This document shows positions 1-64,000 of a stretch of 64,000 nucleotides of DNA, in pieces. The translations under genes and the position numbers were made by a program. The stretch is from Anaeromicropila populeti (GTDB lineage Bacteria > Bacillota > Clostridia > Lachnospirales > Lachnospiraceae), in the NCBI RefSeq assembly GCF_900112775.1, contig NZ_FOYZ01000004.1:244449-308448 (forward strand), given 5' to 3'. Below the pieces are notes generated by a model. It was not told the origin of the DNA, did not search any database, and saw nothing but the letters and a program-made list of their open reading frames with translations. Within the stretch, counting starts at the first letter, position 1, and every line of letters starts with the position of its first letter.

Positions 1-54
1 GTAACACCAACACCAGTAGTAACACCAACACCAGTAGTAACACCAACACCAACA
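1..54 (+). repeat. Three 18-bp tandem repeats encoding VTPTPV linker
   Basis: Units of gta-aca-cca-aca-cca-gta occur three times, the last with aca in place of gta. They encode the Pro/Thr linker before the CBM3 module. The array may extend upstream of the window. Near-identical codons in each unit suggest recent expansion by slippage. Confidence 0.8.
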
Positions 55-519
55 GCTGGTACAGGTAAAGATGTAAATGTAACTTTTAGCCCACAGGGCG
101 GAGCATCTAGCAATACACTTGGTGGAAGCTTTACTTTCACTACAACAGAAAGCAGTGTAGATGTATCTAAAATTACATTACGTTATTATTACACAGCAGA
201 CGGAACTGATTCACAGACTGTTTATGTAGATCATTCTGCATTACAGACAACAGTAGCTCCATGGTATGTTGCTTTAACATCAAGCGTTAAGTACAATGTT
301 GTTAAAATGACCACACCTACAGCAACAGCTGATTGTTATGTAGAAGTTACGTTTGACGCAGCAGATGTTACTTTAACACCAGCAGGTCAGGTTCAATTAG
401 CTTTACGTATTGCAAAACAAAATTGGTCAAATTACAACCAGTCAAATGACTTCTCCTATGTAAACGGACCAGCAGTATTTTATGATGGAGTATTGGTAGA
501 TGGTAATATACCAAGCTAA
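1..519 (+). CDS. C-terminal CBM3 cellulose-binding module of a secreted carbohydrate-active enzyme (5' end outside window)
   Basis: The frame is open from base 1 to the TAA at 517-519, giving the last 172 residues of a longer protein. The first 18 residues are a Val/Thr/Pro linker, followed by a module of about 150 residues. Its motifs RYYYTADG, VKM and NWSNYNQSNDFSY match family 3 carbohydrate-binding modules, which bind crystalline cellulose through planar aromatic strips. The module ends in a short GVLVDGNIPS tail, so it is C-terminal. The catalytic domain lies upstream and cannot be identified. A cellulase, xylanase, mannanase or pectinase would all fit. A hairpin terminator follows at once. 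An ATG at base 307 is internal and is not the gene start. Confidence 0.88.
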   Translation, partial: VTPTPVVTPTPVVTPTPTAGTGKDVNVTFSPQGGASSNTLGGSFTFTTTESSVDVSKITLRYYYTADGTDSQTVYVDHSALQTTVAPWYVALTSSVKYNVVKMTTPTATADCYVEVTFDAADVTLTPAGQVQLALRIAKQNWSNYNQSNDFSYVNGPAVFYDGVLVDGNIPS

Positions 520-552
520 TAGATAGAAAGTGTTATAATATTTATGAATTTA

Positions 553-590
553 AAAATCTCGGCAGACAAAATGGGCTGCCGGGATTTTAC
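553..590 (+). terminator. Rho-independent terminator of the CBM3 gene
   Basis: A 13-bp stem (553-565 with 576-588, one G-U pair) has loop acaaaatggg and a short T run. It lies 34 bases after the stop codon. Confidence 0.75.
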
Positions 591-706
591 TAATGGGAGA
601 ATATTTAGCAGAAAAAATGGGAGAAATTATTATTTTGCACAGTCTAAGGGATCCAAATGTAATCTATGAATGAAAATAATCTTATTAAAATATTAGTTTT
701 TTTTTA

Positions 707-740
707 TCTCAGTATAGGTAATTTTATACTGGGGTTTCTT
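707..740 (+). other. Hairpin in the 520-944 intergenic stretch
   Basis: CTCAGTATA at 708-716 can pair with TATACTGGG at 725-733, with one G-U, followed by gtttcttt. It sits after a T-rich tract and may be a second terminator. Apart from this hairpin, the upstream terminator and a promoter at 816, nothing else was recognised between 520 and 944. Confidence 0.4.
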
Positions 741-815
741 TGTGAAACACAAAAAAATAAAAATTAGAGTTATTAAACAAAAGGATATCATAAATATAAT
801 TTTTTTACTTTTGAT

Positions 816-844
816 TTGACATATGGGCTGATTCTTTGTAAAAT
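816..844 (+). promoter_or_regulatory. Sigma-A-type promoter of the LytTR/GHKL pair
   Basis: TTGACA (816-821), a 17-bp spacer and TAAAAT (839-844), about 100 bases before the response-regulator start. Confidence 0.65.
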
Positions 845-944
845 ATTACTAACATCATGTAATTAAAATGTAAAAATTATGTTAAAGTCGTATCATAAGT
901 CCATAAAATTTAAAGGAGGTTTAAGGAGAAGAAAGGTGGTTGCT

Positions 945-1673
945 ATGGTAAAAATAGCGGTGTGCGAAGACGAAAGTTTTTTTAGAGAACAATTAGGAGA
1001 TTTAGTAACAGAGTATTTTGAAGCTAGAGAAAAGACTTATGCTATTGATTACTTTCAAAGTGGGGAAGAACTATTAGAGGCCAATTTGAGTGAGTATCAT
1101 GTTTTTTATTTAGACATTGAGATAAAGGGAGGTATGAATGGTTTAGAAACTGCAAAGAAGATTCGAACCCAGATGGCACAAGGAGATATTGTTTTTGTGA
1201 CGAATCATCAAGAAGAAGCCTATCGGGCTTTTGAGGTGAATGCACTACGTTTCTTATTGAAGCCTATACAAAAAGATATCCTTTTTAAGACGATGGATTT
1301 GGTTGTCAGAAGAAAAGAGGAAAAGGCAAGACGAATCGTAATATTAAATAAAGGACAGCGTTACTTGCAGGTTCCATACGATAATATTTTATATTTTGAG
1401 ACAGTAGAGCGAAAGTTAAAAGTACATACAACCAAAAAGACATATTTGGTGGATAATAAAATCAATGAGCTGGATAAACTATTGTGTGAACGGAATTTTT
1501 TCAGGGTACACAAGTCATACTTAGTGAATCTTGCTTTTGTTCAAGAACATGATCAATCGACGGTTACGATGCTAAATGGTGATGTGGTATATATAAGTAG
1601 ACTTAAATTGAAACAATTTAAAGAAAGTTTCGTAGTCTATTTAAGAAAGGAGCATAAACTTGGAGTTAGTTAA
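945..1673 (+). CDS. LytTR-family response regulator (AgrA type)
   Basis: The protein has 242 residues. A CheY-like receiver domain covers about residues 1-120, with acidic pocket E8/D9, phospho-acceptor D57 in FYLDIEI and the switch lysine in LLKPI. A LytTR DNA-binding domain follows from about 140 to 235, with the typical FFRVHKSYLVNL and VYISRLKLKQF strings. Such regulators bind paired direct repeats upstream of quorum-sensing, bacteriocin or virulence genes. An in-frame ATG lies at 879, but the ribosome site AAGGTGG directly before 945, and homology beginning MVKIAVCEDE, favour 945. The downstream kinase overlaps by 14 bases, so the two form one operon. No autoinducer precursor was found beside this pair. 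Confidence 0.9.
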   Translation: MVKIAVCEDESFFREQLGDLVTEYFEAREKTYAIDYFQSGEELLEANLSEYHVFYLDIEIKGGMNGLETAKKIRTQMAQGDIVFVTNHQEEAYRAFEVNALRFLLKPIQKDILFKTMDLVVRRKEEKARRIVILNKGQRYLQVPYDNILYFETVERKLKVHTTKKTYLVDNKINELDKLLCERNFFRVHKSYLVNLAFVQEHDQSTVTMLNGDVVYISRLKLKQFKESFVVYLRKEHKLGVS

Positions 1674-3003
1674 CTTCTGTATTACCAAGTTATGTTTTTG
1701 TATTACTATTTTAGTGTGTGTGCATATTTTTTTAGAGCGTGCTGCTTTAAACATTGAGAGGGCAAAAAAATACTTATTGAGTGGCTTAATTATTGGTTTT
1801 TTATTATATATGACAGGATGTGGACCAGACATTTGCATTGGGGTATATGTAATGTGGTTTTCATTGCTGTTACACGAAGGAGGTTTGTTTGAAAAAGCTT
1901 GGATTCATTTGTTTGCATTATCTTTTGCCCAGGGGTTTGAATTACTATCTGGCATTATTATAAGTAATTTAAGTGTGCACCTCCTGGGGAATGGAGTTTG
2001 GGCTGGGACAAGCTTATTCAGACTTACTATTGTAATAGCAGTTTATCTTGTATTAGAGAAACAAGGTCGTGTTTGTAGTAAAAGACTAAAGAGCAGAGAG
2101 CTATCACAACGGGAGGAATTAGGGTTAGTTGTACTTGCTTTAGAGGCAAATCTAATTATAGTTGTAAAGCAAATTATTTCACAGTTTAGCGAATATATTT
2201 CCAACAGTGAAATAGTTGTTGCGGTGATTTTGTATGCAGGAGTAGTTTACCTAATGTTTTTTGTCATTATGTTTGATGATGAAAAAACTTTGTGCTATTT
2301 AAAAAAAGAAAACCGTATTTTACATATGCAATTAGACCATCAGCTGGAGCAGTGCAAAAGACTGGAGAGAACTACAAGAGAGACCCGTGCCATAAAGCAT
2401 GATATGCATAATCACATTGTAGTGCTAAAAAGCTTGGCAGAAAATAATGATATAGATGCACTGAAAACATACATAAAAGAATTGGATCAAAAAGTTAAAA
2501 GTGTTGAAAAGCTGGTTCAGACTGGAAACACAGTAGTAGATGCAATTGTAAATCAAAAGATTGAAGTTGCCAGACAAAAGAATATTAAGTTTAGTGCAGA
2601 CATATGTTTTACACAGGACATCAAAATTGATTTGACTAATCTATGCAGTATTATTGCAAATAGTATGGATAATGCCATAGAAGCATGTGAGAAAATTTTT
2701 GATGTAGAAACTAGATATATTAAAGTTGTTGGACGTATTGAGAGGGGATATTTTTCATATATTATTTCTAATCCGATAGACCCTGGTTGTGTCAGACGTA
2801 ACCGGCTTTGGTGTACGGATAAGAAGGATACCGTGAATCATGGGTATGGAATTGGGAATATTGAAAAAAGTGTGAAAGCGCATAGCGGCAAATTAAAAAT
2901 TGAAAGTACAGATTCGACCTTTACCATGTATGTGGATATTCCGTTAAATCCAACCTCTGCATTTGTATTGGAAAAATTAAATTACTTACCAAAATCAATT
3001 TAA
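1660..3003 (+). CDS. Membrane sensor histidine kinase, GHKL type (AgrC-like)
   Basis: The protein has 447 residues and a TTG start preceded by AAGGAG, overlapping the regulator gene by 14 bases, which suggests translational coupling. About six hydrophobic segments fill residues 1-205. A coiled linker leads to the H-box IKHDMHNH with H247. The GHKL ATPase has an N-box around N338 (NSMDNAIEAC) and a G-box GYGIGNIEKS near 395. This is the architecture of peptide-sensing kinases that phosphorylate LytTR regulators. The ligand is unknown. A strong terminator follows, so the operon contains only the two genes. Confidence 0.88.
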   Translation: MELVNFCITKLCFCITILVCVHIFLERAALNIERAKKYLLSGLIIGFLLYMTGCGPDICIGVYVMWFSLLLHEGGLFEKAWIHLFALSFAQGFELLSGIIISNLSVHLLGNGVWAGTSLFRLTIVIAVYLVLEKQGRVCSKRLKSRELSQREELGLVVLALEANLIIVVKQIISQFSEYISNSEIVVAVILYAGVVYLMFFVIMFDDEKTLCYLKKENRILHMQLDHQLEQCKRLERTTRETRAIKHDMHNHIVVLKSLAENNDIDALKTYIKELDQKVKSVEKLVQTGNTVVDAIVNQKIEVARQKNIKFSADICFTQDIKIDLTNLCSIIANSMDNAIEACEKIFDVETRYIKVVGRIERGYFSYIISNPIDPGCVRRNRLWCTDKKDTVNHGYGIGNIEKSVKAHSGKLKIESTDSTFTMYVDIPLNPTSAFVLEKLNYLPKSI

Positions 3004-3007
3004 ATGC

Positions 3008-3045
3008 AAATCCTCAGGAGATATAAAACCTCTTGAGGATTTTTT
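3008..3045 (+). terminator. Rho-independent terminator
   Basis: A 13-bp stem (3008-3020 with 3030-3042, one G-U) is followed by TTTTTT, right after the kinase stop codon. Confidence 0.9.
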
Positions 3046-3119
3046 GTAAACAAGAGGTTTAATTCTAAGTCAGATTGTAGTAAAATATTATTATAGAAGA
3101 CATAAAGGAGAGAGGACCC

Positions 3120-4097
3120 ATGGATCCCATGAAGCTAGTTTGGCTCTTGAGAGGACATAAAATATATATACAAACTCATAATTTCCCTGATCCGGATGCG
3201 ATATCCAGCGCTTTTGGCTTACAGAATTTTTTAAAGTACTATGAAATAGAATCTATCTTATGTTATGATGGAAAAATTGATAAACTAAGTACAAAAAGAA
3301 TGTTAAAGACATATGGAATACATATCTTTGCAATTGAAGAACTGGCAGACATGAGGGAAGAAGATTATATAGTGATGGTTGATGCACAAAAATACAATTC
3401 TAATTTAACGGATTGTATTGCTTGTGAGGTTGCTTGTATTGATCATCACCCAACCTTTATTGAATGCGATTATTTATATAAAGATATTCGTATTCACGGT
3501 GCATGTGCTTCTATGATAGGGGAGTATTTCTATATTACAAAGACACCAATGGATCCTAACACAGCAGCAGCCTTAACATATGGTATTAAGATGGATACAT
3601 CAGATTTTTCAAGAGGAGTTACAGATCTTGATATCGATATGTTTGCGTATTTGTATAAGCTTGCAGACAAAGAAAAATTAAGCAGGATGTATAATAATGT
3701 AATTGAGTTTGCTGATCTTCATGCCTATGGTGCTGCCATCGAAAGTATTAGTGTGTATGATAAAACGGGGTTTGCAGCTATCCCATTCAACTGTCCAGAT
3801 GCACTAATTGCAACCATTTCTGATTTTATTCTAGCATTGGATGTTGTAGATGTAGCTGTAGTATATGCAAAAAGAGAAGATGGAATCAAGTGTTCAGTTA
3901 GAAGTGAACGGTATGATGTAAATGCAGGAAAGCTTACTAATTTAGCATTAATGGAGTATGGAAACGGGGGAGGTCATTTTTCAATGGCAGGAGGCTTTAT
4001 TCCATTAGATAATGTGAGCAAGCTTGGTCATAATATTGATTATAAAATCAGAATGCTCTTTTTGGATGCTATGAAAGACCAGAATAAGATTCAATAA
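3120..4097 (+). CDS. DHH-family phosphoesterase (NrnA-like)
   Basis: The protein has 325 residues. The N-terminal DHH domain shows the metal-binding strings HNFPDPDAISSA (about residue 20), MVDAQ and the signature DHHP (about 110). The C-terminal DHHA1 domain carries GNGGGHFSMAGG (about 285), which binds nucleic-acid or nucleotide ends. Family members degrade nanoRNAs, pAp or cyclic-dinucleotide products such as pGpG and pApA. The next gene encodes an HD-GYP protein 23 bases downstream. Inference: the pair could act in cyclic-dinucleotide turnover. AAGGAG precedes the ATG. Assignment to NrnA rather than another DHH subgroup is not certain. Confidence 0.8.
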   Translation: MDPMKLVWLLRGHKIYIQTHNFPDPDAISSAFGLQNFLKYYEIESILCYDGKIDKLSTKRMLKTYGIHIFAIEELADMREEDYIVMVDAQKYNSNLTDCIACEVACIDHHPTFIECDYLYKDIRIHGACASMIGEYFYITKTPMDPNTAAALTYGIKMDTSDFSRGVTDLDIDMFAYLYKLADKEKLSRMYNNVIEFADLHAYGAAIESISVYDKTGFAAIPFNCPDALIATISDFILALDVVDVAVVYAKREDGIKCSVRSERYDVNAGKLTNLALMEYGNGGGHFSMAGGFIPLDNVSKLGHNIDYKIRMLFLDAMKDQNKIQ

Positions 4098-4120
4098 GAG
4101 GTTCTATAGGGGGAAATAAG

Positions 4121-5341
4121 GTGACACAAGGAAGAAGTAAAGAAGAATTTTTTGTGGAGAATGACCTCAAGGCAAATACATTAGTGCGCAGAATTATGTA
4201 TGGAATGATAGGAATATGGCCTCTTTTGATTGCAGGAAGTTTTATTGGGGCTTTTCATATTTCAATAAAGAATACACTTAGTACTTTTCTGATGACCGTA
4301 TTAGTTGATTTAATTTTATTATTATTAACATTTCGGAAAGCACCACCCAAGATAATAAAATACTATTGTTTGATTTCAATTGAACTGGTTGTAGCAACAA
4401 TGGCGATATTCCCTAGAATTGGAATTAATATGAGTTATATTGTTGCACCAGTTATAAGTTGTATATACTTTGATAAAAAGCTGACCAAGCGAATAGCAAT
4501 ATATGGATACTTTATGATGATATTTGCATGGTTTTTTCGTTCAAAGGGGTTAGTGGAGTATGCTTATCCAGATTCAACAAGATGGAATTGTTTTTTTGCA
4601 TTTTCCTGTGGATTTTCCATCGAATATGCAACACTGGCTGTTATCTGTGTAACAATATCAAAAAGAGCAAGGTTGCTTTCAGAAAAATTATTTTCAAGAA
4701 ATAATAAGATTGAACGAATGCAGACAGAAATGATTTACAGCTTTGCAAACTTGATAGAATCTCGTGATGATGTTACGGGGAAGCATGTTAAAAGAACAAG
4801 TGCTTATGTAAAAGTAGTTGCAGAGGCGTTAAGAAGCAGTGGTTTCTATTTTGATGAGTTAGACGATACCTATGTTGAATATATTTGCCTGGCAGCTCCT
4901 ATCCATGACATTGGCAAGATACGTATTCCCGATGCAGTCCTTTTGAAGCCGGCCCAGTTAACAGATGAAGAATATGCACTAATTAAAACACATACCATTC
5001 GTGGAGAAGAAATTATTCGAAAAACACTGACTAATATTGAAAATAAGGAATTCTTAGAATGTGCAGCTCATGTTGCATTATATCATCATGAAAAATGGGA
5101 TGGAACAGGGTATCCAGAAGGATTAGAGGGAAGAAATATCCCGCTTTGTGCCAGAATCATGGCAATTGCAGATGTGTTTGATGCCCTTGTATCAGAAAGA
5201 TATTATAAGGGTGCTATGTCATTGAATGAAGCTTTTCAAAGAATTGAAGATAGTAGTGGAACTCATTTCGAGCCACTTATTGTTGATGTTTTCTTAGAAA
5301 AGAGAAATGAAATAGAAGAAATCTGCCGGTTAAATCGATGA
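4121..5341 (+). CDS. Membrane-anchored HD-GYP domain protein (putative c-di-GMP phosphodiesterase)
   Basis: The protein has 406 residues and a GTG start with a GGGGG ribosome site. Residues 25-185 hold about five or six hydrophobic helices. The C-terminal HD-GYP domain (about 205-400) keeps all the expected metal ligands: GKHVKRTS, PIHDIGKI, KTHT, the HHEKWDGTGYP loop and IADVFDAL. HD-GYP proteins linearise c-di-GMP, often through to GMP. No receiver or sensory fold other than the membrane block was seen. It is probably co-transcribed with the upstream DHH gene. The run ends at a bidirectional terminator. Confidence 0.85.
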   Translation: MTQGRSKEEFFVENDLKANTLVRRIMYGMIGIWPLLIAGSFIGAFHISIKNTLSTFLMTVLVDLILLLLTFRKAPPKIIKYYCLISIELVVATMAIFPRIGINMSYIVAPVISCIYFDKKLTKRIAIYGYFMMIFAWFFRSKGLVEYAYPDSTRWNCFFAFSCGFSIEYATLAVICVTISKRARLLSEKLFSRNNKIERMQTEMIYSFANLIESRDDVTGKHVKRTSAYVKVVAEALRSSGFYFDELDDTYVEYICLAAPIHDIGKIRIPDAVLLKPAQLTDEEYALIKTHTIRGEEIIRKTLTNIENKEFLECAAHVALYHHEKWDGTGYPEGLEGRNIPLCARIMAIADVFDALVSERYYKGAMSLNEAFQRIEDSSGTHFEPLIVDVFLEKRNEIEEICRLNR

Positions 5342-5351
5342 TAATACATAA

Positions 5352-5386
5352 GGCTCTGTTTTTTGAAGGAATCAGAAAACAGAGCC
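5352..5386. terminator. Bidirectional terminator between convergent genes
   Basis: The inverted repeat GGCTCTGTTTT / AAAACAGAGCC (5352-5362, 5376-5386) lies between the HD-GYP gene (+) and ilvN (-). Confidence 0.8.
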
Positions 5387-5400
5387 ACTTTAAACTTAAA

Positions 5401-5901
5401 CTATTGGTCAGATAAGCTAATGGCCTCAATTGCTACATTTCCGCCACGCACTACTTCAATTTTAAGAAAATTTTCTTGGAATAAACGAATAATGTCATTA
5501 TTTCTATTTTCGGTGTTAACACATTCAATCAGAACACTGTCTGTTCCATAGTCGGTAACACCAAGTTTAAATGCCTGGGCAATACGAAAAATTTCTATTT
5601 TATCTTCCTTTGAACAGTTTTTAATTTTGATAAAAAGTATTTCCTTTACATGAATTGGCGTCTCTGTAAAATCCATTACTTTAATTACTTCAACGCAGCG
5701 GTTTAGCTGTTTTTTTATTAATTCAATTGTATTTTCATCACTAATAACGCTGATTGTCATTCTTGAGATGGAAGGGTCTTCGGTAGTGCCAACTGTCAAC
5801 GTTTCAATATTATAAGACTTACTCGAAAATAAACCGGAAATTCTGGCTAATACACCAATATCATTTTCCACAAATAAAGATAACCATCTTCTCTTTTTCA
5901 T
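5401..5901 (-). CDS. ilvN: Acetolactate synthase small (regulatory) subunit
   Basis: The protein has 166 residues. An N-terminal ACT domain begins KRRWLSLFVENDIGVLARIS, continues YNIETLTVG, and is followed by the family's C-terminal domain. IlvN binds branched-chain amino acids and stimulates and feedback-regulates the catalytic subunit IlvB, which is encoded 30 bases upstream on the same strand. A GTG nine bases earlier (5910) is possible, but it sits too close to the GGAG ribosome site, so the ATG at 5901 is preferred. It is regulated by the T-box in front of ilvB. Confidence 0.93.
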   Translation of the reverse strand: MKKRRWLSLFVENDIGVLARISGLFSSKSYNIETLTVGTTEDPSISRMTISVISDENTIELIKKQLNRCVEVIKVMDFTETPIHVKEILFIKIKNCSKEDKIEIFRIAQAFKLGVTDYGTDSVLIECVNTENRNNDIIRLFQENFLKIEVVRGGNVAIEAISLSDQ

Positions 5902-5931
5902 AAAATACACACTCCGTTCTCAATCATTTAA

Positions 5932-7656
5932 TTAGTAATCCAAAATCATGTCGTTTAAAGAATTTCCGCCAGGAACCATAGGTAATACAAGATTATTCTC
6001 TTCAATTATAAATTCAATCAAAGTTGGAGCTGTTTTATTAGAAAGTGCTTTCTGAAGAGCTGGAGCAATTTCTTCTGGTTTCTGAACCCGGATTCCATAT
6101 GCATCATAGCTTTCTGCCAGTTTAATAAAATCTGGCGAATATGGAGGGCAGGAACGATTTGGATCAGAGCAGTTTTTTGAACAGCTCACACGATGCCGCA
6201 GGCAGGTACTGGAGTAACGGTCATCTAAAAATAGAGTCTGCATTTGACGAACCATACCAAGATAGCCATTGTTAAATACACATAAAATAAGCGGGAGTTC
6301 TTGAACTACAGCAGTAGCCATTTCTTGGATGTTCATCTGCATGCCGCCATCGCCAGAAATACATAGAACCGTTTTGTCTGGTCTTCCAAGCTTTGCACCA
6401 ATCGCAGCTGGGAGTCCGTACCCCATTGTGCCTAGTCCCCCTGATGTAAGAAGTTGTGTGTCCTGGCTCATTTGTAAAAATTGTGTGGTCCACATCTGGT
6501 GCTGTCCAACGTCTGTTACAATAATTGCATCTTGAAACAGCAGGTTAATATGTTCCATAATCACCTCTGGAGTTAACCCATTGGTTCGTTTCGTTGTAAG
6601 AGGGTGAGATTCCTTCAATTCTTTAATTTCCTGAAGCCAGCTTTCTCTTTTGAAGGATTCGGACATTTCAAGCATTTTAGCAATTGCTTCTTTGGCATCT
6701 GCTACAATTGGAACGGTGACGCTGATATTTCTTGATATGGCTGAGGCATCAATATCAATGTGTATTATTTTTGCATGCTTTGCAAAGTCACTGATTTTTC
6801 CAGTGATTCTATCATTAAATCTTGTTCCAATAGATAATAGCACGTCACATTTACTTACAGCCATATTGGCAGCATAGCAGCCATGCATGCCCAAATTCCC
6901 AATATATAGCGGGTGCTCGGTAGGAATAGCTCCTTTTCCCATGATACTTGTCACAACAGGAATTTGAGTTTTTTCTACTAGTTCTTGTAAAAGACTTCCT
7001 GCTCGGGCAATATTTACACCACCACCAATTAAGAATAAAGGTCTATGGGAGTTGGATAAAAGTTCAAAAGCTCTTTTCAGCTGTCCCACATGAACACCTG
7101 TACTTGGTTTATAGGAACGAATATGAATTTCCTCTGGATAAAAGTCGTCTCCCAGCTCCATCATAATATCTTTTGGCAAATCAATTACAACAGGACCTGG
7201 TTTGCCAGTCCGGGCTATATAAAATGCCTCCTTTATAATTTTGCCCAAATCCTTTCTGTTCCGGACAGTGGTAGCATATTTGCATATGTTTCTAGTAATA
7301 CCCACGATGTCAACTTCCTGAAAGGCATCATTTCCAATTAGGTAAGTTTGTACCTGGCCTGTAAAGCAAACCAAGGGAACACTGTCATAGTTTGCAGTTG
7401 CAATTCCAGTTACAAGATTGGTAGCTCCAGGACCACTGGTTACAAGGCAAACACCAACCTTTCCAGTTGCTCTGGCATAGCCGTCAGCAGCGTGAATTAA
7501 TCCTTGTTCATGGCGTGGAAGAATTAATGAAATATCCTCCTGCTCATAAAGCTCATCAAAGATATCAATAGCACAACCGCCTGGATATCCAAAAATAAGA
7601 TCAACACCTTCTTTTTTTAATGCTTTTACAAATAAACTAGTTCCTTTTATTTTCAT
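5932..7656 (-). CDS. ilvB: Acetolactate synthase large (catalytic) subunit
   Basis: The protein has 574 residues. It is a thiamine-diphosphate enzyme that condenses two pyruvates, or pyruvate and 2-oxobutyrate, in valine, leucine and isoleucine synthesis. Visible features are the N-terminal FGYPGGCAIDIFDEL, catalytic glutamate E50 in LPRHEQG, and the ThDP/Mg motif GDGGMQMN with NNGYLGM near residues 435-465. An insertion that I do not expect in textbook IlvB proteins lies at about 483-505. It holds four cysteines (C485, C492, C496, C503) just after the RYS segment. AAGGAGG precedes the ATG. The upstream T-box leader couples expression to amino-acid supply. Confidence 0.95.
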   Translation of the reverse strand: MKIKGTSLFVKALKKEGVDLIFGYPGGCAIDIFDELYEQEDISLILPRHEQGLIHAADGYARATGKVGVCLVTSGPGATNLVTGIATANYDSVPLVCFTGQVQTYLIGNDAFQEVDIVGITRNICKYATTVRNRKDLGKIIKEAFYIARTGKPGPVVIDLPKDIMMELGDDFYPEEIHIRSYKPSTGVHVGQLKRAFELLSNSHRPLFLIGGGVNIARAGSLLQELVEKTQIPVVTSIMGKGAIPTEHPLYIGNLGMHGCYAANMAVSKCDVLLSIGTRFNDRITGKISDFAKHAKIIHIDIDASAISRNISVTVPIVADAKEAIAKMLEMSESFKRESWLQEIKELKESHPLTTKRTNGLTPEVIMEHINLLFQDAIIVTDVGQHQMWTTQFLQMSQDTQLLTSGGLGTMGYGLPAAIGAKLGRPDKTVLCISGDGGMQMNIQEMATAVVQELPLILCVFNNGYLGMVRQMQTLFLDDRYSSTCLRHRVSCSKNCSDPNRSCPPYSPDFIKLAESYDAYGIRVQKPEEIAPALQKALSNKTAPTLIEFIIEENNLVLPMVPGGNSLNDMILDY

Positions 7657-7708
7657 TTGACAACCTCCTTAACTATTACTTATTGTAACATGCAATTTCC
7701 AGGAAAAT

Positions 7709-8000
7709 AAAAAAAGCCTAAGCTAATAATTAGCTTAGGGCGAAATATTCATCCGTGTTACCACCTAAATTCAGAGAAAAACTCTGCACTCATTCAGTAC
7801 GGAAAGCGTAAAGGCAATCGATACTGTTTTCCTGATAACGGTGGAAAACTCCGTTGAAGTCTACTAAAGATAAAATCTTGTTCAGTTCACTGCTCAAAGG
7901 CTACTTCCATATTACCATTGTAAAGATTCTCACCAACCATCTTTTCTCTGAAACGCAGGAAATATGTACTCCTCCTTGTCAATGCATTTTATTATATATT
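7709..8000 (-). promoter_or_regulatory. T-box riboswitch leader of ilvBN
   Basis: Read on the minus strand, the leader has a long stem I region with AGAGA and GGTTGGTGAGAATC. An ACGG...CCGTTA stem III follows, then the T-box sequence AGGTGGTAACACGG (about 7756-7768). It ends with the terminator CCCTAAGCTAATTATTAGC... with T7 (7712-7740). T-box RNAs read the charging of a cognate tRNA and antiterminate when it is uncharged. The specifier codon was not fixed by eye. ATC (isoleucine, 7869-7871) just before TTTAGTAGAC is one candidate. Confidence 0.92.
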
Positions 8001-8006
8001 TTATAA

Positions 8007-8035
8007 AGTATATCAATTTGGAAACAAATTGTCAA
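8007..8035 (-). promoter_or_regulatory. Promoter of the T-box/ilvBN transcript
   Basis: On the minus strand, TTGACA (8035-8030), 17 bp and TATACT (8012-8007). It would start the RNA near 8000, at the head of the T-box. Confidence 0.8.
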
Positions 8036-8290
8036 CGGGTATTTAGAAAAAATATAAAATTTTAGTATGCTAAAAAATGTAAAATATTTATATTGTTATT
8101 ATTTACATGAAAATTATAGATAAATAGTTTGTTTTGAATAAATATGTAAATGAATTATCAAAAATGTTTGTGCAAATATTACAAGTTTTTTGAGTTTTAT
8201 TATGAACTAAAGAGAAAATCTTTAATATGGACAAAAACTATTGAAAACTATTTATAAATATCACATAATAATTTTATAAAATATTTTAGG
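8036..8290. other. AT-rich upstream region of the pectate-lyase gene
   Basis: About 250 bases of very AT-rich DNA lie between the ilvB promoter and the secreted lyase gene. No clear promoter with good spacing, operator or small gene was found. The only firm element is the ribosome site AGGAGG just before 8301. Confidence 0.5.
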
Positions 8291-8300
8291 AGGAGATAAA

Positions 8301-11300
8301 ATGGGATGGAAAAAAACATATCGCATTACAGCATGGATTTTGGTATTAGCATTAGTGTGTTTGAACTTACCAGCTAATGTAATCAAGGTTTCAGCAGCTA
8401 CCAAAACATATGCTTTTAATGCGAGCTCACTAGACGATGGGAATATAACAACGAATACAGCAGATACGAGTGGGTATTTTACGATTCTCGTTAATGATCC
8501 TACAAAACCAGTTACGGTTGATGCCAGTGCACAGGTCAGTGATGATAACCGTGATTTTACTAAGCGGTTAAAGCTGGCAGGTACGGGCACCATATCACAA
8601 CGTGCAGTACAATTTACCACTAGTGATGCAGCGGTAATTACAGTATATGCATTAAGTGGAAGCAGTACAGCAGACAGAACGCTTGTTCTGTATAAAGATG
8701 GAGTAGATACAGGAAAAACATTTACTGCGTATGGGACTGTGGAAGAAAAAATTCCTGCTGCAACGGTATCTGTTGAGGAGGCAGGGGTTTATACAATTTA
8801 TTCTGCAAGCTCTGGAATTAACATTTATTACATCAGTGTGGCAGAGGAAACCAGTGGTGAAGGAGACGCGGCTGATACAAGACCAGACTGGAGTACCGTA
8901 CAGGCACCTGTAATTACTGGGGTAACGGATAGTGCAACATTGTCTAATACCGTGGATGTGTCATGGACAGGAGACATTAGTACTGGAGGAGCAGATAAAA
9001 TTACAGCAAAACTTTATGATAGCGCAAATAAGTTAATGGATACAGCTAAAACGACGGATGCTGGAACAAGTGGTACGTTGCAGCTTTTGATTCCTTCTAG
9101 CGGGGACTACACCATTCGGTTAGAGGCATCCCGTACAGGAGTGTATCAAACAATTCTTTCGGAGGTTTATAACTTAGCTGGTTTTTTGTGTGACTTAGCA
9201 AGTTCAGTTACCATTTCCAGTATCCTAACTGGCAAAAATTCATCTTTAAATGTAAGCTGGGAAGCTGTCAATGAGGCGGAAAACTATTCTGTTTCCTACA
9301 AGGTAGCTGGAGCAGATGATTCGACTTATGTTGATGCAGCAGTAGGTTTGACTTCTACTGAATACCAGATTACTGGTACACAGGCAGGGGTAACGTATAC
9401 CATTAAAGTAACGGCGTATAGGGGAACAGATTCTACCTATGGTACACAGGATAAATTAGTAAAATCATCAGAAGAAAGATGGAAAAGTGCATTAGTGGGA
9501 TCTGGTGCAAGTGGAACTATAACAGAAAATCCCGATGGTTCAATTACGATTGCAGCTGTCCCAGTGGGAAGTGGTTCTGGTGGAAAGCTGGCAGATAGTG
9601 AAGATGGCTTTGAATATTATTATACAGAAATTGACCCTTTGACTGAAAACTTCACCTTATCAGCAACGTTTCATTTAGATAATGTGGATAGTAAAGATAA
9701 TCAGTCTGGCTTTGGTGTAATTGCGGTAGATACTTTTGTGCCAAGTGTTAGTGCTTCTAGGTATTTTAATTCAGCGGGAGCAATGTTTACTAAGTTTACA
9801 AGAATTGTAGATGGAGCAAATTCTTCTACTAATGGTATACCAGGAGGACGATTTATTACAGGATATACCGATCCAGAGGCGGATGCATCATCAGCCAATA
9901 GAACTAAAATCGACTGTGCACCATTTGACTGGAATTATAGATCAGATGAATTGACTTCAACACAATTGACTCAGCCAAGATTTTTTACTGGAGAAACGTA
10001 TACATTGACATTAAGAAAATCCAATACTGGTTTTCATGCTTATATGAATAATGATACAACGAATGAAGTAATCTGCTATGAACCAGAATTATTATTGCAG
10101 CAGGATTCTGGAAAATATTATGTGGGTGTATTTGCATCACGTAAAATAACGGTTACTGTAACTGATATGCAGTTTACAACAATTGCACCAGAGGACGACG
10201 ATCCTAAGGTAGAACGGCCAATGAGTTATATTACGCCATCATTAAGATTTGATTCTACCTTAACAACCTCAAACAGCAGCTACGATGCGGCATTCTATTC
10301 CAACATAGTTGGAACAATTGCGATTGAAGATAATCAGGGAAATGTGGTAGCTGACAATATCAGCATTAACTCTGTAACAAGAGCAATTGCAAATTTAACT
10401 TTGTCAGAAGGAAATAATACATTTAGGGCAATATTAACGCCAAGTGCAAAGGCTGAACAAGGGCTGTCAATTTCAGAGGATCTTTCTTCCTATGATCCGA
10501 TTACTTTGAATTTTACAATTAGCTATAAAAAGTTTGGAACAAGTGTAAATGCAGTCTATGTATCACCATCTGGTACAGCTTCAGGAAAAGGTACAAAAGC
10601 ATCTCCACTTGATATTTACACAGCAGTGGCATATGCACAGCCAGGACAGGAAATTGTTTTATTAGGTGGAACCTATAATCTTACAACAGGTATTATAATT
10701 GAAAGAGGAAATTCTGGTACAGCAGCAAATCCAATTGTTTTAATGTCAGACCCAAATGAAAGAGCGACACTGAATCTTGCTAATTCTTCCACTGGGGGAA
10801 TTACATTAAAGGGAAACTATTGGCAGTTATATAATATGGAAATTTGTAATTCCCAAGGGAATAAAAAACCTTTAATAGTAAATGGCAATAATAACATAAT
10901 AGAAAAAATAACAACACATGATAATGGTGATACAGGCCTTCAAATCAGTGGTTTTGCAGAAGAGCCAAAGTCTATGTGGCCGGCAAATAATTTGATTTTA
11001 AGTTGTGAGTCTTATAATAACTGCGATCCTTTAAAAAATGATGCAGATGGTTTTGCAGCAAAATTAACTGTTGGGGATGGAAATGTATTCCGTTACTGTA
11101 TCTCTCATAATAACATTGATGATGGATGGGATTTATATGCTAAATCCACAACGGGTTCCATTGGTGTGGTAACAATTGAAAACTGTGTAGCATATAAAAA
11201 TGGGTATATCATCTCTAATCCTGGGGATATTGGTGAAGGAAATGGATTTAAGCTTGGTGGAGAAAGTATGCCAGGGGCACATATTTTAAGAAACAGTATT

Positions 11301-12431
11301 TCGTTTAATAACGCTGCAAAGGGTATTACCAGCAATAGTGGTCCAAATTGTCAGATTTATAATTGCACGTCTTATAAAAGTGCAGACAGTAATATATACT
11401 TAAACACAAATGCTGCTACTACAAACTGGGTATTACAGAATGTAATTTCTTATCAGGGGGGTTCGGCAGATTCTTTTGACTGGAAAAATCAGACGTGGAC
11501 AAATGATGGAAATTCTTACATTGATGGAAACAATGGAGCAGGTACTGTAGTAAGTGACAGCTGGTTTACTAGTGTGGATGTTTCTATTGTACCAACTATT
11601 GCAGCGGATGGCAGCATTGATATGCATGGTTTATTAGAATTGACAGATAGCGCACCAACTGGTGTAGGCGCAGTATTAACAGCAAATGCAAATCCTACCG
11701 TAATCATAATCGGCAGTGAAATAAGTACAACGGTTAATACACCTTCACCAAGTACATCACCAAGTACACCAAGTACCAGTACTCCAGCTACAAGCACACC
11801 AGAACCAAGTGCAACACCAGAACCAAGTGCAACACCTAAGCCAAGTAAAGAACCAGTTACAAAGCCAGATAAACCTGTAATTGCTAAAAATCTATCTAAG
11901 AAGGCTAAGACATATAATAAAGGTTCTAAAATAGCAAAATTAACAGTAAAAGGAACTGGTGAAAATATTAGTTACCAATGGTTCTATAGTAAAACCAATA
12001 GTTATAAGAAAGCAACAAAAATTAAAAAAGCAACAAGTAATTCTTATACACCAAGCAACAAGACTACTGGAACCAGATATTACTTCTGTAAAATAACAAA
12101 TACAGATGAGGAAATGGATGTAACTTCCGTTACTGTGTATTCAAGACGGGTAAAAATTACAGTGAAGAATCCAGTAAAGTCTATAGAGGTAAAGACTCCT
12201 GGGGATGAATTGGCACCAGGACAGACAATGAAGCTTACAGTTACTGTATCACCTTCAAAAGCTACCAATCAAAAAGTAAGCTATTCTTCTAGTAACAGTA
12301 AGTATGCCACTGTAACAAGTGATGGAAAGGTTAAAGCATTGCCAGCAGGAAAAGGCAAAACAGTTACCATTACAATAAAATCTAAGGATAATTCCTCAAT
12401 TGTTAAAACAGTCAGCATAACAATTCAATAA
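8301..12431 (+). CDS. Large secreted PL9-like pectate lyase with FN3, beta-sandwich and bacterial Ig-like modules
   Basis: The protein has 1376 residues. A signal peptide covers residues 1-33 (cut near VSAA). An N-terminal beta-rich module follows (about 35-195), then FN3-like repeats (about 200-390) and a concanavalin-like module (about 400-640). A right-handed beta-helix runs from VYVSPSGTASGKGT (about 750) to about 1080. In the helix, NDADGFAAK (about 913), DDGWDLYAK (about 940) and NGFKLGGE (about 981) match the calcium-aspartate cluster and catalytic lysine of family 9 pectate lyases. A Pro/Ser/Thr linker (about 1145-1195) leads to an Ig-like domain and a final Big2 domain (VSYSSSNSKYATVTSDGKV). 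It should cleave polygalacturonate outside the cell. No dockerin or sortase signal is seen. It is transcribed alone. Confidence 0.85.
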   Translation: MGWKKTYRITAWILVLALVCLNLPANVIKVSAATKTYAFNASSLDDGNITTNTADTSGYFTILVNDPTKPVTVDASAQVSDDNRDFTKRLKLAGTGTISQRAVQFTTSDAAVITVYALSGSSTADRTLVLYKDGVDTGKTFTAYGTVEEKIPAATVSVEEAGVYTIYSASSGINIYYISVAEETSGEGDAADTRPDWSTVQAPVITGVTDSATLSNTVDVSWTGDISTGGADKITAKLYDSANKLMDTAKTTDAGTSGTLQLLIPSSGDYTIRLEASRTGVYQTILSEVYNLAGFLCDLASSVTISSILTGKNSSLNVSWEAVNEAENYSVSYKVAGADDSTYVDAAVGLTSTEYQITGTQAGVTYTIKVTAYRGTDSTYGTQDKLVKSSEERWKSALVGSGASGTITENPDGSITIAAVPVGSGSGGKLADSEDGFEYYYTEIDPLTENFTLSATFHLDNVDSKDNQSGFGVIAVDTFVPSVSASRYFNSAGAMFTKFTRIVDGANSSTNGIPGGRFITGYTDPEADASSANRTKIDCAPFDWNYRSDELTSTQLTQPRFFTGETYTLTLRKSNTGFHAYMNNDTTNEVICYEPELLLQQDSGKYYVGVFASRKITVTVTDMQFTTIAPEDDDPKVERPMSYITPSLRFDSTLTTSNSSYDAAFYSNIVGTIAIEDNQGNVVADNISINSVTRAIANLTLSEGNNTFRAILTPSAKAEQGLSISEDLSSYDPITLNFTISYKKFGTSVNAVYVSPSGTASGKGTKASPLDIYTAVAYAQPGQEIVLLGGTYNLTTGIIIERGNSGTAANPIVLMSDPNERATLNLANSSTGGITLKGNYWQLYNMEICNSQGNKKPLIVNGNNNIIEKITTHDNGDTGLQISGFAEEPKSMWPANNLILSCESYNNCDPLKNDADGFAAKLTVGDGNVFRYCISHNNIDDGWDLYAKSTTGSIGVVTIENCVAYKNGYIISNPGDIGEGNGFKLGGESMPGAHILRNSISFNNAAKGITSNSGPNCQIYNCTSYKSADSNIYLNTNAATTNWVLQNVISYQGGSADSFDWKNQTWTNDGNSYIDGNNGAGTVVSDSWFTSVDVSIVPTIAADGSIDMHGLLELTDSAPTGVGAVLTANANPTVIIIGSEISTTVNTPSPSTSPSTPSTSTPATSTPEPSATPEPSATPKPSKEPVTKPDKPVIAKNLSKKAKTYNKGSKIAKLTVKGTGENISYQWFYSKTNSYKKATKIKKATSNSYTPSNKTTGTRYYFCKITNTDEEMDVTSVTVYSRRVKITVKNPVKSIEVKTPGDELAPGQTMKLTVTVSPSKATNQKVSYSSSNSKYATVTSDGKVKALPAGKGKTVTITIKSKDNSSIVKTVSITIQ

Positions 12432-12441
12432 ATTAATAAAT

Positions 12442-12473
12442 CCCCCAGCATGTTAGAGATACATGTCTGGGGG
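12442..12473. terminator. Bidirectional terminator
   Basis: CCCCCAG-CATGT pairs with ACATG-T-CTGGGGG (one bulged T) between the convergent lyase and YhgE-like genes. Confidence 0.8.
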
Positions 12474-12480
12474 AAAATTA

Positions 12481-14391
12481 TTATTCGATTTCTTCTGTTG
12501 TATATATAAATTTTACATTACCATCCATATCATCTGAAACACCAGAATAGGTTTCATTTTTTTCTGCAAGTTCTTTTAATACATCCAATCGGTCAATTAA
12601 TTTCTTAAGGTCTCCATCAAATGTATTTACCAGCTTCTGAATTCCTGTTTCATTAAACTCATTCATTCCCTCTTTTAAATCTTTTGAACCAGTTTTCAAA
12701 TCACCAATTCCTTTTAATAAGTCAGAACTGCCAGTTTTTAATGAAGCAATACCAGATGCTAATGTTTTACTTCCAGCTGCAAGATCAGATGCACCAGTAT
12801 TTATTTTTACGCTGGCATTATATAAGTCCTTTGTACCAGTTTCTAGCTTTGTTCCAGCAGCAGAAAGGTCTGATACACCTTTGCTCAGTGAAGAGGCTCC
12901 AGTAGAAAGTGTTCCAATTCCTGTTTCAAAAGATTTTGCGCCATCAGCTAATTTACTTACACCTCCCTGTAAGGATGTTACTCCGTCTTTTAATCCGTTA
13001 TTTCCATCTTGTAAGCTGGCGGAAATTTGCTCCTGAGTTTCAATTGTCTTTTTTAAGGTGGCTATCATAGTATAAATATCCTGGCTTTTGTTTTCTTTAT
13101 AAATTGCTTCAAGACCTGCAAGAACCTGTTTATTTGCAGCTATTGTCTGAGAAAGTCCAGTACTTGCAGTTTCCATTCCCGTTGCCAGTGAACTGAGCCC
13201 TGTAGAGATTGTGGTTGTTCCTGTAGTAAACTGCTTAGCAGCACTGCTTAAATCGGTACATCCTGATGCAATGGAACTAGCACCAGTTTTAGCGGTAGTC
13301 AGTCCGCTATTAAATTTTTTCACATTTGTATATAATGTATTAACACCTGTGGAAAGCTGCTTTGTACCATCAGCAAGTTTGCCCGCACCAGTTTCCAACG
13401 TAGCCGCACCAGTATCAAGTTTTGCAATTCCATCAGAAAGGGTGCCAGCGCCATCATATAATTTACATACACCATCATAAAGGTCTACTGTTCCTTTTAC
13501 AAGGTCATTTGATGCATCACTTAGTTTTACCAAGGAATCATTTAAATCATCAATATTATCAATACTGTCCAGGTTAAGCAGGCTAAAGACATCATTAATT
13601 GCTACAGTGGCAGTTGTAGACAATTCAAAATCTGTTACATCAGCTGTTATTTCAAAGTAATCAGGAATATCCAAGTCATCTTTTTTCAAGTCAAGACTTT
13701 CTTGCAGCCCTGGGAAAGCGGTTCCAAAGACTACTGCTTTATTTCCATCAGAAACAATTTTTCCATTGGAGACCTCAATGTTGATAAATTTATCAGTATT
13801 CAAAACGGTCGTAGTTGCAAGCATGTAAGGCATATATACGTCTATGTTATCGCCACTGGCAGTTTCTACTGTCCGCTTGTCGGTGTTTTTATAATCAAAT
13901 CGAATAGAAACATTACCGCTTTTACCCTTTAATTCTTCTGGTGTTATTTCCGTACCGTCTAAAGTATACGTAACCTTCATTTGAATTGGTAATGCTTTTT
14001 CAGAGGTTCCTTGATAATAAATATCAGCACCATTAGCAGCCCATTCCACTTGATTTTTATCGGTACTAAAGGTTTCATCACCTTTTACATTTACAATATC
14101 ACTTAAGTTAGAAATGTCATAAATAGTGTCCAGAGCTTTTGCATTTTTTAACCAGTCGCTGACAATTATCTTGTTTGTATTCCCGTTAGCATCTAATAAA
14201 GCATACACAGTTTCGTCCTTTTCAGGTTCTGCATCAGAGCTTTCTCTAGAAGTGGTTGAAACGGCACCACTTTGCTTCGCAATCACACTGTCTGTAAATT
14301 CAATTTTATTGTTTGTTGCATAGATACAGGTTGCACTGGCTGAAAGAAGTACAGCTAGAGAACCAAGACATATTTTCGTTGTTTTTTTCAT
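12481..14391 (-). CDS. Secreted YhgE/Pip-like protein with long TG-rich heptad repeats
   Basis: The protein has 636 residues. An uncleaved or cleaved signal segment occupies residues 5-25. An N-terminal beta-rich region of about 250 residues is followed by some 300 residues of repeats of the type L-x-x-G-x-x-x-L-x-x-G (for example GIAKLDTGAATLETGAGKL), as in the extracellular part of YhgE/Pip proteins. The ABC-2-like membrane block of true YhgE is absent. The start lies two bases after the stop of the MMPL transporter gene, so the two are translationally coupled. Inference: it is an extracytoplasmic partner of that transporter. Such pairs are common in Firmicutes but poorly characterised. Confidence 0.75.
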   Translation of the reverse strand: MKKTTKICLGSLAVLLSASATCIYATNNKIEFTDSVIAKQSGAVSTTSRESSDAEPEKDETVYALLDANGNTNKIIVSDWLKNAKALDTIYDISNLSDIVNVKGDETFSTDKNQVEWAANGADIYYQGTSEKALPIQMKVTYTLDGTEITPEELKGKSGNVSIRFDYKNTDKRTVETASGDNIDVYMPYMLATTTVLNTDKFINIEVSNGKIVSDGNKAVVFGTAFPGLQESLDLKKDDLDIPDYFEITADVTDFELSTTATVAINDVFSLLNLDSIDNIDDLNDSLVKLSDASNDLVKGTVDLYDGVCKLYDGAGTLSDGIAKLDTGAATLETGAGKLADGTKQLSTGVNTLYTNVKKFNSGLTTAKTGASSIASGCTDLSSAAKQFTTGTTTISTGLSSLATGMETASTGLSQTIAANKQVLAGLEAIYKENKSQDIYTMIATLKKTIETQEQISASLQDGNNGLKDGVTSLQGGVSKLADGAKSFETGIGTLSTGASSLSKGVSDLSAAGTKLETGTKDLYNASVKINTGASDLAAGSKTLASGIASLKTGSSDLLKGIGDLKTGSKDLKEGMNEFNETGIQKLVNTFDGDLKKLIDRLDVLKELAEKNETYSGVSDDMDGNVKFIYTTEEIE

Positions 14392-14393
14392 AA

Positions 14394-16469
14394 TTACGCC
14401 ATCCCTTTCTTTTTAAAACCTATACTTGTATTGCAAATAATTTTATCAAATACTACGAATAATGATGGAAGGACAAGAATTACTACAAACATACTTATGA
14501 TGGCTCCTCTTGCCATTAATGTACATAAGGAACTAATCATATCAATATTGGAGTAAAGGCCAACACCAAAAGTTGCAGCAAAGAATCCAAAGGCACTTAC
14601 CATGATGGATTTTATAGAAGAACTTACTGCAATTTCAATAGCTGTTCGTTTTTCCATACCATTAAAACGTTCTTTTTTGTATCGTGTTGTCATTAATATT
14701 GCATAATCTACCGTTGCTCCAAGCTGAATGGTACCAATTACAATGGAAGCGATAAACGGAATCTTTGTATTCATAAAACAAGGTATTCCCATATTAATAA
14801 AAATTGCAAACTCAATAACTGAAACAAGGATAATAGGAAGTGATATTGATTTCAGTACAAGTGCAATTAAAATGAAAATAGCACCAATGGAAATAATACT
14901 TACTACCTTAAAGTCAGTGTTTGTAATTTCAATTAAGTCTTTTGTACATGGGGCTTCACCAATTACCATAGCTGTGGAGTCATAGCGTTTTACAATTTCA
15001 TTTAAAACGTCTATTTGATCGTTAACCTCGTCAGAAGCCACTTTATATTCCGATCCTACCAGCATAAGCTGCCAGTTTTCACTTTTTAATGTTTGAATTA
15101 GTTCCTTTGGTATTGCCTCTTCAGGTACCGCTGCACCTACAAGGGAGTTGAAGCCAAGCGCAAAAGATATACCTTCCACATCAGACATTTCGTTTAACAT
15201 AGCATTTACTTTTTTTGCTTCCAGGCTAGAACTTGCAAGTACCATGTGAGTAGTGTTCATGTTATATTCTTCTTCTAACTTGCTGTTTGCAATGATACTA
15301 TCTAAAGTTTTTGGTAATGTTGAGTCCAGATTGTAATAGACCTGAGTATGGGTATACCCATAGATAGCAGGTGCCAATATTACTAAAAATAGTATTACAA
15401 AAAGAAGATAATGCTTTACAATCCCCTTTGCCAGATTCCCGAAGTCAGGAACAACAGGCTTATGTTTTGTCTTTTCTAATGCACTGTCAAATATCAGAAG
15501 CATAGATGGAAGAACGGTAACACATCCAATAACGCCAAATATAACACCCTTAGCCATTACCAAACCAAGGTTCATTCCAAGGGTAAAGCTCATGAAGCAA
15601 AGTGCAACGAAACCAGCAATTGTAGTAACAGAACCACCTAACACAGAGGTAATGGTGTTAGATATGGCATGTGCCATGGCACGATCCTTATCGCCTGAAT
15701 ACCGCACTTTTTGTTCCTCATAGCTATGCCATAAAAATATGGAATAATCCATTGTAACCCCAAGCTGAAGTACGGCACTTAATGCTTTGGTTATGTAGGA
15801 TATTTCTCCCATAAAATAGTTGGTTCCCATGTTGTAGAGTATTGCCATGCCAATACTTAACATGAAGAAAAGAGGAATTAAGTAAGAATCCATAGTGAGT
15901 GCCAGAATAATACTGGATAAAATAACAGCTATCAGCACATAAATAGGGGTTTCCTTATTTGATAAATCCTTTGTGTCTGTAACTACTGCTGACATACCAC
16001 TAATAAAGCATTGCTTACCAGTTAATTGACGTACTTCTGAAATGGCATCCATAGTCTCGTCTGCGGAAGTAGTTTGTTTAAAAAATACAACCATAAGTGT
16101 TGAGGAGTCAGAATTAAACTTTTGATACAGGTTATCTGGAATAATTTCTTTCGGAACGGAAATGTCCAAAATGGAATCATACCATATGACAGAAGCTACC
16201 TGTTCAACACTTTCTATTTTTTCTTTTACCTTTACGACATCTTTATCAGCCATTCCATCTACCATTACCATAGAAAAAGCACCTTTTTCAAACTCATCCA
16301 GAAGAATATTTTGTCCCTGCATCGTTTCGATGTCTTCCGGCAAATAAGAAAGAATATCGTAGTTTACCCTGGTAGCAATCATGCCAAATACCGAGGGAAT
16401 AAGTAGTAGTACACTTACTATTAAGATTGGCAGTTTGAATCTTACAATACCTTTCCCAAACTTAATCAT
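14394..16469 (-). CDS. MMPL/RND-superfamily transporter
   Basis: The protein has 691 residues. It has two equivalent halves, each an initial helix (FKLPILIVSVLLLIPSVFG; LLFVILFLVILAPAIYG), a large extracytoplasmic loop and a five-helix bundle. The second helix set carries LGVTMDYSIFLWHSYEEQ and LGATVDYAILMTTRYKKE, where buried aspartates relay protons in RND pumps. MMPL proteins export lipids, siderophores or amphipathic drugs. The substrate is not predictable here. It is the first gene of a two-gene operon with the secreted protein at 12481, and is driven from a promoter overlapped by palindromes for the divergent TetR regulator. Confidence 0.85.
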   Translation of the reverse strand: MIKFGKGIVRFKLPILIVSVLLLIPSVFGMIATRVNYDILSYLPEDIETMQGQNILLDEFEKGAFSMVMVDGMADKDVVKVKEKIESVEQVASVIWYDSILDISVPKEIIPDNLYQKFNSDSSTLMVVFFKQTTSADETMDAISEVRQLTGKQCFISGMSAVVTDTKDLSNKETPIYVLIAVILSSIILALTMDSYLIPLFFMLSIGMAILYNMGTNYFMGEISYITKALSAVLQLGVTMDYSIFLWHSYEEQKVRYSGDKDRAMAHAISNTITSVLGGSVTTIAGFVALCFMSFTLGMNLGLVMAKGVIFGVIGCVTVLPSMLLIFDSALEKTKHKPVVPDFGNLAKGIVKHYLLFVILFLVILAPAIYGYTHTQVYYNLDSTLPKTLDSIIANSKLEEEYNMNTTHMVLASSSLEAKKVNAMLNEMSDVEGISFALGFNSLVGAAVPEEAIPKELIQTLKSENWQLMLVGSEYKVASDEVNDQIDVLNEIVKRYDSTAMVIGEAPCTKDLIEITNTDFKVVSIISIGAIFILIALVLKSISLPIILVSVIEFAIFINMGIPCFMNTKIPFIASIVIGTIQLGATVDYAILMTTRYKKERFNGMEKRTAIEIAVSSSIKSIMVSAFGFFAATFGVGLYSNIDMISSLCTLMARGAIISMFVVILVLPSLFVVFDKIICNTSIGFKKKGMA

Positions 16470-16494
16470 ATGCTCACATCCTTTTTTTTGTAAT

Positions 16495-16587
16495 ATGACC
16501 AGTGGTCATGTTTTGAATTCAACTTATTATATGATGAAAATGACCATTAGTCAATAATTTTATAAAAATTTTATGACTATTGGTCAT
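16495..16587. promoter_or_regulatory. Three TetR-operator palindromes in the mmpL/tetR divergent promoter region
   Basis: The sites are ATGACCAGTGGTCAT (16495-16509, perfect), ATGACCATTAGTCAA (16540-16554) and ATGACTATTGGTCAT (16573-16587). They share ATGACY-N3-RGTCAT. The middle site overlaps the -35 of the mmpL promoter. The first lies just downstream of that promoter, and the third lies just upstream of the tetR -35. This layout suits a TetR repressor controlling both directions. Confidence 0.85.
16526..16554 (-). promoter_or_regulatory. Promoter of the MMPL transporter operon
   Basis: On the minus strand, TTGACT (16554-16549), 17 bp and TATAAT (16531-16526). Confidence 0.85.
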
Positions 16588-16596
16588 TTATAGCGG

Positions 16597-16625
16597 TTGA
16601 CTTTTGAAAATGCCTATACTATAAT
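16597..16625 (+). promoter_or_regulatory. Promoter of the TetR regulator gene
   Basis: TTGACT (16597-16602), 17 bp and TATAAT (16620-16625), followed by AAAGGAG and the TTG start at 16649. Confidence 0.85.
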
Positions 16626-16648
16626 TTTTATGAAAAGGAGATGAGGTC

Positions 16649-17254
16649 TTGGGAAAAATTGATCATAATAAGAAAGTAAAAAGGGATTCTTTGCTGAATA
16701 CAGCATTTCAACTTTTTATTACAAGAGGTATTAATAAGACTTCTGTCTCAGACATTGTAGATAACGCGGGGGTTGCAAAGGGAACATTCTATCTTTATTT
16801 TAAAGACAAGCATGATATTCGTAACAAGTTAATTTCTCATAAGTCAAGTCAGATTTTTCAAAATGCAATACAAGATTTGAATGATATAGAAAAAGAACTT
16901 TCATTTGAAGACAAGATAATTTTTATTGTTGATAATATTATTAATCAGCTAAATAATAATCAGATATTACTGAGTTTTATTTCTAAAAATCTAAGCTGGG
17001 GTATTTTTAAAAGTGCGTTAACCTCTCCAACCAGTGAAGAGGATATTGATTTTGGAGAAGTTTACGAGAATATGCTGAAAGAAGCCCCTGTTCAGTTTGA
17101 TGCACCAGAGACTATGTTGTTTATGATTATTGAATTGGCTAGTTCTACCTGTTACAGCTCAATTTTATATAATGAGCCTGTGCCTATTGGAGAGTTAAAG
17201 CCGTATTTATATCGAACTATTAAACAAATTATTAAAAGTCATATTGTGGACTAG
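16649..17254 (+). CDS. TetR/AcrR-family repressor
   Basis: The protein has 201 residues and a TTG start behind AAAAGGAGATGAGG. The N-terminal helix-turn-helix (about residues 12-58) has the family string TSVSDIVDNAGVAKGTFYLYFKDK. The C-terminal ligand-binding half is variable, as usual. It is divergent from the MMPL operon, with three matching palindromes between them, so it very likely represses both itself and the transporter, with derepression by a transported compound. The gene ends in its own terminator. Confidence 0.9.
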   Translation: MGKIDHNKKVKRDSLLNTAFQLFITRGINKTSVSDIVDNAGVAKGTFYLYFKDKHDIRNKLISHKSSQIFQNAIQDLNDIEKELSFEDKIIFIVDNIINQLNNNQILLSFISKNLSWGIFKSALTSPTSEEDIDFGEVYENMLKEAPVQFDAPETMLFMIIELASSTCYSSILYNEPVPIGELKPYLYRTIKQIIKSHIVD

Positions 17255-17302
17255 CAGCAAGGATGCAATAAAGGTGATTAATGCCATAATGACGTGTATA
17301 TT

Positions 17303-17331
17303 AAATCGTGGAATTGTTCCACGATTTTTTT
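17303..17331 (+). terminator. Rho-independent terminator after the TetR gene
   Basis: A perfect 11-bp stem AAATCGTGGAA / TTCCACGATTT has loop TTG and a T7 tail. Confidence 0.9.
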
Positions 17332-17451
17332 CATGGGAAAGGAAATATTATGTCTAACACACACTTTGTTGGCTATTTTTTCAAAAATATAAGATGCTTA
17401 TATGCACATACTACCACTAATGTACGATGCAGACAGGAAAAAATTAATTGA

Positions 17452-17480
17452 TTGACAAAAAGTAAAAATAAGAATATGAT
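17452..17480 (+). promoter_or_regulatory. Promoter of the copper operon
   Basis: TTGACA (17452-17457), 17 bp and TATGAT (17475-17480). The CsoR operator begins about six bases downstream. Confidence 0.85.
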
Positions 17481-17485
17481 AGTGC

Positions 17486-17507
17486 TATACCCCCACCGAG
17501 GGGGGGA
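17486..17507 (+). promoter_or_regulatory. CsoR-type operator
   Basis: TATACCCCCACCGAGGGGGG is a G-tract pseudo-palindrome of the kind bound by CsoR tetramers. It covers the expected transcription start. Its right-hand G-run merges with the GGAGGAGGG ribosome site of csoR. Confidence 0.8.
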
Positions 17508-17516
17508 GGAGGGACT

Positions 17517-17789
17517 ATGAACAACGAAAAAAAACAAGTACTACAATTATTAAAAACAGCAAAAGGGCAGATTGATGCTACGATAAGAATGTTGGAAGAT
17601 GAAAGATATTGTATGGACATATCCAATCAAATAATTGCTTCAGGTGCTTTACTAAAAAAAGCAAACATGCTTTTATTAAAGCAGCATATGGAACATTGTG
17701 TATTAGAAGCGTTTGAACATGGAAATGATAAAGAAAAACAGATAAAAATAGAAGAAGTTATTTCAATTTTATCTAAAATAGCTGATTAA
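17517..17789 (+). CDS. csoR: CsoR-family copper-sensing repressor
   Basis: The protein has 90 residues and the all-helical CsoR/FrmR (DUF156) fold. The Cu(I) ligands are C32, H57 and C61, with the spacing 25 and 4 found in characterised CsoR. Y31 and the C-terminal IEEVISIL glutamates fit the second shell. CsoR leaves its operator when it binds Cu(I). The gene leads an operon with copA and copZ and sits behind a G-tract operator. This ligand set separates it from the formaldehyde (FrmR) and sulfide (CstR) sensors of the same family. Confidence 0.93.
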
Positions 17790-17817
17790 GCAGATTACTT
17801 TGGAACAGGAGGCAGAC

Positions 17818-20058
17818 ATGAAAGAAGAAAGTTACCAGATCAATGGGATGACGTGTGCTGCATGTGCAAGAGCGGTAGAACGTGTATCGAAAAAGATTCA
17901 GGGAGTAGAAGAGGCTTCCGTTAATTTTGCAACAGAAAAACTAAATATTAAGTATGATGAAGAGACAGCAAGCTTAGAGACTATAATGGCATCTGTTGAA
18001 AAAGCAGGCTATCAGCTTGTGGTTCAGGAGAAAGGAAAAGAAAATGAAAAGGATCAAAAAAATGAACAGTTAACTCACATATTAAGAAGAGTTATTTTTT
18101 CTATGATTTTTACTGTTCCCCTGCTTTATATTTCTATGGGCTACATGTTTGGACTTCCTTTACCACAAGCTATACAGCCAGATAAAAATCCTGTTGCCTA
18201 TGTATTGATTCAGTTGTTACTAACAGTGCCAGTTATAATTTCTGGTTACAAATTTTATACAGTAGGATTTTCTTCTTTAATACGCAGAACACCTAATATG
18301 GATTCACTAATTGCGATAGGAACCTCATCTGCTTTTTTATATGGAATCTATGCAGCAGTAGAAATAATGGGTGGAAATCATCATTTTGTGCATAAGCTGT
18401 ATTTTGAATCAGCAGCAGTAATTATAACTTTAATTACCCTTGGAAAGTATCTGGAGACACGTTCAAAAGGTAAAACATCAGAAGCAATTAAAAAGCTAAT
18501 TGGGTTGGTTCCTAAAACAGCATTGGTGCTGCGTGATAATAAGGAATGTGTTCTTCCGGTAGAAGAAGTTAGGACAGGTGATATCATTGTGGTAAAGCCT
18601 GGAGATAAAATGCCAGTGGATGGAGTTGTGTTAGAGGGAATGACATCTGTAGATGAATCTATGCTGACAGGAGAAAGTATTCCAGTAGAAAAACGATCAG
18701 GGGATTCTATTATTGGTGCTAGTATTAATAAAAATGGAACAATCAAATACAAAGCTACGAAGGTTGGAAAAGATACTGCATTAGCCCAAATAATTCATCT
18801 GGTAGAAGAAGCACAAGGATCAAAAGCACCCATTGCAAAGCTGGCAGACATTATATCAGGGTACTTTGTACCAGTTGTTATTGTTCTGGCAATTCTGGCA
18901 TCCGCTGCCTGGCTGATTTCTGGAGCAGGAGCAGATTTTGCATTAACAATTTTTATATCGGTATTAGTGATTGCCTGCCCATGTGCACTGGGATTAGCAA
19001 CACCTACTGCAATTATGGTAGGAACAGGAAAGGGTGCGGAACATGGTGTTTTGATAAAAAGTGGTACTGCGCTAGAAACCGCACATAAGATAGATACGGT
19101 TGTTTTAGATAAAACAGGGACGATTACAGAGGGCAGACCTAAAGTGACAGACGTTAAGGTTTTTAAGAATTATTCCATTGACAGGATATTGCAGATAGCG
19201 GCATCAGCTGAAAAAGGTTCTGAGCATCCATTAGGTGAAGCAATTGTGAAAGAGGCTGGAATAAAAAAAATTGAGTTACTACCAATAGAGCAGTTTCGTG
19301 CCATACCAGGGCAGGGGATTGAGGCTGTCATAGAGAATAAAAAGGTAATTCTGGGAAACGATAAATGCATGGTAGAAAATGGTCTACAGGATTTAGAAAA
19401 ACGAGAATTTGCAAATGTAATGGCAGCAGAAGGAAAGACGCCTATGTATATAGCTATTGAACAGGAAATTGCGGGAATTATTGCAGTTGCAGATACTGTA
19501 AAGCCTAATAGCAGACCTGCAATAGAGACCCTTCACAAAATGGGAATTGAAGTAGTTATGCTTACTGGTGACAATAAAAAGACGGCAAATGCAATTGGTG
19601 AGCAAGTAGGAGTAAAGGAGATTTTATCTGAAGTACTGCCTCATGAAAAGGCACAAGAGGTAAAAAAATTAATGAAACAGGGCAAGAAGGTTGCAATGGT
19701 GGGAGATGGTATTAATGATGCCCCAGCACTGGCAATGGCAGATATAGGAATTGCCATTGGTTCTGGAACTGATGTCGCGATGGAATCGGCAGATATTGTT
19801 CTGATGAGAAGTGACTTAATGGATGTACCAACTGCTATACAGTTAAGTAAAAAGACGATTCAGAATATTAAGCAGAACCTATTCTGGGCATTTATTTATA
19901 ATGCGATAGGGATACCAGTTGCAATGGGAATACTGCATCTTTTTGGGGGACCATTGCTGAATCCAATGCTTGCAGGTGCTGCCATGAGTCTTAGTTCTGT
20001 ATCAGTAGTGACAAATGCTTTGCGTTTAAGAGGATTTAAACCAATGCATTTAAAATAA
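17818..20058 (+). CDS. copA: Cu(I)-exporting P1B-type ATPase
   Basis: The protein has 746 residues. One N-terminal heavy-metal-associated domain carries C13-x2-C16 in [12 protein letters not shown]. Eight membrane helices follow, with the CPC copper site at 387-389. TGES marks the actuator loop, DKTGT the phosphorylated D431, SEHPLG the nucleotide-domain HP motif, and [10 protein letters not shown] the hinge. The enzyme pumps Cu(I) out of the cytoplasm. A TTG at 17800 is in frame, but AGGAGG at 807-812 of that kilobase points to the ATG at 17818. It lies 28 bases after csoR and 22 before copZ. Confidence 0.96.
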
Positions 20059-20080
20059 ATAGTTTTTACAGGAGGTCAAA

Positions 20081-20296
20081 ATGAAAAAGAAAATTATAAT
20101 TGAAGGAATGAGCTGTGAACATTGTGTAAAGCATGTAAAAGCTGCTTTAGAAGAATTAAATGGTGTAACGGGTGTTTCAGTTAGTTTGGAAAAGCAGTCA
20201 GCTGTTCTTGAAGCAGAGGAATCCATTTCGGATAGCAGCCTGAAAGAAGCAGTTGAGGAAGCTGGATATGATGTAGTAAAACTAGAGACTATGTAA
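20081..20296 (+). CDS. copZ: Copper chaperone CopZ
   Basis: The protein has 71 residues and a single HMA fold (beta-alpha-beta-beta-alpha-beta) with the Cu(I) motif GMSCEHC (C12, C15). CopZ carries Cu(I) to CopA and can load CsoR. It is the third gene of the operon, with an AGGAGG ribosome site, and is followed by a terminator. Confidence 0.94.
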   Translation: MKKKIIIEGMSCEHCVKHVKAALEELNGVTGVSVSLEKQSAVLEAEESISDSSLKEAVEEAGYDVVKLETM

Positions 20297-20299
20297 TGT

Positions 20300-20338
20300 A
20301 AAAAACCTGTGGGCTTAAACTAGCTTTGCAGGTTTTTT
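20300..20338 (+). terminator. Terminator of csoR-copA-copZ
   Basis: AAAAACCTG pairs with CAGGTTTTT, with a partly paired inner loop and a T-rich tail. Confidence 0.85.
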
Positions 20339-20370
20339 ATTGTGATTTTGCATGAATTGTAACAAAAAGG

Positions 20371-20399
20371 TTGAGGTATTTTTTGATAAATGTTATAAT
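20371..20399 (+). promoter_or_regulatory. Promoter of the transglutaminase-like gene
   Basis: TTGAGG (20371-20376), 17 bp and TATAAT (20394-20399). Confidence 0.65.
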
Positions 20400-20455
20400 T
20401 ATTACTATAGTATAGTGATTAAACTATGGTTACAAAAGTGGTAAGGAGGAGTTTA

Positions 20456-21301
20456 ATGAAAAAAATAGTAAGAACAACTTTCATACTTATTCTTTTGACG
20501 GGAATGATGGTGTCATATCACGAGAACCAACAAACAATTCAGGTAAAGGCTGCATCGAATACGGTTACCTCTAAGAAAGCATTTATCAAAGCTTTATATA
20601 ACAATATGGTAAAAAGAAAGACGTCATTTCAAATTTCCTATGACGGGGAATGGACAGACATTTATAAAGATGATATAGAAGGTTTACTTGAGGAGGTATA
20701 TGCAATTAATGACGCAGCTACATCAGATGATTTTGATTATTTGCGGGGTTGTGTAACAGGTGTTTCTTTATCTGTTTCAGGGAATCAATATGGTTCGGAA
20801 TTTGATATTTCTATAGAGTATTCAGAATCAAAGAAGCAGTTGGATAAAGTGAATAAATATGTTGAAAAGGTATTGGGACAGCTGGATTTAAGCGGAAAGA
20901 GCAGATATAAGAAGGTAAAATTAATTCATGATTATATTGTGAATCATATAACGTATGATTTGAGTGAAGAAAACTATTCCGCCTATGCGGGACTGTTGAA
21001 GAAAACAACGGTTTGTCAGGGATATGCATTGCTTATGTATAAGATGCTGACCGAGGCAGGTGTACCATGCCGATATGTAACTGGTAATAATCATGCGTGG
21101 AATCTTGTTAAATTGGGAAATAAGTGGTATCATATTGATGCTACATGGGATGATCCCGTATCGGATAAGCCTGTACTAAGATATACTTATTTTTTAACAG
21201 GGTCAAAGTCGATGGATAAATCTCATAGCCTGGATGAGATATATTCTACGGAAAAATTTGCAAACAAATATCCAATTAGTAAGGCAGATTATCAGGCATA
21301 A
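20456..21301 (+). CDS. Secreted transglutaminase-like (papain-fold) protein
   Basis: The protein has 281 residues. A signal peptide covers residues 1-28. The C-terminal half is a transglutaminase-core domain with the complete Cys-His-Asp triad: C187 (TVCQGYALL), H213 (NNHAWN) and D228 (HIDATWDDP). Bacterial relatives act as peptidases or cross-linkers on surface proteins. The substrate here is unknown. AAGGAGGAG before 20456 fixes the start, although an in-frame ATG exists at 20426. It is a single gene with its own promoter and terminator. Confidence 0.85.
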   Translation: MKKIVRTTFILILLTGMMVSYHENQQTIQVKAASNTVTSKKAFIKALYNNMVKRKTSFQISYDGEWTDIYKDDIEGLLEEVYAINDAATSDDFDYLRGCVTGVSLSVSGNQYGSEFDISIEYSESKKQLDKVNKYVEKVLGQLDLSGKSRYKKVKLIHDYIVNHITYDLSEENYSAYAGLLKKTTVCQGYALLMYKMLTEAGVPCRYVTGNNHAWNLVKLGNKWYHIDATWDDPVSDKPVLRYTYFLTGSKSMDKSHSLDEIYSTEKFANKYPISKADYQA

Positions 21302-21316
21302 TAGAATATAGTATAG

Positions 21317-21348
21317 AAAGGCATCTTAGAATATAAGATGTCTTTTTT
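21317..21348 (+). terminator. Rho-independent terminator
   Basis: A 12-bp stem (21317-21328 with 21334-21345, one G-U) and a T6 tail. Confidence 0.88.
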
Positions 21349-21397
21349 GGTAAATGATAATATCTGTTTTTCAAGAAGAAATGAGGAGGAGTTTTAA

Positions 21398-22282
21398 ATG
21401 AATGCAATTGAAACTAAGAAGTTGACAAAAAGCTATGGTAAATCCAGAGGAATTATGGACATAGATCTGGAAGTAAAAGAAGGTGAAATTTTTGGATTTA
21501 TTGGACCAAATGGAGCAGGAAAATCCACAACAATACGTACGCTTTTAGGACTGATTCATAAAGATAGTGGGGAAGCTAAAATTTTTGGAATGGATTGTGA
21601 GGGTGAACGGGAAAAAATATTAAAAGAGACAGGATATCTGCCAAGTGAGGTTTTTTATTATGAAAATATGAAGGCGATAGATCTTTTGCGCTATTCAGCA
21701 AGTTTTTATAAAAAGGACTGTTCAAAAAAAATAAAGGAACTGGCTGATGCACTAGGTCTTGATTTGAACAAAAAGATTGAGGACATGAGTCTAGGTAATA
21801 AAAAGAAAGTCGGGATTGTTCAGGGGTTATTGCATAGCCCAAGATTAATTATTTTAGATGAGCCGACAAGTGGGTTAGATCCATTGATGCAGCAAACTTT
21901 TTTTGAGCTGATTCAGGAAGAAAATAAGAGAGGTGCTACAGTACTCTTTTCCTCTCATATTTTAAGTGAGGTTCAGAAAATATGTGACAGAGTTGCAATC
22001 ATAAAGGATGGAAGGTTAATCCAGACACAGAAAATAAGTGAACTACAGGATAATTCTTATAAAAAAATAACGTTTCATGTAAAGGATAATCCATTAGACG
22101 AGTTTCAATTAAAAGGAGCTACAAACATAGAAATAAAAGGACAAACTGTTCGGTTTATATATCGGGGAGACTGTAATTTACTATTAGAAAAAATAAATAA
22201 CTATCCTCTTTTAAATGTAGATATTTCGGAACCATCATTAGAAGAAATTTTTATGCATTATTATTCGGATAAAAACAAATAG
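21398..22282 (+). CDS. ABC transporter ATP-binding protein (ABC-2 export type)
   Basis: The protein has 294 residues. The Walker A GPNGAGKST lies at 36-44. The signature is LGNKKKVGI (degenerate LSGGQ), Walker B is LIILDEPTSGLDP, and the switch histidine is in SSHILSEV. The C-terminal extension of about 80 residues is typical of drug or peptide exporters. It forms an operon with two ABC-2 permeases (22299 and 23113), giving a complete ATPase plus heterodimeric channel. No regulator lies directly upstream. The GntR gene at 24017 follows behind its own promoter. Confidence 0.9.
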   Translation: MNAIETKKLTKSYGKSRGIMDIDLEVKEGEIFGFIGPNGAGKSTTIRTLLGLIHKDSGEAKIFGMDCEGEREKILKETGYLPSEVFYYENMKAIDLLRYSASFYKKDCSKKIKELADALGLDLNKKIEDMSLGNKKKVGIVQGLLHSPRLIILDEPTSGLDPLMQQTFFELIQEENKRGATVLFSSHILSEVQKICDRVAIIKDGRLIQTQKISELQDNSYKKITFHVKDNPLDEFQLKGATNIEIKGQTVRFIYRGDCNLLLEKINNYPLLNVDISEPSLEEIFMHYYSDKNK

Positions 22283-22298
22283 GAAAGAGGAGATTAAA

Positions 22299-23099
22299 AT
22301 GAATGTTTATTTATATGAGATGAAGTTACAAATAAAGAGTTTTTTGATCTGGAGCGGGGTAATAGTGGCTTCTTTATTTGCCTTTATGATAGGATTTTAC
22401 CCTGTGTTTCAGGACAGCCTGGAGGAGATTATGAATATGATAGAGGGGCTGCCCAAAGAATATACATTAGCGTTTGGGTTCGAAATGTCGAATTTAAATA
22501 GTTATGTTGGTTTTTATAATTTTACATTTTCCTATATTTCATTAATGGGAGCAATTATGTCACTAATTATGGCAATTTCAGTGTTTGGACGCGAGAAGAG
22601 GTCAAAGTGTTTGGATTTCATTTTTGTAAAACCTATTTCAAGGAAAAAATTATTTTGTATGAAAGGACTAACATGCATTTCTATGACTACTGTGCTTGGT
22701 ATAATTTATGCAGCTGCATTAGCTTTCTGCTACCGTCTTACTGGCCAAACAGGCAGATGGGGAAAGGAAGTTTTGGTATTAGGTGCTGGTTTCTATTTTA
22801 CACAGCTTTTTTTCATAGTGTTAGGTATTTTTGCTGTTGTCTACCTAAAAAAAATACGGTCAGTATCAGGAGCAGCAACTTCATTTGGCTGTATTGCATT
22901 TATTTTATCCGCCTTAGCTAATATTACTGGGGATAAAATAATGACATTTGCAGCGCCATTAAAATATTTTGAGCCAGACAACTTATTAAATGCAGGTAAA
23001 ATTGAATATGCCTATATGGCAGCAGCAATTATAATTACTGTGGTTTGTATTAGTATAGCTTATGTTCGGTTTTGCAAACAGGATATTCATGCAGTATAG
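22299..23099 (+). CDS. ABC-2 type permease, first subunit
   Basis: The protein has 266 residues and six predicted membrane helices, including SFLIWSGVIVASLFAFMIG near the N-terminus. The conserved cytosolic EKRSKCLDFIFVKPISRKK coupling segment lies near residue 100. It lies 16 bases after the ATPase gene. The downstream paralogue (265 residues) has the same layout, so the two probably form the channel together. The substrate is unknown. Confidence 0.85.
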   Translation: MNVYLYEMKLQIKSFLIWSGVIVASLFAFMIGFYPVFQDSLEEIMNMIEGLPKEYTLAFGFEMSNLNSYVGFYNFTFSYISLMGAIMSLIMAISVFGREKRSKCLDFIFVKPISRKKLFCMKGLTCISMTTVLGIIYAAALAFCYRLTGQTGRWGKEVLVLGAGFYFTQLFFIVLGIFAVVYLKKIRSVSGAATSFGCIAFILSALANITGDKIMTFAAPLKYFEPDNLLNAGKIEYAYMAAAIIITVVCISIAYVRFCKQDIHAV

Positions 23100-23112
23100 A
23101 AGGGGGATTAAA

Positions 23113-23910
23113 ATGAATATATTAAAACGAGAGTTAAAGGCTAATTTGAAAGTATTTATATTCTGGATTATTGGGTTATTTGTGCTGTTATTTGCTGGTA
23201 TGACAAAATTCTCTGGAATGGGGCAGGTTGCTGGAGGAGCAGATGTAAATGCTGTTATGAGTAAGTTCCCCAAGGTGGTCTTGGCGGTATTTGGAATGGT
23301 GGGAGTAGATGTGGCAAGTCTGCCTGGATATTACGCTATATTAGCCTACTATGTTTTGATTTGTGCAGTTATTTACGGAATTCAGCTAGGAGTAAATGCA
23401 GCAGTCAAAGAAATAAATGATAAAACATATGAGTTTATTTTTACGAAACCTTGCTCCAGAAGTTATGTTTTAGGAATAAAAATCGCAGCCAGCTGGTTTA
23501 ATTTGATTTTATTTATTATTTTTGAATTTGTATTTTCATTGCTGGCAGTGGCTTTTTTAGATACGGGAGAGCAGATTAACCAGGTGATTTTTTTGTATGC
23601 AGTATCCATTCTTTTAGTGAGCAGCTTATTTTTTTCACTGGCAGTTTTTCTTTCAATTGTAATTAAGGAAGTAGAAAAGGGAATGCTGTACACAAATCTT
23701 ATATTTTTGTCAGCATTTGTGATGGCCATTGTTTATGATATGCTGGAAAATGGAAGGGTTATAAAAGTTATTACGCCCTTTAAATATTTTGAAGCAAAGG
23801 ATTTGGTAAAGTCCAGGCTGGACGGGTGGTATGTTTTGGTCTGTATGGCGCTTAGCATGGTTTTGCTGACGGAAAGCTTTGTAAAATTTAAAAAGAAAGA
23901 TTTGAAGTAA
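23113..23910 (+). CDS. ABC-2 type permease, second subunit
   Basis: The protein has 265 residues and six hydrophobic helices. Its coupling segment NDKTYEFIFTKPCSRSYVLG is equivalent to that of the preceding permease. AGGGGG before 23113 and the LKRELKANLKVFIFW start shared with related permeases make this ATG better than the in-frame 23062. It ends before a separate promoter that drives the GntR gene. Confidence 0.85.
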   Translation: MNILKRELKANLKVFIFWIIGLFVLLFAGMTKFSGMGQVAGGADVNAVMSKFPKVVLAVFGMVGVDVASLPGYYAILAYYVLICAVIYGIQLGVNAAVKEINDKTYEFIFTKPCSRSYVLGIKIAASWFNLILFIIFEFVFSLLAVAFLDTGEQINQVIFLYAVSILLVSSLFFSLAVFLSIVIKEVEKGMLYTNLIFLSAFVMAIVYDMLENGRVIKVITPFKYFEAKDLVKSRLDGWYVLVCMALSMVLLTESFVKFKKKDLK

Positions 23911-23934
23911 GGGAGGGTTTTCATCAATATTCTA

Positions 23935-23978
23935 TTGACACCATAAAGCATATTGTATATAATGCATATATACAATAT
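23935..23978 (+). promoter_or_regulatory. Promoter with overlapping palindromic operator for the YtrA-like operon
   Basis: TTGACA (23935-23940), 17 bp and TATAAT (23958-23963). A perfect 11-bp inverted repeat ATATTGTATAT / ATATACAATAT (23950-23960, 23968-23978) covers the -10. This is well placed for autorepression by the GntR protein encoded next. Confidence 0.85.
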
Positions 23979-24016
23979 AAAAATATATAAACAATATACT
24001 TTCTAAGGAGGTTATC

Positions 24017-24391
24017 GTGAACATAATAATAAGTAATTCCAGCGGAAAGCCTATTTATGAGCAAATAACTGCACAAGTTAAGGGAATGATTATTTCGGGC
24101 GAACTTAAGGAGGGGGATATGCTTCCCTCCATGCGGCTGTTAGCGAAAGAATTACGAATTAGCGTTATTACCACCAAGCGGGCTTATGAAGAATTAGAGA
24201 GAGAAGGATTTATAAGCTCCATAACAGGAAAAGGAAGCTTTGTCGCAGGCAAAAATCTTGATTTTGTAAAGGAAGAGCAATTGAAGAATATTGAAAATAA
24301 GATGCAGGAAATTGTAGAACTGGCTGGTGTGGCAGGAATAAGCTATCAGGAACTAGAAGCAATGTTTGCACTTATTTATAATGGTGATTAA
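24017..24391 (+). CDS. GntR-family regulator, YtrA subfamily
   Basis: The protein has 124 residues and a GTG start behind AAGGAGG. The winged helix covers residues 8-76 (PIYEQITAQVKGMIISGEL, LPSMRLLAKELRIS, GKGSFVAG). The short C-terminal part lacks a large effector domain, which defines the YtrA group. These members regulate a linked ABC transporter, here the two genes immediately downstream. Some relatives respond to cell-wall antibiotics. The operator over its own promoter suggests autoregulation. Confidence 0.9.
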   Translation: MNIIISNSSGKPIYEQITAQVKGMIISGELKEGDMLPSMRLLAKELRISVITTKRAYEELEREGFISSITGKGSFVAGKNLDFVKEEQLKNIENKMQEIVELAGVAGISYQELEAMFALIYNGD

Positions 24392-24392
24392 T

Positions 24393-25259
24393 ATGAATGG
24401 AGATGATGAGATGGAACATGCGTTACTTCTGCAAAATGTTTCAAAGACATATGAAAAATTCCAGCTTGACAATATAAACTTAGAATTACCTAAGGGATGT
24501 ATTATGGGTTTTGTTGGGGAAAATGGTGCAGGGAAAAGCACAACAATTAAATTAATTATGGATCTGATAAAAAGAGATTCAGGAGAAATTCAGATACTGG
24601 GTCAGGACAATAAAGGGGATATAAGCCAGTTAAAAGAGCATATCGGAGTTGTAATGGATGAGTGCTGTTTCCCAGAAAATATGAACTGGAGACATATTAA
24701 ACAAGTAATGAAAAGACTTTATAAAACATGGGATGAGCAAAAATTTTGTTCTCTTATGGAGAAATTTTCATTAGAGGAAAAAAAGATTGTAAAAGAGTAT
24801 TCCAGAGGAATGAAAATGAAACTGTCTATTGCGGCAGCGCTGTCCCATGATTCTAAGCTGCTAATACTGGATGAGGCAACAAGCGGTTTGGATCCCGTTG
24901 TACGGGATGAAATACTGGAACTATTTCTAGAGTTTATTCAGGATGAAGAACATTCAATTTTCATGTCCACTCACATAATCAGTGATTTGGAAAGAATTAG
25001 TGATTATATTGCCTGCATACACAAGGGCAGATTAGTTTTTGTAGAGCAGAAGGATGAGCTTTTAAGCAAATATGGAATATTAAAGTGCGGTGAAGAAGAT
25101 TTTTCTAAGATAGATAAGAGTATTGTAAAAGGTGTAAAAAGAAATTCCTTTGGAATAGAGGCTCTTGTGGAAAAAAGAAAGGTTCATGGAAATCACGTAA
25201 TAGATGCAGCATCCATTGAAGAAATTATGTTATATTTTATAAAGGAGAGTAAAATATGA
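24393..25259 (+). CDS. ABC transporter ATP-binding protein (YtrB-like)
   Basis: The protein has 288 residues. Walker A GENGAGKST lies at 42-50, the signature is EYSRGMKMKLSI, Walker B is LLILDEATSGLDP, and the switch histidine is in STHIISDL. It starts one base after the GntR stop codon. An ATG at 24411 (MEHALLL) is an equally reasonable start, and 24366 is too early because it lies inside the regulator. With the permease at 25256 it forms a simple exporter or bacitracin-type resistance transporter. The substrate is not known. Confidence 0.88.
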   Translation: MNGDDEMEHALLLQNVSKTYEKFQLDNINLELPKGCIMGFVGENGAGKSTTIKLIMDLIKRDSGEIQILGQDNKGDISQLKEHIGVVMDECCFPENMNWRHIKQVMKRLYKTWDEQKFCSLMEKFSLEEKKIVKEYSRGMKMKLSIAAALSHDSKLLILDEATSGLDPVVRDEILELFLEFIQDEEHSIFMSTHIISDLERISDYIACIHKGRLVFVEQKDELLSKYGILKCGEEDFSKIDKSIVKGVKRNSFGIEALVEKRKVHGNHVIDAASIEEIMLYFIKESKI

Positions 25260-25864
25260 GCGGATTATTATTGAAGGATATTTATAATTTGAGGCGGTAT
25301 CTGAAGTCTATCATTATTATTTTAGTTTTCTATTTAGTTTATTCTATTTCCATTAAGAACATAAATTTTTTCCTGGGCATGACATTTGTTTTAATGTCGA
25401 TGATACCGTTATCAGCCATTGGTTATGACGAAAGAGCAAAGTGGGACAAATATGCATTAACAATGCCTGTCTCCAGAACAGATATGGTAACAAGTAAATA
25501 CCTGCTGGCGCTGGGAATTGGTGGATTATGCATGATTGCCAATGTTATGTTATCTATTATAATTCAAAAATCAAGTCTGATGGAAGCCATATTGGCAAGT
25601 GGAGCTATGTTATTTTTGAGTTTATTATATGATTGCATTTTACTCCCAGTTGTATTTAAGCTTGGAGTAGAAAAAGGCAGGTATGTGATGTTCGCCGTTT
25701 TATTGATTCCTGCCATAGGTGTCATGTACTTAAAAAAACTTCCAAAGCCAGATCAAAGTGTAATAGAAACGGGAATGAAAGCAGCTCCCTTTATCATTGT
25801 AGTACTGTTTATACTGAGTATGATGCTTTCGGTTCATATCTATAAAAGCAAAGAATTAGACTAG
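25256..25864 (+). CDS. ABC-2 permease of the YtrA-type operon
   Basis: The protein has 202 residues and about six hydrophobic helices. It begins LLLKDIYNLRRYLKSI and has the coupling helix DERAKWDKYALTMPVSRTD, typical of ABC-2 'YtrC/D-like' permeases. The ATG overlaps the ATPase stop by four bases (ATGA), which indicates translational coupling. Its own stop codon overlaps the stop of the opposite-strand glycosylase gene. Confidence 0.85.
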   Translation: MSGLLLKDIYNLRRYLKSIIIILVFYLVYSISIKNINFFLGMTFVLMSMIPLSAIGYDERAKWDKYALTMPVSRTDMVTSKYLLALGIGGLCMIANVMLSIIIQKSSLMEAILASGAMLFLSLLYDCILLPVVFKLGVEKGRYVMFAVLLIPAIGVMYLKKLPKPDQSVIETGMKAAPFIIVVLFILSMMLSVHIYKSKELD

Positions 25865-26460
25865 GTCTGCTTTTTTACGGAGATGTAAGGATTATCCTTT
25901 ATAAAAAAACGCCATGGGTAATCTCTTGCTTCTCCAGCATAATCAATATTTACCCGTCTGTCTGCTATAATGTTTTTTTTCTGTATGGAAATGGCATCTT
26001 CTATATACAAGGAAGAAGTAACCAAATCCACAGCATTTTCCGATTTTGTGATATCCATTGCCATGCAAAGCTTTCCAGGGCCGTTACAAAGATTTTTAGC
26101 TTTTTCAAGGTTTCGGCGTTTTTTCATAAGATCAATACCTTCTATTGGTTCTAACGCGCGGAGTAATACTGCCTGGGCTTCTCCTTCTTCAAAAGCAACC
26201 ACATTCATACAGCAATACATTCCATAAATCAGATAAACGTAAGAAATTCCACCAGCTTCATACATAGTTTTAGTCCTAGGTGTTTTTCTGTTTTGATAAG
26301 CATGAGAGCCTGCATCCATTGCACCCATATAGGCTTCTGTTTCAACAATTATTCCTTTTACAGTGCCTTCTGCTGTTTCATGCACTAGTACTTTGCCAAG
26401 CAGAGCTTTTGCTAAGATAAGTGCATCCTGTCTATAAAAATCTTTATCCAATCGTTTCAT
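25861..26460 (-). CDS. 3-methyladenine DNA glycosylase (AAG/MPG family)
   Basis: The protein has 199 residues. It removes alkylated or deaminated purines from DNA. Family hallmarks are the catalytic E42 with Y44 in VETEAYMG, the SHAYQNRKTPRTKTMYEAGG loop and the DNA-intercalating YLIYGMYCCMNVV strand. A GTG at 26472 is in frame, but GAGGTG suits the ATG at 26460. The gene is convergent with the ABC permease: the two stop codons share bases 25861-25864, with no terminator between them. Confidence 0.92.
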   Translation of the reverse strand: MKRLDKDFYRQDALILAKALLGKVLVHETAEGTVKGIIVETEAYMGAMDAGSHAYQNRKTPRTKTMYEAGGISYVYLIYGMYCCMNVVAFEEGEAQAVLLRALEPIEGIDLMKKRRNLEKAKNLCNGPGKLCMAMDITKSENAVDLVTSSLYIEDAISIQKKNIIADRRVNIDYAGEARDYPWRFFIKDNPYISVKKQT

Positions 26461-26539
26461 TTTATCTCTCACCTCACCAGTTATTTTCTATTTATTATAG
26501 CCTATTTTCTTTAAATGAAAAAGTTTTTTCTTAATTTGG

Positions 26540-26568
26540 TTGTTCCTGCAAAATGAAAACGATATAAT
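26540..26568 (+). promoter_or_regulatory. Promoter of the BceRS-like two-component genes
   Basis: TTGTTC (26540-26545), 17 bp and TATAAT (26563-26568), 30 bases before the start codon. Confidence 0.6.
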
Positions 26569-26598
26569 AAGAGTAATTTGGAGAGAGGGGAGCATACC

Positions 26599-27276
26599 AT
26601 GCACAAGATTTTTATTGTTGAGGATGACAAAGTAATTTCAGAGGCTATGATCACATACCTGACTGCCTGGGGTTATCAGGTTAAAGGAGTAAAGAATTTT
26701 AACAATGTAATAGAAGAATTTTTACAATATGATCCCCAGCTTATTTTACTTGATATTGCACTGCCATTTTTTAATGGTTATTATTGGTGCGGCGAAATTA
26801 GAAAAATTTCAAAGGTACCCATTGTATTTATTTCATCAAATAGTGATAGCATGAATCTTGTTATGGCAATAAATATGGGGGGAGATGATTTTATTGCAAA
26901 ACCCTTTGACATGACAGTGCTTGTGGCAAAAATTCAGGCTTTATTAAGACGTACTTATGACTTTCAGGGACAGGCAACAAATGTACTGGAGCATAAAGGG
27001 GTAATTCTAAATGTAAACGAAAATGCCCTCTATTATAAAGAAAGTAAGCTGGAATTAACAAAAAATGAATTTAAAATATTGCAATTACTGTTGCAGAATC
27101 CGGGAAAGGTTGTTTCCAGGGAAGAAATTATGAAAAAGCTGTGGGATAGTGACTGTTTTGTTGATGATAATACCTTAACCGTGAATATGACAAGGCTAAG
27201 AAAGAAAATAGAGGAAATTGGTGTGAAACAATTTATTACCACAAAAAAAGGAACAGGATATTTGATAGGAGATTAG
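26599..27276 (+). CDS. OmpR-family response regulator (BceR-like)
   Basis: The protein has 225 residues. The receiver domain has D52 as phospho-acceptor (LLDIALP) and the conserved lysine in IAKPFD. A winged-helix domain of the OmpR/PhoB type follows from about 130 (ENALYYKESKLELTKNEFKILQLL). GAGGGGAG supports the ATG at 26599 over 26578. It lies one base from its partner kinase and upstream of a BceAB-type ABC transporter. This is the standard module for sensing and resisting cell-wall-active peptides. Confidence 0.9.
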   Translation: MHKIFIVEDDKVISEAMITYLTAWGYQVKGVKNFNNVIEEFLQYDPQLILLDIALPFFNGYYWCGEIRKISKVPIVFISSNSDSMNLVMAINMGGDDFIAKPFDMTVLVAKIQALLRRTYDFQGQATNVLEHKGVILNVNENALYYKESKLELTKNEFKILQLLLQNPGKVVSREEIMKKLWDSDCFVDDNTLTVNMTRLRKKIEEIGVKQFITTKKGTGYLIGD

Positions 27277-27277
27277 G

Positions 27278-28279
27278 ATGAGATTAGTGTGTACGTATAT
27301 AAAGGATCGAATAAAAATGGGGCTGGTATTTTGCAGTTGTGCCTTACTTATTCTGCTTAATCATTTTTTATACCAGCAGTCTTTTCAGGTAATTATTTTT
27401 TCCTTACAGCTTTGTGGGGCAGTGTCAGGGTGTGCAGTAATACTTGACTTTATTAAGTATCGAAAAAAGCATTTAGAACTACAACAGTTTTATGCGCATG
27501 CCCCATTATTTGAAATGAGCCAGCTGCCAAAAGGAAATTTGCTGGAACAAGATTATCAGGTGCTGCTAAAACAGCTGAGTGACTATAACAGAAAGCTGGA
27601 GGAACAGATGGCAAGCCGGCAGGAGGAGCAAATGGAGTATTATTCTATGTGGATACATCAGATTAAAACCCCAATTGCAGCAATGCACCTTTTAATTCAA
27701 CTAGCAGAGGAAGGCAGTTACAAAAAGGAAATGGGACAGGAACTGTTTAAGGTAGAGCAGTATGTGGAGATGGTATTACAGTTTCAGCGGCTGGACAGCC
27801 TGTCTTCTGATTTGTTTTTGAAAAGTCTGGAACTGCAAGATGTGATTAAGCAGGCAGTAAAAAAATATTCTGTGCTGTTTATTCGGAAAAAAATTGCATT
27901 GGAATTGGAAGATATTCAGGAAGTTATTGTTTCTGATGAGAAATGGCTGGTCTACGTGTTGGAACAGTTAATTTCAAATGCGTTAAAGTATACAATGGAG
28001 GGTTCTATACGCATTTACATGGATTCTGAGGAAAAAAAGAGTCTGGTTATTGAAGATACTGGAATAGGAATTCGGGAAGAGGATATTCCAAGAATTTTTG
28101 ACCGAGGATTTACAGGTTATAATGGACGAATGGATAAAAAATCAACGGGCATAGGCTTGTATCTATGTAAACAAATATTGGACAAGCTAGGTCATACAAT
28201 ATGGGTGGAATCTGAACTTGGGAAGGGGACAAAATTTATTTTAAATTTAGAAGAGAGCCGTCTTGAATTTTTTTCATAA
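27278..28279 (+). CDS. Intramembrane-sensing histidine kinase (BceS-like)
   Basis: The protein has 333 residues. Two N-terminal helices (about 12-58) are separated by only a few residues, so there is almost no extracellular sensor. The DHp H-box is MWIHQIKTPIAAMH with H127. The HATPase domain has EQLISNALKYTM and GIGLYLCKQIL. Such kinases sense flux through the partner ABC transporter, encoded next, rather than the peptide itself. Confidence 0.9.
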   Translation: MRLVCTYIKDRIKMGLVFCSCALLILLNHFLYQQSFQVIIFSLQLCGAVSGCAVILDFIKYRKKHLELQQFYAHAPLFEMSQLPKGNLLEQDYQVLLKQLSDYNRKLEEQMASRQEEQMEYYSMWIHQIKTPIAAMHLLIQLAEEGSYKKEMGQELFKVEQYVEMVLQFQRLDSLSSDLFLKSLELQDVIKQAVKKYSVLFIRKKIALELEDIQEVIVSDEKWLVYVLEQLISNALKYTMEGSIRIYMDSEEKKSLVIEDTGIGIREEDIPRIFDRGFTGYNGRMDKKSTGIGLYLCKQILDKLGHTIWVESELGKGTKFILNLEESRLEFFS

Positions 28280-28283
28280 GTAT

Positions 28284-28369
28284 ACTTACATTTGTCTTAC
28301 ATAGATGTAAGGTTTGGAAAGGAAATGTAAGTCAAAGTTATGGTGACCACTTTCCTTTTTTTCTATAAT
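28284..28369 (+). promoter_or_regulatory. Nested inverted repeats and promoter upstream of the BceAB-like transporter
   Basis: Four copies of the half-site CTTACAT are present. Two are direct (28285-28291 and 28296-28302, 11 bp apart). Two are inverted (ATGTAAG at 28305-28311 and 28325-28331). The inner pair makes a perfect 16-bp palindrome CTTACATAGATGTAAG. TATAAT at 28364-28369 lacks a good -35, as expected for an activator-dependent promoter, and the last half-site abuts the -35 region. Confidence 0.8.
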
Positions 28370-28397
28370 GGGGTGGTAAGGAAATGGAGGTATAAAA

Positions 28398-29183
28398 ATG
28401 AATATGAAAAATGAGCGTCCTCTCTTAGAGGTGAATAATTTAAAGAAAACCTATACAACCAGATTTGGGGGAAATCAGGTACATGCCCTGACCAATGTTT
28501 CCTTTTCGGTTGAAAAGGGTGAATATGTAGCAATTATGGGTGAATCAGGATCGGGAAAAACGACACTTCTTAACATATTAGCGTCGTTGGATAAACCTAC
28601 CAGCGGAAATGTTTTGCTGGACGGTAAAAATTTAGTACAAATCAAGGATAAAGATATTTGCAAATTTCGACGTGAAAATCTAGGATTTGTATTTCAAGAT
28701 TTTAACCTTCTGGATAATTTTAATATAAAGGATAACATTTTACTGCCGTTAGTGCTGGCAAATCAAAAATACAGTGAAATGATAAAGAAATTAAATTCAG
28801 TGGTGAAAAAACTAGGAATTGAAAATTTGATTGAAAAATATCCGTATGAAGTTTCAGGAGGCCAGAAGCAGAGAGTGGCAGCAGCAAGGGCTTTAATTAC
28901 CGAACCTAAAATTGTGCTGGCAGATGAACCTACTGGTGCATTAGATTCTAAGGCATCTATGAATCTGCTAAAAATATTTGGGGAAATTAATGAGGGAGGG
29001 CAGACCATTCTAATGGTGACTCACAGTACACTTGCAGCAAGTCATGCCAACAGGGTTTTGTTTATTAAGGACGGAGAAGTTTTTAATCAGGTTTATCGAG
29101 GCGGCATGACGAATGATGAGCTGTATCAGAAAATAGTTTCAAACTTAACGGTTATTTCTACGGGGGGTGATCAGGTTGAATAA
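28398..29183 (+). CDS. ABC transporter ATPase (BceA-like)
   Basis: The protein has 261 residues of the MacB/LolD class. Walker A GESGSGKTT lies at 48-56, the signature is EVSGGQKQRVAAARAL, Walker B is IVLADEPTGALDS, and the H-loop is VTHSTLAAS. It pairs with the 10-helix permease overlapping its 3' end. BceAB transporters free lipid-II-cycle intermediates from peptide antibiotics and signal to the cognate kinase. Confidence 0.92.
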   Translation: MNMKNERPLLEVNNLKKTYTTRFGGNQVHALTNVSFSVEKGEYVAIMGESGSGKTTLLNILASLDKPTSGNVLLDGKNLVQIKDKDICKFRRENLGFVFQDFNLLDNFNIKDNILLPLVLANQKYSEMIKKLNSVVKKLGIENLIEKYPYEVSGGQKQRVAAARALITEPKIVLADEPTGALDSKASMNLLKIFGEINEGGQTILMVTHSTLAASHANRVLFIKDGEVFNQVYRGGMTNDELYQKIVSNLTVISTGGDQVE

Positions 29184-31167
29184 AATGTTTTATCCAAAAC
29201 TTGCATGGAACAACCTGGTTAAAAACAGAAAAAGCTATATTCCTTATGCATTATCTTGTATTTTTGCCATTATTACATTTTTTTCTCTCAACAGTGTTTA
29301 TAAAAGTGATTCTTTTAAAAACATTCCCCATGCAGAAAGTTTATATCTAATATTAAAATTAGGTTCATGGGTAATTGCTATTTTTTCTACTATTTTTATA
29401 TTCTATACCAACAACTTTTTAATTAAGCAACGGAAAAAGGAACTGGGACTATATAGCATATTAGGTTTGGAGAAAAAGCACATGGCAAAGGTACTCTTTT
29501 TAGAAACAGTATATATGGCTGTTATAAGTATTACAGCGGGTACCTTATTTGGATTTTTGATGGGAAAACTGTCTTTCCTTGGATTACAGCGATTATTAAA
29601 AATAGATCGGGTTTATGAATTTACTCTTTCTGGTAAAGCAATTGGTACCACCATTCTTTTGTATTGTAGTATATATGCCATTGTATTAGTAAGCAATTTA
29701 TTTAGGGTGCATATGACAAAACCTATCGAATTACTAAAGGGTGGACAGCATGGGGAAAAGGAACCGAAGGCTTCATGGCTACTTGCACTGGTAGGTGTTA
29801 TTACATTAGGAGCAGCATATTATATTTCCATTACAATTCAAAATCCGATTGAAACAATCATGATGTTTTTTGTGGCAGTTATACTTGTAATAATAGGAAC
29901 CTTTTGCATTTTTACTGCGGGAAGTATTGTGATACTGAAGCTTTTAAAAAAGAATAAATCCTATTATTATCGACCTAAAAACTTTATTTCTGTTTCCACA
30001 ATGATTTACAGGATGAAACAGAATGCTGCTGGGTTATCGAATATCTGTATTTTGTCAACTATGGTATTAGTTATGCTTACTGGTTCGGTAGCATTGTATG
30101 TGGGACAGAAAGATGTATTATATGAGCAGTTTCCTTATCACGTTATGATTACGACAAAGCAGAGTGATAAAAACGAAGATATAATTAACAGTCTGATAAA
30201 GGAACAAGCAGAAAAAGATAAGGTTTTCATTGAAGACCAGGTGAGTTGTAAGTACACAATGGTATTGGCACTAAATAAAGAAAAGAATACCTTTGTATGC
30301 GATTTTGATGTAAGTGCAAATATGGCTTTAAAATATTGTAATTTATTTTTTATTGACCAGGAAAGTTATAATAAATTTGCAAAGGAACAAATTGATTTAA
30401 CAGAGAAACAAGTATTGTTATTTCGTAAAAAGAAGGAGAAGAATTACAATACAATATTACTGGGAAATCAAGAATTTTCGGTTGCCTATAATATGGATTC
30501 CATGCTCCGAAGTAAGAGAAAGAATACGGCATTTGATGACTATTGTTATATTGTTATGAAGGATGAGCAGGTGATTACACAAGTTGTTAAGAGTATGACT
30601 GAAGGCTTATCAGGTGAAACATTAGAGGAATTTTGTGGAGAAAAAACCTTTTTCTTTTTTGATGTAAAGGCAGAAGAGGAAAAACGAATACAGTATACCC
30701 AGTCATTAATGGAAAAACTGGATCAGGAAAGTTTCTTACTGGATTTTAACAGCTATTATTTGAGTTTTAGGGATTGGTATTATACATTTGGAGGATTATT
30801 ATTTTTAGGAGTATTTCTAGGATTACTGTTCCTTATGATGGCAATATTGATTATATATTATAAGCAGATTTCAGAAGGATATGAAGATCATGACCGGTTT
30901 TTAATTATGCAAAAGGTAGGAATGAGCAGATCCGAAGTAAAATCAACTATTACAAAACAAGTATTAATGGTGTTCTTTTTGCCGCTGGTTTTTGCTGTGA
31001 TACATTTGGCTTTTGCCATGCCCGTACTTATTCGTATACTGGCATTGTTCTCCCTCTATAATACAACATTAATTTTACTGTGTGCAGCAGTAATTGCATT
31101 GGTATTTGCTGTTTTGTATTGTATATCTTATATGGCTACAGCAAAAGCTTATTTCAAATTAGTCTGA
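29176..31167 (+). CDS. FtsX-like ABC permease (BceB-like)
   Basis: The protein has about 663 residues. The start is probably the TTG at 29176 (giving MNKMFYPKLAWNN), overlapping the ATPase by eight bases. A GTG at 29167 or ATG at 29185 are alternatives. Ten predicted helices include an N-terminal one (YIPYALSCIFAIITFFSLNS) and a large extracellular domain between helices 7 and 8 (about residues 310-530), the BceB hallmark thought to contact peptide-lipid targets. The gene ends at a strong bidirectional terminator. Confidence 0.88.
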   Translation: MNKMFYPKLAWNNLVKNRKSYIPYALSCIFAIITFFSLNSVYKSDSFKNIPHAESLYLILKLGSWVIAIFSTIFIFYTNNFLIKQRKKELGLYSILGLEKKHMAKVLFLETVYMAVISITAGTLFGFLMGKLSFLGLQRLLKIDRVYEFTLSGKAIGTTILLYCSIYAIVLVSNLFRVHMTKPIELLKGGQHGEKEPKASWLLALVGVITLGAAYYISITIQNPIETIMMFFVAVILVIIGTFCIFTAGSIVILKLLKKNKSYYYRPKNFISVSTMIYRMKQNAAGLSNICILSTMVLVMLTGSVALYVGQKDVLYEQFPYHVMITTKQSDKNEDIINSLIKEQAEKDKVFIEDQVSCKYTMVLALNKEKNTFVCDFDVSANMALKYCNLFFIDQESYNKFAKEQIDLTEKQVLLFRKKKEKNYNTILLGNQEFSVAYNMDSMLRSKRKNTAFDDYCYIVMKDEQVITQVVKSMTEGLSGETLEEFCGEKTFFFFDVKAEEEKRIQYTQSLMEKLDQESFLLDFNSYYLSFRDWYYTFGGLLFLGVFLGLLFLMMAILIIYYKQISEGYEDHDRFLIMQKVGMSRSEVKSTITKQVLMVFFLPLVFAVIHLAFAMPVLIRILALFSLYNTTLILLCAAVIALVFAVLYCISYMATAKAYFKLV

Positions 31168-31189
31168 TGCAAGCCATCTTATATTATAG

Positions 31190-31233
31190 AATACCCCCCA
31201 TAAACTTCACAATAGAACTTTATGGGGGGTATT
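31190..31233. terminator. Bidirectional terminator
   Basis: A perfect 15-bp stem AATACCCCCCATAAA / TTTATGGGGGGTATT separates the Bce permease (+) from the sugar kinase (-). Confidence 0.9.
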
Positions 31234-31237
31234 GTGA

Positions 31238-32269
31238 TTATCGGTTCATTTCACTTTGTGGACCGCCATCTTTGTGTGCTTTAATAATTTGGTCAATTTC
31301 TTTATGGCTGGAAGAAAGTAAGTCACCAGGAATTGTATTTTTAACAGAGGCAGTTGCATTACCATATTCTAAGGCCGTCTGGCAATTCATATCAGAGGAA
31401 AGAAGACCATAGAGAGCGCCTGAAATGTAAGCATCTCCGCTTCCAATCCGATCTACCACTTCAATATTTCTGTACGGCTCTTCTTCATAATAGCAGTCAT
31501 TCTTTGCATCATAAATGGTAGAACCAAAGGTATGAGACTTTGGACTATGAACAATACGCTGAGTACTTGCCACAATAGAAATTGGGTATTCCTCTGTAAA
31601 ACTTTTATTAATTTCTTTTGCGGTTCCTGTTTTTAAGAAAGTAAGCCGGGCAGTATCTTCAGAGCAAAAGAAAATATCTACATAAGGCAGAATTTGTTCT
31701 ATACATTCTTTGGCCTGGGCGCCAGTCCAGAGATTAGAACGGTAATTAACGTCAAAAGAAATCAGTGCGCCTTCATTTTTAAAGCGCTTAATCATTTCAA
31801 TTGCTGTTTGTTGCGCCTGTTGGCTTAAAGCTAAAGTAATCCCGCTGGTATGAAAACATCTAGTGCTTTTGTAAAGAGAGTCAGGGAAATCATGAATACT
31901 TATATTGTTAATCGTTGAATTTTTACGATCATATACAACGCTTGGTTTTCTAGGATATGCACCATTTTCGTAATAGTAAATGCCTAGCCGGGCCTCTGGA
32001 CTATTGTCATATACTAAGTATTCATGACTTACACCAAGAAAAGAGGCTTGATTTTGAATAAAAATTCCTAAATCATTATCTGGTAATTTAGAAATAATAC
32101 CTGTTTTTAAACCTAATAAGGATGCACCTGATATTACATTTAATTCTGCACCACCAGCTTGTTTTGTTAAAATGTCTCCACGAACTAAACGTTCATTTTT
32201 TGGTGCAGCAAGTTTTAGTAAAATTTCTCCTAAAGCCAATAAATCATACTTCTTATTCGATGTTTCCAT
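31238..32269 (-). CDS. kdgK: PfkB-family sugar kinase, probably 2-dehydro-3-deoxygluconate kinase
   Basis: The protein has 343 residues and the ribokinase fold. It shows the N-terminal GGAELNVISGASLLG substrate region and the C-terminal PfkB signature DRIGSGDAYISGAL with the catalytic aspartate. The best family resemblance is to KDG kinases (LALGEILLKL start, ARLGIYYYENG, FDVNYRSNLW). These phosphorylate the end-product of pectin and uronate breakdown, which fits the pectate lyase at 8301. Exact substrate specificity is inferred. A 25-bp palindrome covers its promoter. Confidence 0.8.
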   Translation of the reverse strand: METSNKKYDLLALGEILLKLAAPKNERLVRGDILTKQAGGAELNVISGASLLGLKTGIISKLPDNDLGIFIQNQASFLGVSHEYLVYDNSPEARLGIYYYENGAYPRKPSVVYDRKNSTINNISIHDFPDSLYKSTRCFHTSGITLALSQQAQQTAIEMIKRFKNEGALISFDVNYRSNLWTGAQAKECIEQILPYVDIFFCSEDTARLTFLKTGTAKEINKSFTEEYPISIVASTQRIVHSPKSHTFGSTIYDAKNDCYYEEEPYRNIEVVDRIGSGDAYISGALYGLLSSDMNCQTALEYGNATASVKNTIPGDLLSSSHKEIDQIIKAHKDGGPQSEMNR

Positions 32270-32285
32270 AATTCATTTCCTTTCG

Positions 32286-32329
32286 CATGTATAATAAAAT
32301 ATTATACATGTGGAGTTTTTGATTAGCAA
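32286..32329 (-). promoter_or_regulatory. Promoter and palindromic operator of the sugar-kinase gene
   Basis: The perfect palindrome CATGTATAATA-AAA-TATTATACATG (32286-32310) overlaps TATAAT (minus strand, 32306-32301). The matching -35 is TTGCTA at 32329-32324, with 17-bp spacing. Confidence 0.75.
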
Positions 32330-32515
32330 TAGTATGTACGAAATTTTCGTAAATTATTTAGCTATGCAACAGGTAAGTATATAGAATAGATACAATGATT
32401 AGAAAAATAATAGTTTTGTTGGGAGAATTGAAAAATGGGAATAATGGCAGGGTATTACTGTGGAAAAGTTTAGGATAATATGGTATACACAGATGGGAGA
32501 AAGGAGCAAAAGAAA

Positions 32516-32773
32516 ATGAGACAATTTTCTTATAGAATTACAGGTCAAGAGGGAGTTCATGCGAAGTTAGCCGGATTACTGGTAAAAATGGCGATGACCT
32601 TTACCAGTGATATTAGCATTGGAAAAAAGAATAATTTTGTGGATGCAAAAAGAATATTTGGCATTATGAGCTTAGAGATAAAATACAACGAGGAAATTAC
32701 AATTAAAATAGATGGAGAAGATGAGGAAATAGCATTTAAAGCATTGCAAGTGTTTTTTAATGAAAATCTTTAA
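32516..32773 (+). CDS. HPr-family phosphocarrier paralogue lacking the regulatory serine
   Basis: The protein has 85 residues and aligns with HPr without gaps. H15 is present in GVHAKLAG, the site phosphorylated by enzyme I, but canonical R17-P18 is K17-L18. Position 46, the HPr-kinase serine, is Arg (KRIFGIMSL). The phosphotransfer site is therefore kept while the site used for catabolite repression is lost, the reverse of Crh. It may serve a dedicated PTS or be regulatory. AAGGAG supports the ATG at 32516. No PTS gene adjoins it. Confidence 0.85.
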   Translation: MRQFSYRITGQEGVHAKLAGLLVKMAMTFTSDISIGKKNNFVDAKRIFGIMSLEIKYNEEITIKIDGEDEEIAFKALQVFFNENL

Positions 32774-32881
32774 AACAAACAATAAGGAAATTTTTTACAT
32801 TGCTTCTATCACCAATGCTATCCGTTTTCATAGAATAATATTGGACCTACACAATGTAGCCAGAGAGTTGAAAGGAGCAAA

Positions 32882-33265
32882 ATGTATATGAATAATAAAG
32901 CTTATGGTTGTCATACGGATTGTATGTCTAAACAGCCATCCTGCGATTGTAGATGCGGATGTACACCAAAGTCCGCACCTGTTCAAAAAATTAAGGCTAT
33001 GCCTGAAATAGATTGTGTCTGTAAAGAAACTCCTTGTGGAATTGATTGCCTTTGTAAGGTGAGCCAAGACGGCTGTGGATGTAATTCAACACCTGATTTT
33101 GGCAATGAGGTAAATGGATTACCATTGGGTATTGGATATGTACCATGGCAAAAGTGGGATAATGACGTATTGGATGCATGCAGGGGACTTCAGCATGGCA
33201 CTATTTTTCCAGAGCTGGTTTTACCATTTTATTGCACACCATGTAATAGAGGGAGGAGATGCTAA
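32882..33265 (+). CDS. cotJA: Spore coat protein CotJA with a Cys-rich N-terminal extension
   Basis: The protein has 127 residues. The C-terminal third is the CotJA domain (YVPWQKW, GLQHGTIFPELVLPF). The first 70 residues are unusual: a dozen cysteines in CDCRCGC-, CVC- and CLC-type clusters. Classical CotJA proteins are about 80 residues and lack this. The cysteines could bind metal or cross-link the coat. It is the first gene of cotJABC, which is expressed in the mother cell under sigma-E in Bacillus. No sigma-E promoter could be defined here with confidence. Confidence 0.88.
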   Translation: MYMNNKAYGCHTDCMSKQPSCDCRCGCTPKSAPVQKIKAMPEIDCVCKETPCGIDCLCKVSQDGCGCNSTPDFGNEVNGLPLGIGYVPWQKWDNDVLDACRGLQHGTIFPELVLPFYCTPCNRGRRC

Positions 33266-33529
33266 ATGACTATGAATCAGTTAGGACGTAAGCGGTTATT
33301 TAAGTTCATTTGTGAAGTGGACTTTGCATTGGATGATATTTGTTTGTATCTGGATACACATCCATGTGACAGGCAGGCATTAGAGTATTATCATAAATAT
33401 AAAGAGCTTAGAGAACAGGCTTTAGCAGAGTATTCGGAGTGTTTTGGACCATTAACCAGTAATCAGGTAGAAGATCATAATTATTGGACCTGGGTAAGAG
33501 ATCCATGGCCATGGGAAGGAGAATGTTAG
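33266..33529 (+). CDS. cotJB: Spore coat protein CotJB
   Basis: The protein has 87 residues and is mostly helical, with the family string FALDDICLYLDTHP and a Trp-rich C-terminus (YWTWVRDPWPWEGEC). The ATG follows the cotJA stop codon directly, with GGAGGAG as ribosome site inside cotJA. CotJB is needed for assembly of the CotJ proteins into the spore coat. Confidence 0.93.
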   Translation: MTMNQLGRKRLFKFICEVDFALDDICLYLDTHPCDRQALEYYHKYKELREQALAEYSECFGPLTSNQVEDHNYWTWVRDPWPWEGEC

Positions 33530-33532
33530 TTT

Positions 33533-34150
33533 ATGTGGAGCTATGAAAAGAAATTGCAGTATCCCGTGAATATCACCAGACCTAATCCTCAGATTGCTCA
33601 GGTGATCATTAGTCAATTTGGAGGACCCGATGGTGAGCTTGGAGCAGCCATGCGTTATTTATCGCAAAGATATACTATTCCATATCGCGAGGTGGCTGGT
33701 TGTCTTACAGATATAGGAACAGAGGAACTTGCTCATATGGAAATTATTAGCACAATGGTTCACCAACTGACTAAAAGTTTATCCCCAGAAGAAATTAAGG
33801 CATCTGGATTTGATAAATATTATGTTGATCATACATTAGGTGTTTGGCCGCAGGCTGCCGGGGGAATTCCATTTAACGCATGTGAATTCCAGGTAAAAGG
33901 CGATCCGATTACGGATTTATATGAGGATATGGCAGCAGAGCAAAAAGCCCGTTCCACATACGATAACATTCTTCGTCTGATTTCTGATGCTGAAGTATGC
34001 GATCCCATTCGATTTTTAAGAGAAAGAGAAATCGTTCATTTTCAACGGTTTGGCGAATGCACAAGAATTGTGCAGGATAAACTGAATCAGAAAAACTTTT
34101 ATATGTATAATCCAGCGTTTGATAAACCTTGTAGTTGTAACAATCAGTAG
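33533..34150 (+). CDS. cotJC: CotJC, manganese-catalase-like spore coat protein
   Basis: The protein has 205 residues and the ferritin-like four-helix fold of Mn catalases. Metal ligands are carried by TEELAHME, EDMAAEQKAR and REREIVHFQRF. CotJC is a coat component with possible peroxide-removing activity. It is the last gene of cotJABC, four bases after cotJB. A GC-poor tail leads into the convergent AraC gene. Confidence 0.93.
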   Translation: MWSYEKKLQYPVNITRPNPQIAQVIISQFGGPDGELGAAMRYLSQRYTIPYREVAGCLTDIGTEELAHMEIISTMVHQLTKSLSPEEIKASGFDKYYVDHTLGVWPQAAGGIPFNACEFQVKGDPITDLYEDMAAEQKARSTYDNILRLISDAEVCDPIRFLREREIVHFQRFGECTRIVQDKLNQKNFYMYNPAFDKPCSCNNQ

Positions 34151-34173
34151 CTGAAAATAATTAAAAACATTTT

Positions 34174-34953
34174 TTAGCACTTCTTTACACGCTGGCGATA
34201 TTCTGTGGGAGAAAATCCAGTTGATTTCTTAAAAGCATGAGAAAAATTGTGAGAATCAGAAAAGCCCAATGTGTTGGAAATTTGTGCAATAGAAATAGAA
34301 GAGTCTGCCAGTTCATTTTTTGCATACTCCATCCTTTTTTGAATTAAATATTGTTTTAGAGAAATACCTGTCACAGATTTAAAAACAGCTGACAGGTATT
34401 TTTCATGGTAACCTAGTTGCTTTGCAATTTCAGAAACTTGAATATTACAAAGAGGATTCCATTCAACATAACTTTTTATTTTTGCACAGATTTGTTCCTT
34501 TGAGGAATTAACTATATGTTCTTTTGCGGAAAGCTGATGATTCAGTTCCAGTAACATTGAGGTGAATAAATAATTAGAAAGTTGACCAGTACCGTATAAC
34601 CTGGTGCAGTCCTGAAGTTGGGAAATAAGAAAGTTTAAAGGTTCCATGTGGGGAATTACTTCCTGTTCTGAAAAAGACATATGTCCAGATCCGCAAAGAA
34701 AATGAAACCAATAAAAGCTGCATTTAGAAGGATGAAAACCATATTGACGTATAGTTGGCTGCATAATGAGATACTCACCACACGGAACAGTATATTTTTG
34801 GTTTTCATCTGCAATATACAAAGTGCCATTAGTAACAAACATCATTTCATATTCTTGAAGAGCTCTTGTCATATGCACCCATGAGTCAGAAGGTGCAACA
34901 AACTTTCCACACCATAAAAAATTAACAGGAGTATCTAAATTCAGTTTAAGCAT
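34174..34953 (-). CDS. AraC-family transcriptional regulator
   Basis: The protein has 259 residues. The N-terminal cupin-like effector domain (about 1-130) has YTVPCGEYLIMQPTIRQYGF. The C-terminal pair of helix-turn-helices (about 160-257) has VSEIAKQLGYHEKYLSAVFK and IAQISNTLGFSDSHNFSHAF, with FSPTEYRQR closing the domain. It is divergent from the GH127 arabinofuranosidase gene across 112 bases, so it most likely activates that gene in response to an arabinose-containing sugar (inference). Confidence 0.9.
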   Translation of the reverse strand: MLKLNLDTPVNFLWCGKFVAPSDSWVHMTRALQEYEMMFVTNGTLYIADENQKYTVPCGEYLIMQPTIRQYGFHPSKCSFYWFHFLCGSGHMSFSEQEVIPHMEPLNFLISQLQDCTRLYGTGQLSNYLFTSMLLELNHQLSAKEHIVNSSKEQICAKIKSYVEWNPLCNIQVSEIAKQLGYHEKYLSAVFKSVTGISLKQYLIQKRMEYAKNELADSSISIAQISNTLGFSDSHNFSHAFKKSTGFSPTEYRQRVKKC

Positions 34954-35065
34954 CTTACTTTTTCACACCTATTCCTACAGTTTAATATTCAAATAATTTA
35001 AATATTGTAATACAATTTAATCAACAATACAAGCTAAATATTTTATTTGACAAGGAGAAAGCAGG

Positions 35066-36964
35066 ATGAAAAATAAATTTCAAATTAAAGAACATTTTTG
35101 GACATATTATCAAAATTTAATTCAAGAAGTTGTTATTCCATTTCAGGAAAAAGTATTAAATGATAAAGTTCCGGATATTGAAAAAAGTCATGCTATGGAA
35201 AACTTTAGAATTGCAGCGGGAGAGGCAGAAGGAGAGTTTTATGGAATGGTATTTCAGGACAGTGATGTGGCTAAATGGATTGAGGCAGCATCCTACGCCC
35301 TAATGCTTAAACCAAATACTGAAGTGGAGAAGAAACTGGATAATGTTATTACACTGATAGGAAAGGTTCAGCAGCCAGATGGGTATCTAAATACTTATTT
35401 TACAGTAAAGGAACCAAATCATAAATGGCAGAATTTGCAGGAGGCTCATGAACTATATTGTTCAGGGCATATGATTGAGGCAGCAGTAGCTCATTATGAG
35501 GCGACGGGAAAAATAACACTTTTAAGCATTATGAAAAAAAATGCAGATCATATTTATCATACGTTTGGGAAGGACAAACGCAGGGGCTTTCCAGGACATC
35601 CAGAAATTGAACTGGCACTTGTGCGATTGTATCGGGTAACAGGAGATAAACGTTATTTAGAACTTTCGCAGTACTTTATTAACGAAAGGGGAACGTCTCC
35701 AAATTTCTTTAAGGAAGAGAAAGGCAAAAGGGATTGGTCAGTATGGAATTCCGATCCCGAACAAGTGTTGTACACATTAAATCAAGCACCAGTAAGGGAA
35801 CAACAAGATGCTGTTGGTCATGCTGTAAGGGCAGTATATTTATACGCTGGAATGGCCGAGGTAGGAAAAGAGACAGGAGACGAAAGTCTGATAAAGGCCT
35901 GCGAGACATTGTGGAACAGTATTACACAAAAACAGATGTATATAACAGGTGGCATCGGCTCCACTCACATTGGTGAAGCCTTTACTAAAGATTATGATTT
36001 GCCTAATGACACCGCTTATTCCGAGACCTGTGCGTCAATAGGTTTAATCTTTTTCGCACAAAAAATGTTGGAAGCTACGTTGGAAAGCAAGTATGCAGAT
36101 GTCATAGAAAAAGCCTTATATAATTGCGTGTTGGCGGGAATGTCATTGGATGGGAAAAAATTTTTTTATACAAACCCATTAGAAGTAAATCCAGAATACG
36201 CCAAAAAAATAGTGGGATTTGAGCATATTTGTGCAGAACGGCCAGGTTGGTTTTCGTGTGCATGCTGTCCTCCTAATGTAGCTAGATTAATTGCTTCATT
36301 AAACCGTTATATCTTTACAGAAACAGAGGAAGCGGTTTATTTTCACTTATTTATTGGTGGTGAATTGGATTTGTCAGAGAGTAAAAAATTAAAAATACAA
36401 GTTACTACGGAGTATCCTTATAATAATGTTATTTCATATCGTTTCCAGCCAGTGGAGGCTGCTGTAACTACTACAATTGCAATTCGAATTCCAGATTGGT
36501 CTGAAACCTATCAACTTATCGTGAATGGAGAAAAATTAAATGCAGAACAAAAAAATGGGTATGTTTTTATTACAAAGAAATTTGTTGAAAATGATGAAAT
36601 TGTTCTACAACTAGATATGATGCCTAAGAAAGTTTATGCTAATTTAAATGTAAGTGAAAATGCAGGCTGCACTGCTATAGTAAGAGGCCCTCTTGTGTAT
36701 TGTTTTGAAGGAACTGATAATGGTGGAACTCTTGCTAACCTGCGCATTTCAAAGGATGGAAAAATTGTTGAGAAAAAGAACAACAGTATTTTGATGGGGG
36801 GAGTTACCACATTAGAAATAGATGGTGTAAGATTACATGCAGAAGATGCACTGTATTCTTTTCGGAGACCAATGCAGGAGACATGTAAACTTACAGCAAT
36901 TCCATACTATGCGTGGGCAAACAGAGGAGAAAACCAGATGCGTGTGTGGATGCAAGAAGAGTAA
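35066..36964 (+). CDS. GH127-family beta-L-arabinofuranosidase
   Basis: The protein has 632 residues with an (alpha/alpha)6 barrel followed by beta domains. The active-site signature is complete: E320-T-C322 and the cysteine group at 398-401 (FSCACCPPN). Equivalent residues bind zinc, and a Cys acts as nucleophile in characterised GH127 enzymes. There is no signal peptide, so it acts on imported oligosaccharides in the cytoplasm. Arabinofuranose from plant extensin or pectic side chains is the probable substrate. It is divergent from an AraC regulator. Its stop codon abuts the stop of the opposite MATE gene. Confidence 0.9.
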   Translation: MKNKFQIKEHFWTYYQNLIQEVVIPFQEKVLNDKVPDIEKSHAMENFRIAAGEAEGEFYGMVFQDSDVAKWIEAASYALMLKPNTEVEKKLDNVITLIGKVQQPDGYLNTYFTVKEPNHKWQNLQEAHELYCSGHMIEAAVAHYEATGKITLLSIMKKNADHIYHTFGKDKRRGFPGHPEIELALVRLYRVTGDKRYLELSQYFINERGTSPNFFKEEKGKRDWSVWNSDPEQVLYTLNQAPVREQQDAVGHAVRAVYLYAGMAEVGKETGDESLIKACETLWNSITQKQMYITGGIGSTHIGEAFTKDYDLPNDTAYSETCASIGLIFFAQKMLEATLESKYADVIEKALYNCVLAGMSLDGKKFFYTNPLEVNPEYAKKIVGFEHICAERPGWFSCACCPPNVARLIASLNRYIFTETEEAVYFHLFIGGELDLSESKKLKIQVTTEYPYNNVISYRFQPVEAAVTTTIAIRIPDWSETYQLIVNGEKLNAEQKNGYVFITKKFVENDEIVLQLDMMPKKVYANLNVSENAGCTAIVRGPLVYCFEGTDNGGTLANLRISKDGKIVEKKNNSILMGGVTTLEIDGVRLHAEDALYSFRRPMQETCKLTAIPYYAWANRGENQMRVWMQEE

Positions 36965-38284
36965 TTAAGTGTTTTTTATAGAATGAAAAAAATAAGGAAC
37001 TTCAACGGAAAGCATTGCTATCCAACCAAGTAAGCAGGCATAAGCAATTCCTGGAATTCCAAAAGAAGGAGCGAATAGGTAGACAAAGGTAACTCGAAAA
37101 ATCATTTGAACGGTGGTGCAGACAAGAGTTATTTTCATGTTGCCTATTCCTCTGAAAAAACCTTGGAGTAGATTGGTAACAGCAGGAAGCAAATAAAAAA
37201 ATGCCATAAGCTGAAGATATTTTTTTCCTAGATTAATCATTTCTGTTTCATGGGATTTAGCAAAGAGTTTCATGATAAGTTCTGCACATAAAAAAGTAAG
37301 AATACATATAAAAACCCAGTAGAAAATTTCAAGTACAAGTCCAATTTTAAAACCCTTCATAATGCGATCTTCTGTCTTTGCACCGCGGTTCTGGGCAACA
37401 AAGGTAGTAACACTATGTGAAATACTCTGTTCTGGAGTGAAGGCAAAATCATCTACACGGTTGACTGCATTAAAGGCAGCAATCGCATCAACGCCAAGAG
37501 GATTAACTGCGCCTTGAACCAACAGTTTTCCAATATATAAGCAGGTTTGCTGCATGGCAGTTGCCCAGCCGTAGTGCAGAGTTTTTTTTAATAAATCAAC
37601 GTCAATTTTAAGCGCTTTCCTGGAAAGGTGCAGGACAGGAACCTTTTTATAGATATAGAATATACATAAAATTGCTGAAATGGCTTCAGCAATAATTGTA
37701 GCTAATGCAGCACCAACAATATCTAATTGGAAAAAAGCAATAAATAGGAAATCCAGACAGCCATTTAAAACAGAAGCTAGTGAAAGAAAGTAAAGGGGAG
37801 TTTTAGCATCTCCAATACTTCTAAGCGCTGAAGCAAATACATTATATAAAAAAGTAAACAAAAGCCCAAGAAAAATTATTTTTAAGTAAAGTGCTGATTT
37901 CTCAAGTATTTCATCTGGAGTATTCATCAATAGTAAAACAGGTCTGGACAAAAGAATACAAATTATGCTTATAATAGTAGTAGAAATAAGACCAAATATC
38001 AGCGTAGTTGAAATCTCTTTTGTAAGAGTGTCTGTGTCATCAGAACCAAAAAATTCACTCATCAGCACAGAAGCACCCATACAGATGCCAATGATAAAAA
38101 ATATGATAATATTCATAATGGGGTTAGCTGTTCCAACTGCTGCAAGGGATTCTTTACTGGCAAATCGGCTTATTATGATGGAATCTACGGCATTATAAGT
38201 TAGTTGAAATAGATTCCCCAGAATGAGTGGAACAGAATAACGGATTAAATGTTTTGATATGTTTCCTGATGTCATATTTCTCAT
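36965..38284 (-). CDS. MATE-family efflux transporter
   Basis: The protein has 439 residues and twelve hydrophobic helices in two related halves. Family features are the N-terminal RYSVPLILGNLFQLTYNAVDSII segment and GWATAMQQTCLYIG at the start of the second half. MATE proteins exchange Na+ or H+ for cationic drugs or metabolites. The substrate is unknown. It is transcribed alone. Its last base touches the end of the GH127 gene, with no room for a separate terminator. Confidence 0.92.
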   Translation of the reverse strand: MRNMTSGNISKHLIRYSVPLILGNLFQLTYNAVDSIIISRFASKESLAAVGTANPIMNIIIFFIIGICMGASVLMSEFFGSDDTDTLTKEISTTLIFGLISTTIISIICILLSRPVLLLMNTPDEILEKSALYLKIIFLGLLFTFLYNVFASALRSIGDAKTPLYFLSLASVLNGCLDFLFIAFFQLDIVGAALATIIAEAISAILCIFYIYKKVPVLHLSRKALKIDVDLLKKTLHYGWATAMQQTCLYIGKLLVQGAVNPLGVDAIAAFNAVNRVDDFAFTPEQSISHSVTTFVAQNRGAKTEDRIMKGFKIGLVLEIFYWVFICILTFLCAELIMKLFAKSHETEMINLGKKYLQLMAFFYLLPAVTNLLQGFFRGIGNMKITLVCTTVQMIFRVTFVYLFAPSFGIPGIAYACLLGWIAMLSVEVPYFFHSIKNT

Positions 38285-38445
38285 GTGCAGACCTCATATT
38301 CTCGTTTTAATGTTAAAATTGTATCACTAATAGGGATTGAATTCAATAGTGGCTAGGATGCAAACATAAAAGTATACCTTACAAAAAAATAGCATTTTAA
38401 GTATTAAAAACAAGATTATTGTCAAATTGAATCGATGAGAGTAGA

Positions 38446-38474
38446 TTGAAGAATGAAAATTACTATGTTAAAAT
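38446..38474 (+). promoter_or_regulatory. Promoter of the agrC/agrA/agrD-like cluster
   Basis: TTGAAG (38446-38451), 17 bp and an extended -10 TGT-TAAAAT (38466-38474), 41 bases before the kinase start. Confidence 0.65.
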
Positions 38475-38515
38475 GCAATAAGAATAAAAGATAGAAAATA
38501 AAGGGGATTGTATGA

Positions 38516-39835
38516 ATGGATCAAAAGTATTATCTTTTGTTGGCATTGATGTTTAGTGTTGAACCAGTAATATGGATTCGTGTCATGTCATACTTGTACC
38601 GCCCGAAATATAAGAATCGTTTATATTATGTAGCAGCAATTGCTGGCATGGATATAATAGCTGTCTTAAAATATCTTATAGGATTTTGCAAAGGAGATAC
38701 TATTTTAGAAATTTTAGGAATGGTTATAATAATAGTATATTTATTGATAACTACGGTATTACTATTTGACGCAAAAATTATTCAGGCATTTGTTAGTATT
38801 GGTATTATTTGTGTTTTATACGTATTATCAGATCTTTTTTCAATGGTCATAATGACAGGTATATTGCATGTTACAATTATTGATTTGAATAATAATGGAA
38901 TGAACTATTTAATTGGAACATTTATAGCTAAAGTCAGCACATTAATATGTTGTGAAATCATTATTGCAAATAGGAAAAATATACTTAGAAAAGAAGCAAT
39001 GTGCAGTAAAGAATTAATACCTGTCATAATTGGAAATTTGGCATTAAGTGCACCTAGTTTATATGTATTTACTAATATAGAGTTGTTAAAAAACCAAGTA
39101 TATTTGTTGTTTATAGTTGCGATGACACAAATAGCATTGTTGCTGATTACAACATTATATATAGTGATTTTATTTGAAAAGCAATCAAAAAGAGAGATGG
39201 AGCATAGGTTCTACATACAGCAGATGGAAAAGGAATTGGAATTAAATAAAAGTATGATTGAAGTAACGGAAAAACTGCGCAGTTTGAAGCATGATGTTTG
39301 TTCTCACTTTGTGCTGATAAAAACGTTATTGAATGATGGCTGCTATGATGAGGTAAAACAATATGTAAATGATTTGTATAAAGATATCGAGATTGCTGAA
39401 GAAATTGCTGTGCTTACTAATAAAAATGTTTCTATTATTTTAAATCAAAAGCAGAAACTGGCGAAACAAAAATCAATTAAATTTGATTTTGTAATTATGA
39501 TAAGTGATTTTGTAATAAGTGATATTGAAATCTGCTCTCTTTTATCTAATATTTTAAATAATGCGATTGAAGCTGCGGAACAAGTTGAGCTTGATAAGCG
39601 TTATATAAGTCTATTAATTCGGCCTGAGAAAAAAGGATACACAATTGAGTGCGAAAATTCTTTAATAAAAAAACCAATACAAAAGATGGATAAATTTATT
39701 ACAACAAAGCAAGATAAAAGAACACATGGGGTAGGGATTGCCATAATGAAAAATATAGTTAAATCTGTTAATGGTAGATTAAGAATAGATTATGATGACA
39801 ACCATTATATCATCACTATATTTATACCAACATAA
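38516..39835 (+). CDS. GHKL sensor histidine kinase, AgrC-like
   Basis: The protein has 439 residues. Six or seven hydrophobic helices fill residues 1-220. The H-box SLKHDVCSHF carries H259. The GHKL domain has LLSNILNNAIEAAEQ (N-box, about 338-348) and HGVGIAIMKNIVKS (G-box, about 405). It is thirteen bases upstream of a LytTR regulator, and a small AgrD-like precursor gene follows. This gives kinase, regulator and candidate signal in one cluster, so its ligand is probably the cyclic peptide encoded at 40639 (inference). Confidence 0.9.
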   Translation: MDQKYYLLLALMFSVEPVIWIRVMSYLYRPKYKNRLYYVAAIAGMDIIAVLKYLIGFCKGDTILEILGMVIIIVYLLITTVLLFDAKIIQAFVSIGIICVLYVLSDLFSMVIMTGILHVTIIDLNNNGMNYLIGTFIAKVSTLICCEIIIANRKNILRKEAMCSKELIPVIIGNLALSAPSLYVFTNIELLKNQVYLLFIVAMTQIALLLITTLYIVILFEKQSKREMEHRFYIQQMEKELELNKSMIEVTEKLRSLKHDVCSHFVLIKTLLNDGCYDEVKQYVNDLYKDIEIAEEIAVLTNKNVSIILNQKQKLAKQKSIKFDFVIMISDFVISDIEICSLLSNILNNAIEAAEQVELDKRYISLLIRPEKKGYTIECENSLIKKPIQKMDKFITTKQDKRTHGVGIAIMKNIVKSVNGRLRIDYDDNHYIITIFIPT

Positions 39836-39848
39836 TTAGGAGGAAAGT

Positions 39849-40571
39849 ATGGGCTATAATGTGTTAATATGTGATGATGACAGGCTTAGTTTGAAAATTA
39901 ACCAGACATATGTAGAGGAACTTAGTAAAAAGTTTAAAATTTCCACATGTTTATATTGTTTTAATGAGATTGATGATACCTATACAGAAACAATTAATAA
40001 AGTAAAAATGGATCTTATTCTACTGGATATTGATTTAAAGGAAATAAACGGTTTGGTGTTGGCAAAGGATCTGTTAAAAAAGAATCCATGGAGTGTGCTG
40101 ATTTTTATAACAGGATACACGGAATATGCATTAGATGCGTTTGATCTGTTAGCCTTTGGGTATCTGGCAAAACCAATAGATTCTAGTAAATTTGAAAAGC
40201 TTTTTGCAAAAGCAATTGTGCAGATGCAGAGTGTTAAGTACAAAAGGGTGGATTCCTTAATTAGTTTTACGATACGAAAAAAGCAATTTACCCTCAGACA
40301 AACAGATATTATATACATAGAAAAGGTTGGACAAAAAATAAAAATAGTAACAATGCAGGAAGAATATGAAATTTATGATACAGTTACGTCATTAGAGAAT
40401 AAACTGGGTTATTTATTCTTACGAATTAGCAGCAGCACAATTGTTAACATGCAAGAGATTGCCATTTTAAGCAGTAGACAAGCTACATTGAAAACGGGAG
40501 AGAATTTAATTGTAGGAAGGACGTACTCCAAAAGGGCAAAATCTCTTTATTCAAAGTTCCCAAAAAGCTAA
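39849..40571 (+). CDS. LytTR response regulator, AgrA-like
   Basis: The protein has 240 residues. The receiver domain has the D9/D10 acidic pocket, D60 as phospho-acceptor (LILLDIDL) and the lysine in YLAKPID. The LytTR DNA-binding domain covers about 145-238, with IYIEKVGQKIKIV and FLRISSSTIVNMQEI. AGGAGG precedes the ATG. It should be phosphorylated by the kinase directly upstream and may control agrD and the structured region that follows. No clear LytTR direct repeat was fixed by eye. Confidence 0.9.
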   Translation: MGYNVLICDDDRLSLKINQTYVEELSKKFKISTCLYCFNEIDDTYTETINKVKMDLILLDIDLKEINGLVLAKDLLKKNPWSVLIFITGYTEYALDAFDLLAFGYLAKPIDSSKFEKLFAKAIVQMQSVKYKRVDSLISFTIRKKQFTLRQTDIIYIEKVGQKIKIVTMQEEYEIYDTVTSLENKLGYLFLRISSSTIVNMQEIAILSSRQATLKTGENLIVGRTYSKRAKSLYSKFPKS

Positions 40572-40638
40572 ATATACATAAAAACAACAAAAATGTCAAA
40601 TCAAACATTACAACAGGGATTTGAAGGGTGGTGCTAAC

Positions 40639-40776
40639 ATGGCTATGCAGAAAAAGGTGAGTAAAGTAATTAGTAAAATGGCAGAACAAGTGATTAATCA
40701 AAATGTGAATTCGTCTTGTTTTTTTTTCTTTTATCAGCCAAAGCTTCCGAATGGAATAATAAAGGCTAAGAAATAG
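40639..40776 (+). CDS. agrD: AgrD-like cyclic-lactone autoinducer precursor peptide
   Basis: This 45-residue ORF is preceded by GGGTGG. It has an amphipathic N-terminal helix (residues 1-23, KKVSKVISKMAEQV), then SSC27FFFF, then the hallmark tail YQPKLPNGIIKAKK. Clostridial AgrD proteins share C-x4-[YH]-Q-P-x-x-P. By comparison with C. perfringens AgrD (CLWFT before HQPEEP), the predicted signal is a five-residue Cys27-Phe31 thiolactone. It lies 67 bases after the LytTR gene. The processing protease AgrB is not encoded in this window, so maturation must depend on a gene elsewhere. Confidence 0.85.
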   Translation: MAMQKKVSKVISKMAEQVINQNVNSSCFFFFYQPKLPNGIIKAKK

Positions 40777-40812
40777 AATACAGCTCTTGGGAAAATTGAC
40801 ATTTTAATTTTA

Positions 40813-40853
40813 TAGAAAGGGATAGAGAGGATAGGATACGCTATTCCTTTCTA
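40813..40853 (+). terminator. Strong hairpin after agrD
   Basis: A 13-bp stem TAGAAAGGGATAG / CTATTCCTTTCTA (one G-U) has a 15-base loop. No immediate U run follows, so it may be an RNA-stabilising 3' end or a weak terminator. Confidence 0.6.
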
Positions 40854-40990
40854 CAGATAGGTTTGTTCTTTGTTTTAATCTAAAAATGCATTTTAACATG
40901 GAAAAGACGCAGATTATAACATATTGAATAGAATAATAACGATTCTTATGTAAATTCATTAAGATACAATGTAATGTAGTATATCTATCT

Positions 40991-40999
40991 TGATATAAT
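40991..40999 (+). promoter_or_regulatory. Possible extended -10 promoter of the structured RNA
   Basis: TGA-TATAAT matches an extended -10 (TGnTATAAT). No good -35 lies 17 bp upstream (GTAATG). The predicted start is near 41006. Confidence 0.4.
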
Positions 41000-41005
41000 A
41001 AAATG

Positions 41006-41426
41006 TATGAACTAAAATAATAGTGTACTAGTGACAAGCTGTTCTCATAATGATATGGGTGATACCAACCCAATGTTGTGGTTGAATGGCTGATTAAATG
41101 ATAAGAACAAACTTGAATGATGAAAGAACGCATAACATACTAATAATAATTCTAACTAATAAAGGAAAAGGTAATTAATCCCTGGATTAGAGCTCAAGAA
41201 CAACATGGATTGAACTTGAAATAACTGATAAGAGCGATAGAATTGCTTGTCATTAGAAAGTTAATTTCCTAATTTTACTTTACTGAGCGAGACTAGAAAG
41301 TTGTATCTTACTTATTGTAGTGTAATACCCTAAAAGGGCCCCCTAAACCCTTTAATAAGTAATACGGCAAGGCTTGTTATCATGAACTTAAAGAAAAGAC
41401 TGTGAAGGCAATTTCACAGTCTTTTC
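41006..41426 (+). ncRNA. Candidate structured non-coding RNA between agrD and fbp
   Basis: The 750-base gap after agrD has no credible ORF on either strand but contains several good stems. CAAG/CTTG plus TGTTCT/AGAACA (41035-41045 with 41104-41115) encloses TGGGT/ACCCA. An 11-bp bulged hairpin lies at 41226-41252. TTACTTATT/AATAAGTAA (41308-41316 with 41354-41362) encloses AAAGGG/CCCTTT. A possible end-closing helix pairs 41031-41039 with 41372-41380. A perfect terminator ends it. I do not recognise 6S, tmRNA, RNase P or SRP signatures. It may instead be a long 3' UTR of the agr transcript. Confidence 0.45.
41394..41426 (+). terminator. Strong Rho-independent terminator
   Basis: A 13-bp perfect stem AAAAGACTGTGAA / TTCACAGTCTTTT (41394-41406, 41413-41425). 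It lies 100 bases before fbp and must end a transcript from upstream, since no gene lies within 600 bases 5' of it. Confidence 0.92.
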
Positions 41427-41526
41427 GACTGTAATGCTCCAATCTATATGTAGACGAAAATCCAATAAGTGTGATAAAATTATTTGTGTTATGTGAATTC
41501 AAAACGGAAAGAAAGGCACATTTAAT

Positions 41527-43509
41527 ATGAATAAGGAAAAGTATTTACGCTTATTGTCATTAAAATATCCTAATATACGTGCAGCTACAAGTGAAATAAT
41601 TAATTTGAATGCTATCTTAAGACTTCCTAAAGGAACAGAGTATTTTTTTAGTGATATTCATGGTGAATATGAATCCTTTTTAGACTTGCTGAAAAGTGCG
41701 TCTGGAACAATACGTGAAAAAGTTAAACTGCTATTTGAAAATGTTATGACAGAAAAGGAGCAGGAAGAATTTGCAAAGTTAGTCTATTATCCAAGAGAAG
41801 TATTAGGGCAAATGGAGTTCTTAAAAACAGAGTATGGGTATTGGGAAAGAATTACGATATTTAGACTTGTTTTGCTATGCAGAGAAACATCTTCAAAATA
41901 TACCCGATCTAAAGTAAGGAAAAAGCTTCCGATTGATTATGCATATGCAATTGAAGAATTGTTAAATGTGAATCATGAGGATCAGGATAAAAAAGTTTAT
42001 TATAATGAAATTATACATTCAGTCATTGATTCTGGAGCAGGAAAGGATTTCATAATAGCACTGTGCAAGCTGGTTCAACAATTGTGTGTGGACAAACTTC
42101 ATATTATTGGTGATATTTTTGATCGTGGACCCAGGGCAGATATTATTATGAATGAACTAATGACTTTTCCGGACATAGACATACAGTGGGGAAATCATGA
42201 CATTTCGTGGATGGGAGCTGTCTGTGGTAATGAGGCATGCATTGCAAATGTGCTTAGAATTGCACTAAGTTATAATAACTATGATCTTTTAGAGGATGGC
42301 TATGGAATTAATCTCCGTGCATTATCTATATTTGCTTCCGAGACGTATCACTCAGATCCTTGTAGTGCTTTTTATCCGCGATTATTAGATGAGAATAAAT
42401 ATGATAATGTAGATACCAGTCTTACTGCGAAAATGCATAAGGCAATTACAGTGATTCAACTTAAACTGGAAGGACAGTTGATTAAACGTCATCCTGAGTA
42501 TAATATGGATGAAAGAGATTGTCTGAATAAAGTTGACAGCAAAATGAGAAGGGTTATAGTGGAAGGGATAGAATATCCAATGATAGATATGAACTTTCCT
42601 ACTATATGCTGGGAACATCCACTTGAATTATCGGATGGAGAAAAGGAACTAATCAATATTCTTCGAATATCCTTTGTTCATAGTGAATTGCTTAACAGAC
42701 ATGTAAAGTTTTTATATTCCCATGGAAGTATGTACAAATGTGTGAACTCTAATTTACTATATCATGGCTGTATTCCTATGGAAGAGGACGGGAGTTTTAC
42801 TAAGGTACAGTTTAAAGAAGAGATATATTCTGGGAAACCTCTATTTGATTTTTTCAACCAGCAGGCTCAAAATGCTTATTTTCTTCCAGAAAATGATAGT
42901 GACAAGCAGGATGCGGTTGATATAATGTGGTATTTATGGTGTGGAAAAAATTCTCCCCTATTTGGGAAGAGTAAACTGGCGGTATTTGAAAAATATTTTA
43001 TAGCAGACAACAGTGCAGCGGTGGAACAATATAACCCTTATTATCGGTTAAGTAATGGAGCACGTGTATGCACAAAAATATTAGAGGAATTTCAGTTAGA
43101 TATAGATAAGTCTCATATTATTAATGGGCATGTACCAGTAAAGATAAAGGAAGGAGAGCATCCTGTAAAGGCAGAAGGAAAGCTGTATGTAATTGATGGA
43201 GGAATTTCAAAGGCATATCAATCTAAGACAGGAATTGCGGGATATACTTTGATTTTTACTTCGCATCATCTAGCTCTTGCAGAACACAAAATTCCTTCTA
43301 AGGGCCTGTCTAACTTATTAGGTACAAAAAATGATTTCCAGCCTGTGTCCCCGGCTATTTATATTACAGAAAAGATGCCAAGGAGAATTATGGTTGCAGA
43401 CACTGATGTTGGAAGAGAGCTTGCAGAGAGGATAGAGGATTTAAAAATGTTGGTGACAGCGTATAAGGAAGGTGAGATAAGAGAATCAGAAATAAGAGGG
43501 TATGATTAA
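41527..43509 (+). CDS. fbp: Class III fructose-1,6-bisphosphatase
   Basis: The protein has 660 residues. This gluconeogenic enzyme of Firmicutes is unrelated to class I FBPases. Metallophosphatase motifs are FSDIHGEYE (about 42), GDIFDRGP (about 197), WGNHD (about 224) and the late INGHVPV histidine. The start MNKEKYLRLLSLKYPNI is typical, with GAAAGAAAGG as ribosome site. In Bacillus the enzyme is activated by phosphoenolpyruvate. It is preceded by a terminator, so it has its own promoter in the AT-rich 41430-41510 stretch. Confidence 0.95.
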   Translation: MNKEKYLRLLSLKYPNIRAATSEIINLNAILRLPKGTEYFFSDIHGEYESFLDLLKSASGTIREKVKLLFENVMTEKEQEEFAKLVYYPREVLGQMEFLKTEYGYWERITIFRLVLLCRETSSKYTRSKVRKKLPIDYAYAIEELLNVNHEDQDKKVYYNEIIHSVIDSGAGKDFIIALCKLVQQLCVDKLHIIGDIFDRGPRADIIMNELMTFPDIDIQWGNHDISWMGAVCGNEACIANVLRIALSYNNYDLLEDGYGINLRALSIFASETYHSDPCSAFYPRLLDENKYDNVDTSLTAKMHKAITVIQLKLEGQLIKRHPEYNMDERDCLNKVDSKMRRVIVEGIEYPMIDMNFPTICWEHPLELSDGEKELINILRISFVHSELLNRHVKFLYSHGSMYKCVNSNLLYHGCIPMEEDGSFTKVQFKEEIYSGKPLFDFFNQQAQNAYFLPENDSDKQDAVDIMWYLWCGKNSPLFGKSKLAVFEKYFIADNSAAVEQYNPYYRLSNGARVCTKILEEFQLDIDKSHIINGHVPVKIKEGEHPVKAEGKLYVIDGGISKAYQSKTGIAGYTLIFTSHHLALAEHKIPSKGLSNLLGTKNDFQPVSPAIYITEKMPRRIMVADTDVGRELAERIEDLKMLVTAYKEGEIRESEIRGYD

Positions 43510-43550
43510 ACTGTATATGTAGAAAATGTATTATGACTGGGAGGAAAATT

Positions 43551-44474
43551 ATGTTTAAAAGTCAAGACGGAAAATTAAGAAGTGGTTGGATATTAATGCT
43601 GGGGTTTTGTATCTTACTGATATCACTTGTTGGATTAACTTCTATACTAGAGTTAGTGTATGCAGTGGTAGGAAGTATTACAGGCTGGTTTACTCTCAAT
43701 GAGTTGATGAATGTACTAAATAGTGATGTATCTCAGCAACGTTTTATTTTGAAAATATTTTATTATTTAAGTGCAGTAATACAGGAATTTGTTCTTATTT
43801 TTGCGCCTATTTTTTCTTGGCGTCATTTCGTAAAGGAGCCTCTTACTAAAATTGGACTTGTGAGTTGGAAAGAGGGAAAAAAAGATTTTGTAGTGGGTTT
43901 ACTAATGGGAACTGTTGCCATGAGTATTATTTTCATATTTCTATTTGTAACAAAAAGAGTTACAATCCGTTCTATCCAATCACCTGTTTCATGGAATTTT
44001 CTATTTTATATTATTATGTTTGTTGCAGTAGGTTTTGCAGAAGAAATTTTGTCCAGGGGTTTTGTGATGGGGGCATTAAGACGTTCTAAAAATAAATGGT
44101 GTATAATGTCAGCACCTGCAATTATTTTTGGGGTGCTCCATTTAGGCAATAATGGAGTATCGTGGGCAGCAATGATTAATTTAATATTGATAGGTTTTGC
44201 GTTTTCGCTGGCATTTTATAAGTCAGGGAATATATGGCTTCCGATAGGGTGCCACATTACATGGAATATTTTTCAGGGATGCATATATGGATTTTTGGTA
44301 AGTGGGATTGAAACACCAACAGTAATTAATTTGGCTGTAAAAAGGAAAGACATTTTCACAGGAGGTAATTTTGGACCAGAAGGTGGCATATTGGTGACCA
44401 TTATCAGCATAGTAATGCTTTTGTTTGTGCAGTTCTATTATAGAAAAAGTGTCAAAAATTTCATAGAAGAATAA
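43551..44474 (+). CDS. CPBP-family intramembrane metalloprotease
   Basis: The protein has 307 residues and about eight hydrophobic helices. The Abi/CPBP motifs are intact: EEILSRGFVMGAL (motif 1), FGVLHLGNNG (motif 2) and GCHITWNIFQG (motif 3). Relatives process prenylated proteins or peptides and protect against bacteriocins. GGGAGG supports the ATG at 43551. It is probably in the same transcript as fbp (41-base gap). Confidence 0.88.
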   Translation: MFKSQDGKLRSGWILMLGFCILLISLVGLTSILELVYAVVGSITGWFTLNELMNVLNSDVSQQRFILKIFYYLSAVIQEFVLIFAPIFSWRHFVKEPLTKIGLVSWKEGKKDFVVGLLMGTVAMSIIFIFLFVTKRVTIRSIQSPVSWNFLFYIIMFVAVGFAEEILSRGFVMGALRRSKNKWCIMSAPAIIFGVLHLGNNGVSWAAMINLILIGFAFSLAFYKSGNIWLPIGCHITWNIFQGCIYGFLVSGIETPTVINLAVKRKDIFTGGNFGPEGGILVTIISIVMLLFVQFYYRKSVKNFIEE

Positions 44475-44485
44475 TTTACACATTC

Positions 44486-44511
44486 TTAACCTTGCTATGA
44501 TACCAGGTTAA
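44486..44511 (+). terminator. Weak hairpin, possible terminator
   Basis: TTAACCT pairs with AGGTTAA after the CPBP gene. There is no U run, so the terminator role is uncertain. Confidence 0.35.
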
Positions 44512-44575
44512 TTATAACAAGATAAACTCTCTTTAAATGAAGTATTTGAGAAATCAAATGAAGGAGGCATAAGCT

Positions 44576-46342
44576 ATGACGGTTTTGCTAGGGAGTCTTG
44601 TTAATCGTATACCAATGAAAAAAAAGAGAGTTCCTTTTTCAATAAAAAAAAGGAACTTATTTTTTCGAAATATATCTATAGCCAAAAGATTGCAATATGC
44701 AAATGTATACAATCTGATTATTACCGTTTTGATTATTCTGATTAGCATATGTAGTATCTTTTTTATGCACACCAGACTCATGCAGTTTAATAAAGATTCT
44801 TATTTTATGGTAACTAATTCAATGTGTGCTAAGGAAGCAGCTTCACAAATTCAGCAATATATTTATAAATCATTATTGACAGAAAAGGAAGCTATGCAGA
44901 AAAAGTATGTGGAAGAGGCAGAAAAAGAGTACCAGGTTATGGTACACCACTTACAATTAATATATACAAGCAGTGACAGCATTAAAAGCATAACAAAGGA
45001 GTCAAAAAAAACATTAGAGCAAGAGTTAGAGAAGGCCGTGAGATATAGGGAAAAAATATTAAAAGCAGCAGACAGGAATGATATGGAGAATGTACTAAAG
45101 ATATATAAAAATGATTATGCACCTATCCTAACAACTATTACAAAGACGCTAGATGATGTAATATTGCAGGCAGATAAATATGCGGCGTTATATATGGATA
45201 CGTCTGAAATGCAGATGGGTATTACGATTATACTTTTTCTTCTTTTGAGTACTGGCGGGGTAGTGAGTGGAATCTATCTTTGTAAAAAAACAACAAAGAG
45301 CATTATTGAGCCACTTAAAGAAATTGAGCAGGCAATGATTCAGGTTTCAAAAGGAAATTTAGAAGTAATAATTCAACATAGGTCAAAGGATGAACTGGGC
45401 GTTCTATGTAGTTCAGTCAGAAAAATGGTACAAAACTTGAAACAGTACATCGAAGATATCACAACAACATTAAAGAAAATAGAAGAAAAGGATATAGCTT
45501 TTTCGCCTAAATATCATTATGTCGGAAGTTTTGTACCAATTCAGACTTCTCTGGAAAGAATATGCTGCTTTATTGCTCAGATGTTAAATCAAATTAATGA
45601 CAGCTCTAGTCAGATAGCAAGTGCATCTAATGAATTGTCTAATGTTTCCTTTGATATTGTGGAAGGAGCAAATGAACAAACTCGTTCTGTAAACAAGTTA
45701 TTCGGGCATGTAGACAAAATTTGCAATGAGGTGATGCAGACAAAAGAACGATCTGCAAATTTATCAGATCGGTTTTCTGATACGGTTTATGTAGTTCAAA
45801 GGGGAAGAGAAAACATGGGACAGCTAAAGGACTGTGTTAAAAAACTAGATGAAAAATCAAAAGAAATTCATTCTATTATAATTATTATTGAAGAAATTAC
45901 ACGCCAAACGAAACTAGTAGCTCTAAATGCGTCCATTGAGGCGGCACGAGCAGGCATTCACGGAAAAGAATTTAATGTTGTTGCGTCCGAAATTCAAAAA
46001 TTAGCACTGAATTGTGCAAAGGCTGCCAATGATACAAAAAGGCTTCTTTGTGAAAATTTAAATATTGTTACAGAATGTGTAGAAGTAACGAATCGGACAG
46101 AGGATGATTTAGAACAGATAAAAGAGGTATGTGGTGAGACGGATGTTTTCGTAAATGCAATTACAAAGGCATGTATAAGTCAAAATGCATATGTAGATAG
46201 AATGAGAAAGCACCTGGATAGGATTTCAGATATTTCTAATAGTAATCAGTCTGCGGCAGAAGAAAGTTATGCCGTCAGCCGGGACTTTTCTCAACAGACT
46301 CACAATCTGCAAAGCATTGTGGAAAGCTTTGTTAAAAGATAA
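44576..46342 (+). CDS. Methyl-accepting chemotaxis protein
   Basis: The protein has 588 residues. A basic cytosolic N-terminus leads to TM1 (about 43-63), a helical extracytoplasmic domain of about 150 residues (four-helix-bundle type), TM2 (about 215-240), a HAMP domain (about 240-292) and the signalling domain. Its hairpin tip reads EEITRQTKLVALNASIEAAR, close to the universal MCP tip. There is no C-terminal receptor-binding pentapeptide. It reports to the flagellar machinery through CheA/CheW. AAGGAGG precedes the ATG. It is monocistronic and its ligand is unknown. Confidence 0.93.
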   Translation: MTVLLGSLVNRIPMKKKRVPFSIKKRNLFFRNISIAKRLQYANVYNLIITVLIILISICSIFFMHTRLMQFNKDSYFMVTNSMCAKEAASQIQQYIYKSLLTEKEAMQKKYVEEAEKEYQVMVHHLQLIYTSSDSIKSITKESKKTLEQELEKAVRYREKILKAADRNDMENVLKIYKNDYAPILTTITKTLDDVILQADKYAALYMDTSEMQMGITIILFLLLSTGGVVSGIYLCKKTTKSIIEPLKEIEQAMIQVSKGNLEVIIQHRSKDELGVLCSSVRKMVQNLKQYIEDITTTLKKIEEKDIAFSPKYHYVGSFVPIQTSLERICCFIAQMLNQINDSSSQIASASNELSNVSFDIVEGANEQTRSVNKLFGHVDKICNEVMQTKERSANLSDRFSDTVYVVQRGRENMGQLKDCVKKLDEKSKEIHSIIIIIEEITRQTKLVALNASIEAARAGIHGKEFNVVASEIQKLALNCAKAANDTKRLLCENLNIVTECVEVTNRTEDDLEQIKEVCGETDVFVNAITKACISQNAYVDRMRKHLDRISDISNSNQSAAEESYAVSRDFSQQTHNLQSIVESFVKR

Positions 46343-46345
46343 AAG

Positions 46346-46395
46346 AAAGGACATCCCACATACTTACAAAACAGTAAGTTTGTGACATGCCCTTT
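46346..46395 (+). terminator. Long imperfect hairpin after the chemoreceptor gene
   Basis: A 22-bp stem with four mismatches runs from AAAGG (46346) to CCTTT (46395), with tip ACTTAC/GTAAGT. It has only three T residues at the end. Confidence 0.6.
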
Positions 46396-46473
46396 GCTGA
46401 GGTTACTAAGTTCGTGAAATAATACTCCGATTATTACAAGTCATCATTAGTAAACGTCTTTGCCTTCTAACTA

Positions 46474-46644
46474 TTAACTTGTTGTATGAACCTCTTCAGC
46501 CTCTCCTTCTCGAACAATATCTTCTAAGACATGTATTAGGTCGTGAATGGTATTAAGCTGCACATTTCTTTCTAAAATTGCATTTTTAAGGTTCACAGAT
46601 AAAGTTTCAAACTTTTCACGAATTGCTGGTGCCACATAAGACAT
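46474..46644 (-). CDS. Small helical protein of unknown function (56 residues)
   Basis: The ORF begins MSYVAPAIREKFETLSVNL and ends GEAEEVHTTS. GAGGTG stands six bases before the ATG. The sequence is amphipathic and wholly helical in character, with no Cys and no membrane segment. It is divergent from mbl across 270 bases. I do not recognise a family. Similar short genes do occur beside mreB-like genes in Lachnospiraceae to my recollection, but this cannot be checked here. Confidence 0.65.
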   Translation of the reverse strand: MSYVAPAIREKFETLSVNLKNAILERNVQLNTIHDLIHVLEDIVREGEAEEVHTTS

Positions 46645-46732
46645 ATTATCACCTCAATAAGAGAATTCCCTAAAATAATAAAAATATACATCAATATAGT
46701 AAAAAAAAAATTTATATTTTGAAAAATATCCT

Positions 46733-46761
46733 TTGAAAAATACTAGGAATATGTTTATAAT
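46733..46761 (+). promoter_or_regulatory. Promoter of mbl and the flagellar rod genes
   Basis: TTGAAA (46733-46738), 17 bp and TATAAT (46756-46761). The remaining 46645-46917 gap holds no other recognised element. Confidence 0.6.
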
Positions 46762-46917
46762 GAAAATGTATATGTTTATTTATCTTACGAATGGTGAAAA
46801 TGAATAAAGAATAGAACAATAAGCGGCATACTGGTTATGAGTATGATAGCAAATATGGATAGAGTTATTATTTTGGCAATTGGTGGTTGTCAGAATGGTG
46901 TTGAAAGGAGTTATATC

Positions 46918-47907
46918 ATGTTAGGTTCAGACATTGGAATTGATTTAGGCACAGCTAGTGTACTTGTTTATATAAAAGGAAAAGGTGTGGTTTTGAAGGA
47001 GCCATCTGTTGTGGCTTTTGACCGTGATACTAATAAAATTAGAGCAATTGGTGAAGAAGCCAGGCTAATGCTTGGTAGAACACCAGGTAATATTGTTGCA
47101 GTACGTCCGTTAAGACAGGGCGTTATTTCTGATTATAATGTAACTGAAAAGATGCTGCGGTATTTTATACAAAAGACCGTAGGAAAGCAAAGATTTAGAA
47201 AGCCTCGAATTAGTGTTTGTGTACCTAGTGGGGTAACAGAAGTCGAGAAGAAAGCAGTTGAAGATGCAACATATCAGGCAGGGGCAAGGGACGTTGCAAT
47301 TATTGAAGAACCAATTGCAGCAGCTATTGGAGCAGGAATTGATATTACAAGACCTTGTGGTAATATGATTGTAGATATCGGTGGCGGGACATCTGACATT
47401 GCCGTAATTTCTCTTGGCGGTACTGTAGTAAGTACTTCTATTAAGATAGCTGGTGATGATTTTGATGAAGCAATTGTAAGATATATGCGTAAAAAACATA
47501 ATTTATTGATTGGTGAAAGAACAGCTGAAGATATTAAAATTAAAATTGGAACGGCGTTTCCAAGACCAGAGTCTGAATCCTTGGATGTAAGGGGAAGAAA
47601 TTTAATAACAGGTCTTCCAAAGACAATTACAGTGACTTCAGAAGAGACAGAGGAAGCTTTAAAAGAAGCCACTTCACAAATTGTAGAGGCAGTACACAGC
47701 GTTTTGGAGAGAACACCTCCAGAATTGGCAGCAGATATAGCAGACAGAGGTATTGTTTTAACAGGAGGAGGAAGCTTATTAAATGGCTTGGAAACATTGA
47801 TAGAGGAGAAAACAGGAATTACAACTATGACTGCGGAAGATCCTATGACTGCTGTAGCAATTGGAACGGGAAAATATGTTGAATTTTTAAGCGGAAAAAA
47901 AGACTGA
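46918..47907 (+). CDS. mbl: MreB/Mbl actin-like cell-shape protein
   Basis: The protein has 329 residues and the actin fold. Phosphate-1 motif is DIGIDLGTASVLVY, phosphate-2 is MIVDIGGGTSDIAVISLGG, and the adenosine motif is GIVLTGGGSLLNGL. It forms membrane-bound filaments that guide lateral wall synthesis. AAAGGAG fixes the start at 46918, and the upstream in-frame ATG at 46837 adds a stretch foreign to the family. It precedes flagellar rod genes, an arrangement also seen around Bacillus mbl-flhOP. Choice of Mbl over MreB rests on that context. Confidence 0.92.
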   Translation: MLGSDIGIDLGTASVLVYIKGKGVVLKEPSVVAFDRDTNKIRAIGEEARLMLGRTPGNIVAVRPLRQGVISDYNVTEKMLRYFIQKTVGKQRFRKPRISVCVPSGVTEVEKKAVEDATYQAGARDVAIIEEPIAAAIGAGIDITRPCGNMIVDIGGGTSDIAVISLGGTVVSTSIKIAGDDFDEAIVRYMRKKHNLLIGERTAEDIKIKIGTAFPRPESESLDVRGRNLITGLPKTITVTSEETEEALKEATSQIVEAVHSVLERTPPELAADIADRGIVLTGGGSLLNGLETLIEEKTGITTMTAEDPMTAVAIGTGKYVEFLSGKKD

Positions 47908-47984
47908 GCCTATAAACTCTGAAGCAGATTTGTCGATATATATAGGGGAAGTGAAAAGTAGTTATTGAAGGAAGGAGCTTAACC

Positions 47985-48761
47985 ATGGTAAGAGGCTTAT
48001 ATACTGCTTATAGTGGTATGAAGAATGAACAAAAAAGATTGGATATTATCAGTAATAATCTGGCTAATGCTGCAACGGTTGGATATAAGCAGGAAAATGT
48101 TTCAAATCAGGCTTTCGATGAATTACTTACCATTAAAATCAGAGACGGATCAGAGGCATATGCCAATAAAACAGTTGGCAGCATGAGTCTTGGAGTTAAA
48201 GTGGGCGAGGTTTATACAGATTATGGACAAGGGTCATTAAGGAATACTGGGAATACATTTGATTTAGCAATAGAAGGAGATGGATTCTTTCAGGTAAGTG
48301 TAGCTGATGAAAATGGAGATGAATCCATTTTATATACAAGGGATGGAACGTTTAAAGTGTCACAAGATGGGTATGTGGTAGATTCAGAAGGGAATCATCT
48401 CATGACAGCAGGGGGATATCTTCAAGTACCTGTAGATTCAGGGAAAATTGTGATAGATAGCGATGGAACTGTCTATGCAGATGAAGAATACATTGATAAA
48501 ATTCAACTTGCGGATTTTGAGGATTATGATTATCTTGAAAAATATGGAACAAACTTGTATAGGGCAGTGGACGGTGCGACTCCAAAGGAAAATACGGGTT
48601 CTATACTTCAGGGTTATACAGAACAGTCTAATGTGAATGTTGTTTCAGAAATGGTAGAAATGATTAACATTACAAGAGCTTATGAAGCAAATTATAAGGT
48701 TGTTCAAAGTGTAGATTCGACTTTACAGAAAGTCGTAAATGAAATGGGAAAAGTAAATTAG
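47985..48761 (+). CDS. Flagellar rod protein, FlgF/FlhO-like
   Basis: The protein has 258 residues. The N-terminal rod motif is GLYTAYSGMKNEQKRLDIIS with the NNLANA heptad. The C-terminal motif is YTEQSNVNVVSEMVEMINITRAYEANYK. These ends pack as coiled coils in the flagellar rod. The shorter D1 region and the pairing with FlgG downstream suggest the proximal rod protein (FlgF or Bacillus FlhO). It lies ten bases before the next gene. Confidence 0.9.
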   Translation: MVRGLYTAYSGMKNEQKRLDIISNNLANAATVGYKQENVSNQAFDELLTIKIRDGSEAYANKTVGSMSLGVKVGEVYTDYGQGSLRNTGNTFDLAIEGDGFFQVSVADENGDESILYTRDGTFKVSQDGYVVDSEGNHLMTAGGYLQVPVDSGKIVIDSDGTVYADEEYIDKIQLADFEDYDYLEKYGTNLYRAVDGATPKENTGSILQGYTEQSNVNVVSEMVEMINITRAYEANYKVVQSVDSTLQKVVNEMGKVN

Positions 48762-48771
48762 GAGGCTGAAT

Positions 48772-49587
48772 ATGGTTCGATCATTATGGACAGCTGCATC
48801 CGGTATGGCGGCACAGCAGCTATGTGTTGATACAATTTCTAATAACCTGGCAAATATTAATACGACTGGATATAAAAAAGAAACGGCTGAATTTAAATCA
48901 TTATTATATCAAACAATACAGAAAACATCCACAGATGCAGATGGAGAGCAGAAACCAGTAGGTGTTCAGGTGGGGTTAGGTGTTAAGACAGCAGCTATTA
49001 CTTCACAGTATACACAAGGAAATATGACCCAGACAGGAAATTCATTTGATTTTGCAATTCAGGGAACTGGTTTTTTTATGGTTCAGATGGGTGATGGAAG
49101 AACAGGATATACAAGAAGTGGAGCTTTTCAAATGTCAATTGGAAATGAGGGTCTTACATTAAGTGACGCAGAAGGTAATCCTGTATTGGACACGAATGGA
49201 CAGCCAATAGTCGTGCCTGATACATATTCCGCCGATAAGTTGAGCATTGATTCCAGTGGACGTTTGTGTTATCCAGATGCTAATAATAATCCACAGCCAA
49301 TTGGGATTCAGATTGGTTTGGCACAGTTTGCAAACAGTGCGGGACTTGAAAAGGTTTCAAACAGTTTAGTAGTTGAGACAGATGCATCAGGAGTTGCGAA
49401 TATAGAAGTAGATGGTACTACAAAGATGAAAAGTTCCATTTGGCAGGGATATCTGGAAGCATCCAATGTTCAGGCAGTAGATGAAATGGTAAGTATGATT
49501 GTAGCTCAAAGAGCATATGAGATGAATTCTAAAGTAATTACTGCTTCAGATGACATGCTTCAAATGGCGAATAACTTAAAGCAATAG
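48772..49587 (+). CDS. flgG: Flagellar distal rod protein FlgG-like
   Basis: The protein has 271 residues. The N-terminus VRSLWTAASGMAAQQLCVDT is the FlgG signature. The YKKETAEFKSLLYQTI segment is also typical of FlgG. The C-terminal hallmark WQGYLEASNVQAVDEMVSMI with AQRAYEMNSK closes the protein. It forms the distal part of the drive shaft. It follows the FlgF-like gene and precedes the rod-binding protein. Confidence 0.92.
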   Translation: MVRSLWTAASGMAAQQLCVDTISNNLANINTTGYKKETAEFKSLLYQTIQKTSTDADGEQKPVGVQVGLGVKTAAITSQYTQGNMTQTGNSFDFAIQGTGFFMVQMGDGRTGYTRSGAFQMSIGNEGLTLSDAEGNPVLDTNGQPIVVPDTYSADKLSIDSSGRLCYPDANNNPQPIGIQIGLAQFANSAGLEKVSNSLVVETDASGVANIEVDGTTKMKSSIWQGYLEASNVQAVDEMVSMIVAQRAYEMNSKVITASDDMLQMANNLKQ

Positions 49588-49612
49588 ACTGAGTAGGAAA
49601 GGATTGTATATT

Positions 49613-49954
49613 ATGTCGATTTCAATTGGAAATAGCAATTTGGATTTGTATCAATCCAGCAGTCTTTCTTCAACAAATAAAGCACAGAATTTACAAAATA
49701 CATTGTCAGAGAGTCAGTTGGTTAATTCCACAGATGAAGAATTACTGGATGTATGCAAGAGTTTTGAATCTTATTTTGTAGAACAAGTTTTTAAGGCGAT
49801 GAAGAAGACAGTACAGAGTTCTGACGAGGATAATGAATATATGAAATATTTTGGTGATATGATGACGGAGTCTTATGCCGAGGAAGCCACAGAAAACAGT
49901 GGTTATGGGATTGCTCAGATGTTGTATGAATCAATGAAGCGAAACGGATTATAA
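49613..49954 (+). CDS. FlgJ-type rod-binding protein without muramidase domain
   Basis: The protein has 113 residues. The second half is the rod-binding domain (LLDVCKSFESYFVEQVFKAM, YFGDMMTESYAEEAT, GYGIAQMLYES). Proteobacterial FlgJ adds a peptidoglycan hydrolase domain, which is absent here as in most Firmicutes. The protein probably caps or scaffolds rod assembly. A TTG at 49604 is too close to AGGAAAGGA, so the ATG at 49613 is preferred. A terminator follows. Confidence 0.88.
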   Translation: MSISIGNSNLDLYQSSSLSSTNKAQNLQNTLSESQLVNSTDEELLDVCKSFESYFVEQVFKAMKKTVQSSDEDNEYMKYFGDMMTESYAEEATENSGYGIAQMLYESMKRNGL

Positions 49955-49964
49955 TAAAGTAAGG

Positions 49965-49991
49965 AATGCGTCCAGTTATTGGACGCATTTG
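49965..49991 (+). terminator. Terminator after the flagellar rod genes
   Basis: A 10-bp stem AATGCGTCCA / TGGACGCATT has loop GTTAT and a short T run. It separates the rod genes from recD2, though read-through is possible. Confidence 0.8.
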
Positions 49992-50008
49992 TAATAATGT
50001 GAGGAATA

Positions 50009-52258
50009 ATGAATGGTAATGAGGAGATTACGTTGGCAGAAAAAATTAGTGGATATGTTGAGCGAATTGTATACCAGAATAAGGACAATGGGTATACTGT
50101 ATTAAATATATCAGGAGAAGAGGGAGAGATGACCTGTGTAGGAACTTTCTCTTTTATTAATGAAGGAGACTTTATTGAAGTGGAGGGGGAACTAACTTCT
50201 CATTCGGTATATGGTGAACAGCTGAAGGTTTTAAATTATGAAATAAAAGAGCCAGAAGATATGCTTTCTATTGAACGATATTTAGGATCAGGTGCAATTA
50301 AAGGTCTTGGTCCAGGATTGTCAGCCAGAATTGTCAGACGATTTAAAAAAGATACCTTTCGAATCATTGAAGAAGAACCAGAAAGACTGTCAGAAATTAA
50401 AGGTATTAGTGAGCGGATGGCCAGAGAAATAAGCTTGCAGTTTGAAGAAAAGAAAGAAATGAGAAGTGCGATGATTTTCTTGCAGCAGTATGGTATTACA
50501 ATGAATCTGGCAATTAAAATTTATCAGACCTATGGTAATCGGTTATATGAAGTTATAAAAGAAAATCCATATCAGTTGGCAGAAGACATTAATGGAGTGG
50601 GGTTTAAACAGGCTGACGAAATAGCTGAAAAAATAGGAATTAACACAGACTCAGATTATCGAGTAAAGGCAGGAATCCATCATGTTCTATTATACGCAAG
50701 CACCAATGGGCATGTCTATCTGCCTAAGAGAGAATTATTTGCACAAACGCAAGAGTTATTACAGGTGGATAAGGAAAAGATAGAAAATCAGATAATGGAT
50801 TTAGTGATCGATAAGAAGATCGTTGCGAAGGAAACAGAAGAAGATGTTATGATATATGCATCTGCATTTTATTATATGGAATTGAACTGTGCCAGAATGC
50901 TGCTGGATTTAAATGTTCCATATTCTGTTTATGAGGATGATTTAGAAGAGAGATTGAAAAATTTAGAAAAGATCACAAAATTAGAATTGGATAAAATGCA
51001 GCGGAAAGCTGTTATGGAGGCAGCTAGAAATGGTGTTTTAATTGTAACAGGTGGACCAGGTACAGGAAAAACCACAACCATCAATACAATAATTCGATTT
51101 TTTGAGTCGGAGGGGATGGAGATTCTTTTAGCAGCACCAACAGGAAGAGCAGCAAAAAGGATGTCTGAAACAACAGGATTTGAAGCCCAGACAATACATA
51201 GATTGCTGGAGATATCTGGAAGTTCTGTGGAAAGTGAAAAGGGAAACCATTTTGAACGAAATGAAACAAATCCCCTAGAAACAGATGTTTTGATAATAGA
51301 TGAAATGTCAATGGTAGACATTAGTCTCATGAATTCTTTGTTAAAAGCGACAGCAGTTGGAACCAGATTAATATTAGTTGGTGATGAGAATCAGCTTCCT
51401 AGCGTTGGTCCGGGCAATGTGCTGAGGGATATTATTTATTCTAACTGTTTTCCGATGGTGAGGCTTACAACAATATTCAGACAAGCGGCTGAAAGTGATA
51501 TTATAATAAATGCACATAAAATAAATGAAGGAAAAAGTATTGCATTAGATAACAAAAGTAAAGACTTTTTTTTGCTTCAAAGAGAAACTGCGCCGGTTAT
51601 TATCAATGTGATGTTGCAGCTTATCATGCAGAAACTTCCAGGTTACGTAAATGCGGCACCTTATGATATACAAGTTTTAACGCCAATGCGAAAAGGAGAG
51701 TTAGGGGTTGAAAAACTTAATCAGGTATTACAGCAATATTTAAACCCACCGTCTCCTGATAAAAATGAAAAAGTTATAGGTGAGGGATTTTTTCGAGTAG
51801 GGGATAAAGTTATGCAGATTAAGAATAATTATCAGATTGAGTGGGAAATTAAGAATAAACATGGGTTTACAATAGATCAGGGAACTGGTGTTTTTAATGG
51901 TGATATGGGAACAATTAAGGAAATCAATACGTTTGCGGAAACACTTACGGTTATATTTGAAGAAGGAAAGGCGATTCAGTATGGTTTTTCAGCATTAGAT
52001 GAACTGGAGCTGGCATATGCGGTTACTATCCATAAATCTCAGGGAAGTGAATACCCAGCTGTTGTGATGCCTCTTTTAACAGGCCCTAGAATGCTTTTTA
52101 ACAGAAACTTATTATATACGGCCGTTACCAGAGCTAAAAAGTGTGTGACAATTGTTGGTAAGAGAGAAACGATTGAGAAAATGATTGAAAACATTAGTGA
52201 AACAAAACGTTATTCAAGCCTTGATTTGAGATTGGCAGAAATACAAATGCAAGAGTAA
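50009..52258 (+). CDS. recD2: RecD2-type ATP-dependent DNA helicase
   Basis: The protein has 749 residues. The N-terminal OB-like region is followed by tandem helix-hairpin-helix motifs (GAIKGLGPGLSARIV, ISERMARE, about 90-210) that replace RecBC contacts. The helicase core shows Walker A GGPGTGKTTT (about 348), DEMSMVD, GDENQLPSVGPG and the C-terminal VTIHKSQGSEYPAVVMPL. RecD2 is a 5'-3' helicase involved in repair and fork processing. It starts the non-flagellar part of a run of genes that continues to 54406. Confidence 0.94.
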   Translation: MNGNEEITLAEKISGYVERIVYQNKDNGYTVLNISGEEGEMTCVGTFSFINEGDFIEVEGELTSHSVYGEQLKVLNYEIKEPEDMLSIERYLGSGAIKGLGPGLSARIVRRFKKDTFRIIEEEPERLSEIKGISERMAREISLQFEEKKEMRSAMIFLQQYGITMNLAIKIYQTYGNRLYEVIKENPYQLAEDINGVGFKQADEIAEKIGINTDSDYRVKAGIHHVLLYASTNGHVYLPKRELFAQTQELLQVDKEKIENQIMDLVIDKKIVAKETEEDVMIYASAFYYMELNCARMLLDLNVPYSVYEDDLEERLKNLEKITKLELDKMQRKAVMEAARNGVLIVTGGPGTGKTTTINTIIRFFESEGMEILLAAPTGRAAKRMSETTGFEAQTIHRLLEISGSSVESEKGNHFERNETNPLETDVLIIDEMSMVDISLMNSLLKATAVGTRLILVGDENQLPSVGPGNVLRDIIYSNCFPMVRLTTIFRQAAESDIIINAHKINEGKSIALDNKSKDFFLLQRETAPVIINVMLQLIMQKLPGYVNAAPYDIQVLTPMRKGELGVEKLNQVLQQYLNPPSPDKNEKVIGEGFFRVGDKVMQIKNNYQIEWEIKNKHGFTIDQGTGVFNGDMGTIKEINTFAETLTVIFEEGKAIQYGFSALDELELAYAVTIHKSQGSEYPAVVMPLLTGPRMLFNRNLLYTAVTRAKKCVTIVGKRETIEKMIENISETKRYSSLDLRLAEIQMQE

Positions 52259-52325
52259 AAGCGCGTGCATTTTTTCTTGCTGTGAGGTATAATGAAATTA
52301 GAGCAGAATAATAAAGGAGGTAGCT

Positions 52326-53240
52326 ATGAGCAAAAATACTTTAGTAATAATGGCTGCTGGAATGGGAAGCAGATTTGGCGGGGTAAAACAACTTGAACCA
52401 GTTGGGCCAAGTGGTGAAATAATTATGGATTATTCCATTTATGATGCAATCGAGGCTGGTTTTAAGAAAGTGGTTTTTATCATTCGAAGGGATTTGGAAG
52501 AAGATTTTCGTGAAGTAATTGGAAACCGTTTATCAAAATATATTGAGATAGAGTATGTATTTCAGGAATTAGATAATCTTCCGGAAGGATATCAAAAGCC
52601 AGAAGACAGGACAAAGCCATGGGGAACAGGACAAGCAATTTTAAGCTGTTTGGGACAGGTAAAGGAGCCCTTTGTTGTAATTAATGCAGATGATTATTAT
52701 GGAAAAGAAGGCTTTAAGATTATTAGCACATTTTTAAATGATCCTCCAGCAACAGACAGACAGTACCATTTTTGCATGGCAGGTTTTTTGTTGGGGAATA
52801 CGTTAAGTGAGAATGGAACCGTAACAAGAGGAGTTTGCTCTGTGGGTAAAGACGGGATATTAAGAGAAGTGACGGAAACTCACGAGATTCGCCATAAAGG
52901 AGATAAGGCAGCTGCTATCAGAGATGGAAAAGAGATTGAATTGGAGTTAGATGTTCCTGTATCCATGAATATGTGGGGGTTAACGCCAGATTTTCTAAAT
53001 GAATTAGAAAGCCGTTTTAGGAGATTCTTAGACAATGTCAAAGAGGGCGATTTAAAAGCAGAGTTTTTATTGCCTGCAATTATTGATGATATGATAAAAG
53101 AGGGAAAAGCGGAAGTTTCTGTTTTAAATACAGGTGACAAATGGTTTGGTGTTACCTATAAAGAAGATAAGGAAGTTGTGGTAGAGTCCTTTAAACGTCT
53201 TGTATCTGAAGGTGTTTATCCTGAAAAATTGTTTTCTTAG
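52326..53240 (+). CDS. Sugar-phosphate nucleotidyltransferase family protein
   Basis: The protein has 304 residues. The N-terminal nucleotide-binding signature is MAAGMGSRFGGVKQLEPVG, with the metal aspartate in INADDYYGKEG. The central GTGQAIL and the late WFGVTYKEDKE fit the family, which makes NDP-sugars for polysaccharides. The C-terminal hexapeptide-repeat domain of GlmU or GlgC is absent. The exact sugar and nucleotide are not predictable. AAAGGAGG precedes the ATG. Confidence 0.85.
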   Translation: MSKNTLVIMAAGMGSRFGGVKQLEPVGPSGEIIMDYSIYDAIEAGFKKVVFIIRRDLEEDFREVIGNRLSKYIEIEYVFQELDNLPEGYQKPEDRTKPWGTGQAILSCLGQVKEPFVVINADDYYGKEGFKIISTFLNDPPATDRQYHFCMAGFLLGNTLSENGTVTRGVCSVGKDGILREVTETHEIRHKGDKAAAIRDGKEIELELDVPVSMNMWGLTPDFLNELESRFRRFLDNVKEGDLKAEFLLPAIIDDMIKEGKAEVSVLNTGDKWFGVTYKEDKEVVVESFKRLVSEGVYPEKLFS

Positions 53241-53265
53241 GAGGCGGTAGCTTATTTATGAGATA

Positions 53266-53982
53266 ATGGAAACAGGAATACGGCTACTATACCCAAGACG
53301 ATGTCCCATATGTGATGATATTATTGCCCAGAGGGGAAAGAAAGCCTGCCCCGAGTGTATGCCCGGCCTTATTGTAATAGAGGAGCCAAGATGTAAGAAG
53401 TGCAGTAAACCTATTGAGGATGAGGAAGCAGAATATTGTTATGATTGTAATCAGAAACAGTTTCATTATGAAGCAGGATATGCTCTGTGGATATACGATG
53501 AGGTTGCCAAAAAATCTATTGGACATTATAAGTACAGTGGAAGGCGTGAGTATATTGACTTTTATGCGGAGGAATTTTTAAAGAAATTTAAGGATAAACT
53601 ATTACAACTAAATGCCAATGTGCTGGTGCCAGTACCATTACATATTTCAAAGCAAAGACAACGTGGGTTTAATCAAGCTCAGCTCTTTGCGGAGAAATTA
53701 AGTATGGAATTAAAAGTTCCAGTTTGTTCTGATATAATAATTAGAAAAAGAAAAACGACACCTCAGAAGGAATTAAGCAACAAGGAGCGTTTTTTAAACC
53801 TTGAACAGGCTTTTTGTATAGGTAAGATGGATACTTGGCAGTCAAAAGAATTTGAAAAAGTAATACTTGTAGATGATATTTACACAACGGGAAGCACGAT
53901 AGAAGCATGTACCAAGGTATTAATTTCAGCAGGAGTAAAAAAAGTGTATTTTGTAAGTTTGTGTATTGGCCGAGGTATTTAA
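53266..53982 (+). CDS. ComF-family phosphoribosyltransferase-like protein
   Basis: The protein has 238 residues. The N-terminal double zinc ribbon has four CxxC pairs (CPIC, CPEC, CKKC, CYDC; residues 10-65). The C-terminal PRTase domain has the PRPP loop VILVDDIYTTGSTIEA (about 203-218) and LVPVPLHISKQRQRGFNQA. ComFC relatives help single-stranded DNA move during natural transformation. No other com gene is near. The AGGAGG ribosome site is unusually far upstream (about 20 bases), so the start is less certain. Confidence 0.88.
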   Translation: METGIRLLYPRRCPICDDIIAQRGKKACPECMPGLIVIEEPRCKKCSKPIEDEEAEYCYDCNQKQFHYEAGYALWIYDEVAKKSIGHYKYSGRREYIDFYAEEFLKKFKDKLLQLNANVLVPVPLHISKQRQRGFNQAQLFAEKLSMELKVPVCSDIIIRKRKTTPQKELSNKERFLNLEQAFCIGKMDTWQSKEFEKVILVDDIYTTGSTIEACTKVLISAGVKKVYFVSLCIGRGI

Positions 53983-53995
53983 GGAGGTGAATGAG

Positions 53996-54406
53996 ATGGA
54001 AGTACGAAACTGTAAAATGTGTGGAAGACTTTTTAATTATATGGGAGGAGCACCAATATGTCCAAAATGTGAGAATGCTTTGGAAGAAAAATATCAAGAA
54101 GTGAAAGCTTACGTTTATGATAATCCAAATGCAGGGATACAGGAGGTTGCAGAAGAAAATGATGTAACAGTCAACCAGATAAAAAAGTGGATACGTGATG
54201 AAAGACTAAGCTTTTCTGATGATTCGCCAATTGGAATTGCATGTGAAAAATGTGGGGCAATGATTAAGACAGGGCGATTCTGTAAGGACTGTAAAAATAA
54301 GATGGCGTCTGGCTTGGAAAATCTTTATGCAAAACCTAAAATTGAGGGAACACTTAAAAAGAATACTGGTGTGAACCATAAAATGAGATTTTTAGATCAC
54401 GAATAA
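53996..54406 (+). CDS. Flagellar operon protein of the TIGR03826/YvyF type
   Basis: The protein has 136 residues. An N-terminal zinc ribbon (C6-x2-C9, C22-x2-C25) is followed by a helix-turn-helix-like middle (IQEVAEENDVTVNQIKKWIRD, about 45-66). A second zinc ribbon ends it (CEKCGAM...CKDCKNK, about 82-103). In Bacillus the homologue lies between comF and flgM, the same neighbour as here. It may regulate flagellar genes. AAGGAGG fixes the start at 53996. The expected flgM does not follow. Confidence 0.88.
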   Translation: MEVRNCKMCGRLFNYMGGAPICPKCENALEEKYQEVKAYVYDNPNAGIQEVAEENDVTVNQIKKWIRDERLSFSDDSPIGIACEKCGAMIKTGRFCKDCKNKMASGLENLYAKPKIEGTLKKNTGVNHKMRFLDHE

Positions 54407-54408
54407 CG

Positions 54409-54448
54409 AAAAACAGTGTACCGCCAGATGGTCAGTACACTGTTTTTT
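54409..54448. terminator. Bidirectional terminator
   Basis: A perfect 13-bp stem AAAAACAGTGTAC / GTACACTGTTTTT lies between convergent genes. Confidence 0.92.
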
Positions 54449-54457
54449 ATATAATTA

Positions 54458-55309
54458 TTATTTTCTTGAATATTCAGTAGCTTCAATGCCATCATCACAG
54501 ATGGTAATTTTCCGTTCTTTATACAAATGACCTATGGCACGTTTAAAAGCATTTTTGCTTAGATTAAAACGATTTTTAATTTCCTCAGGTGAACTCTTAT
54601 CATTAAAGCCCAGAAAGCCACCATATTTCAGAAGTTCCTTATAAATCTGTAAAGCATCCGTATCCATCTGAAGAAAAGATTTGTCACGAATACTAAGATT
54701 TAAACGTCCATCTTCTTTTACCTCAGTAACCCTTGTTTCAACCCAGTCTCCAATTTTTAACTGTGAAAACAGTTCCTTATTAGGAATCATTGCAGAGTAT
54801 TTTTTATCAACAGCAACATAAGCACCAAAGCTGTCAATGATCTCATATATAATTCCAGACACTTTGTCATCCTTTTTATAAGGGCTGGTATTCGATAAGT
54901 AGTTATAAACGTTCATGGTAGCACATAGTCTGCTTGATTTGTCTAAGTAAAGGGCTACAAGTGCCTGCTGATCCTGTTGAACCCGTCTTGTCTGTTCTTT
55001 AAAGGGCAGGAATAAGTCTTTTGAAAGGCCCCAGTCTAAAAAGGCACCTATCTGGGTAGTTTCTTTCACTTTTAGTAGTGCAATTTCTCCAAGTGTTAAA
55101 GCAGGAACAGAGGTAGTTGCAATTATTCTATCTTCAGAATCTTTGTAAATAAAGGCCTCTACCTCACTTCCTATTTTCATATCTGTTGTTACCTGGTTTT
55201 TAGGTAGTAAAACTTTTTCTTCTTTTGGGGAGTTGGTGTCTTTCAAATAAACACCAAATTTTGATTCACTTACAATTTGTAAGGTTTGAACTTTGCCTAA
55301 TTCTATCAT
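54458..55309 (-). CDS. CvfB-family S1 RNA-binding protein
   Basis: The protein has 283 residues. Three S1-like OB domains (about 1-65, 70-135, 145-210) are followed by a C-terminal winged helix (FNLSKNAFKRAIGHLYKERKI, about 245-275), the CvfB/YitL layout. In Staphylococcus aureus CvfB binds RNA and affects virulence-gene expression, including agr-dependent functions. It is adjacent to the acyl-ACP thioesterase gene (10-base gap) and probably co-transcribed with it. Confidence 0.88.
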   Translation of the reverse strand: MIELGKVQTLQIVSESKFGVYLKDTNSPKEEKVLLPKNQVTTDMKIGSEVEAFIYKDSEDRIIATTSVPALTLGEIALLKVKETTQIGAFLDWGLSKDLFLPFKEQTRRVQQDQQALVALYLDKSSRLCATMNVYNYLSNTSPYKKDDKVSGIIYEIIDSFGAYVAVDKKYSAMIPNKELFSQLKIGDWVETRVTEVKEDGRLNLSIRDKSFLQMDTDALQIYKELLKYGGFLGFNDKSSPEEIKNRFNLSKNAFKRAIGHLYKERKITICDDGIEATEYSRK

Positions 55310-55319
55310 GTCAGCCTCC

Positions 55320-56024
55320 TTAGCTAATAAATTCTATAATGGCGTAAGGCTTTTTGTTTTCTGAAGCCAGACAAACAGTACAAGATGTATCTGTCAAAGC
55401 AACTTCAGGATAAATTACATCTCCCAAAGTTGCAGCAGAACGGTATTCAGCACGCATCTGGCGTATTGAAAACTGGTCAGGAAGGTAGTTTTCTGCCATC
55501 TTAATATATTGCCCGTTATTCACGTGATGATTGGTATCAATATTAGCTGGTACAACAGGAAAAGGTTCTTTACTGACACGCTGTTCTGGGAGAATAATAT
55601 TACCTTGTTTATAATCCATTGGTATTTTTTCACCTAGACCATAAGAAGCAATATCACTTTCTGCTACGCGGACGGGACGCAGTGTATCTGAATTCAAATA
55701 AATCCATTTTGAATCTGCAACAACACATACCGCATCATTTTCATCTTGAATCATAAAATTCCGGTATCCAAACATACTTTTAAATGAGTAAGGATTAGTA
55801 CTCACTTTTATGGTTTCAAATAAGACAGGATAACGATAAACAATAATCTGCCATGAATTTAAAAGCCAAACTCGATTTTGACTGGTTAAATAATCAATGC
55901 CATTACCGGTATCTTCTGAATGAAAAGTACTACAGTCTTGAAAATAATTGATTACAGATGACAAATCAAGAGTCTTTCTTTCATTAACTTCACTATACCG
56001 AATTCTGCTTTTAAAACTATACAT
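55320..56024 (-). CDS. Acyl-ACP thioesterase (FatA/B-like)
   Basis: The protein has 234 residues with two hot-dog folds. The N-terminal RIRYSEVNERKTLDL and FQDCSTFHSEDTG are followed by the catalytic region NIDTNHHVNNGQYIKMAE (about 160-178), where Asn and His act in hydrolysis. The enzyme releases free fatty acids from acyl carrier protein. In clostridia it may tune membrane lipid chain length. It is the first gene of a two-gene minus-strand unit with cvfB, divergent from ridA. Confidence 0.9.
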   Translation of the reverse strand: MYSFKSRIRYSEVNERKTLDLSSVINYFQDCSTFHSEDTGNGIDYLTSQNRVWLLNSWQIIVYRYPVLFETIKVSTNPYSFKSMFGYRNFMIQDENDAVCVVADSKWIYLNSDTLRPVRVAESDIASYGLGEKIPMDYKQGNIILPEQRVSKEPFPVVPANIDTNHHVNNGQYIKMAENYLPDQFSIRQMRAEYRSAATLGDVIYPEVALTDTSCTVCLASENKKPYAIIEFIS

Positions 56025-56161
56025 GGTAATCTCCTTTGTAATATGATTCTCTTATTATAGCATTTCTATAAAAAAAAACTAGTGAAAAGAAAAAAAATAT
56101 AAGCTATAATGGATAAGAAAACCAAAGTTAGATAGGATAAATAGAAAAGGAAGGTAGAAAA

Positions 56162-56539
56162 ATGAAGAAAATAATTAGTACTGACAAAGCACCAGCAGCA
56201 ATTGGACCATATTCACAGGCAATAGAATTTAATAATATGGTTTATACATCAGGAATTATCCCTATTGATCCAGCAACTGGTCAGCTTATTACAGGACCTG
56301 TTGAAGTTCAGGCAGAACAGGCATTTAAAAATTTAGCAGCATTATTAACTGAATCTGGAACAAGTGTAGAAAAGGTAATTAAAACAACTGTATTTATTAA
56401 AAACATGGACGATTTTGCAAAAATAAATGAAATTTACGCAAAATATTTTACAAAAGAGTATCCGGCACGATCCTGTGTTGAAGTTGCCAGGCTGCCAAAG
56501 GATGTATTAATTGAAATTGAAGCAATTGCTTACAAATAA
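56162..56539 (+). CDS. ridA: RidA enamine/imine deaminase
   Basis: The protein has 125 residues. It is the full YjgF/RidA family, beginning KAPAAIGPYSQAIEFNN and carrying the catalytic arginine in YPARSCVEVARLPKDVLIEIEA. RidA hydrolyses reactive 2-aminoacrylate released by PLP enzymes such as threonine dehydratase, which links it to isoleucine metabolism. A GGAAGG ribosome site precedes the ATG. It is followed 63 bases later by a CPBP protease gene. Confidence 0.95.
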   Translation: MKKIISTDKAPAAIGPYSQAIEFNNMVYTSGIIPIDPATGQLITGPVEVQAEQAFKNLAALLTESGTSVEKVIKTTVFIKNMDDFAKINEIYAKYFTKEYPARSCVEVARLPKDVLIEIEAIAYK

Positions 56540-56602
56540 GTTTTATTTACGTATAAAAGCTAGAGTATGGTAAACCTTCAAAAGGAACGACAGGAGAATA
56601 AA

Positions 56603-57562
56603 ATGACTAGAGTAAATGAAATAAATCAAATTTTCTTGTGGACAATTGTTTCAGCAGTAGGCGGCTCTGTTTTATATGTTTTACTAGGTTTGCCTAGAGA
56701 CGATTTTTTTCTCTCATTGGCATTTAATCAGATCATACTAGTGATTCCAACTTTTGCCTATGTTTTAAAAAATAAGATTAATGCTAAAGAATTTTTTCGC
56801 TTTAACAAAATTAAAATAGTTAATGTTTTTTTGCTAATATTGTTTTCCTTCTTTATTACGCCAATTATGCAATTAATTAATATGCTTTCTCTATTATTTT
56901 CTGAAAATGTAATTAATGAAAAATTGGAAAGTATTGTAGAGGGAAAACCATTAGTACTGAGTCTTATAATTATTGCTGTAATACCAGCGTTATTAGAAGA
57001 AAGCGTTTACCGCGGTGCATTTCTTACGGAATATAGAAAGATAGATGCAAGACGAGGTGTGCTGCTTTGCGGATTACTTTTTGGACTTTTGCATTTAAAT
57101 TTCAATCAATTCTCATATGCATTTGTAATGGGAATGATTTTTGCCATTCTAGTGGAAGGCACGGGGTCTATTGTAAGTTCTATGATTGTGCATTTCTGCA
57201 TTAATGCTACCTCTGTAATGACACTTTATATCAAGCCATACTTGCAGGAGGCAGCAATTAAGGTATATGGAGAGGATATGGCAGATAAGTTGATGCTAAA
57301 TAGAACTTTAACTAAAAAAGAGATATTGACTGCTAGCTTTGGCTATAGCTTTTATGCAATTGCAACGTTAATGATTGCAATTATACTGTATACTGTTATT
57401 GTAAAAAATGAAGGAAGATGGGAGTATATAAAGAAAGTTTTTGGACAAAAAAATCAGGTTAAAAATGTAGAAGGACAATCAGGACAGAAGCTAATTACGA
57501 TTCCACTTGCTATGGGGATGGGAATTTGCATTTTAATAATGATTTTAACCGAAGTCAGCTGA
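56603..57562 (+). CDS. CPBP-family intramembrane metalloprotease
   Basis: The protein has 319 residues and about eight hydrophobic helices. It has the CPBP motifs EESVYRGAFLTEYR, FGLLHLNFNQFSYAF and SMIVHFCINAT. It is only distantly similar to the CPBP protein at 43551, so the two are not a recent duplication. CAGGAG supports 56603 over the ATG at 56567. The C-terminal helix follows a short charged loop. Its function is unknown beyond family-level prenyl- or peptide-protease activity. Confidence 0.88.
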   Translation: MTRVNEINQIFLWTIVSAVGGSVLYVLLGLPRDDFFLSLAFNQIILVIPTFAYVLKNKINAKEFFRFNKIKIVNVFLLILFSFFITPIMQLINMLSLLFSENVINEKLESIVEGKPLVLSLIIIAVIPALLEESVYRGAFLTEYRKIDARRGVLLCGLLFGLLHLNFNQFSYAFVMGMIFAILVEGTGSIVSSMIVHFCINATSVMTLYIKPYLQEAAIKVYGEDMADKLMLNRTLTKKEILTASFGYSFYAIATLMIAIILYTVIVKNEGRWEYIKKVFGQKNQVKNVEGQSGQKLITIPLAMGMGICILIMILTEVS

Positions 57563-57588
57563 AAAATATATGAAGGTGAGGTTGTTAA

Positions 57589-58512
57589 ATGGAAAATATT
57601 TTAGATTTAATTATTATTGGTTCTGGCCCAGCAGGTCTGACAGCAGGCATTTATGCAAGCCGTGCAGAATTGAATGCACTTGTTATTGAAAAGAATATGG
57701 TGAGTGGCGGGCAAATAATTAACACATATGAAGTGGATAATTACCCTGGAATTCCAGGAGTTAGTGGATATGATTTGGCAACAAAGTTTAGGGAACATTG
57801 TGAGCAGTTATCAGTTCAATTTATTGATGGCGATGTAACAGAATTTAAACTAGATGGAGATATTAAAGTATTGACATTGGAAAATGGAGAAAAATACTGT
57901 GCAAAAGCAGTAATTATTGCAACAGGAGCCAAGCCACGCAATCTTGGTATAAAAGGAGAAAAAGAACTGTCAGGAATGGGTGTATCGTATTGTGCAACTT
58001 GTGACGGTGCATTTTTTCGAAATAAAGAAACTGCGGTTGTCGGAGGCGGGGATGTTGCTATAGAAGATGCTATATTTTTAGCTAGATTGTGTAAAAAAGT
58101 ATATGTAATACATCGCAGAAATGAGTTCCGGGCTGCAAAAAGTCTAGTATCAAAATTAAATTCCATGGAAAATGTTGAAATAATATGGGACAGCACAGTG
58201 GAAGAAGTGCTTGGAAATGTAATGGTAGAAGGAATTATAGTGCAAAATGTAAAAACCAACGAAAAGAGAACCATTTCTTTGTCAGGTATATTTGTTGCAA
58301 TTGGTTATGAACCAAGTTCACAGGTGTATGAAAAAGTTGTTGATACAGACAACAGGGGGTATATTATTGCAGATGAGTCTTGTGAAACAAGTGTTCCAGG
58401 AATTTTCGCAGCAGGAGATATTCGAACAAAACCGTTAAAACAAATTATTACAGCAGCATCAGATGGAGCTAACGCAGTTACAGCTGTAGAAAAATATATT
58501 AATCAATTGTAA
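57589..58512 (+). CDS. trxB: Thioredoxin reductase
   Basis: The protein has 307 residues. An FAD-binding GSGPAGLTAGIYASRAEL lies at residues 10-28. The redox CATC is at 135-138, the NADPH-binding GGGDVAIEDAIFLA at about 152-165, and the C-terminal FAD motif FAAGDIRTKPLKQI at about 270. It reduces thioredoxin with NADPH. It lies 26 bases after the CPBP gene. The Lachnospiraceae-typical low-Mr form is complete. Confidence 0.95.
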   Translation: MENILDLIIIGSGPAGLTAGIYASRAELNALVIEKNMVSGGQIINTYEVDNYPGIPGVSGYDLATKFREHCEQLSVQFIDGDVTEFKLDGDIKVLTLENGEKYCAKAVIIATGAKPRNLGIKGEKELSGMGVSYCATCDGAFFRNKETAVVGGGDVAIEDAIFLARLCKKVYVIHRRNEFRAAKSLVSKLNSMENVEIIWDSTVEEVLGNVMVEGIIVQNVKTNEKRTISLSGIFVAIGYEPSSQVYEKVVDTDNRGYIIADESCETSVPGIFAAGDIRTKPLKQIITAASDGANAVTAVEKYINQL

Positions 58513-58535
58513 ACAGGCGAGAATCCAATTATTGC

Positions 58536-58564
58536 TTGACATTATGGGGGTAGCTTGTTATAAT
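58536..58564 (+). promoter_or_regulatory. Promoter of the NlpC/P60 hydrolase gene
   Basis: TTGACA (58536-58541), 17 bp and TATAAT (58559-58564). It is overlapped downstream by a long inverted repeat. Confidence 0.85.
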
Positions 58565-58606
58565 TGTTACAAGAAAGATTAATAATTTTGTAACAATTAT
58601 GACAAG
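58554..58606 (+). promoter_or_regulatory. 19-bp inverted repeat over the -10 and 5' UTR of the hydrolase gene
   Basis: CTTGTTATAATTGTTACAA (58554-58572) pairs with TTGTAACAATTATGACAAG (58588-58606), with a single G-T mismatch and a 15-base spacer. It includes the -10. It contains TGTAAC-N5-TGACAA, one base off the WalR consensus. It is either a repressor/activator site or an RNA hairpin. Confidence 0.75.
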
Positions 58607-58628
58607 CAATTAACATATGGAGGAAAGC

Positions 58629-60110
58629 ATGAAGAGAGCAACCATTAGAAAAACGGCAATTGGATTAGGTGTGGCAGCTACTATTTTTGCCTGTGTGCAG
58701 GTGTCTAAGATCCACTCAGCGACGCTTTCAACTGAAACAGGATTAGCTGGAATATCATTAACTTTAGATAAATATTATGAATCAACAGAAGAAGATACTG
58801 CTGTAAGTGCATCAATTATGGAGGTAGAAGGAGTTACGCAGGATACGGTTATCGGACCAGTGGCAACAGAAACACCCGTAGTATCAGAAACACCGGAAGT
58901 ATCAGAAACACCGGAAGTATCAGAAACACCGGAAGTATCAGAAACACCGGAAGTATCAGAAACACCGGAAGCATCTGAAACACCAGAAGTATCTGAAACA
59001 CCCCAAACATCTGAAGCACCAGTGGAAGAAAAGGAAGAACCTGTATCTGAATATGCTAATGTTGGTATTTCGATAGCAGATAACTATGTTAACATACGGA
59101 AAGAAGCTAACACAGATAGTGAAGTATTAGGAAAGCTGTATAAAGGATCAGCTGCAACTATTCTTAAAACAAAAGGTGAATGGGTGAAAATCGAGTCGGG
59201 ATCTGTAAAAGGATATATTAAATCAGAATTCTTGGCAATTGGTTTTGACGCAGAAGAGTTGGTAAGTACATATGGTACAAAGTGGGCCAAAGTAAATACT
59301 ACAACTTTAAAGGTAAGAGCGGATAAGAGTTTGGATTCAGCAGTTTTGACTTTAATTCCTATAGATGAAGAATATTTAGTTGAGAAAGAGTATAAGGAAT
59401 GGGTTAAAATTGTTGTTGATGAAGGAAATGAAGGGGAAGAAGGAACAAAGGGTTTTGTTTCAAAGGAATATGTTGATATTCGCGTAGAATTTGAACATGC
59501 CATTTCAATAGAGGAAGAGCAGGCAGAATTGAAACGTCAGGAAGAAGCTAGATTAGCAGAACTTGAAAGAGAAAAAGAAAGACAGGCAGAAGAAGCTAAG
59601 AAACAAGCAAGCAGTACGAATTCAAGCAATTCAAGCAGTTCAACTTCAAGTAGTAAGAGTTCAACCAACAAGAGTTCAAGTAGCAAGAGCTCAAGTAGCA
59701 AGAGTTCAAGTAGTTCAACCAGCTCTAGCTCCAGTGGAACAGTGCAGTCGGGTTCTGGCTCAAGTATTGCTAACTACGCATTAAAGTTTGTAGGCAATCC
59801 TTATGTTTATGGTGGGACAAGTCTTACAAATGGTGCAGACTGCTCAGGTTTTGTGCAATCTGTTTTTAAGGCATTTGGTGTGAGTCTGCCAAGAACATCA
59901 TCTGCACAGTCAGGAACAGGTAAAAAAATCAGCCTTTCAGAATTACAACCTGGCGATTTGGTTTTTTATGCCAGCAATGGACGTGTGAATCATGTTACTA
60001 TTTATATCGGTGGGGGAAGAGTAGTTCATGCAAGTACTTATAAAGTAGGAATTACCACTTCTAATTTATACTACAGAGAGCCATATTGTGCAAGAAGAGT
60101 AGTGCAATAA
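58629..60110 (+). CDS. Secreted SH3b and NlpC/P60 cell-wall hydrolase
   Basis: The protein has 493 residues. A signal peptide is followed by a Glu/Thr/Pro repeat stretch (about 80-130). Two bacterial SH3 domains follow (about 142-205 and 215-285), then a charged coiled-coil stretch (about 290-320), a Ser-rich linker (about 325-370) and the NlpC/P60 peptidase domain. The catalytic triad C405 (ADCSGF), H455 (NHVTIY) and H467 (VVHAS) is intact. Such enzymes cut D-Glu-meso-DAP stem peptides, often during cell separation. The ATG at 58629 has GGAGG six bases upstream. An in-frame ATG at 58617 contains that site, so it is not the start. Confidence 0.93.
   Translation: MKRATIRKTAIGLGVAATIFACVQVSKIHSATLSTETGLAGISLTLDKYYESTEEDTAVSASIMEVEGVTQDTVIGPVATETPVVSETPEVSETPEVSETPEVSETPEVSETPEASETPEVSETPQTSEAPVEEKEEPVSEYANVGISIADNYVNIRKEANTDSEVLGKLYKGSAATILKTKGEWVKIESGSVKGYIKSEFLAIGFDAEELVSTYGTKWAKVNTTTLKVRADKSLDSAVLTLIPIDEEYLVEKEYKEWVKIVVDEGNEGEEGTKGFVSKEYVDIRVEFEHAISIEEEQAELKRQEEARLAELEREKERQAEEAKKQASSTNSSNSSSSTSSSKSSTNKSSSSKSSSSKSSSSSTSSSSSGTVQSGSGSSIANYALKFVGNPYVYGGTSLTNGADCSGFVQSVFKAFGVSLPRTSSAQSGTGKKISLSELQPGDLVFYASNGRVNHVTIYIGGGRVVHASTYKVGITTSNLYYREPYCARRVVQ
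58881..59006 (+). repeat. Seven 18-bp tandem repeats encoding VSETPE
   Basis: The unit gtatcagaaacaccggaa starts at 58881 and repeats identically five times (to 58970). Two diverged copies follow. It forms the spacer between the signal region and the first SH3 domain. A shorter Ser-coding repeat (agtagcaagagttca type) lies near 59650-59720. Confidence 0.9.
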
Positions 60111-60122
60111 AGAGATAAATAT

Positions 60123-60167
60123 ACTGTCTTAAATGTAAAGTAACAGATTACATTTAAGGCAGTTTTG
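60123..60167 (+). terminator. Terminator after the hydrolase gene
   Basis: A 16-bp stem (60123-60138 with 60148-60163, one G-U) is followed by TTTT. Confidence 0.88.
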
Positions 60168-60193
60168 ATAAGTTAAATAGAGATATTATGTTT

Positions 60194-60221
60194 AAACGGC
60201 AGATGCATTCTGCCGTTTTTT
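60194..60221 (+). terminator. Second terminator in tandem
   Basis: A perfect 10-bp stem AAACGGCAGA / TCTGCCGTTT has a T-rich tail. It lies 27 bases after the first terminator. Confidence 0.88.
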
Positions 60222-60406
60222 AGTGGTGTGCCCATTATTAAGTGTACTAGGCAATGGGCATAGATTAATAGTGAATATTCATTTTCAGTTTTTTCTTTCT
60301 AATATTGTGTGAATAATCAAAAAAAAGATTTAAATATATTTAATTGCAAGTTAAATTTATTTTGTAAAAAAATTTTTAAACCTCTTGACAGAAAAGGTTT
60401 TAGTTG

Positions 60407-60552
60407 ATTTGCACAAAAAGTTGTCCAATTTTTATGCGTGTAAAATAATAGAAATCATTTGGTGTGGAAAAAGGAAAAAAGTTGTCCACATGCAATAAAG
60501 CGAAAATCAGGTTATAATTAAGTTATGCACAAAGTTATCCACATTATCCACT
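60407..60552. promoter_or_regulatory. Cluster of DnaA boxes in the hpf-secA upstream region
   Basis: Exact TTATNCACA boxes lie at 60523-60531 and 60535-60543. One-mismatch boxes lie at 60482-60490 (TTGTCCACA), 60544-60552 (TTATCCACT) and 60463-60471 (minus strand, TTTTCCACA). A two-mismatch site lies at 60407-60415. Three boxes are in tandem on the same strand within 30 bases. The surrounding 60223-60750 stretch is very AT-rich, has a small hairpin at 60229-60260 and no gene. Confidence 0.75.
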
Positions 60553-60749
60553 TTAATAAGTTAATGTTAATTGAGGATAAAAAGTGTCAAGTACGAATGT
60601 ATGTTTTGTTTTAAGTGATAAAAACACGCAAAGTTAGAAAATTTAAATAGTCGCACTTGACATGAAGTTGTCTAACAATTAGCATGTATTCGGCAAATTT
60701 ATCAAAATATTATTTTTTTAAAAGAAAAAGGATGTTTATGGTATTTCCC

Positions 60750-60777
60750 TTGAATTATACTTTATTTGTGGTATAAT
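60750..60777 (+). promoter_or_regulatory. Promoter of hpf
   Basis: TTGAAT (60750-60755), 16 bp and TATAAT (60772-60777), 56 bases before the start codon. Confidence 0.65.
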
Positions 60778-60832
60778 ATGCTTGTACTTGTTTTTATTTA
60801 ATAATAAAAAAAGACAAAAGGAGTTGGGCCGT

Positions 60833-61360
60833 ATGCGTTATATAATAAGTGGAAAAAATATTGATGTAACAGAAGGACTTAAATCTGCAATTTATGATAA
60901 GATAGGAAAGCTTGAAAAATATTTTGCTCCAGATACAGAAATTCATGTGACATTAAGTGTTGAGAAAGAAAGGCAAAAAATTGAAGTTACTATTCCTATG
61001 AAAGGAAATATTGTAAGAGCTGAGCAGGTTAGCTCAGATATGTATGTTTCCATAGATTTAGTAGAAGAAATTATAGAGAGACAATTAAGGAAATATAAAA
61101 ACAAACTATTAGAACAAAAGCAGGCAGCTGTCAATTTCAATATGTCATTTGTGGAAGAAGAGACCACTGATGAAGAAGAAATCAAAATTATTCGTTCTAA
61201 GAAGTTTGCGATGAAGCCAATGGATGCAGAGGAAGCTTGTATACAAATGGAGTTATTAGGACATAGCTTTTTTGTATTTAGAAATGCAGAAACAGACGAG
61301 GTAAATGTGGTTTATAAAAGAAAAGCCAACACTTATGGATTAATTGAACCAGAATTTTAG
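60833..61360 (+). CDS. hpf: Long-form ribosome hibernation promoting factor
   Basis: The protein has 175 residues. The N-terminal HPF/RaiA domain (1-100; MRYIISGKNIDVTEGLKSAI) is followed by a linker and the C-terminal dimerisation domain (about 120-175; KKFAMKPMDAEEACIQMELLGHSFFVF). The long form joins two 70S ribosomes into inactive 100S dimers. AAAGGAG nine bases before 60833 sets the start. It precedes secA, the usual Firmicutes order, but a terminator stands between them. Confidence 0.95.
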   Translation: MRYIISGKNIDVTEGLKSAIYDKIGKLEKYFAPDTEIHVTLSVEKERQKIEVTIPMKGNIVRAEQVSSDMYVSIDLVEEIIERQLRKYKNKLLEQKQAAVNFNMSFVEEETTDEEEIKIIRSKKFAMKPMDAEEACIQMELLGHSFFVFRNAETDEVNVVYKRKANTYGLIEPEF

Positions 61361-61375
61361 TGAAAAGATATATGG

Positions 61376-61422
61376 AAAGGGTGTATAATTTGCAGAATAG
61401 GTGCATTTTATACACCTTTTTT
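61376..61422 (+). terminator. Terminator between hpf and secA
   Basis: GGTGTATAA (61380-61388) pairs with TTATACACC (61408-61416), extended by A-T and G-T pairs, followed by TTTTTT. Confidence 0.85.
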
Positions 61423-61550
61423 CTACACTTAATAGGGAACAGAAAAAACTAGTTGATTGATTAAGGACGTAATGGTACAATGAAATATGGGTTATTGTAA
61501 TGGGATGCGAATAGAACCATTGCGAAATTTAGAGTACAGGAGTGAAACTG

Positions 61551-64000
61551 ATGGGTATAATGACTAAGCTTTTTGGTACACATAGTGAGAGGGAGTTGAA
61601 GATTATAAATCCTATTGTGGATAAGATTGAAGCCTTGGACAGCGAGTATCAAAAACTAACAGATGAGCAGTTAAAAAATAAAACTGCAGAATTTAAAAAT
61701 AGATTAAAAGATGGCGAGACACTAGACGATATTCTAGTGGAGGCATATGCAACTGTTCGTGAAGCAGCATTTAGAACATTAGGTATGAAACACTACCGGG
61801 TACAATTAATAGGCGGTGTTATTTTACATCAGGGCCGAATTACAGAGATGCGTACAGGTGAAGGAAAAACGTTAGTATCTACTTTGCCAGCTTATCTGAA
61901 TGCATTAGAGGGAAAGGGAGTACACATCGTAACGGTAAATGATTACCTGGCTAAGCGTGATGCTGAATGGATGGGGAAAATCCATGAATTTCTGGGATTG
62001 AAGGTAGGCGTTGTTTTAAATGGCTTGGACAACGATGAGCGTAGAGAAGCTTATAATTGTGACATTACTTATGCTACAAATAATGAACTGGGTTTTGATT
62101 ATCTTAGAGATAACATGGTAATATATAAAGAACAGCTTGTAATGCGTGATTTGAATTATGCAGTTGTGGATGAGGTAGACTCTGTTTTGATTGATGAAGC
62201 AAGAACACCATTAATTATTTCTGGACAGAGCGGGAAGTCCACGAAGCTTTATGAGGCGTGTGATGTTTTGGCACGGCAGTTGGAAAGAGGTACTGAGAAG
62301 GAATTGTCCAAGATGGATGTTCTGATGAAAGAGGATACAGAGGAGACTGGAGATTTTGTAGTAAATGAGAAGGATAAAAACTTATCATTGACAGAACAAG
62401 GTGTAAAGAAGGTAGAAAATTTCTTTCATATAGAAAATCTGGCGGATCCCGAACATATGGAAATTCAGCATAATATTATACTTGCATTGCGTGCACATAA
62501 TTTAATGTTTAGAGATAAAGATTATGTAGTAAAAGATGAAGAAGTACTAATAGTTGATGAATTTACAGGACGTATAATGCCTGGAAGAAGGTATTCTGAT
62601 GGTCTTCATCAGGCTATTGAAGCAAAAGAACATGTTAAGGTTAGAAGAGAAAGTAAAACGCTTGCGACGATTACATTTCAAAACTTTTTTAATAAATACA
62701 ATAAAAAGTGTGGTATGACTGGTACAGCATTAACAGAGGAAAAGGAATTTAGAAATATTTATGGAATGGATGTTATTGAAGTTCCTACTAATTTACCTGT
62801 TCAAAGAATAGATCATCAAGATGCTGTTTATAAAACGAAAAAAGAAAAGTTAGATGCAATTGTACAATCGATTGTGGAGGCTCATGCAACCGGGCAGCCA
62901 GTGCTGGTTGGTACAATTACAATTGAGGCATCTGAGGAAATCAGTGCTTTACTTAAGAAAAAAGGAGTACCACATAAAGTTCTGAATGCCAAGTTCCACG
63001 AAATGGAAGCTGAAATTGTTGCTGACGCAGGTCAGAAAGGCGCTGTGACAATTGCTACTAATATGGCTGGACGTGGTACCGACATTAAGCTTGGTGAAGG
63101 TGTGCAGGAGATAGGCGGTCTGATGATTATTGGTACAGAAAGACATGAATCCAGACGTATTGATAACCAGTTAAGAGGTCGTGCAGGACGTCAGGGAGAT
63201 CCAGGTGAATCCAGATTTTATATTTCATTAGAAGATGACTTGATGAGACTGTTTGGTTCAGAACGCTTACTAGGAATGTTTAATTCATTGGGATTTCCAG
63301 AAGGAGAACCAATTGAACATAAAATGTTAAGTAATGCAATTGAAAATGCTCAGAAGAAAATAGAAAATAATAACTTTGGAATAAGAAAGAATTTGTTAGA
63401 ATATGATCAGGTCAATAATGAACAGCGTGAAATTATTTATGAAGAGCGCAGAAAAGTGCTGGATGGTGAAAGTATGCGTGATTCCATCTTCAAAATGATT
63501 TCTGATGTTGTGGAAAATAGTGTAAATGGCGTGGTTAGTGATGATCAGCATCCAGAGGAATGGGATGTCAGCGAATTAAACAACATATTGATTCCAATTA
63601 TTCCATTAGAAGAGATTACGCTGACAGAAGAACAGCAAAAGCATATGGATAAAAAAGAATTTATACAGATGCTGAAAGAAAAAGCTGTCAAGCTGTATGA
63701 GTCAAAGGAAGCAGAGTTTCCAGATCCAGAACAGCTGAGAGAAGTAGAAAGAGTTATTTTATTAAAAATTATTGATCATAAATGGATGGATCACATTGAT
63801 GATATGGATCAGCTGCGACAGGGAATTGGTCTACAAGCATATGGACAAAGAGATCCAAAAGTGGAATACAAATTTATGGGTTACGAGATGTTCGGTGAAA
63901 TGACAAAAGCAATTACAGAAGAAACTGTAAGGGCATTGATGCATGTCCGCATTGAACAGAATATAGAGAGAGAGCAGGTTGCCAAGGTAACTGGTACTAA
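61551..64000 (+). CDS. secA: Preprotein translocase ATPase SecA (3' end outside window)
   Basis: The frame stays open from the ATG at 61551 (CAGGAG eight bases upstream) to the window end, giving 816 residues. SecA drives secreted proteins through SecYEG. Visible are Walker [12 protein letters not shown] (about 100), the DEAD-box equivalent [15 protein letters not shown] (about 204), the preprotein-binding region, and motif [22 protein letters not shown] (about 540). The helical scaffold ([16 protein letters not shown], about 745) is also present. The C-terminal zinc tail lies beyond the window. An ATG at 61560 is an alternative start. Confidence 0.97.

Follow-up and report, generated by a model that had tools for sequence, protein, structure and literature searches.

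What becomes of the long geneless stretch that follows an agr operon: does it belong to the agr transcript, does it give a regulatory RNA of its own, or is it plain spacer? The question is raised by the stretch of DNA analysed here (the window, 64,000 nucleotides of Anaeromicropila populeti), which lies on contig 19 of a 4.22 Mb genome and in which 750 bases, 40777-41526, separate agrD from the next gene, fbp.

The spacer between agrD and fbp is non-coding

The genes that frame the spacer are the following:

38516-39835, + strand: AgrC-like sensor kinase (GHKL domain PF14501, E 8.9e-21)
39849-40571, + strand: AgrA-like LytTR response regulator (PF04397 and PF00072)
40639-40776, + strand: AgrD-like cyclic lactone autoinducer precursor of 45 amino acids (TIGR04223, 46.2 bits, cut-off 19)
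41527-43509, + strand: fbp, class III fructose-1,6-bisphosphatase, the next gene (PF06874, E 9.9e-277)

A first-pass annotation had described the spacer as geneless and had placed a structured RNA of some 420 bases in its 3′ part (41006-41426, hereafter the candidate). Inspection of the coding content bore out the absence of genes. The longest complete + strand ORF had 26 amino acids, the best Shine-Dalgarno match found for + strand ORFs of the spacer was 3/6, and no such ORF of at least 8 amino acids had a match of 5/6. Two other origins were considered and rejected. A decayed protein gene was sought in two ORFs, one of 107 amino acids on the - strand (taken entire and as its first 48 residues) and one of 40 amino acids, and Pfam had nothing for either at E ≤ 1. 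A repeated mobile element does not fit a spacer found once in the genome, where the next match spans 22 bases (E 0.03).

The first terminator-like hairpin after agrD is a distant one

Two inverted repeats of the spacer bear on the end of the agr transcript:

40813-40853, + strand: hairpin 3′ of agrD whose two arms of 13 bases are 92% complementary; no U tract
41393-41426, + strand: end hairpin, 14/14 pairs, probable transcript end (d = -8.4 on the + strand)

Hairpins were scored by a d value of the d'Aubenton-Carafa type. The hairpin at 41393-41426 had been described as a terminator closing the stretch and as one of the strongest in the window. The hairpin is present, but as a + strand terminator it is mediocre: d was -8.4 on the + strand and 5.0 on the - strand, where it came 10th of the 11 window scores with d > 0, and therefore the end hairpin is not among the strongest terminators of the window. 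A separate terminator scan called it on the - strand only, and the U tract that follows it on the + strand is short (TTTTCGACTG). Its + strand d resembles that of the hairpins after agrD at other loci of the genome (L054, L055, L060 and L062, -7.4 to -8.7).

The hairpin closer to agrD, at 40813-40853, was unreported by the terminator scans. No hairpin passing as a terminator occurs before the end hairpin, and the first passing one lies at +645 from the agrD of the window. The genome has 12 further AgrD loci, and eight of them showed a terminator-like hairpin 18-64 bases after agrD; three of the 12 had no passing hairpin and one had its first at +475, and therefore the window is not unique. It is mainly this distance, +645 versus 18-64 at those eight loci, that makes us read the segment as the long end of an agr transcript.

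Because the first passing hairpin comes late, the simplest reading is a long agr 3′ end or a small RNA released from it. We propose, with a probability of about 0.45, that the agrC-agrA-agrD transcription unit extends through the segment as its non-coding 3′ part, which is possibly the source of a small RNA. RNA polymerase would most likely pass agrD without stopping and end at hairpin 41393-41426, so that each agr transcript would carry about 0.65 kb of untranslated RNA; processing, or a promoter near 40990-41018, may in addition yield a shorter RNA of about 0.4 kb. Where the transcript begins and ends, whether the agr regulator governs it and what it may do to targets are inferences. The proposal gains from the lack of a + strand ORF above 26 amino acids, and it is weakened by the short U tract and the negative d on the + strand.

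The end hairpin carries most of the folding signal

Folding of the candidate with its end hairpin (41006-41430) gave z = -3.4, and none of 100 shuffled sequences folded as well. When the end hairpin was excluded (41022-41392), z was -0.8 and 28 of 150 shuffles were as good, and therefore it is the end hairpin that carries most of the candidate's signal. The entire spacer before the end hairpin (40777-41392) reached z -2.3 on the + strand (2/150 shuffles) and -2.0 on the - strand (5/150). Two parts with borders chosen by us behaved differently: 41024-41262 gave z -2.0 on the + strand and -3.3 on the - strand, which argues against a clear + strand preference there, and 41296-41372 gave -2.2 on the + strand and -0.3 on the - strand. 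The predicted elements within the candidate were:

41028-41039/41245-41256, + strand: strongest helix, 12 pairs (-20.6 kcal/mol; mean pair probability 0.43)
41031-41040/41371-41380, + strand: end-closing helix, competing partner of the same 5′ arm (-15.4 kcal/mol; mean pair probability 0.39)
41300-41368, + strand: two-step hairpin with arms 41300-41317 and 41353-41368 (14/16 pairs above 0.9; z -2.2)
41339-41343, + strand: CCCCC in the loop of the two-step hairpin (unpaired probability 0.98-1.0)

The strongest helix, which was absent from the earlier reading of the sequence, was equalled in 6 of 400 shuffles (2% in a separate set of 200). A long-range helix of equal strength was found in none of 59 other intergenic stretches (at least 250 bases, trimmed to 369), many of which were shorter than the candidate. 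The 5′ arm 41028-41040 has two predicted partners, between which the ensemble is split (0.43 for 41245-41256 versus 0.39 for 41371-41380), and it may pair with either of them. Two helices of -15 kcal/mol or better that share 8 arm bases did not occur in 400 shuffles, in a test devised post hoc.

The helices proposed by the first-pass annotation fared unevenly under this model. Its possible end-closing helix was recovered as 41031-41040/41371-41380, and its helix 41308-41316/41354-41362 reappeared within a longer one, 41300-41306/41362-41368 plus 41309-41317/41353-41361. This two-step hairpin is predicted to be the most certain element after the end hairpin, the innermost pair of its two steps having probabilities of 0.51 and 0.66. 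The two-part stem 41035-41045/41104-41115 was not borne out, with a probability of 0 for the outer CAAG/CUUG and of 0.35-0.37 for the inner GUUCU/AGAAC, nor was the bulged hairpin 41226-41252, in which the outer four pairs had 0.42-0.45 and the inner ones dropped (counted without the bulge).

These data bear on an alternative, namely that the spacer is unconstrained, the helices and the C-run being chance features of an AT-rich stretch in which only the end hairpin is functional. It would explain the z of -0.8 without that hairpin, the number of helices of -11 kcal/mol or better (5 in the candidate versus 6.2 in shuffles), the presence of CCCCC in 13% of dinucleotide shuffles (2% of mononucleotide shuffles) and the lack of detected conservation in limited searches. 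It accounts poorly for a helix at the 1.5-2% level, for a second helix that shares its arm and for the z of -2.3 of the entire spacer, and we regard it as unlikely. For the long agr 3′ UTR, the spacer z, the one helix at that level and the better folding of the C-rich hairpin on the + strand (-2.2 versus -0.3) count in favour; the z of -0.8 of the candidate without its end hairpin, the nearly equal structure of the - strand of the spacer and the better folding of 41024-41262 on the - strand count against.

A predicted open C-run has no clear target at agrD

In the predicted fold, the stable hairpin would keep its CCCCC loop open. If the RNA is active, the open C-run could pair with G-rich ribosome-binding sites and block translation, as other C-rich RNAs of Gram-positive bacteria do. 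Among 459 translation starts, the agrD ribosome site ranked 5th for pairing with the loop. As a specific target it was rejected, since in controls with 1000 shuffles each, 15.5% of the loops and 6% of the targets did equally well; the full-length fold gave 0.27 expected pairs between the C-rich loop and the agrD ribosome site.

An enrichment of C-rich-loop hairpins near agr was likewise rejected. Nine were counted in 27.8 kb of agr intergenic sequence, the C-run of the window itself among them and with 2 kb shared between L058 and L059, versus 12 in 67.7 kb of control sequence (p = 0.23). Both the missing enrichment and the agrD-site pairing at shuffle level weaken the proposal of a long agr 3′ UTR.

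Long hairpins of 12-15 pairs with CUCCC-type loops were also seen in control loci (L137:14080, L138:6431 and L139:14621), so that loops of this kind may be common in the genome as a whole.

Relatives were sought in the family, in agr and fbp loci and in Rfam

BLASTN against 60 relatives and 396 other family genomes (overlapping sets), in which the genus was represented by the source genome alone (1/1), returned the sequence itself plus short matches only. With the best two candidates per genome scored in the 396 family genomes, 102 gave matches at E up to 0.1, the best at E 1.8e-5 over 35 bases. These cover at most about 50 of 451 bases and were taken collectively as noise. Homologues were not found in phages, plasmids or the 12 other agr loci of the genome, nor was one exact pattern found in viral contigs.

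A covariance model of the C-rich hairpin (R1), built from a single sequence, matched only itself in its own genome. In the 396 other family genomes, where the filters were stricter and no more than 12 candidates were scored in each, it gave two weak matches (E 0.10 and 0.62); 17 stretches from agr loci gave another two (E 0.89 and 2). Conservation in relatives, which the first-pass annotation had put forward as a check along with an Rfam scan, was thus not found in these limited searches of family genomes, and the lack of a detected homologue weakens the reading as a long agr 3′ UTR. The Rfam scan matched no family at the spacer at gathering score; below threshold, at E up to 10, the region 40560-41540 gave six matches to unrelated families (best E 0.81). 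The sole gathering-score match of the window was a T-box leader at 7733-7991 on the - strand (129.8 bits). Among the papers that the literature searches brought up, judged by titles and abstract openings, none dealt with an RNA beside agr in Lachnospiraceae. With no homologue detected in limited searches, a modest structure and a suggestive context, the segment is a fair candidate, weakly supported.

The position of the end hairpin, which stops 100 bases 5′ of fbp on the same strand, would also suit a 5′ leader of fbp with attenuation at 41393-41426. Forty-three Fbp loci in named records were found by six exact 8-residue patterns, so that very near records were possibly missed, and the nearest Fbp among them was 52% identical. 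In 36 fbp loci counted out of 38 supplied, the upstream gap had a median of 162.5 bases, and in none of the 10 loci with gaps above 250 bases did a terminator-like hairpin lie 400 bases or less from fbp. The R1 model, run on 38 of the 43 loci, matched none of them at E up to 1, no Rfam leader or riboswitch appeared at gathering score, and a promoter-like site (41451-41480, 9/12) follows the end hairpin. We hold an fbp leader to be very improbable.

Upstream sites and the other agr loci of the genome

A start within the agr transcript could be provided by one site:

40990-41018, + strand: promoter-like TTGATA-17-TAAAAT, 10/12 match, RNA start near 41026

Promoter-like sites occur in the region at chance number (17 found versus 16.9 expected). 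The search for a regulator box upstream gave nothing convincing: a single direct repeat of 9/10 at spacings of 19-25 was found, and none before agrC. The likeness of the two upstream regions was equalled by 4.7% of 300 shuffles.

The genome holds 13 AgrD-like peptide genes above the TIGR04223 cut-off, and the search over it gave the following loci:

L042-L051, L052 and L053, whole genome: AgrD-like/AgrB loci

AgrB had only two matches, on contigs 18 and 31, neither being the contig of the window. There are at least five AgrC-like kinases at E < 1e-40 (best 5 of 36 candidates scored), and ORFs of kinase and then regulator size precede agrD at 8 of the 12 other loci, as judged by size and position. 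Among those 5 of 36 candidates scored, the kinase of L060 (contig C22) is most similar to that of the window (41%). This locus has a second + strand terminator, with d = 18.1 at +401, after a non-coding stretch; a C-rich hairpin exposing GCCCCC (L060:8770-8880) precedes it and no gene of at least 80 amino acids lies in front. By eye, the C-rich hairpins of the window and L060 (CUUAUU/AAUAAG stems) and their terminators look alike. The likeness was rejected as a sign of common descent, since 39 of 200 shuffles reached the score of the local alignment and R1 misses L060; the two resemble each other in layout and not in sequence beyond chance.

The best of 15 stretches aligned to the window was L064 (9/200 shuffles), by a match at about 40924-40972, 5′ of the candidate. 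A C-rich element lies at L064:5320-5520 (C17:10319-10519), C26:128734-128885 and C38:77161-77354. It has exactly these three genome matches at E up to 0.001, each about 1 kb or less from an agr gene, and by eye precedes a small helix-turn-helix-like gene. Over 152 bases the copies on C17 and C26 share 97% identity, and the AgrD peptides adjoining them clearly differ. L055:6322-6412 and L054:8968-9048 are related to each other; each contains a hairpin GCGATACT...TATCGC and a CUCCC loop. A model built from both (R2) recovered nothing else in the genome, and their distances from an agrD are 1.1 and 3.2 kb. Both C-rich elements are thus confined to the neighbourhood of agr loci.

Could the candidate instead be a separate small RNA, some 400 bases long and started from a promoter of its own at 40990-41018, that the AgrA-like regulator induces and that acts like RNAIII through its C-loop on target mRNAs? 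The promoter-like site just 5′ of the strongest helix, the hairpin at the far end and the predicted open CCCCC loop would fit, as would L060 with its second terminator and C-rich hairpin; PMC10602386 adds that agr-type regulons generally include such an RNA. Against it stand the chance number of promoter-like sites, the lack of a convincing regulator box, an upstream likeness within reach of shuffling, and an alignment with L060 at chance level together with the failure of the covariance model there. Such an RNA seems to us unlikely.

A more far-reaching reading, to which we give quite a small chance, is an effector RNA of agr that arose in the lineage of this genome independently of RNAIII. 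Cut from the agr transcript or started inside it, this RNA would expose an anti-Shine-Dalgarno C-run and switch between two long-range folds that compete for its 5′ arm; the genome has 13 agrD genes, and at least one other locus, L060, might have a downstream RNA of its own. If the candidate is real, agr quorum sensing via regulatory RNA would extend to a genome as rich in AgrD-like peptides as this one, with 13, and the effector RNA would form part of the transcript of the agr genes. Otherwise the segment would be an ordinary long spacer, with the lesson that its structured look came from the energy of the end hairpin alone.

Comparison with known systems

RNAIII of Staphylococcus aureus, the effector of agr, adjoins agr and is transcribed divergently from the agr operon; it also encodes a short peptide, which in S. 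aureus is delta-hemolysin. RF00503, the Rfam family of RNAIII, appeared neither in the gathering scan of the window nor among the matches at E up to 10 over 40560-41540. In PMC2837412, RNAIII is numbered up to position 516, and its C-rich hairpin loops bind ribosome-binding sites. The candidate is similar in that it adjoins agr, has a similar length and is predicted to expose one C-rich loop, and the comparison would rest on this place beside agr and this one C-run. It differs in that, as described, it lies downstream of agr on the same strand, whereas RNAIII is divergent, and in that it has no peptide gene with a ribosome site.

Also comparable are the RNAs of VirR/agr-type regulons in Clostridia, for which we draw on PMC10602386: VR-RNA of C. 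perfringens and SpoZ of Clostridioides difficile, of about 530-560 bases. Upstream of SpoZ is a direct repeat required by its regulator, with key G residues at -51 and -72, whereas no direct repeat of that sort was recognised upstream of the candidate. The likeness is that of an RNA of a few hundred bases tied to a VirR/agr-type regulon, and the sequences were compared with the candidate through Rfam only.

The same source and PMC3868564 give precedents that favour a long agr 3′ UTR. In the latter, icaR mRNA of S. aureus has a long 3′ UTR whose UCCCC motif acts on its own mRNA, the pairing having been proven by mutation, whereas the predicted pairing of the candidate with the agrD site is no better than that of shuffled controls. 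What the two would share is an extended untranslated 3′ end whose C-run might contact the ribosome site of its own mRNA.
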